Source: a bacterium (GTDB lineage: Bacteria > CSSED10-310 > JAJRTK01). From it: a stretch of DNA of 7,722 bases. Numbering within the stretch: position 1 is the first letter of the stretch; every line of letters starts with the position of its first letter. A model generated the notes under the pieces. It was given only the letters and a program-made list of their open reading frames with translations. It was not told where the DNA came from and made no database searches. Below, in pieces: positions 1 through 7,722 of the stretch. The stretch is from positions 1-7,722 of the forward strand of contig JAJRTK010000328.1 of the NCBI GenBank assembly GCA_024278345.1, given 5' to 3'. Made by a program: the position numbers and the translations under genes.

Positions 1-10
1 CTGGAACCCG

Positions 11-35
11 GCGGAGGCGGCCTCCGGACCTCCGC
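11..35. repeat. GC-rich inverted repeat at left edge
   Basis: GCGGAGG (11-17) is complementary to CCTCCGC (29-35), with a second nested option GGAGG (13-17)/CCTCC (21-25). It lies just outside the structured element at 35-127 and may be part of it. No T tract follows on either strand, so it is not an obvious terminator. Confidence 0.4.
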
Positions 36-127
36 TGGGAGCGCCGCTCCCAGACCCACGCCAGGGAGCGCACTCATTTCCCGTTGCAACTTGCGGGCAA
101 CGGGATCCCTACCCACATTTTTGTGCG
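35..127 (-). repeat. structured intergenic repeat, copy 1
   Basis: This is one of two related copies of an intergenic element (the other is at 6238-6348). On the plus strand it contains a hairpin CTGGGAGC (35-42)/GCTCCCAG (46-53), then CAGGGAGC (62-69), then CCCGTTGC (80-87) paired perfectly to GCAACGGG (97-104), then TCCCTACCCAC and ATTTTTGTGCG. AGGGA (63-67) can also pair with TCCCT (106-110) and so enclose the inner stem. Copy 2 has the same order, similar spacing and the same pairing scheme with different bases in the outer stem. Both copies lie 3' of a minus-strand gene in the same relative orientation (here 51 bases after the stop of the SPFH gene). It may be a 3'-UTR or termination element, or a dispersed non-coding repeat; the sequence alone does not decide. 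Confidence 0.6.
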
Positions 128-141
128 CTGAGCGCTTTTTT
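125..141 (+). terminator. short hairpin followed by six Ts
   Basis: GCGC (125-128), loop TGA, GCGC (132-135) is followed by TTTTTT (136-141) on the plus strand. The layout is that of an intrinsic terminator for transcription entering from the left edge, but the stem is only 4 bp and no plus-strand gene is visible upstream, so support is weak. Confidence 0.25.
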
Positions 142-178
142 GGGGGTGGCCGAAACGATGACCACCTCCCTCTTTCGG

Positions 179-2212
179 TCAATCCTCGAACTTTTCGGGA
201 GACTCTTCTTCGGGGGCAGAGGCGGCCTCCCGGGGCCGCTTTTCCGCCACGGCGGAACCTTCCCCCAGCCGGAAGATGGACCCGGAGCCCGGGAACCCCA
301 TGAGGCCTCCCAGATCCTTGGAGCTCACCAGAAGATGGACCTGGCCGATCTTTTCGGCGATCTCCTTGACATGATCCAGCTCCTTGAGGCGCAAGAGAAC
401 GGGGTTGTTGGCCAAGACCCGGGCGGTATTTGCCAAGGAGCGGGTTGCAGCGGTCTCTTCGCGGCGGGTGATGAGGTTAGCCTCGGCCCGCTGCCGGGCC
501 TCCACCACCTGGTTGAGGATCTGCCTTGTGCGTCCGGGCAGAATGAGGTCTTTGAGGCCCACCTCGTCGATCCGGAGGCCGGTGTCGGAGACCTGTTCCT
601 CCAGGCGCTGCCGAAGCTCCTGTTCGAGCTGGTCCCGTTCGCCTAGAAGATCGTCAAGGCTTCTGGAAGAGACGAAGCGGCGGCTGGCGAGCTGCAGTTT
701 GAGGTATAGGAGCTCGTCGGGATCCTCGAGCTTCCTCTTGCAGAGCAAGGGATCGACCACGCGGTAGACCACGGCAAGATTCAGGCGGAGGCTGACCTTG
801 TCCTTGGTGAGCATTTCCTGGCTGCTCACCTTGAGCACCCGAGGCCGGTTCTCCATGACCTCCACGGCCACCTGCTCCTCCAGGCACCAGAAATAGTGGA
901 TTCCCGGTTCCACGGTGGAGGAGACTCGTCCATTCCGGCGGACGATTCCCACCTGGCCATCCTGGACCTCGGCCACCACGTGGCTTCCCGCGGGAAGCAG
1001 GTTGATCCAGGCTTCTCGGCCGTTCAGCTCGTATTCCCGGGTGTCGATGACCTCTACCTTCAGGCGCATGGCACGGCCGCCGCGGGGCGTGGCACCTTCT
1101 TGCGCCAGCTCCGGGTTCCAGAGGCGGTAGACCCCTTCGGTCAAGACCTTGACAGGGCGTCCTCCGCAGACAACCACGGCGCAGTGGTGGCGCTCCAGGG
1201 AGACCTCCGTGGTCCACTCCGGCACGATGTCCAGAAAGGCCCTTGGCACGACGGGATCGCGGAGCCAGTCGATCTTCCTGCACTGGAGGGTTTCGCCCCG
1301 CGTCCACCAGATGGACTGGCCCGGCGGCAGGACTTCGGGTTTCCTGGAGCGTCCCGGACAGGTGAGGATGCCCACTTCGTTGGCCTCCAGGCTTACCTCG
1401 GCAAGCTCGCTGCTGGGAATCACGGCCTTCTGTGCTCTGGAGAGTGTGTGTGCAGATTTGGTGAGATCGAACCGTTCGGTGCGGACATCATATCCTTCCG
1501 TCACCACCAAATGGCGGCCCGGCCGCGCCAGAAAGGCGCCCGGCAGGCCGTCGAACCAGACCAGGAGTCCTTGGTCGGGGCCAAGCTCCTCTTCCTGGAG
1601 CCGCACACCGGGGAGATCCCGGAGGTTGTAGGGAAAAAATGGCTTGCTTCGAATGGGCCAAACAGCGATCTCTAGCTGGCTCCCGCCTTTCCAGAATCCG
1701 TGCATCCCCGGCGGCAAAAAGCGCTGGTATTTTCCATCTCGAATCAGGAGGCCCACGGATTCCGCGGGGATCACCTTGGCCTCGTAGTCGTCGGGCCGTA
1801 AGAGCTTGAGGAGCTCGGGAGTCAGCGGAGGCAGGGGATCCTTTTCCACATTGAAGACCTCCACCGTCGGCGGGCGATCCAAAGACCAGAGAAGATGCCT
1901 CCCCGGCCGGAGCAATGCCTTGGGAACGCCATCCACGTAGGCGAGAGCCACGTGGCCCGAATCGATCTCCACTTTCCGAACCCAATCCTCGGGAAAGAAC
2001 TGTTCGATATTGGGATCCACGTCTGTCACCACGGGATTCCTGGTATCCCAAAGGCGAGTGATGATCCGGAGATCGGGCCATTTTGGAACGCGACAGAGCC
2101 CCGGCTCCAGCGGTCGGCGGAACTTTTCATTCAAGAAGAGCAATCCCCGCTGGGAACTCTTCACCAAAATGGGCTCATAAAACAGATGCAAGAACCAGAG
2201 AAAAAAACGCAC
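179..2212 (-). CDS. SPFH/band-7 protein with seven N-terminal beta repeats (vault-like)
   Basis: The protein has 677 aa from a GTG start at 2212, chosen because AGGGGA (2219-2224) sits 6 bases upstream; the frame stays open to 2440 but that extension lacks a ribosome site and reads as non-coding. Seven degenerate units of about 65 residues each carry a pattern of hydrophobic strand, turn with G, strand, then L-x-P-G-x-H-x-x-W: LEPGL near 35, LRPGRH near 101, LPPGMH near 166, ARPGRH near 229, LPPGQS near 295, LTEGVY near 357, VEPGIH near 434. The last runs into a band-7/SPFH core (about 455-575, with LRLNLAVVYRVVDP and a charged ELRQRLEEQV helix), then an Ala/Glu/Arg-rich helix and an acidic tail. 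SPFH proteins (stomatin, prohibitin, flotillin) make membrane-associated rings; major vault protein combines many such beta repeats with an SPFH-like shoulder and cap helix. An aromatic N-terminal segment (FFLWFLHLFY) may touch the membrane, but no clear signal peptide or full TM helix is seen. The SPFH call is firm; the vault comparison is inference from architecture. Confidence 0.85.
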   Translation of the reverse strand: MRFFLWFLHLFYEPILVKSSQRGLLFLNEKFRRPLEPGLCRVPKWPDLRIITRLWDTRNPVVTDVDPNIEQFFPEDWVRKVEIDSGHVALAYVDGVPKALLRPGRHLLWSLDRPPTVEVFNVEKDPLPPLTPELLKLLRPDDYEAKVIPAESVGLLIRDGKYQRFLPPGMHGFWKGGSQLEIAVWPIRSKPFFPYNLRDLPGVRLQEEELGPDQGLLVWFDGLPGAFLARPGRHLVVTEGYDVRTERFDLTKSAHTLSRAQKAVIPSSELAEVSLEANEVGILTCPGRSRKPEVLPPGQSIWWTRGETLQCRKIDWLRDPVVPRAFLDIVPEWTTEVSLERHHCAVVVCGGRPVKVLTEGVYRLWNPELAQEGATPRGGRAMRLKVEVIDTREYELNGREAWINLLPAGSHVVAEVQDGQVGIVRRNGRVSSTVEPGIHYFWCLEEQVAVEVMENRPRVLKVSSQEMLTKDKVSLRLNLAVVYRVVDPLLCKRKLEDPDELLYLKLQLASRRFVSSRSLDDLLGERDQLEQELRQRLEEQVSDTGLRIDEVGLKDLILPGRTRQILNQVVEARQRAEANLITRREETAATRSLANTARVLANNPVLLRLKELDHVKEIAEKIGQVHLLVSSKDLGGLMGFPGSGSIFRLGEGSAVAEKRPREAASAPEEESPEKFED

Positions 2213-2218
2213 TCTGCT

Positions 2219-2224
2219 TCCCCT
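2219..2224 (-). promoter_or_regulatory. ribosome binding site fixing the GTG start
   Basis: AGGGGA on the minus strand, six bases before GTG (2212-2210). It is the only good ribosome site near the front of the frame, and it moves the start 76 codons downstream of the first possible ATG at 2440. Confidence 0.7.
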
Positions 2225-2573
2225 TTTTTTGATAAGATTTCCAGTTTCTTGCTCGGCGCCAAGAGCCTGGGATATCCACGCAAAGCGGGACAATGGATCG
2301 ACTGGGAAAGAACACCCACTTTTTCCAAGATGGTTCAGAAGAGGACGAACCGGCTTTCTTCCCGTTGCACCGGCTCCAAGACGGGGGAGGCGCCGGCGAT
2401 CCGGGCAGGAAGCCCTCCCTCTTTGGCAAAGGGCTTGCAAATCCCGGCCCGACAGGGGCTATCCCCGGTGGTGGAGGTCCGGCACACGCTGGTACTCTGG
2501 CGCCCTTGGGGCAGGGACGCCGCCAATCCTCCTCGGTATGGGTGACGGGGTGAAGGCGAACATGACATCAGGT

Positions 2574-2588
2574 CCGGTAGTGAACCGG
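2574..2588 (-). other. hairpin directly 3' of tRNA-Met
   Basis: CCGGT (2574-2578) is complementary to ACCGG (2584-2588) with a 5-base loop, beginning one base beyond the tRNA-Met discriminator in the direction of transcription. No T tract follows. It may be a processing or weak termination signal for the tRNA transcript. On the minus strand the loop region reads TTCACTA, which resembles a T loop but lacks the conserved A58. Confidence 0.35.
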
Positions 2589-2589
2589 G

Positions 2590-2662
2590 AGCTATTTACA
2601 GGAATCGAACCTGCTACACACAGATGATGAGTCTGTTGCTCTACCAAGTGAGCTAAAATAGC
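2590..2662 (-). tRNA. tRNA-Met(CAT), atypical
   Basis: A full cloverleaf can be drawn by hand. The acceptor is GCTATTT (2662-2656)/AAATAGC (2597-2591); the D stem is GCTC/GAGC with GG in the loop; the anticodon stem is ACAGA/TCTGT with loop CTCATCA and anticodon CAT at 2629-2627; the variable loop is GTGTA; the T arm is GCAGG-TTCGATT-CCTGT. CCA is not encoded. Its acceptor is fully paired at position 1, so it is not a normal initiator; it could be elongator Met or, if C34 is modified, an Ile tRNA for AUA. Oddities: pyrimidine C37 where a purine is near-universal, discriminator T73 instead of A, and C15 with A48 in place of the usual G15-C48. It may be a second, degenerate or specialised tRNA rather than the cell's main Met tRNA. 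Confidence 0.8.
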
Positions 2663-2745
2663 GTGTTGCTGAACTTCTAGTTCAGTGCCTTTACCAATTT
2701 GGCCACGCGTCCCACGGACGCGGTGGGAGTCGAACCCACAAACAC
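2663..2745 (-). tRNA. circularly permuted tRNA, Ser(AGA)-like
   Basis: All tRNA arms are present but the 3' half precedes the 5' half. In transcription order: GTGTT-T leader (2745-2740), T arm GTGGG-TTCGACT-CCCAC (2739-2723), acceptor 3' strand CGCGTCC (2722-2716), three bases GTG (2715-2713), acceptor 5' strand GGACGCG (2712-2706), TG, D arm GCC-AAATTGGTAAA-GGC (2703-2687), A26, anticodon arm CTGAA-CTAGAAG-TTCAG (2685-2669), CAACAC (2668-2663), then tRNA-Met begins with no gap. The two acceptor strands pair 7 of 7. The 3-bp GCC/GGC D stem, G73 and a possible long variable arm (AACAC with GTGTT) fit tRNA-Ser. Loop position 34-36 reads AGA, which would read UCU codons but is rare in bacteria; the D-arm sequence also resembles tRNA-Gln. 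Function would need either circularisation or a two-piece molecule held by the acceptor and variable-arm helices. A dead remnant of a tandem duplication is the main alternative. Confidence 0.6.
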
Positions 2746-2753
2746 ATGGTGGA

Positions 2754-2790
2754 GGCTACCCGCCCCCGGGGATTTTGAAGGCTACCCGCC
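2754..2790. repeat. short direct repeat GGCTACCCGCC
   Basis: Two exact 11-base copies at 2754-2764 and 2780-2790, with GGAGGC (2751-2756) and GCCTCC (2788-2793) also forming an inverted pair at the outer ends. It lies in the leader of the permuted tRNA. It may help fold the precursor or be a small slippage duplication. Confidence 0.5.
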
Positions 2791-2872
2791 TCCAAAGGGA
2801 CCCATTCCTCCGGCTTCGAGGCACTCGAAAACTCCAAGGAGAACGAGGCGCGACCGGCGGCGGAACCTGGAG

Positions 2873-2944
2873 CGTGGGAGGCCGGATTCGAACCGGCGAC
2901 CTCCGGAGACAAATCCGGCGGGCTGCCGCTACCCTACTCCGCAC
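2873..2944 (-). tRNA. tRNA-like gene, Thr(TGT)-like, possibly pseudo
   Basis: The T arm GCCGG-TTCGAAT-CCGGC (2897-2881) is canonical, and the D arm GGGT-AGCGGCA-GCCC keeps A14, G18G19 and A21. Two parts are irregular. The acceptor 5' strand is GTGCGGAG (2944-2937) opposite CTCCCAC (2880-2874): all seven pairs form only if one C is bulged. The anticodon arm CCGGA/TCCGG encloses six bases, TTTGTC (2913-2908), or eight if the A-T pair is opened. Reading T33 then TGT gives a Thr anticodon followed by C37 with position 38 missing. CCA is not encoded. An outer inverted repeat CTGGAGC (2867-2873)/GCTCCAG (2950-2956) encloses the gene. It is either a diverged tRNA or a tRNA pseudogene; amino acid identity is uncertain. 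Confidence 0.5.
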
Positions 2945-3206
2945 GTTGCGCTCCAGACCCGGAGACGCCGACACGGCCCTCGCTCCCGAAGCTCGTTCGA
3001 GGGAAAACTCTCTGCGCACCTGTCCGGCGGAAGAACAAGCAACACGAGGATACCACGAACCCATCGACAAGGCATCTCCCGGTTTCACCGCAAGCACTGT
3101 CAGTCAGCGACGGTTTGCGGCAACATATCGACCCCGAATTGGAAGGTTTTGCCGGAGCGAGCTATACCTGTCCCAGAGCATTCGACAACACTTCAAGGAG
3201 AAAACG

Positions 3207-3881
3207 ATGATCGGCGTTGTCTGTGGCCGCGAGATCGAGGCGATTTCCCTCCGACACCACCTGGACAAGCTGGAAAAAACGGTTCGCCGGGGCCGCCCTT
3301 TCTTCGTGGGCGACTTCAGCTTCGAGCAGGTGGCCATCGTTGTCACCGAGCCTGGAAAGACCATGGTTGCGGCCGGGACCCAGCTTCTCATCGACCTCTA
3401 CCAGCCCCGGCTCGTCGTTTCCTACGGCTGTGCGGGGGCTATCGATCCTCACCGCAAGATCGGAGACGTGATCATCGCCGGTGAAGCCATCGAGCACGAT
3501 GTCGATGCCTTTACGGGCGACGTCAAGCGGTGCGGCGCCGATCCCGAACGGTCTAAAAACCTGTGGCAGGCTCTGCGGGATGATGCCGGACTCTCCAGCC
3601 ACGTGGTCCAAGGCATCGTCATTTCCGGTGATGGCGACATCCGGAGCCACGAACGTAAGGGGCGGCTTTGGGAGAGATTCAAGGCCCAGTCCGTGGACTG
3701 GGAAAGCTCCTCCGTGGCCCGAGTCGCCAAACTCTGTTCCGTGCCATGGCTCTCCGTCCGCATCATCTCGGACCTGGCTGAAGAAGACATGCCCAAGGAG
3801 TTCTCGGAAAACGTGGGCCGCGTTCTGGAAGAGCTTGCGCCCAGATTCCTAGGGGCTCTGGCGGAAACGGGCGGCGTGTGA
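3207..3881 (+). CDS. MTA/SAH nucleosidase-family protein (PNP/UDP phosphorylase fold)
   Basis: The protein has 224 aa, close to the size of known MTA/SAH nucleosidases. The ATG at 3207 has AAGGAG six bases upstream; the frame is open back to 2685 but that part crosses the tRNA cluster and is not coding. The family removes adenine from methylthioadenosine or S-adenosylhomocysteine in cytosolic methyl-cycle salvage. Visible family features: E11 at the position of the catalytic Glu12 of the E. coli enzyme, a GCAGAID loop (74-80) followed by KIGDVIIAGEAIEHDVDAF, SGDGDI (140-145), VDWESSSVA (163-171) at the ribose-binding VEME motif with its Glu kept (E166), and ISDLAE (187-192) with D189 at the catalytic Asp197 position. 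Met173 of the family is replaced by Trp165 and the Phe of the purine pocket by Asp144, so the substrate may differ; related enzymes act in futalosine or hopanoid pathways. It is divergent from the tRNA cluster and 213 bases upstream of the kinase gene. Confidence 0.82.
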   Translation: MIGVVCGREIEAISLRHHLDKLEKTVRRGRPFFVGDFSFEQVAIVVTEPGKTMVAAGTQLLIDLYQPRLVVSYGCAGAIDPHRKIGDVIIAGEAIEHDVDAFTGDVKRCGADPERSKNLWQALRDDAGLSSHVVQGIVISGDGDIRSHERKGRLWERFKAQSVDWESSSVARVAKLCSVPWLSVRIISDLAEEDMPKEFSENVGRVLEELAPRFLGALAETGGV

Positions 3882-4094
3882 TCTTCCTTGGCCCCGGAAA
3901 TTTGGTTGTGGCAATCCGGGTGGATTATTCAAGAAACTCCTTTGTTTTCTTCGGGTTGTGTTCATCCCGCGGCTAAGAACCTCATCACGCCGCCGCCACA
4001 ACATCACTTGCCTCCGAGTACCATTCAAGTCTATGAAATGGGTTGACTTCCCAACCTCCTACCGCGACGCAGACGACAGGAAACTCGGAGCCCT

Positions 4095-5156
4095 ATGCCC
4101 GGCCCGCCCCCAAAACAAACGATGGAATCCGGCCCCGACCTCACGGGGATGCTGCTAGAGAACCGGTACAAGGTGCTCACTGCTCTGGGTCACGGCGGGA
4201 TGGGCTCGGTCTACCTGGCTCGGGACAGGAAACTGGGAGACCGGAAGGTTGTCATCAAGATCCCCCACGCCCGGATGCTCAACCGCGTGCAATTCCGCCG
4301 GCGCTTCCAGCAGGAGATCCACAGCCTGGTACGCCTTGAGTATCCCCATGTCGTCCGGATCTACGATATCGGCAATTACTCCGACTACCCCTTCGCGGTC
4401 CTTCAATACCTGGCAGGGGGCAGCCTCAAGAGTCGCCTGGAAACGCGAAGCGGCACCATGCACCCCGAAGAAGTCCTGGAGTGGCTGCCCACCATCGCCC
4501 GCTCTCTCGACTTCATCCACCGCAAAGGCTACATCCACCGGGACGTCAAGCCCGGGAACATCCTGTTCGACTCCGAGGGCCACGTATTCCTTTCGGACTT
4601 CGGCATCGTCAAAATGCCCGAGCACCGGGATCTGGCCCTGACTTATGCCGGCCAAACGCCCGGGGCTCCGGCTTTCATGCCTCCGGAAGTCGTCAATGTC
4701 GCCCCGGCGACTCCTGCTTACGACCAGTATTCCCTGGGGGTCTGTGTCTTTCTGGCATTGGGCGGCAGGTTTCCCCACCAGGCGAACGATACACAGAGCC
4801 TCATGCGGCAGAAAGCCACGCAACTCCCCATCCCGCTCCACATGCTCTCTCCAGAGATTCCCCGCTCCGTGGTGGGAATTGTGGTCCGAGCGCTGGCGGC
4901 GGACCCGGATGAACGGTTTGGCTCCTGCTCCGCCTTCGCAAGGGCGTATCACGAGGAAATCAAGAGCGTAAAACGCCGCAGGAGCGCGGTCCATGGGACG
5001 CATTCCGGTCGGCGCAATCAATGGGCTAAACTTTTGGCTCCTCTGGACCGGCTCTGGACACCTCAATCCCGGATCGCCATCATGCTCTTTCTGGGAATCG
5101 CGGCGCTCCTGATTTCCTGGATCCTATGGAGCCGATCCGCGCCGGCGGGAGGCTAG
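4095..5156 (+). CDS. Ser/Thr protein kinase, C-terminally membrane-anchored
   Basis: A 353-aa Hanks-type kinase that transfers phosphate from ATP to Ser/Thr. All key elements are present: glycine loop GHGGMG (32-37), ATP-anchoring K55 in VIK, alpha-C Glu E74, catalytic loop HRDVKPGN (148-155; D150, N155), DFG (168-170), PPE (196-198) in place of APE, and DQYSLGV in helix F. The catalytic domain is followed by a basic linker (KRRRS near 294) and one hydrophobic helix (about 326-346) leaving about seven residues outside, so there is no PASTA or other external sensor domain. ATG 4095 has GGAG four bases upstream; the in-frame ATG at 4122 has no ribosome site. The next gene begins 39 bases downstream and also encodes a tail-anchored protein, so the two are probably co-transcribed and work at the same membrane face. 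The kinase activity is well supported; the substrate is unknown. Confidence 0.93.
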   Translation: MPGPPPKQTMESGPDLTGMLLENRYKVLTALGHGGMGSVYLARDRKLGDRKVVIKIPHARMLNRVQFRRRFQQEIHSLVRLEYPHVVRIYDIGNYSDYPFAVLQYLAGGSLKSRLETRSGTMHPEEVLEWLPTIARSLDFIHRKGYIHRDVKPGNILFDSEGHVFLSDFGIVKMPEHRDLALTYAGQTPGAPAFMPPEVVNVAPATPAYDQYSLGVCVFLALGGRFPHQANDTQSLMRQKATQLPIPLHMLSPEIPRSVVGIVVRALAADPDERFGSCSAFARAYHEEIKSVKRRRSAVHGTHSGRRNQWAKLLAPLDRLWTPQSRIAIMLFLGIAALLISWILWSRSAPAGG

Positions 5157-5195
5157 ATTTTCCGTGTATTTTCTCGAAGAATAGAAGGTATTTTC

Positions 5196-6080
5196 ATGAA
5201 AGTCACCGGCCACGTGGTGGATGCCCAAGACGGCAAGCCTGTCAAAGGGGCTTTGGTGCGTCTATTCGATCACCAGAGCGCGCTTCTCGAGACCCAGAGC
5301 AATTCGGACGGAGAGTTTACACTCCACCTCGATCTGGATAGCCGACCCGAGCTCCTGGGACGACCCGCGCAGGTCAAGGCGAGCCTCGACGGCTATGGCC
5401 CGGCCCATCATGACTTGGACATCCAACAGGCGACTCACGATCTTCGCTTCGAGATCCAGTCGTCTCCCGAGCCTCTGGAAGTCCTCATCAACCGCCTCGA
5501 CGGATCCCCTCTGGAAGCGGCGGCCGTCCATCTGGCCACCGGCGGCAAGGTCTGGGACGAAGCGGTGACCGACCACCAGGGTATCGCCCGTTTTACCGTG
5601 CCGCCGGAGAGACTGAACCAACAGCCGCTCCTCAAAGTCAGTAAACAGGGCTGGTATGCGGTGGAGCGGCTAGTGTTTCTCAAACGAAATATGCCTCCCA
5701 TGCAGGTCACTCTCGAACCATCCGACACGGAGAAAGTGCCTCTTGGCGGGCGGGTGCTGGACGATGAAGGCAACCCGGTGGAGGGCGCCTGGGTGCGGCT
5801 GGAGATCCCGAGCCAGGAAGCTATCGGCCTGGTGACCGACGCCCACGGCCGATGGGACGTGGTTCTGGGAAAGGACACCTACGGCGGCGAAGCCCTGCTC
5901 AGCGCCACCCATCCGGATTTTCATCCCATGGCCGGAGTCAAGCTGCCCCTTGCTCCCAACGCCATGCACGTTCTTCCCCTGGAACCTCTGGTGGCGACCT
6001 CACCTAGGGCGTACCGCTGGCTGTGGATCCTGGCCGCCGTTGCCATGGCCATTGGCATTGCCAGATGGATGTTGTCGTGA
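5196..6080 (+). CDS. three-repeat CarboxypepD_reg-like protein with C-terminal TM anchor
   Basis: A 294-aa protein built of three prealbumin-like beta-sandwich units. Unit 1 (about 2-90) opens VTGHVVDAQDGKPVKGALVRL and has SDGEFTL; unit 2 (about 92-177) has LDGSPLEAAAVHL and TDHQGIARFTV; unit 3 (about 180-265) has GGRVLDDEGNPVEGAWVRL and TDAHGRWDVVL. The recurring G-x-V-x-D-x-x-G-x-P-V-x-G-A-x-V and D-x-x-G motifs mark the carboxypeptidase-regulatory-like family, usually binding or structural. One hydrophobic helix (about 272-292) ends the protein. There is no signal peptide, unlike most exported proteins with this fold, so the units probably face the cytoplasm. GAAGG about seven bases before the ATG supports the start. 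It follows the kinase gene by 39 bases with the same tail-anchored plan, so it is a candidate partner or substrate of that kinase. The function is otherwise unknown. Confidence 0.85.
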   Translation: MKVTGHVVDAQDGKPVKGALVRLFDHQSALLETQSNSDGEFTLHLDLDSRPELLGRPAQVKASLDGYGPAHHDLDIQQATHDLRFEIQSSPEPLEVLINRLDGSPLEAAAVHLATGGKVWDEAVTDHQGIARFTVPPERLNQQPLLKVSKQGWYAVERLVFLKRNMPPMQVTLEPSDTEKVPLGGRVLDDEGNPVEGAWVRLEIPSQEAIGLVTDAHGRWDVVLGKDTYGGEALLSATHPDFHPMAGVKLPLAPNAMHVLPLEPLVATSPRAYRWLWILAAVAMAIGIARWMLS

Positions 6081-6175
6081 GCGACGCCGGAACGTCAAGC
6101 TTCCCCTTCAGAGCGCTCCACGGCCATCCGCGGAAGGCGGGACATTTCATGGATTATGGAATTACAGGCGTCCGG

Positions 6176-6214
6176 GTAACGCCTCGCGTTACTGGCGGGT
6201 CACGTTTGCGTGAC
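6176..6214 (+). other. two tandem hairpins after the plus-strand operon
   Basis: GTAACGC (6176-6182)/GCGTTAC (6186-6192) with loop CTC, then GTCACG (6199-6204)/CGTGAC (6209-6214) with loop TTTG. The stems are similar in sequence, as if one arose from the other. No T tract follows, so if they end the kinase operon transcript they do so without a classic intrinsic signal. They may instead be 3'-end stabilisers or a small palindromic repeat. Confidence 0.5.
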
Positions 6215-6237
6215 TCGAAGGTCGTCCGAAAATTGTA

Positions 6238-6263
6238 GCATGCGGGCCTCCCGGCCCGCATGC
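6238..6263 (-). terminator. 11-bp perfect hairpin, candidate terminator of the HTH gene
   Basis: GCATGCGGGCC (6238-6248) is perfectly complementary to GGCCCGCATGC (6253-6263) around a 4-base loop. Read on the minus strand it is followed by TACAATTTTC, a modest T-rich run, whereas on the plus strand it is followed by ATCGGTC. That favours termination of minus-strand transcription coming from the gene ending at 6435. In position it corresponds to the 35-53 hairpin of the left-end element. Confidence 0.5.
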
Positions 6264-6286
6264 ATCGGTCTTCGCCCTGCACCTAC

Positions 6287-6348
6287 CAGGGAGCTCGATA
6301 GGACCCGTTGCAATGAAAAGCAACGAGCTCCCCACCCATTTTTGTACG
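6287..6348 (-). repeat. structured intergenic repeat, copy 2 (core)
   Basis: This is the counterpart of the element at 35-127. It shares CAGGGAGC (6287-6294; 62-69 in copy 1), CCCGTTGCAA (6304-6313; 80-89), GCAACG (6320-6325; 97-102) and the tail with ACCCA and TTTTTGT. The gap between the first two blocks is 9 bases here and 10 in copy 1. CGTTGC (6306-6311) pairs with GCAACG, and GGGAGCT (6289-6295) pairs with AGCTCCC (6326-6332) as an enclosing stem, matching AGGGA/TCCCT in copy 1. It starts 86 bases past the stop of the minus-strand HTH gene. Confidence 0.6.
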
Positions 6349-6434
6349 GTAGGCCTCGCTTATGCTCGGCGTCTCGCTGCGCTCGGCACCGCGTTTTCCC
6401 TTTCCTTGCCCAGTACTGTCCCGCCGGATACCCT

Positions 6435-7523
6435 TCAGAGCTCTTCCGCCTCCGCCTGGGCAAAAAATTCCCTGTAGCCGGGAAAAACCTCGAAAGTCGC
6501 CGATTCCAGCAAGGAGGCTTCGAGGCCCAACTCTTCCTCGAACTCCTGGAAATACTTTAAAGTCGCAAACACCTGCTTTCGGTGCTCGTGGACTCCGGTA
6601 AAGGTCCGGAAGAATCGCTGGTACTCCCTCATAAGAGGAACCCTGAGACTGTCGTCGGCTTCTCCGGCCCCTAAAAGGAAGAGCACGATTCCGTGCAGAA
6701 AAAGAAAGAACTCTTTGTGCGCCCCGGCATCGTATGCCCTGGAAGCCTGGATCAAAATTGTCCCAAACCGCCCATCATCTAGCTTGGCCTGAACAGTCCG
6801 GTCGCCGAAGACCCGCTGGTAGACCGCCTGATAAAGAGTCTCTCCCGACGGCACGCCATAGGAATAGTAGTCGTAGAAATCGGTCACCAGGCCATCGTAC
6901 AGTTCCTTGATTTCCTTGACTCTCGGGGAGCTCAAGAAGGCTGCCGTCGTGGGGCTTCGCTTGATCCAGAGGCCTATCCTCCCAGACGCCTTGGGCAATC
7001 GTCGAGAGCCATTCTCCAAACCCTCTGGCCCCGTGATCCGCGCTCCGGCCGGAACCTCTGGCTGCGAATCCTCGGGCGGAGGGCGGCGGATAGAGCCCGG
7101 TGGAGGAAGTTTGGCCGCCGAGACCAGCCCCCCTTCTCGACTCTCATGCCCGGCCTTTTTCCGCTGCTCCAATAAACTTTCCACGGCTAGCTCCGAGATC
7201 CGCCACCCGCCGTCAGAATCTCGCTCGCCCTCCAAGCGGCCTTCCGCCAGCATCTTGAGGAGATCCAGCCTGGAATCACCAAGAAGCTCAGCGGCTTCCT
7301 CCAGTTCAACCCACTGAGGCTCCGGTGGGAGAGGTTCATCCAAAGAGAGTTTCGCGGCAGCCTTCTCCAACCAGTGGTCGAGCTCCTCCCTCTGGAAAAA
7401 CCAGGAGCCCTTCTGGCGTACAGCCGCCATCCCGCCGCGCTGGGCCAGGGAGTAGAGGCGATTCGGTTCCATACCCAGATAGCGGGCAGCTTCGAGCAGC
7501 GTCAGGGGCGGGAATTCATTCAT
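6435..7523 (-). CDS. tandem helix-turn-helix protein with helical C-terminal domain
   Basis: The protein has 362 aa from ATG 7523, which has GAGG eight bases upstream; a GTG 13 codons earlier has no ribosome site. Residues 6-54 form an excisionase/MerR-type winged HTH (LTLLEAARYLGMEPNRLYSL, then GSWFFQREELDHWL). Residues 70-124 look like a second, diverged copy (VELEEAAELLGDSRLDLLKM, then GGWRISELAVESLL). A Pro/Gly-rich linker runs to about 195, with a basic patch near 187-195. The remaining ~165 residues are predicted mostly helical and rich in aromatics (FYDYYSYG, YQRFFRTF, FPGYREFF), and I do not recognise them. Such HTH units bind DNA, usually as regulators or architectural factors. No recombinase is nearby, so a phage-type excisionase role is unlikely. 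The stop is followed by the repeat element and hairpin at 6238-6348. The gene lies 77 bases downstream of the partial gene at the right edge and may share its transcript. Confidence 0.72.
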   Translation of the reverse strand: MNEFPPLTLLEAARYLGMEPNRLYSLAQRGGMAAVRQKGSWFFQREELDHWLEKAAAKLSLDEPLPPEPQWVELEEAAELLGDSRLDLLKMLAEGRLEGERDSDGGWRISELAVESLLEQRKKAGHESREGGLVSAAKLPPPGSIRRPPPEDSQPEVPAGARITGPEGLENGSRRLPKASGRIGLWIKRSPTTAAFLSSPRVKEIKELYDGLVTDFYDYYSYGVPSGETLYQAVYQRVFGDRTVQAKLDDGRFGTILIQASRAYDAGAHKEFFLFLHGIVLFLLGAGEADDSLRVPLMREYQRFFRTFTGVHEHRKQVFATLKYFQEFEEELGLEASLLESATFEVFPGYREFFAQAEAEEL

Positions 7524-7600
7524 CGGGAAAACCTCATTCTCCAATGCGCCGGCCCGAGCCACCAGCGGCGAAGCTCAATCGAAGAGGCGTGGGAGCCGGT

Positions 7601-7722
7601 TCAGTTCGTCGCGAAACTTGCCCAACCCAAGTTGCCGCAGCGGGTGCCATTCCAATAGAAGAAGCGGCGACCCCGTTCCAGTTCCATGGGCTCCTGGGTT
7701 CCCCCCTCGTCAGACTCGAATC
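7601..7722 (-). CDS. 3' end of an unrecognised gene (partial)
   Basis: The frame enters from the right edge and stops at TGA (7603-7601), giving 39 residues: an acidic stretch FESDEGGTQEPMELERGR followed by RFFYWNGTRCGNLGWASFATN at the C-terminus. The composition looks like real protein and the frame is open to the window edge. A second minus frame ending at 7575 also reads plausibly (ending RDELNRLPRLFD) but has a stop near 7710. No family is recognised from so short a piece. Confidence 0.5.
   Translation of the reverse strand, partial: FESDEGGTQEPMELERGRRFFYWNGTRCGNLGWASFATN

Follow-up and report, generated by a model that had tools for sequence, protein, structure and literature searches.

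The window analysed here comprises the whole of one contig (C257; 7722 bases) from a bacterial draft assembly, which amounts to 6.06 Mb in 550 contigs and is 88% complete. On the minus strand, an 83-nt stretch at positions 2745-2663 was examined, in which the parts of a tRNA are arranged in an altered order. Two near-identical hairpins, GGAGGC-GGGTA-GCCTTC and GGGGGC-GGGTA-GCCTCC, are located directly upstream of it on the same strand (2746-2800), as recognised by folding and by their direct repeats. Further upstream lies an aberrant tRNA-like gene (2872-2944, minus strand), reported by ARAGORN as 'tRNA-???' and scoring 43.3 bits with Rfam, the fold of which has a 6-nt anticodon loop, a C inserted in the 5' acceptor strand and an additional outer stem GGAGCG/CGCTCC. 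On the other side, a gene for tRNA-Met(CAT) (2588-2662, minus strand; ARAGORN, Rfam 59.6 bits) begins on the base that follows the element. With these two neighbours, the tRNA cluster setting mentioned in a preliminary description of this DNA could be confirmed.

Anatomy and fold of the permuted element

Read along the minus strand, the element starts with GTGTT (2741-2745), the 3' strand of a variable-arm stem, followed by U48 and the T arm GTGGG-TTCGACT-CCCAC (together 2723-2740, the arm itself at 2739-2723) and by the 3' acceptor strand CGCGTCC (2716-2722). After the linker GTG (2713-2715), the first G of which takes the position of the discriminator G73, come the 5' acceptor strand GGACGCG (2706-2712) and a segment (2686-2705) consisting of U8G9, the D arm GCCAAATTGGTAAAGGC and A26. 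The D arm (2703-2687) has a 3-bp stem, GCC/GGC, enclosing AAATTGGTAAA with G18G19. The anticodon arm CTGAA-CTAGAAG-TTCAG (2669-2685), with U33 and the anticodon AGA, was assigned by ARAGORN on the rotated sequence, and C44 with AACAC, the 5' strand of the variable-arm stem, forms the 3' end of the element (2663-2668). All parts named in the preliminary description were found in this order, exact to the base; the variable-arm stem is an addition to it.

The two acceptor strands are complementary in seven out of seven Watson-Crick pairs. The earlier claim that, as perfect complements, they mark two halves that belong together holds, the tRNA and serine-identity features being coherent across both. 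Acceptor strands of unrelated tRNAs pair this well in 0.02-0.09% of cases, with the five out of five pairs of the variable stem left aside. GTGTT and AACAC (2663-2667), the outer ends of the element, are also perfect complements and form a 5-bp variable-arm stem as in class II tRNAs, and the break of the permuted element therefore falls in the variable-arm loop. Two unrelated tRNAs in tandem are ruled out by the complementary acceptor and variable-stem strands. The minimum-energy fold of 2747-2663 is exactly the permuted-tRNA structure, the variable stem included (-31.7 kcal/mol, z -2.4), and a Levitt pair is possible between U48 and A15, which lie in different halves. The acceptor loop is closed and 3 nt long, and no CCA is encoded in the element. 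ARAGORN made no call in the genomic order and called tRNA-Ser(AGA) after rotation, and a covariance model of permuted tRNAs gave 69.5 bits, a partly circular score as the element is one of the 35 training rows. The element is a truly circularly permuted module of the tRNA-Ser type, broken in the variable-arm loop.

A chimeric join made during metagenome assembly could be suspected from the occurrence of the element on a single draft contig of 7722 bases. The collapse of a tandem repeat, however, yields a copy in normal order and not a permuted one, and it is very unlikely that sequences joined at random would recreate an acceptor stem of 7 bp together with a variable stem of 5 bp. An assembly artefact is thus considered highly improbable.

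Serine identity and the tRNA set of the host

After rotation, the element has G1G2A3, U70C71C72 and G73, like all four tRNA-Ser of the same genome; the tRNA-Leu of this genome have GC starts and A73. The 3-bp D stem with G18G19 is built as in the tRNA-Ser(GCT) and tRNA-Ser(TGA) of the host, and C11:G24 and a long variable arm are also present. In E. coli, G1G2A3, U70C71C72, G73, C11:G24 and the long variable arm are serine identity elements. The general tRNA positions U8, A15:U48, G18G19, U33 and T54T55C56 likewise match the consensus, and some of them pair from one half to the other. The normal tRNA set of the genome includes a complete serine set (CGA, GCT, GGA and TGA), and a search of its tRNAs for another A34 anticodon found none. 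AGA is therefore both redundant and odd in this genome, and with an unmodified A34 it would be an unusual anticodon for bacteria.

These features have to be weighed for the possibility that the locus is a permuted gene for a working tRNA-Ser, the product of which would either stay in two pieces held together by the acceptor and variable stems, like two-piece tmRNA, or have its ends ligated, for example by RtcB. The coherence of the serine and tRNA features across the halves (G1G2A3/U70C71C72, C11:G24, G73, long variable arm, U8, A15:U48, U33) argues for it, as do the location of the break in a variable-arm loop closed by a perfect 5-bp stem and the position within a tRNA cluster. The 3' end of the element also coincides with the RNase P site of the tRNA-Met, which would supply the 3' end of the permuted RNA. 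In the proposed route, RNase P cleavage at the tRNA-Met would give the 3' end AACAC, and cleavage at GGACGCG with CCA addition at G73 would open the acceptor. The missing CCA, the closed acceptor loop of 3 nt, the unusual AGA and the four serine anticodons already encoded all count against a working tRNA-Ser. No bacterial enzyme is known, moreover, for the bulge-helix-bulge route by which algal and archaeal permuted tRNAs are processed. A linker this short has a precedent in the tRNA-Tyr of Thermofilum, where a 1-nt intervening sequence is possible (PMC3978253), and a gene for the RtcB ligase, though interrupted by TAG, is present in the genome.

The RtcB frame (L075, G000:C385:912-2210) carries one TAG near its C-terminal end. 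TAG also terminates a kinase frame in the window, and the one in RtcB may represent a truncation, an error or recoding.

The two-piece or ligated tRNA-Ser stays under consideration because the serine identity is coherent and the element abuts exactly on the RNase P site of the tRNA-Met, but it is regarded as unlikely on balance. The full claim that this circularly permuted gene supplies the bacterium with a working tRNA-Ser, in two pieces or circularised and split in the variable arm, and that an ordinary permuted tRNA exists in Bacteria, is placed lower still.

Permuted tRNAs in other bacteria and in phages

For the identification of relatives, a covariance model was built from 34 ordinary tRNAs rotated by script and the window sequence. 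Since tandem intact tRNAs also match such a model, each match was examined as to whether its acceptor strands are complementary and whether it overlaps an intact tRNA. In a scan of 386 genomes, in which 12 candidates were scored per genome so that the rarity of permuted tRNAs is an estimate, the best 30 loci contained three permuted genes: the element in the window and one gene each in G135 and G271, the two belonging to one two-species genus. About 53 further high-scoring matches over the 386 genomes held no permuted tRNA, the rest of the approximately 80 top matches being tandem intact tRNAs. Both G135 (L118, G135:C201:55746-55816) and G271 (L119, G271:C471:115-185) carry a permuted tRNA-Asn(GTT), with the linkers GTAA and ATGC, respectively. 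When the search was extended to the class to which G135 belongs, again with a limited number of candidates scored per genome, a permuted tRNA-Leu(TAA) with the linker GTCACT was found in G393 (L293, G393:C4:87250-87323), which belongs to the same bacterial family as the other two and to another genus. In both L118 and L119, another module, which is YrlA-like, lies upstream of the permuted tRNA.

Several other candidates were rejected. Two pattern matches in genome contigs contained no permuted gene according to the permuted-tRNA scan, matches in Nostoc and Calothrix plasmids proved to be ordinary tandem tRNA-Leu arrays, and L163 and L095, which are phage records with no phrog_850 match, were doubtful and low-scoring and not counted as permuted. 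Covariation counts in the alignment of rotated tRNAs were not used as evidence, its rows having been permuted by script.

The same gene was found in no relative, which counts against a working tRNA-Ser. When the DNA of the cluster was compared with the 60 nearest genomes available, of which seven belong to the same phylum and none is a close relative, ordinary matches to tRNA parts were the only result; seven loci of same-phylum genomes contained no permuted tRNA, and at the same-phylum loci examined for synteny nothing matched the proteins of the window. The permuted element had no match in the rest of its own genome, nor did its T-arm/acceptor pattern in viral contigs.

This lack of conservation beyond the window contig would also suit a rearrangement remnant, in which an acquired tRNA-Ser, present as two copies in tandem, was stripped of both outer halves and left a 3' half, a spacer and a 5' half in a decaying cluster. 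The aberrant neighbour at 2872-2944 and the tRNA matches that the tRNA-Met has in many phages point in the same direction. Such an origin requires, however, that both outer break points landed in the same variable loop and left complementary strands. No decay is visible, every stem being still perfect, and short-linker permuted tRNAs recur independently elsewhere. Decay from tandem copies therefore appears rather improbable.

Pattern scans of viral contigs revealed permuted tRNAs in which the anticodon arm is complete in L089 (three units, of which the second has a weak anticodon arm), L447 and L200, the last sitting inside a large tRNA array. Three further loci (L168, L398 and L409) carry permuted forms broken between the D and anticodon arms. 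The acceptor loops of the complete permuted tRNAs (L089, L200, L447, G135/G271 and G393) measure 4-7 nt, against 3 nt in the window. All seven sequences rotated for ARAGORN (two L089 units, L118, L119, L200, L293 and L447) were called as tRNAs, with the identities Asn (twice), Leu, Lys, Arg and Phe and one UUA anticodon. In L089 (IMGVR_UViG_3300035698_017305), the reverse complement of 2500-3580 consists of seven Y-RNA-like units beside a phrog_850 gene. All seven have a common outer stem, marked by CCTACAG and CGACT as internal-loop motifs, around a permuted tRNA, a tRNA-Asn(ATT) in normal order or a small hairpin. By a simple duplex test the outer stems were significant for two L089 units, L447 and L409 and not significant for the other loci, including L200, the fold of which has a 10-bp outer stem.

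Ro60-related proteins and tRNA mimicry

The gene adjoining the L089 array matches phrog_850, annotated as 'RNA-binding protein'. A phrog_850 protein was detected in all six tested genomes with permuted tRNA modules, namely those of the bacteria G135, G271 and G393 and of the L089, L200 and L168 phages (E 1e-11 to 1e-142), and in the background of 59 other genomes it was strong in three and weak in one. The six out of six are a lead and not a tested association, because the three bacterial carriers are related to each other and L398, L409 and L447 were examined within fetched stretches only, with no match. One strong background match (L296, in G011) is a plain Ro60 by sequence, with E of about 1e-108 to the PDB structures of Ro60/Rsr. 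About 500 bases from this gene lies a YrlA-like RNA (L364/L052, G011:C15, about 18334-18464) with a T arm, an acceptor hairpin, a D arm and an Asn-type anticodon-like arm (loop CTGTTAA), broken between the D and anticodon arms. The phrog_850 proteins of G135 and of the L200 phage fall in the DUF2828/DUF7788 branch, which presumably acts as Ro60, and those of G271 and G393 are similar to these two proteins. An AlphaFold model of the L200 phage protein had a pLDDT of 50 and was left unused. TROVE proteins with a tRNA-like partner are known to occur in phages (PMC7824862).

A search for TROVE and phrog_850 in the 88% complete host genome yielded nothing beyond generic vWA similarity. The flanks of the element showed no significant pairing into an outer (basal, Ro60-binding) stem (z -0.23), the tRNA-Met abutting on one side. 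With the Rfam YrlA model (RF02553) the element scored 29.2 bits, far under the gathering cut-off of 69. This cut-off is not strict, because the YrlA-like RNA beside the true Ro60 gene in G011 scores only 39.5. Assignment to YrlA by Rfam score was nevertheless rejected, the score lying under the cut-off and ordinary tandem tRNAs also giving weak YrlA scores. On the features tested (basal stem, Ro60 gene and score) the element is not a member of YrlA, yet in anatomy it is most like YrlA.

The closest look-alikes, found in phages and a few bacteria, suggest a tRNA mimic more than a tRNA used in translation, with the latter as a less probable alternative. We tentatively favour a tRNA-mimicking non-coding RNA of the same general kind as the YrlA-type bacterial Y RNAs, for which we infer transcription, processing, mimicry and function. 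The transcript would present the T arm, the closed acceptor hairpin, the D arm and the anticodon arm in this order and obtain its 3' end through RNase P cleavage at the tRNA-Met that abuts on it. It would then adopt the L-shape of a tRNA, though not of one that can be charged, and act by being taken for a tRNA by tRNA-binding or tRNA-modifying proteins. Modification by TruB and DusA is reported for YrlA. The mimic would be an orphan here, as the host genome was searched for both a Y-type outer stem and a Ro60 gene and neither was detected. Structure and fold, the similar permuted modules elsewhere, their co-occurrence with Ro60-superfamily genes, the weak YrlA match and the redundant AGA suggest mimicry. 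Against it stands the intact serine identity, which with G73 and the 5-bp variable arm exceeds the needs of a mimic. The undetected Ro60 gene, the missing outer stem and the YrlA score far under the cut-off also count against it, together with the published description of YrlA and other Y RNAs, in which the basal stem is the Ro60-binding part and the resemblance to tRNA is limited to the D, T and acceptor arms (PMC8394870). Overall, the mimic is ranked first, the two-piece or ligated tRNA-Ser second and the remnant of tandem copies third. The circular permutation of gene order claimed in the preliminary description stands; that description left unconsidered the YrlA/Y-RNA kind of permuted tRNA mimic, to which the comparisons point.

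Either of the first two readings would be informative. Reviews name only algae, a nucleomorph and one archaeon, Thermofilum pendens, and no bacterium, for permuted tRNA genes, with intervening sequences of 1 to 74 nt (PMC3978253, PMC4033280). Titles and abstracts of the later open-access papers retrieved mention no bacterial permuted tRNA, which is weak evidence. With a working tRNA, the permuted class would come to include bacteria, and the element could be a case in which no splicing endonuclease is needed to make a tRNA. If the element is a mimic, Y-RNA-like mimicry can span a whole tRNA, anticodon arm and amino-acid identity included, without a recognisable Ro60. As permuted full tRNAs occur in Ro60-bearing phages and bacteria, the question can be tested in several hosts.

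The element can be compared with four kinds of permuted RNA. With YrlA and the other bacterial Y RNAs (Ro60/Rsr-bound, RF02553) it shares the succession of T arm, closed acceptor hairpin and D arm, the short acceptor loop and the tRNA mimicry proposed here; unlike them, it includes a variable-arm stem and the whole anticodon arm, and it lacks the basal Ro60-binding stem and a detected Ro60 gene. The permuted tRNAs of algae, the nucleomorph and Thermofilum pendens likewise have the 3' half first, a short intervening sequence and a full cloverleaf on rotation, and Ser(AGA) is among the permuted tRNAs of the B. natans nucleomorph. Their junctions lie at 15/16, 20/21, 37/38, 50/51 and 59/60, whereas that of the present element is in the variable-arm loop, and its host is bacterial. 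Two-piece tmRNA, found in several bacterial lineages, is also encoded by a permuted bacterial gene, and the pieces of the present RNA could similarly stay base-paired; in contrast to tmRNA, the element has an anticodon arm, a 3-nt linker and no tag reading frame, and an Rfam search of the window gave no match to the tmRNA family. The phage modules (L089, L200, L447, L168, L398 and L409) resemble it in the permuted tRNA and short acceptor loop, that of L200 also lying within a tRNA array, and differ from it in the longer stem around several of them and in the phrog_850 protein encoded by each of the three phage genomes that were tested.
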